Origin: JBHIBR01 sp046759145 [NCBI: Nitrospinota bacterium]
GTDB taxonomy: Bacteria > UBA8248
Direction: 5' to 3'
Assembly: GCA_046759145.1 (NCBI GenBank)
Contig: JBHIBR010000033.1
Location: 1 to 10,460 of the forward strand
DNA length: 10,460 bases
Within the stretch, counting starts at the first letter, position 1; each line of letters opens with the position of its first letter. Of the stretch, positions 1 through 10,460 are shown one piece after another. Both the position numbers and the translations under genes were made by a program. The notes below the pieces were generated by a model that did not search any database, had not been told where the DNA came from, and worked only from the letters and a program-made list of their open reading frames with translations.

Positions 1-143
1 ACGTGGCGGAGGCGGTCTCCCTCATCCAGAACGGGCGGATCAGGCCCATCGTGGGCAAGGTCTTTCCCCTGAAAGAAGCCGCCCGCGCCCACGCCGCTCT
101 CGAAGGGCACGAGATCGTGGGGCGGGCGGTGCTGGTGATATGA
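1..143 (+). CDS. C-terminal end of a zinc-type (MDR) alcohol dehydrogenase / quinone oxidoreductase, partial
   Basis: Only the last 46 codons are in the window; the frame enters at base 3 and stops at TGA 141-143. The tail has the segment GRIRPIVGKVFPLKEAARAH followed by ALEGHEIVGRAVLVI. This is the usual ending of medium-chain dehydrogenase/reductases: the strand and helix before the end place the active-site domain over NADPH, and G-R/K-x-V is the final strand. The family oxidises alcohols or reduces quinones and enones with NAD(P)H in the cytoplasm. The catalytic and Rossmann parts lie outside, so subfamily and substrate cannot be given. It runs in the same direction as the next gene, but 275 bases and a poly-C tract separate them, so a shared transcript is uncertain. 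Confidence 0.8.
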   Translation, partial: VAEAVSLIQNGRIRPIVGKVFPLKEAARAHAALEGHEIVGRAVLVI

Positions 144-180
144 GGGGGAAGGGGAGGATGTGCCGGTCCATTCGGCTGTA

Positions 181-252
181 CCCCGACCCCCCACCCCCCC
201 CCCCCCCCCCCCACCCCCCCCCGGGCGGCCCCACCCCCCCGCCCCCGCACCC
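181..252. repeat. Poly-C tract (poly-G on the - strand), low-complexity spacer
   Basis: The spacer between the dehydrogenase tail and the next gene holds C-runs at 187-192 (6), 194-212 (19), 214-222 (9), 229-232, 234-240 and 242-246, broken by single A or G bases. The - strand therefore has at least four long G-runs, enough for a G-quadruplex, and the + strand could form an i-motif. A single open frame reads through it into the downstream gene as a proline-rich extension. That extension is not credible coding, because the gene has its own start and ribosome site at 406-421. Homopolymers this long are prone to sequencing or assembly error, so the exact length should not be trusted. Confidence 0.85.
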
Positions 253-365
253 TACCGCGCGCGGGAGAGCCCGGCCCTGCCGGCCAACCCGCGCGAGTTC
301 CCGGACGGGGCGGGCGCACACGTGGAAACTCGCAGGCCCGAACTCCGGAAGTCTTGCCCCGCGCG

Positions 366-379
366 CCCCTCGTGAGGGG
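366..379 (+). other. Small hairpin in the leader of the carboxymuconolactone decarboxylase-like gene
   Basis: CCCCT (366-370) and AGGGG (375-379) form a five-pair GC-rich stem with a CGTG loop, 26 bases upstream of the ribosome binding site at 406-411. No T-run follows, so it is not a recognisable intrinsic terminator. It may be a chance structure in GC-rich DNA. Confidence 0.3.
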
Positions 380-418
380 TGTTCCCGCTCATCTCTCCTC
401 TTTCCGGGAGGCCAAGCC

Positions 419-820
419 GTGGAATACAGCGAACTCTACAAGAAAGGTCTCGAGGTCCGCCGCCAGCTCTTTGGCGAGAAGCCCGAGCACGAAGAGCGCC
501 GCAAGATGATCGAGCGCCTGGACCCCGCCATCTCACGCCACATCCACGAGTTCGCCTTCGGGACCATTTACCACCGCCCGCGCTTCAGCGTGAAGCAGCG
601 CCAGCTCCTCGCCCTCATGGCCCTCATCGTCCTCGACCGCACGCCCGAGGTGCGCGCGCACATCTTCGCGTCCCTGAACCTGGGCTGGGAGAAAGAGGAC
701 ATCCTGGAAGTCATCGCCACCGCCATCGTGTACGGAGGTTTCCCCGTCATGGTGAACGCCGTGAAGGCGGCCGAGGAGGTGTTCCGCGAGTGGGACGAGA
801 AAAAGGGGACGGGCCGCTGA
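419..820 (+). CDS. Carboxymuconolactone decarboxylase (CMD) family protein
   Basis: The product is 133 residues, the usual size of single-domain gamma-carboxymuconolactone decarboxylases, which act in aromatic-acid (protocatechuate) catabolism or as related decarboxylases and hydrolases in the cytoplasm. Family features are the helix KQRQLLALMALIVL (59-72), the conserved His in EVRAHIFASLNLGW (77-90, His81), and EDILEVIATAIVYGGFPVMVNAVKAAEEVF (93-122 region), which matches the family's E-I-x-E-v-x-x-x-x-x-Y-x-G-F-P pattern. The CxxC of the AhpD peroxidase branch is absent. I chose GTG 419 because GGGAGG (406-411) sits seven bases before it. Upstream in-frame ATGs would add an implausible poly-proline stretch encoded by the C-tract. 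The gene converges on the ABC ATPase gene, with only 15 bases between stops. Its substrate is not determinable; other members do not act on carboxymuconolactone. Confidence 0.85.
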   Translation: MEYSELYKKGLEVRRQLFGEKPEHEERRKMIERLDPAISRHIHEFAFGTIYHRPRFSVKQRQLLALMALIVLDRTPEVRAHIFASLNLGWEKEDILEVIATAIVYGGFPVMVNAVKAAEEVFREWDEKKGTGR

Positions 821-835
821 GCTTCGTCCCCGGGC

Positions 836-1927
836 CTAGAGGATCGCCCTCCCGCTCGCGGGGTCGAAGGCGTGCACGCGGCCCGGGACGGGCGCCAAGC
901 GGAGGCGTTGCCCCTCCCTGACCTTGGCACTGGCTTCCACCCGGGCGGTGAGGGACTCTCCCTCCACGTCCAGCTCCAGGAAGATATCCGAGCCGACGGG
1001 CTGGACGATTCCCACCGCCGCCTCGAAGGCGCCCTCGGCCCCTCCGCCCATGTCGAGGCGCAGGTCCTCCGGCCGGACCCCGAAGGCCACCTCACGGTCC
1101 CGGAAATCCTCGACCCCGCGGGCCCCCTCCGGGGGGACGGGCACCCGGAACCCCTTCCCCTCGAAGAAGAGCCTCCCGTCAGCCGCCCGCACCCGGGCGG
1201 GGAGGAAGTTCATGGCGGGACTCCCGATGAAACCCGCCACGAACTGGTTGGCCGGCCTGCGGTAGACCTCCATGGGGGTGCCCACCTGTTGGACGGTGGC
1301 GTCCAGCATGATGACGATGCGGTCCCCCATGGTCATGGCCTCCACCTGGTCGTGGGTGACGTAGACCGAGGTGGCGTTGAGCCGGTGGTGGAGTTTCCGC
1401 AACTCGACCCTCGTCTGGACGCGGAGCTTGGCGTCCAGGTTGGAGAGGGGCTCGTCGAAGAGGAAGACCCGCGGGTCGCGCACGATGGCCCGGCCCACCG
1501 CCACCCGCTGGCGCTGGCCGCCGGAGAGCTGCCGGGGGCGTCGTCCGAGGAGCTCGCCGATCCCCAGGATGCTCGCGACGCGGTTCACCCGCTCGTCGAT
1601 CTGTTCCTTGGGCAGGCGGCGGAGCTTGAGGCCGAAGGCCATGTTCTTGTACACGGTCATGTGGGGGTAGAGGGCGTAGTTCTGGAACACCATGGCGATA
1701 TTGCGGTCCCGGGGGAGCACGTCGTTCAGGCGTCGCCCGTCCAGATAGATGTTCCCGCTCGTCACATCCTCCAGGCCGGCGATGAGCCGGAGCGTGGTGG
1801 TCTTCCCGCAACCCGAGGGGCCGAGCAGGACCACGAACTCCCGGTCGTGGATGGCCAGGTTCACATCCTTGACCGCGGTGACCTCCCCGAACCTCTTGGT
1901 GAGATTCTCCAGAAGCAACTCGCCCAT
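836..1927 (-). CDS. ABC transporter ATP-binding protein, MalK/UgpC-type (sugar or glycerol-phosphate importer)
   Basis: This 363-residue ATPase has the full carbohydrate-uptake architecture: a nucleotide-binding domain (about 1-235) then a TOBE regulatory/OB region (about 240-360). All motifs are intact: Walker A GPSGCGKT (36-43), Q-loop Gln82 in VFQNYALYPHMTV, signature LSGGQ (134-138), Walker B VFLFDEP (154-160), D-loop SNLDA (162-166) and switch His192 in VTHDQVEAMTMGDR. The C-terminal FGVRPEDL stretch is typical of UgpC/MalK/MsmK. Known relatives power uptake of sugars, polyols or glycerol-3-phosphate from the inner face of the cytoplasmic membrane. AGGAG (1936-1940 on the - strand) lies eight bases before the ATG. 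No permease or binding protein is adjacent: the upstream side leads to tRNA-Leu and the downstream side to a convergent gene. It may therefore serve a transporter encoded elsewhere. Substrate unknown. Confidence 0.93.
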   Translation of the reverse strand: MGELLLENLTKRFGEVTAVKDVNLAIHDREFVVLLGPSGCGKTTTLRLIAGLEDVTSGNIYLDGRRLNDVLPRDRNIAMVFQNYALYPHMTVYKNMAFGLKLRRLPKEQIDERVNRVASILGIGELLGRRPRQLSGGQRQRVAVGRAIVRDPRVFLFDEPLSNLDAKLRVQTRVELRKLHHRLNATSVYVTHDQVEAMTMGDRIVIMLDATVQQVGTPMEVYRRPANQFVAGFIGSPAMNFLPARVRAADGRLFFEGKGFRVPVPPEGARGVEDFRDREVAFGVRPEDLRLDMGGGAEGAFEAAVGIVQPVGSDIFLELDVEGESLTARVEASAKVREGQRLRLAPVPGRVHAFDPASGRAIL

Positions 1928-1979
1928 CGCCCCCTCTCCTCGCGTTTGCTGCTCCAGAAGGCCTCTGGCGTTGCCGCGA

Positions 1980-2015
1980 TGAATTCAGCATAGCCCAGAC
2001 TAGCTGGCACATCAA
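1980..2015 (-). promoter_or_regulatory. Candidate sigma-70-type promoter for the ABC ATPase gene
   Basis: On the - strand TTGATG (2010-2015) and TATGCT (1987-1992) are separated by exactly 17 bases. Each hexamer matches four of six consensus bases. Transcription would begin near 1980 and give a leader of about 53 bases before the ATG at 1927. Spacing and position are good, but the hexamers are imperfect and no experimental support is visible. Confidence 0.4.
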
Positions 2016-2257
2016 GCGCATCCGCGCCCGCTCGCGGGCTTCTGCATAGTCTCGCCCGGAGCACCCTCAGAAATAATCCCCCCCTCCTTCGTCGCCTGGA
2101 GATTATCGGGGAAGGACCGCCCCCCCCGAACCCTCCGCCGCTCCACAGACCGCGGGGGCCGTCAAGGCGTAAATTCGCGCCCCCGCCACCGGGTCCGCCA
2201 CCGCGATCCGCCCGTCGAGGGCGTGGGCCCCGCCCTGAAGGGCGCTGGTCCCCCCGA
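2016..2257. other. Spacer without a recognisable gene, between the ABC ATPase promoter and the tRNA-Leu module
   Basis: I see no gene I can name here. On the - strand one frame stays open from the 66-bp repeat down to TAA at 2103-2105 and reads plausibly (for example ALDGRIAVADPVAGARIYAL). It has no start codon with a ribosome site and no family I recognise. It could be the tail of a decayed gene or a chance frame in GC-rich DNA. Confidence 0.4.
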
Positions 2258-2323
2258 ACAAAAAGACACCCTCGAGCCATCCGGGCCTGGACAGGGTTGC
2301 ACAATTTGTTGAAAATCAAAGAA
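2258..2323 (+). repeat. 66-bp block upstream of tRNA-Leu(CAA), copy A
   Basis: This block ends at the first base of the tRNA and aligns without gaps to 3665-3730, the block that ends at the first base of tRNA-Leu(TAA). I count nine mismatches in 66 positions. The longest shared parts are CCATCCGGGCCTGGAC and GTTGAAAATC. Its fixed position suggests the tRNA and its upstream sequence were duplicated as one unit, and the block may hold the tRNA promoter. I could not find a convincing -35/-10 pair at the expected distance. Confidence 0.85.
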
Positions 2324-2410
2324 GCCGGAGTGGCGGAACGGTAGACGCAGGGGACTCAAAATCCCCCGGGACCTGGTCCCGTGTGGGTTCGAATCCCACC
2401 TCCGGCACCA
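2324..2410 (+). tRNA. tRNA-Leu (anticodon CAA, reads UUG)
   Basis: An 87-base class II tRNA with all parts visible: acceptor stem GCCGGAG (2324-2330) paired with CTCCGGC (2400-2406), discriminator A2407 and encoded CCA (2408-2410). The anticodon stem GGGGA/TCCCC encloses CTCAAAA, giving anticodon CAA at 2357-2359. The long variable arm GGGACCTGGTCCC is typical of leucine tRNAs, and the T-arm GTGGGTTCGAATCCCAC is complete. It decodes UUG leucine codons. No intrinsic terminator is evident directly downstream. Its closest relative in the window is the second tRNA-Leu at 3731. Confidence 0.96.
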
Positions 2411-2472
2411 AATTTATCAATCCCTTTCGGCATCCTGGCGATCATCGGTGGGAGCTTCAGAGGGGGCTATTG

Positions 2473-2652
2473 CTACGAAGCTGCCACCACGACGTCCCCG
2501 CTCTCCACCCACTCGTCCGTGGCGTGCATCTGCGAGGTCGACCCCGGGCCGAGGATCACAGTCGGGGTCTGCCCCAAGGTGTTCAGGAAGCGGGCGTCGG
2601 CCGCACCCTCGCGGCCTTCGCCCCAATTGCTGCGGGATAGGGTGCGCACCGG
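2473..2652 (-). pseudogene. C-terminal remnant of an M20-family metallopeptidase / deacylase (ArgE/DapE-like)
   Basis: Reading on the - strand to TAG at 2473-2475, the frame gives GREGAADARFLNTLGQTPT, then VILGPGSTSQMHATDEWVES and GDVVVAAS. This is the standard ending of M20 zinc hydrolases (acetylornithine deacetylase, succinyl-diaminopimelate desuccinylase, carboxypeptidase G2-like). It has the DAR substrate-binding motif, the GPG turn, and the His that ligates the second metal in the MHATDEWVE block. An in-frame TAA at 2653-2655 cuts it off just upstream, and no other part of the roughly 400-residue family could be found between here and the TPR gene. With only about 59 codons, no start and no catalytic domain, it is a decayed fragment. 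Parent function (amino-acid deacylase or peptidase) is not resolvable. Confidence 0.75.
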
Positions 2653-2894
2653 TTAGAATCCCCTCCCCTGCGGACCCTCCTGAGATAATAGTTATAGGAC
2701 AACTTCAAGGCTTCCGGCCGGTCAAGCGCATTGGCCCTGCCGTCCACAGTTTGCCCCCGGGGTTCCCCCTCCGGGGCGGGGACGTCTGCGGAGCCCGACC
2801 TGGCCCTGGGGATCGATGTTTTTGAGCCAGGGGCGATTGCGCGGAGGGGTTCGTAGACATCAGAATGGGTCCAAAAAGCAGGGAAAGGAGACGG
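2653..2894. other. Spacer before the TPR gene; no gene seen
   Basis: Contains AT-richer sequence near 2682-2702 and a GC-rich inverted repeat, CCCCGG/CCGGGG, around 2754-2776. No convincing promoter pair or gene was identified. It may include degraded sequence of the M20 gene that can no longer be recognised. Confidence 0.35.
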
Positions 2895-2951
2895 ATGAAC
2901 ATGGCGGCAGCCAGTGCTCTCATCGGGAGGCGGGAGCCCTCGGCGCCATGA
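2895..2951 (+). CDS. Putative 18-residue upstream ORF coupled to the TPR gene
   Basis: AAAGGAG (2884-2890) precedes ATG 2895 by four bases, or a second in-frame ATG at 2901 by ten. The frame encodes MNMAAASALIGRREPSAP and stops at TGA 2949-2951. That stop overlaps the ATG of the TPR gene as ATGA, the classic layout for translational coupling. The peptide resembles nothing I recognise. It could be a leader whose translation opens the TPR start region, a small protein in its own right, or a chance arrangement. The TPR gene's own ribosome site (GGGAG, 2932-2936) is 11 bases from its start and thus weaker, which favours coupling. No conservation data are available. Confidence 0.4.
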   Translation: MNMAAASALIGRREPSAP

Positions 2952-3523
2952 AACGTCGAAGGGCAAGGGTCGCCTTTGTGCTTCTGCTCCTCGGCGCCCT
3001 CGCCGCAGCTCCGATTCGGGCGGAGGAGGTCGAGGAGAAAGAGCCCTCCCTCCTGGCCACCCTCCTCTGGGAGCGGGGCCTCCTCCTGCACGCGCTCGGC
3101 CAGTACGAGTTGGCGGTCGGACACTTCCGCAAATCCATCGAAGTGCGCCCCACCGCCGAGGCCCACACCTACCTGGGCTGGTCCCTCAGCAAGCTGGGCC
3201 GGCTTGAGGAGGCGATCGGGGAGTGCAAGAAGGCCATGGCGCTGGACCCTGAGTTCGGAAACCCCTACAACGACATCGGCGTCTACCTCATCGAGCTGGG
3301 TCGCCCCAACGAGGCCATCCCCTATCTCGAGAAGGCCATCCGGGCCAAGCGATACTGCTGCTATCAGTTCGCCCACTTCAACATGGGCCGGGCGCTCTAT
3401 TTGCGGGGTGAGCTGGCCGAGGCGCGGCGCTCCTTCAAGCGGGCGCTCGAGGTGGACCCCGACTACGCCCCCGCCCGCGAGGCCCTGCGCGCCCTGAGGG
3501 AGCAAGGCTATAGGGACCTTTGA
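2948..3523 (+). CDS. Secreted or periplasmic TPR-repeat protein
   Basis: The product is 191 residues. Residues 1-25 form a signal peptide: basic MKRRRAR, hydrophobic VAFVLLLLGALAAA, and a likely cut after APIRA. The mature part is four tetratricopeptide repeats (about 34-68, 69-102, 103-136 and 138-172). The consensus is clear, for example LGRLEEAIGECKKAMALDP (83-101) and RGELAEARRSFKRALEVDP (153-171). TPR stacks bind proteins and, in the periplasm, often scaffold envelope complexes; no partner is evident here. I chose ATG 2948 over the in-frame ATG at 2816 because it starts exactly at the signal peptide, and the upstream extension is polar and unlike the rest. Cys94, Cys137 and Cys138 would be exposed to the periplasm. 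It lies between the two tRNA-Leu genes, and an 18-codon ORF overlaps its start. Confidence 0.85.
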   Translation: MKRRRARVAFVLLLLGALAAAPIRAEEVEEKEPSLLATLLWERGLLLHALGQYELAVGHFRKSIEVRPTAEAHTYLGWSLSKLGRLEEAIGECKKAMALDPEFGNPYNDIGVYLIELGRPNEAIPYLEKAIRAKRYCCYQFAHFNMGRALYLRGELAEARRSFKRALEVDPDYAPAREALRALREQGYRDL

Positions 3524-3664
3524 GATCCGCCCCCGGCGAGGCCCGCCCTCGGGAGATCGCCCGGGATGGCGTCTTCGGTCGCAAGCCGTAGACCATGTGG
3601 GTCTCCCGGCGGACGAACGCCGCCAGGCGGACCGGCTCGCCCCGGAGCTGCCGGGGCACAAGAC
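3524..3664. other. Short spacer between the TPR gene and the second tRNA-Leu module
   Basis: About 140 GC-rich bases. A short dyad (CGAGG/CCTCG near 3535-3550) follows the TPR stop, but it has no T-run and is not a clear terminator. On the - strand one frame stays open and continues into the 66-bp repeat, but I recognise no family in it. Confidence 0.3.
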
Positions 3665-3730
3665 ACAAAAAGACACTCTCGGGCCATCCGGGCCTGGACG
3701 GGGTAGCGTAATTCGTTGAAAATCGAAGAT
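3665..3730 (+). repeat. 66-bp block upstream of tRNA-Leu(TAA), copy B
   Basis: This is the ungapped partner of 2258-2323, with nine mismatches by my count. Similarity stops being obvious upstream of 3665 and continues downstream through the tRNA body. Copy B differs from copy A mainly by transitions (A/G and C/T), as expected from an old duplication rather than recent gene conversion. Confidence 0.85.
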
Positions 3731-3817
3731 GCCGGGGTGGCGAAAGGGCAGACGCGGGGGACTTAAAATCCCCTGGGGCCCAGCCCCGTGCGGGTTCGAC
3801 TCCCGCCCCCGGCACCA
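3731..3817 (+). tRNA. tRNA-Leu (anticodon TAA, reads UUA and UUG)
   Basis: An 87-base class II tRNA: acceptor GCCGGGG (3731-3737) pairs with CCCCGGC (3807-3813), then discriminator A3814 and encoded CCA (3815-3817). The anticodon stem GGGGA/TCCCC encloses CTTAAAA, giving TAA at 3764-3766. The variable arm GGGGCCCAGCCCC and T-arm GCGGGTTCGACTCCCGC are intact. Compared with the first tRNA-Leu it has the same length, the same anticodon stem and a single base change in the anticodon (C34 to T34). Substitutions elsewhere keep pairing: acceptor A-T becomes G-C, and a T-stem T-A becomes C-G. An intrinsic terminator follows ten bases later. Confidence 0.96.
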
Positions 3818-3826
3818 ATTTCTCTC

Positions 3827-3859
3827 AAGGGGCTGGCAACGCAAGCCCCTTTTCTTTTT
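3827..3859 (+). terminator. Intrinsic (rho-independent) terminator of the tRNA-Leu(TAA) transcript
   Basis: AAGGGGCT (3827-3834) pairs perfectly with AGCCCCTT (3844-3851) around a nine-base loop. It is followed by TTCTTTTT through 3859. Position just after the tRNA CCA end and the T-run make this a strong call. Confidence 0.9.
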
Positions 3860-4151
3860 GGCGTTTAGGGGAGGTGCCCTCTCCTTACGCGAGGGATGCC
3901 GAGGGAGTTGGGAGGAGGTGGAGGGAGGGGAAAAGAGGCGGACGATCCGGCACAAAATCCGGCACAGTAAATTTTGCCACCTGTAGAACCACCCCTCCCT
4001 TGGGCCTTCCCGGCTCACCCCCAAGGACGCCCCATCCTCCCCATAGAGTGCCCCTCTCAGCGCCACAGAGGCTCCAGGATGACCGAACGGGGGCGGCGAG
4101 GGTCCCCCCCCTTTCCGAAGTTGGCCTCGATGCGGGTGGAGACGGCCACGC
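3860..4151. other. Spacer with a purine-rich tract and a 12-bp tandem repeat; no gene seen
   Basis: The + strand at 3899-3940 is almost all purine with several GGG runs, a possible quadruplex-forming stretch. ATCCGGCACA occurs twice, at 3945-3954 and 3957-3966, as a 12-bp direct tandem. It is followed by a short AT-rich patch around 3967-3975. Frames running through here have no ribosome site or recognisable family. I found no third copy of the tRNA 3' end, so there is no sign of an attachment-site repeat. Confidence 0.4.
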
Positions 4152-4676
4152 CTACTGGCGCCAGGGCGGCACCTTCTTCGCGCCCTTCTTCCTCTCCTCC
4201 TTCGAGCCAACCGGGGCGCCGGAAGGGCGGATGAGGCTCACCTCCATCAGCTCCGATCCCTGCCGCCAGATGCGCGTGCCAATCTCCTCCATCAGCTCCC
4301 ATTCGGATTGCGGGATCTGGGCGAATACGTTGCCGCGCTCGTAGCCGCGCCACTCGCTGCGCAGGTATTCAGGCCCGTAGAAGAAGGCAACCACCTCGGT
4401 ACCCACCATCTCGTGCGGGCCGTAGTCGCGCTCGAATTCGCGCCAATACATCATCTCCCCGCGGCTAATGACGAACTGCGCGTTTTCCCGGTCGGGCTTC
4501 TTCCCGAGTGTCACGGGAAGGAAGCACTCCCGCCCGGTCCAACGGGCGTGGAAGGTGGCACCCTTGAGCGGGAGCTGGCTCGCGATGAGGTCGCAGGTGA
4601 TGGGAGCCTTCTTCTCGAGCAGCTCGGCCGTGAGCCTTCCCCCTCGGGAGAAGGAGAGCATGATGCGACGGGCCAT
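4152..4676 (-). CDS. DUF3830 family protein (cyclophilin-like fold)
   Basis: The 174-residue product opens with MARRIMLSFSRGGRLTAELL (1-20), then the EKKAPITCDLIASQLPL region and HARWTGRECFLPV (43-55). This is the pattern of DUF3830 proteins, small beta-barrels related to cyclophilins and of unknown activity. In family members the K-A-P-x-T-C segment and the A-x-W-x-G-R-E segment are the most conserved parts; both are present. The central GEMMYWR and FFYGP stretches also fit. The C-terminus (about 148-174) is a Lys/Arg-rich, probably disordered tail that I do not associate with the family. GAGG (4684-4687, - strand) lies seven bases before the ATG. The gene is divergent from ridA across a 161-base spacer with facing promoters. 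DUF3830 genes are often found near amidohydrolase and transport genes, which would fit the neighbourhood; its role remains unknown. Confidence 0.8.
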   Translation of the reverse strand: MARRIMLSFSRGGRLTAELLEKKAPITCDLIASQLPLKGATFHARWTGRECFLPVTLGKKPDRENAQFVISRGEMMYWREFERDYGPHEMVGTEVVAFFYGPEYLRSEWRGYERGNVFAQIPQSEWELMEEIGTRIWRQGSELMEVSLIRPSGAPVGSKEERKKGAKKVPPWRQ

Positions 4677-4711
4677 GGGACATCCTCACCGACAGGGAAG
4701 GTTTGGATACA

Positions 4712-4745
4712 GCGACATTCGCCAGTCGAGTTTATAATGAAAATC
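4712..4745 (+). promoter_or_regulatory. Candidate promoter for ridA with a perfect TATAAT
   Basis: TATAAT at 4733-4738 on the + strand is a perfect -10 element. The best -35 is GCGACA (4712-4717), with a short 15-base spacer, so the -35 is weak. This -10 overlaps the - strand -10 (4731-4736). The leader to ATG 4838 would be about 93 bases. Confidence 0.4.
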
Positions 4746-4759
4746 CACCCGCGCCGCAA
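4724..4759 (-). promoter_or_regulatory. Candidate promoter for the DUF3830 gene
   Basis: On the - strand TTGCGG (4754-4759) and TATAAA (4731-4736) are separated by 17 bases. The -10 matches five of six consensus bases. The start would fall near 4724, about 48 bases before the ATG at 4676. Confidence 0.45.
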
Positions 4760-4837
4760 TGAAATCCGAGGGGAGGAACGCCTCATGCGTGGAGGGTCAC
4801 TCCCCCCGCAGACAGGCTCACGCGAAGGAGGGTCGGC

Positions 4838-5305
4838 ATGGGCGTCGAGCGAAGGCTGGAGGAGCTGGGGATCGTGCTTCCGGAGGTGCCAGCCGCGGTG
4901 GCGAACTACATCCCGGGAGTCATCGTGGGCGAGGTGCTTTTCCTCTCGGGCACGATCGGACAGTACAACGGCGAGATCCCGATCAAGGGGAAGCTCGGCG
5001 CGGAGGTGACCGTCGAGCAGGGCTACGAGTCGGCGCGCCTCGCCGGCCTGAACCACCTCGCGATGGCGAAACACTGCCTCGGAGGCGACCTGGACCGCGT
5101 GGTCCGCGTCGTGCGGCTCCTCGGCTACGTGAACAGCGCGCCCGGCTTCAAGGAGGCGCCCTGGGTGGTGAACGGTGAGAGCGATCTCTTGGTGGCGGTT
5201 TTCGGCGAGGAGAAGGGCAAGCACGCGCGCGCCGCAATCAACATCAACGAGCTGACCTATGATGCGCCGGTTGAGACGATCCTCACCCTACACGTCCGGC
5301 CGTAG
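4838..5305 (+). CDS. RidA / YjgF family protein (enamine/imine deaminase-like, YjgF_endoribonc type)
   Basis: The product is 155 residues, the usual length of the longer RidA branch. RidA proteins form trimers and hydrolyse reactive enamine/imine intermediates from PLP enzymes in the cytoplasm; other branches act in catabolic pathways. Features seen are VLFLSGTIGQ (33-42), which is the beta strand with the SG motif, and LNHLAMAKHCLGGDLDRVVRVVRLLGYVNS (71-100), the central helix and strand. Next come APGFKEAPWVVNGESDLLVAVFG (101-123) and GKHARAAI (127-134). Arg131 corresponds to the substrate-carboxylate-binding Arg of RidA, and VE at 145-146 to the conserved C-terminal acidic site. ATG 4838 is supported by AAGGAGGG (4825-4832), five bases away. 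It is divergent from the DUF3830 gene and converges on the SDR gene 31 bases on. The exact substrate is unknown. Confidence 0.9.
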   Translation: MGVERRLEELGIVLPEVPAAVANYIPGVIVGEVLFLSGTIGQYNGEIPIKGKLGAEVTVEQGYESARLAGLNHLAMAKHCLGGDLDRVVRVVRLLGYVNSAPGFKEAPWVVNGESDLLVAVFGEEKGKHARAAININELTYDAPVETILTLHVRP

Positions 5306-5336
5306 GGGGCACACGGGGGGAGCAAGGGGTAGTCCA

Positions 5337-6083
5337 TCAATCCATCAGCAGGCCGCCATTCACATCGACGATCTCGCCCGTAATGTAACCGGCTTGCGGC
5401 GATGCCAAGAAGAGCACCACAGCGGCCACTTCCGGCGGGGTGCCGAACCGCTTCAAAGGACACTGCGCCTCCATCTGCTCGCGTTTCTCAGAAGGCCACT
5501 CGCTCGTCATGTCCGTGACGATGTTCGCGGGCGAGAGAGCGTTCACCCGCACCCCGTGCGGCGCCAGATAGCGAGCCGCCGCCTTCGTGAGACAATCCAC
5601 GCCCGCCTTGGAGGCAGAATAGTGCGGCGGAACAACGAGACCGCCCACCTTGCCGGCGATGGAACTAATGTTGATGATGCATCCGCGACCCTGCTTCTTC
5701 ATGGTCGGCACGACAGCGCGCATGCAGAAAAAAACCCCCCTCAGGTTCACGGCCAGGACACGGTCCCATTCCTCTGGCTCGATCTCCTCGAACGGCGTCT
5801 GGGGGCAGACGCCCGCATTGTTCACCAGCACGTCGATCCTCCCCCAGCGCTCAAGCGCGGCGGACACAAAGCGCTCCACCGAGCTTCTATCGCTCACATC
5901 GACCACCAGGCCCAGGGCTTCGCCGCCCGCCGCCCGCACCGCCTCGCCGCCCGCCGCCGCGCCCGCGGCGCTCGTGCTTCCGACGACCACCCGCGCGCTG
6001 GCCGCCCCGAAGGCGCCGGCTATCTGGCGGCCAATACCCCGGGATCCGCCCGTTACCATCACCACCTGATCCCTGAACTCCAT
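5337..6083 (-). CDS. Short-chain dehydrogenase/reductase (classical SDR, FabG-like)
   Basis: A classical SDR of 248 residues from the second of two adjacent ATGs. I prefer ATG 6083 because GGAGGG (6088-6093, - strand) is then four bases away. The first ATG (6086) would leave only one base; counting below is from that first ATG. The Rossmann dinucleotide site TGGSRGIG is at 12-19 and NNAG at 89-92. The catalytic set is Asn114 in NLRG, Ser142 in INISSIAG, and Tyr156 and Lys160 in YSASK. The C-terminal YITGEIVDVNGG is standard. VVDVSD (61-66) is the usual adenine-contact motif, and VVGSTS after the second strand suggests NADPH preference (inference). It oxidises or reduces a hydroxyl/carbonyl in the cytoplasm; substrate not determinable. 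It converges on ridA and faces away from the chimeric DctP gene, sharing a 400-base spacer with it. Confidence 0.93.
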   Translation of the reverse strand: MEFRDQVVMVTGGSRGIGRQIAGAFGAASARVVVGSTSAAGAAAGGEAVRAAGGEALGLVVDVSDRSSVERFVSAALERWGRIDVLVNNAGVCPQTPFEEIEPEEWDRVLAVNLRGVFFCMRAVVPTMKKQGRGCIINISSIAGKVGGLVVPPHYSASKAGVDCLTKAAARYLAPHGVRVNALSPANIVTDMTSEWPSEKREQMEAQCPLKRFGTPPEVAAVVLFLASPQAGYITGEIVDVNGGLLMD

Positions 6084-6224
6084 CATTCCCTCCCTGGTGC
6101 CCCCCTACCAAGGCACGTCAGTCGCCACGGACGTCGGAGACTGCGCTGCCTACGAGGGGAAACGGATATGGCCTCTCCGCTCAAGTGGGAAAGGGCTGGC
6201 CCCTCCGCCCCCCCGGCGCTAAGG

Positions 6225-6239
6225 GCGATGACGCATCGC
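6225..6239. promoter_or_regulatory. Perfect 6-bp dyad in the SDR / DctP intergenic region
   Basis: GCGATG (6225-6230) and CATCGC (6234-6239) flank a three-base centre. The flanks CTA (6219-6221) and TAG (6240-6242) extend the symmetry with a gap. This is the size of a regulator half-site pair but could equally be a small hairpin or chance. Confidence 0.25.
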
Positions 6240-6281
6240 TAGGCGTCGAGCCCGCGGCCAAAGGGGGGCATCCAACTCGAC

Positions 6282-6301
6282 TTTAGACAATAAAATATAT
6301 G
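6282..6301. promoter_or_regulatory. AT-rich island, probable promoter region between the SDR and the chimeric DctP gene
   Basis: TTTAGACAATAAAATATATG stands out from the GC-rich surroundings. TAAAAT (6291-6296) is a good -10 match on the + strand, and TAGACA (6284-6289) resembles a -35. They are not spaced to work together, and no clean -35 sits 17 bases upstream of TAAAAT. A promoter for either flanking gene is likely here, but I cannot define it. Confidence 0.35.
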
Positions 6302-6353
6302 AAATGCTTTCACATCGGAAAGATACGGCAACAGGGGAAGGAGGCTAGCGGAA

Positions 6354-6453
6354 TCCCTGCTTCACCGTCCGCGAGAGGCCGGTCGTCCAGAGGGGTCGTG
6401 CGCCATCCTTGGCGAATGCGGCCTGAGGCCGCACCTCTCCCGCGAAGCAGGGA
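6354..6453 (+). ncRNA. Candidate structured leader RNA (nested inverted repeats) upstream of the DctP-LivF chimera
   Basis: A perfect 10-bp inverted repeat closes a 100-base segment: TCCCTGCTTC (6354-6363) with GAAGCAGGGA (6444-6453). Inside it, GAGAGG (6373-6378) pairs with CCTCTC (6434-6439) as a second helix in register. Within that are two perfect hairpins: CGCCA/TGGCG (6401-6414, TCCT loop) and TGCGGCC/GGCCGCA (6417-6433, TGA loop). The arrangement of one long closing stem, a second stem and two side hairpins looks like a multibranched leader RNA. It ends 20 bases before the ribosome site of the next gene. It could instead be a small non-autonomous mobile element with terminal inverted repeats, but I see no target-site duplication. 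I do not recognise a known riboswitch class. Confidence 0.4.
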
Positions 6454-6488
6454 AGGATAGTTCCCACGATTTGGGGAGGAGAAAAGCC

Positions 6489-7562
6489 ATGCGTTCCCGA
6501 TGGATCCCCGTAGCGGCCATCGTCCACTGGATCGGATTGGCCCTGGTCGCCGCCCTGGCCGGGGCTCTCCTCCTGGCGCCGCCAGCGGAGGCGGCCCGGA
6601 AGATCACCATCCGCTTCGCCACCATAATCCCCCCCACGTTCCCTTACTACGACGGGATGCTGAAGTTCAAAGAGATCCTCGAGAAGAAACTGCCCGGCCG
6701 GGTCGAGGTGAAGCTCTACCACTCGGGCAAGCTGGGCGACGAGCGCGAAATCGAGGAGGGCGTGCTGCAGGGGAGCGTCCACGTCGCCATCGGCGCGGGC
6801 GCCTTCGCGGGCTTCGCCCCCATCATGGACCTGGTGGAGCTGCCCTTCCTCATCAAGAACCAGGCCCATCTCGAACGCATCGCCACCGGTCCCATCGGGC
6901 GCAAGCTGGCGGAGCTGGTGGCCAAACAGTCGGGCTTTCGGGTCCTGGCCTGGTACAGCACGGGGGACAGCTCCATCGAGACCACCAGGCGGCCCGTCCG
7001 TAAGCCGGAGGACCTGCGGGGGGCCAAGATCCGGACCATGCCCAACAAGGCCATGGTGGCGGCCCTCAAGGCCCTGGGTGCGAACCCCACGCCCGTCCCC
7101 TACCTGGAGGTCTACACGAGCCTGAAACAGGGGGTCGTCGAGGGGACCACCAACGACTGGATGTCTGTGAAGACCATGAAGTTCTACGAGAGCCTGAAGT
7201 ATGCCACCGACCCCAGCAACGCCTACCTGGCGGAGCGAAGAGGCCAGATGGCGGGCTCCCTCAGTGGGGGCGAGCAGCAGATGCTGGCCCTCGGGCGGGG
7301 CCTCATGGCGAGGCCCCGCCTCCTGCTGGTGGATGAACCCTTCTTGGGTCTCGCCCCCGAAGTGGTTCAGACCATCGCCGGGGTGCTCCAGGCCATCAAT
7401 CGGGAAGGGACCTCGGTACTCTTCATCGAGCAGAACGTGGAGCTGGCCTTCTCCCTCTCCCAACGCGGTTACGTGATGGAGAGCGGCCGCATGGTGCTGG
7501 AGGGAAAGGGGGAAGAGCTGCTCCAAAACGAGGAGTTGCGCAAGGTGTATCTGGGGCTCTGA
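6489..7562 (+). pseudogene. Chimeric gene: TRAP solute-binding protein (DctP) N-part fused in frame to the C-terminal half of a LivF ABC ATPase
   Basis: From ATG 6489 (GGGGAGGAG at 6473-6481) one open frame encodes 357 residues. Residues 1-36 are an export signal (hydrophobic 14-31, cut near AEAA). Residues 37-247 are a DctP-type TRAP binding protein: KITIRFATIIPPTFPYYDGM, GEREIEEG-like DEREIEEG (84-91), and PEDLRGAKIRTMPN (173-186), which carries the conserved ligand Arg182. The match ends at KYATDPSNAYL. From about 248 the sequence is the end of LivF: RRGQMAGSLSGGEQQMLALG (250-269, ABC signature), LLLVDEP (278-284, Walker B), FIEQN (312-316) and YVMESGRMVLEG (328-339). The ATPase half lacks Walker A and the Q-loop; the DctP half lacks about its last 80-100 residues. 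An exported half-ATPase cannot hydrolyse ATP, so this is most likely a deletion fusion or an assembly chimera. No DctQ/DctM or Liv genes flank it. Confidence 0.88.
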
Positions 7563-7609
7563 GGGCGGGATCCCCCCCCCGGGCCCCGGTCGGAAGGGAA
7601 TAGCTTCCT

Positions 7610-9379
7610 TCACCAAGTGGCCAGGGGACGCTCCTCCCCCGCCGCCCGGGCCATGGCAGCCCTAAGGGCGGCCGTGGCTGGCTGGTCCACTTCCAGGCTC
7701 TCGGGGTCCAGGACGACGCCGTAGTCCCGGCGCGCGCCCAGGGGGCTCACCTTACCGTCCCGCACGTCTTCCACCACCCGCTCGACTCCGCGCTCCCAAG
7801 GTGGACCGTAGCCTCCCCCCCCGGCCTGGAGGTGGAGGAAAACGTCCCCTCGACGCAGCAGCCGGCGTTTTACTTTGGCCTCAAGCTCCTCATGGAGACC
7901 CCCGCGGTCCACCAGAAGGTTTTTCGACCGCGCCCCCGGCCTTCCCCTGAAGAGGCCATAGGGGGCGAAGCGGACCCGGTCGGCCCGGACCTGAAGGTTT
8001 CCCTCCTCGGCCAAATAGCGGTATTGGCGCAGGAGGCCCAGCCCTCCCCGGAAACGGCCCGCCCCGCCCGAGTCGGGGATGAAGCCATACCGCTCCACCC
8101 GGATGGGGTACTCGCTCTCCAGCACCTCCACGGGCACATTGGACTGGAGGCCCGTCACGTTGGAGGCGCAGTCGATGCCGTCCTTGTCGGGGCGCGCGCC
8201 CCAGGTCCCCGAGATGGTCTCCATGTACATGAACCGCTCGCCGCCCCCGTCGTGGCCGTCGATGAGGACGATGGTGGTTCCCCCCTCGTCCGCGGCCACC
8301 ACCCTGTGGGGGGCCGCCTGGGCCAGGGCACCGAAGAGGACGTTGTTAATCCGGTAGCCCGTCAGTCCCCGCATGAAAGTGGCGGCCGGGAAGACGGCGT
8401 GGACCACAGTCCCCGGCGGTGCGACGACGTGGATGGGGCGGAAGAAGCCGGAGTTCTCCGGGATGTCCGCCCGGGTGATGCACTTGACCGCCGTGTAGAC
8501 GCAGGCCTTGGTGAAAGAGAGACTGCAGTTGAGGGAACCCCGGCACATGGGCGCCGTCCCGGTGAAGTCGGCGGTGAGCTCCTCCCCCTCGATGGTGACC
8601 GCCACGGTGATGGGGATGGCCTCGGGGTCCAGGCCGTCCTCATCCAGGTGGTCGGTGAAGGTGTAGGTCCCATCCGGGAGGGCGGCAATCTCCCGTCGGG
8701 TGATGAGTTCGCTGTGATCCATGAGGGCCTCGAGGCAGCCGTCCAGCTCGCCGAGGCCGTAGCGGGCGATGAGCCGCCCATAGGCCCGCTCGCCCGCCCG
8801 GCAGGCAGCCACCTGGGCGTGGAGGTCTGCCAGCAGGATCTCGGGAAATCGCACGTTCCGCCGCAATAGCGCCAGCAGCGTCTCGTTCGGTCGGCCTCCC
8901 TCGTAGAGCTTCAGGGGAGGGATCCGCAGCCCCTCCTGGAAAACCTCCGTCGCGTCGCTGGCGGCGCTCCCCACGGCCATGCCCCCCACGTCGGCGTGGT
9001 GGGCGCAGGTGGCCATGAAGGCGGCCAAGGCGCCGCCGTGGAAGACGGGCTTGAAGAGAAACACATCGGGAAGGTGGGAGCCGCCTTCGAAGGGGTCGTT
9101 CAAAAGGAGAACATCCCCCTCGCGCAGGTCCCCCTGAAAGCGCTCCAGCACCGCGGCCAGGGCGTCGGGGAAGGCGCAGAGCATGAGAGGGATGGTGAGG
9201 GCCTGGGAGATGACACTCCCCCTCGCGTCGCACACGGCGGTGGAGAAGTCCATGCAATCTTTGATCATGTTCGCCCGGGCGCTCCGGACCACGGTGAAGG
9301 CCATCTCGTCGGCGATGCTCTCCAGGCCGTTTCGCACGACCTCAAAGGTAATGGGGTCCACCCCGGGCGGAGCGCTCAT
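7610..9379 (-). CDS. hyuB: Hydantoinase B / oxoprolinase family protein (HyuB-type subunit)
   Basis: The product is 589 residues, a normal length for HyuB. With HyuA it forms an ATP-dependent enzyme that opens cyclic amides (N-methylhydantoin, 5-oxoproline) or, in relatives, carboxylates acetone or acetophenone. Family marks are PITFEVVRNGLESIADEMAF (9-28), the metal-binding block NDPFEGGSHLPD (94-105), AHHADVGG (126-133), EGLRIPPLKLY (149-159), RNVRFPEILLADLHAQVAA (174-192), and the terminal GGGGYGPPWER (520-530). ATG 9379 is preceded by AGGAGG at four bases. The hyuA stop overlaps it as ATGA, so the two are translated as a coupled pair, the standard hyuA-hyuB order. It converges on the chimeric DctP gene with 47 bases between. 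Substrate cannot be told apart within the family from sequence alone. Confidence 0.93.
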   Translation of the reverse strand: MSAPPGVDPITFEVVRNGLESIADEMAFTVVRSARANMIKDCMDFSTAVCDARGSVISQALTIPLMLCAFPDALAAVLERFQGDLREGDVLLLNDPFEGGSHLPDVFLFKPVFHGGALAAFMATCAHHADVGGMAVGSAASDATEVFQEGLRIPPLKLYEGGRPNETLLALLRRNVRFPEILLADLHAQVAACRAGERAYGRLIARYGLGELDGCLEALMDHSELITRREIAALPDGTYTFTDHLDEDGLDPEAIPITVAVTIEGEELTADFTGTAPMCRGSLNCSLSFTKACVYTAVKCITRADIPENSGFFRPIHVVAPPGTVVHAVFPAATFMRGLTGYRINNVLFGALAQAAPHRVVAADEGGTTIVLIDGHDGGGERFMYMETISGTWGARPDKDGIDCASNVTGLQSNVPVEVLESEYPIRVERYGFIPDSGGAGRFRGGLGLLRQYRYLAEEGNLQVRADRVRFAPYGLFRGRPGARSKNLLVDRGGLHEELEAKVKRRLLRRGDVFLHLQAGGGGYGPPWERGVERVVEDVRDGKVSPLGARRDYGVVLDPESLEVDQPATAALRAAMARAAGEERPLATW

Positions 9380-10460
9380 GGGTCCTCCTCCCGGGCGCCG
9401 CCCTCGATGAGGAGGTTCCCCTCCGCGTCCAACCGCGCGGTGAACCCAGGCGGCACCACCGCGGTGGCGTCGTACTCCTCCACGATGAGAGGGCCAGGCC
9501 GGGGGACGCGCCCCAATGCGAGCCGCGAGAGGACCGGCGTTGGCAGGGAGCCCGCCTCAGGGCCGAAGTAGACCGGACGCTCCCCCCCCGGGGTCGGCCC
9601 ACCTGTCCGGGAGGCATCCTTCGCCCCGACCACGGGCCATCCCCCCTCCCCCAGCGCCTGGGCCGTCACTCGAAGGGCAACCATCTCCACCTCGGCCCCC
9701 GCGGCTCTGTAGCCGTAAATGCGCTCGTGCTCCACCCCGAAGGCCTCGACGAGGCGGTCCAGGTCCTCCCTCCTCAGCGCCCCATCGGGCAGGGGCAGGG
9801 TGAGCTCGGAGACCTGCTTGCGGTACCGGAGGTCCACCGAGCGCGCCAAGGTCACTTCCTCACCGCCCGCTGCCCACACCTCGTCCCGGGCCTCATCCTC
9901 CAGGGCTTCCAGGACGATGCCGAGCTGGTCCGGGTCGAGGCCTGCGAGCGGGCCCAGGTAGGTTCGTACCGCGTGGCGCTCCAGACGGGCGGAGAGGAGG
10001 CCGAAGGCGCTGAACAGCCCGGGGTGCGGCGGGATCACAACGCGCCTCATTCCCAGCTCTCGGGCGAGCTCTGCGGCGTGGACGGGGCCGCTCCCCCCGA
10101 AGGCGATGAGGGCGAAATCCCGCGGGTCCCGGCCCCGCTCCACCGAGATAGAGCGAATGGCCCGGATGAGGTTCGCGTTCGCGACCCGGTGGATGCCGTG
10201 GGCCACCTCGAGCGGGCCCATCCCGAGGGGTTCGGCGATCCGGCGCGCGATGGCCTCCCGGGCGAGGTCGGGGTGGAGGCGGAGGGTGCCCCCCGCGAGG
10301 AAGTCCGGGTTCAGGTAGCCCAGCACCAGGTCGGCGTCGGTGACGGTGGGCTCCGCACCACCGAGCCCGTAGCAAGCGGGGCCGGGGTTCGCGCCCGCAC
10401 TCCCAGGCCCCACCCTCAGGGTGCCGCCCGCCTCCAGCCAGGCCACCGAACCGCCCCCCG
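9376..10460 (-). CDS. hyuA: Hydantoinase A / oxoprolinase family protein (HyuA-type subunit), 5' end outside the window
   Basis: About 360 C-terminal residues of a roughly 690-residue protein are present; the frame runs open to the right edge, so the start lies beyond it. The edge reads GGSVAWLEAGGTLRVGPGSA then GANPGPACYGLGG, the highly conserved central signature of HyuA. PTVTDADLVLGYLNPDFLAGG and FALIAFGGSGPVHAAELA, part of the actin-like ATP-binding fold, follow. The C-terminal domain ends in PGPLIVEEYDATAVVPPGF, also standard. A GTG at 10444-10446 could be mistaken for a start, but it falls inside the conserved block. HyuA supplies the ATP-binding part; HyuB is encoded immediately downstream with a 4-base overlap. 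Relatives include 5-oxoprolinase, N-methylhydantoinase and acetone carboxylase beta subunit. Confidence 0.94.
   Translation of the reverse strand, partial: GGGSVAWLEAGGTLRVGPGSAGANPGPACYGLGGAEPTVTDADLVLGYLNPDFLAGGTLRLHPDLAREAIARRIAEPLGMGPLEVAHGIHRVANANLIRAIRSISVERGRDPRDFALIAFGGSGPVHAAELARELGMRRVVIPPHPGLFSAFGLLSARLERHAVRTYLGPLAGLDPDQLGIVLEALEDEARDEVWAAGGEEVTLARSVDLRYRKQVSELTLPLPDGALRREDLDRLVEAFGVEHERIYGYRAAGAEVEMVALRVTAQALGEGGWPVVGAKDASRTGGPTPGGERPVYFGPEAGSLPTPVLSRLALGRVPRPGPLIVEEYDATAVVPPGFTARLDAEGNLLIEGGAREEDP

What the first reader, a model, noticed from the sequence alone, without database searches (positions are those of the whole stretch)
6489..7562. In-frame chimera of a TRAP binding protein (DctP) and a LivF ABC ATPase C-terminal half
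Two transport proteins of unrelated families and opposite compartments are joined in one uninterrupted frame. DctP identity ends near Leu247 (7227-7229) and LivF identity begins within a few codons (LAERRGQMAG). Signal peptide and ribosome site are intact, but Walker A, Q-loop and the DctP C-terminal lobe are missing. The CTG Leu codon at the junction could be a microhomology between the two parents. Explanations are a genomic deletion between neighbouring dct and liv genes, a domain-swap protein with a new role, or an assembly error. The uninterrupted 357-codon frame on both sides points to a recent event or an artefact.
Basis: partly seen in the sequence, partly recalled or inferred. Interest (0 to 1): 0.75.

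Follow-up and report, generated by a model that had tools for sequence, protein, structure and literature searches.

The report
Broken two-gene join: DctP onto LivF
A single open reading frame joins the front two thirds of one transport protein to the back half of an unrelated one; it is probably the scar of a DNA rearrangement or a laboratory/assembly chimera, not a working new protein.

Summary
One open frame (6489-7562, 357 aa) matches DctP over residues 43-247 (Pfam positions 1-205 of 286) and LivF over residues 245-356 (positions 125-236 of 237). The breakpoint lies at codons 246-248 (7224-7232): LivF-like sequence starts at Leu247, after the Phe-Pro present in 26 of 26 LivF rows (25 distinct genes). 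The missing DctP C-terminus and LivF N-terminal half were not found elsewhere in the window. No spanning relative was found: 0 of 4009 plasmid records with a match cover 80% of the query, 6 of 6 viral-contig loci match the LivF part only, and listed matches in 301 Chloroflexota genomes cover one half; ten junction-crossing alignments opened were ordinary single-family proteins. But no close relative of the window was found, so recurrence in its own lineage is untested. Likeliest is a deletion joining two co-oriented transporter genes, leaving a dead hybrid; a chimeric molecule or assembly join is nearly as likely. A working domain-swap protein is unlikely: the signal-like DctP N-terminus would send a Walker A-less ATPase fragment out of the cytoplasm.

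The parts
6473..6481 (+). Shine-Dalgarno-like GGGGAGGAG upstream of the ATG
   Evidence: sequence
6489..7562 (+). chimeric open reading frame, 357 aa plus stop
6489..6593 (+). signal-peptide-like N-terminus (residues 1 to about 35, ending AEA); judged by eye, no predictor run
   Evidence: sequence; pattern recalled
6615..7226 (+). DctP-like part, residues 43-246
7224..7232 (+). breakpoint zone, codons 246-248 (TAC CTG GCG)
7227..7559 (+). LivF-like C-terminal half with ABC signature (LSGGEQQ) and Walker B (LLLVDEP), without the half that holds Walker A and Q-loop
   Evidence: motif names recalled
5337..6086 (-). left flank: SDR oxidoreductase (FabG-like), near full-length profile match
7610..9379 (-). 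right flank: hydantoinase B, convergent with the chimera, full-length profile match

Best explanation
A DNA rearrangement, most simply one deletion between a TRAP dctP gene and a co-oriented livF gene, joined codon ~246 of dctP to codon ~125 of livF in register. Shown: the join in the given sequence, its position, the missing parts. Inferred: that the join exists in the organism, that it arose by deletion, and that the product is dead. The hybrid keeps the DctP start, ribosome site and a signal-like N-terminus, so a product would probably be exported. The DctP fold would lack its last ~80-110 residues. The ATPase half would lack Walker A and sit where there is no ATP. I expect misfolding and degradation, that is, a young pseudogene.
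For: Both halves match their families strongly and end within about three codons of each other. A DctP relative and two LivF relatives used as queries find no other piece of either parent in the window. Base make-up across the join itself is even: 65.9% G+C before, 65.2% after; tetranucleotide correlations of 0.599 (split at 7000) and 0.671 (split at 7500) lie within the 0.515-0.697 range of 12 split points. The stretch the parents could share looks short: 26 of 26 LivF rows have Phe-Pro where the chimera has Asn-Ala, and 0 of 5 DctP relatives continue as ERR; a join by an overlap of 21 or more bases in a k-mer assembler is therefore unlikely (inference). In the liv operon inspected (L042), livF follows livG-, livH- and livJ-like frames in the same orientation (names by eye), so one deletion could remove everything between.
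Against: No reads and no genome of the lineage, so a chimeric library molecule fits the sequence nearly as well. The parents' adjacency is not shown: no relative with dctP beside a liv operon was seen. Microhomology on the DctP side is not supported by the distant relatives. The right flank as a whole is richer in G+C than the left (69.9% for 7227-10460 against 65.2% for 2401-7226), because of hyuB and hyuA (68.5% and 73.4%); third-position G+C also differs between the halves (91.5% and 83.8%). That is weak evidence for two sources, though ugpC on the left side also has 68.8%.
Confidence: 0.52

Rival explanations
1. Artefact: two DNA molecules, or two places of one genome, were joined during amplification, library preparation or assembly.
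For: No spanning relative among 4009 plasmid records with a match (0 cover 80% of the query), 6 viral-contig loci, or the listed matches of 301 Chloroflexota genomes. No whole genome is held for the window, so it may be a metagenome contig. The right flank is 4.7 points richer in G+C than the left. Chimera formation in multiple displacement amplification is documented (PMC1855051; search listing and start of abstract only).
Against: No step in G+C or tetranucleotide make-up at the junction itself. The stretch shared by the parents looks too short for an ordinary k-mer overlap. The join is in register (one in three by chance). No N at the junction.
Confidence: 0.44
2. A working domain-swap protein, for example an exported binding protein with a new C-terminal half.
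For: Open frame, ribosome site and signal-like N-terminus are intact.
Against: Both folds are cut inside their domains: DctP at position 205 of 286, LivF before position 125 of 237. No relative with the junction was found, though none of these sets is known to include the window's lineage. The single-sequence structure model is too poor to count for or against (mean pLDDT 35.3).
Confidence: 0.04

Closest known systems
DctP/TRAP solute-binding protein (PF03480, NF037995)
   Same: residues 43-247, start, signal-like N-terminus
   Different: last ~80 profile positions missing; no dctQ/dctM match among the nine window frames scanned
LivF branched-chain amino acid ABC ATPase (NF008626; 1ji0)
   Same: residues 245-356, including signature and Walker B
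   Different: first ~125 residues, with Walker A and Q-loop, missing
Hybrid genes left by deletions (general class, recalled)
   Same: one breakpoint, 5' part of one gene and 3' part of another, same orientation
   Different: parent arrangement not seen in any relative

Membership tests
DctP (PF03480) | score above the curated cut-off | tested here: met
   197.6 bits against 23.4; NF037995 also met, 166.9 against 50; the stricter TIGR00787 not met, 149.7 against 175.05
DctP (PF03480) | full-length binding protein over the 286-position profile | tested here: not met
   only positions 1-205 matched
LivF (NF008626) | score above the curated cut-off (441 bits) | tested here: not met
   125 bits, positions 125-236 of 237
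ABC ATPase | Walker A (P-loop) | tested here: not met
   the LivF match begins at position ~125; LivF relatives L016 and L020 match the window only at 7227-7559 and at the separate ugpC gene
ABC ATPase | signature motif and Walker B | tested here: met
   LSGGEQQ and LLLVDEP, aligned to 1ji0; motif names recalled
deletion-derived hybrid gene | parents co-oriented and neighbouring in a relative | not testable with these tools
   no close relative reached

The most novel reading that the evidence does not exclude
A fixed, expressed exported protein in which most of a DctP carries a repurposed, ATP-independent LivF C-terminal half, conserved in the unsampled lineage of this contig.
Probability: 0.03. 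Interest if true: 0.6.

Novelty: new member of a known kind. Interest (0 to 1): 0.12.

Why it matters
As a deletion scar or chimeric contig it matters mainly as a caution: such frames can enter protein databases as apparent new domain fusions. Only if the junction recurred in sister genomes would it say something new about how binding proteins and ATPases can be combined.

Tried and rejected
Own-genome search: none held. Two scans of the species-genome collection, one with the DctP part plus junction and one with hydantoinase B, gave no relative of the first query and three distant relatives of the second (Dehalococcoidia 49%, two haloarchaea 31% and 30%). Each scan used six exact 8-residue patterns, so it reaches close relatives only. 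I could not place the lineage. Chloroflexota were searched only because L001 gave a usable centre; nothing shows that the window belongs there.

The search of 400 Chloroflexota genomes with the DctP part at E<=1e-45 was empty; that limit was too strict to be a test of recurrence, since the best DctP-side row listed had only 3.3e-34, and the tool warns that an empty answer without a positive control shows nothing. The match list was cut by the tool, and at most 6 candidates per genome were scored, so unlisted rows were not seen.

Alignments that cross the junction were followed up. In one search, G260 (176-356) and G059 (235-356) are LivF frames with Walker A and without a DctP match. In one search, L011 (182-335) and L014 (237-338) match only the LivF half and carry a Walker A. 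Among the 10 plasmid rows listed of 4009, 9 cross codon 247 in part (H10 does not); six of these nine (H1, H2, H6, H7, H8, H9) were opened and each frame matches one half only; H3-H5 are further Sinorhizobium fredii rows with the same query range as H1 and were not opened. No frame of 90 residues or more in loci L001-L041 matched both halves at E<=1e-8.

A single-sequence structure prediction was useless (pLDDT 35.3). The scan found no sigma-70-like promoter and no terminator-like site at 6087-7700. Paper searches: 'TRAP transporter'+'LivF'+'gene fusion' 0 papers; 'DctP'+'LivF'+'chimeric' 0 papers; a microhomology/deletion/fusion search gave one review, not read; chimeric-contig and amplification-chimera searches were seen as listings only. 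No paper was opened.

Odds moved by 0.01 from deletion to artefact for that reason.

Full report
It starts with ATG at 6489 behind GGGGAGGAG (6473-6481), runs 357 codons and stops at 7560-7562. Pfam places DctP on residues 43-247 (profile 1-205 of 286, E=3.6e-58) and the end of ABC_tran on 247-285. NCBIfam places TRAP_S1 on 43-245 and LivF on 245-356 (positions 125-236 of 237, E=3.2e-36). Solved-structure sequences give the same cut: 4p47 (DctP) to residue 236 of 345, and 1ji0 (ABC transporter) from 129 to 239 of 240.

The breakpoint can be placed within about three codons. Against five DctP frames from two genomes of the Chloroflexota search (the sixth DctP locus, a short fragment, gave no hit and was left out), the chimera aligns through Tyr246 (Tyr in 3 of 5), and none of the five continues as ERR. 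Against 26 LivF rows, all 26 have Phe-Pro-x-Leu where the chimera has Asn-Ala-Tyr-Leu, so LivF-like sequence starts at Leu247. The 26 are the rows among loci L001-L041 with E<=1e-20 whose alignment reached the start of the LivF part with enough sequence upstream; weaker or later-starting rows were dropped. L010 and L012 overlap and show the same gene, so there are 25 distinct genes. Eleven of the 26 have CTG at the Leu. Only 1 of 5 DctP relatives has Leu at that place, so a microhomology is possible and not shown. Any shared stretch must be short, which argues against a join by a normal k-mer overlap in an assembler (inference).

No other piece of the parents was seen in the window. A DctP relative (35% identical) matches only 6663-7202, and two LivF relatives match only 7227-7559 apart from the separate ugpC gene; a diverged DctP C-terminus could be missed by so distant a query. 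The nine window frames scanned with Pfam show no TRAP permease and no other liv component. The flanks are an SDR oxidoreductase (5337-6086, minus) and hydantoinase B and A (7610-9379, and 9376 to the window end, minus).

Base make-up is even across the join itself: 65.9% G+C in the DctP part and 65.2% in the LivF part, and tetranucleotide correlations near it (0.599 at 7000, 0.671 at 7500) lie within the 0.515-0.697 range of 12 split points. Against this, the right flank as a whole is richer than the left (69.9% against 65.2%), through hyuB and hyuA, and third-position G+C is 91.5% in the DctP part against 83.8% in the LivF part. The left side also holds a gene of 68.8% (ugpC), so this is weak evidence either way.

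Recurrence: 0 of 4009 plasmid records with a match have one place covering 80% of the query. Six of 6 viral-contig loci match only the LivF part. Of 301 Chloroflexota genomes, 237 had a match at E<=1e-25; the listed rows cover the LivF side (starting at 244-248) or the DctP side (28-246, 29-245), with two longer LivF-side rows. Ten alignments that cross the junction (two, two, six) were opened: each is a protein of one family only. The list was cut by the tool. Two scans of species genomes found no close relative of the window. The decisive test, the same place in a sister genome, could not be made.

The openness of the frame proves little. The antisense strand carries a 423-aa open frame over the same place, and from 7230 the other two forward frames run 81 and 34 codons before a stop. 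A join in register happens one time in three by chance. So the frame neither shows selection nor dates the event.

Mechanism. The simplest history is one deletion between co-oriented dctP and livF genes. In the liv operon inspected (L042), the livF frame follows livG-, livH- and livJ-like frames in the same orientation, named by eye. The product would keep a signal-like N-terminus, lose the last part of DctP, and carry an ATPase half without Walker A into a compartment without ATP. It should not work as either parent; this rests on recalled knowledge of both families and was not tested. The rival that fits nearly as well is a chimeric molecule or join. I put 0.52 on a real rearrangement, 0.44 on an artefact and 0.04 on a working protein.

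Two literature searches for such a fusion returned no paper. They cover only the open-licence PMC library and say little about novelty.

Noticed in passing
2258-2414 and 3665-3821: Two tRNA-Leu genes (anticodons CAA and TAA) lie in 157-nt direct repeats 84% alike, 1407 bases apart, with a TPR-protein gene between them.
   Followed up: partly
181-268: Long C-rich tract with overlapping repeated blocks rich in CCCCACCCCCC.
   Followed up: no
L044 (G138:C303): A dctP-like frame ends about 1.5 kb upstream of a hydantoinase B-like match on the same strand, so TRAP and hydantoinase genes occur together elsewhere.
   Followed up: partly
4152-4676 minus: DUF3830 protein (E=6.2e-17) beside a Rid-family gene (4838-5305); possibly part of a catabolic cluster with the hydantoinase genes (inference).
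   Followed up: no
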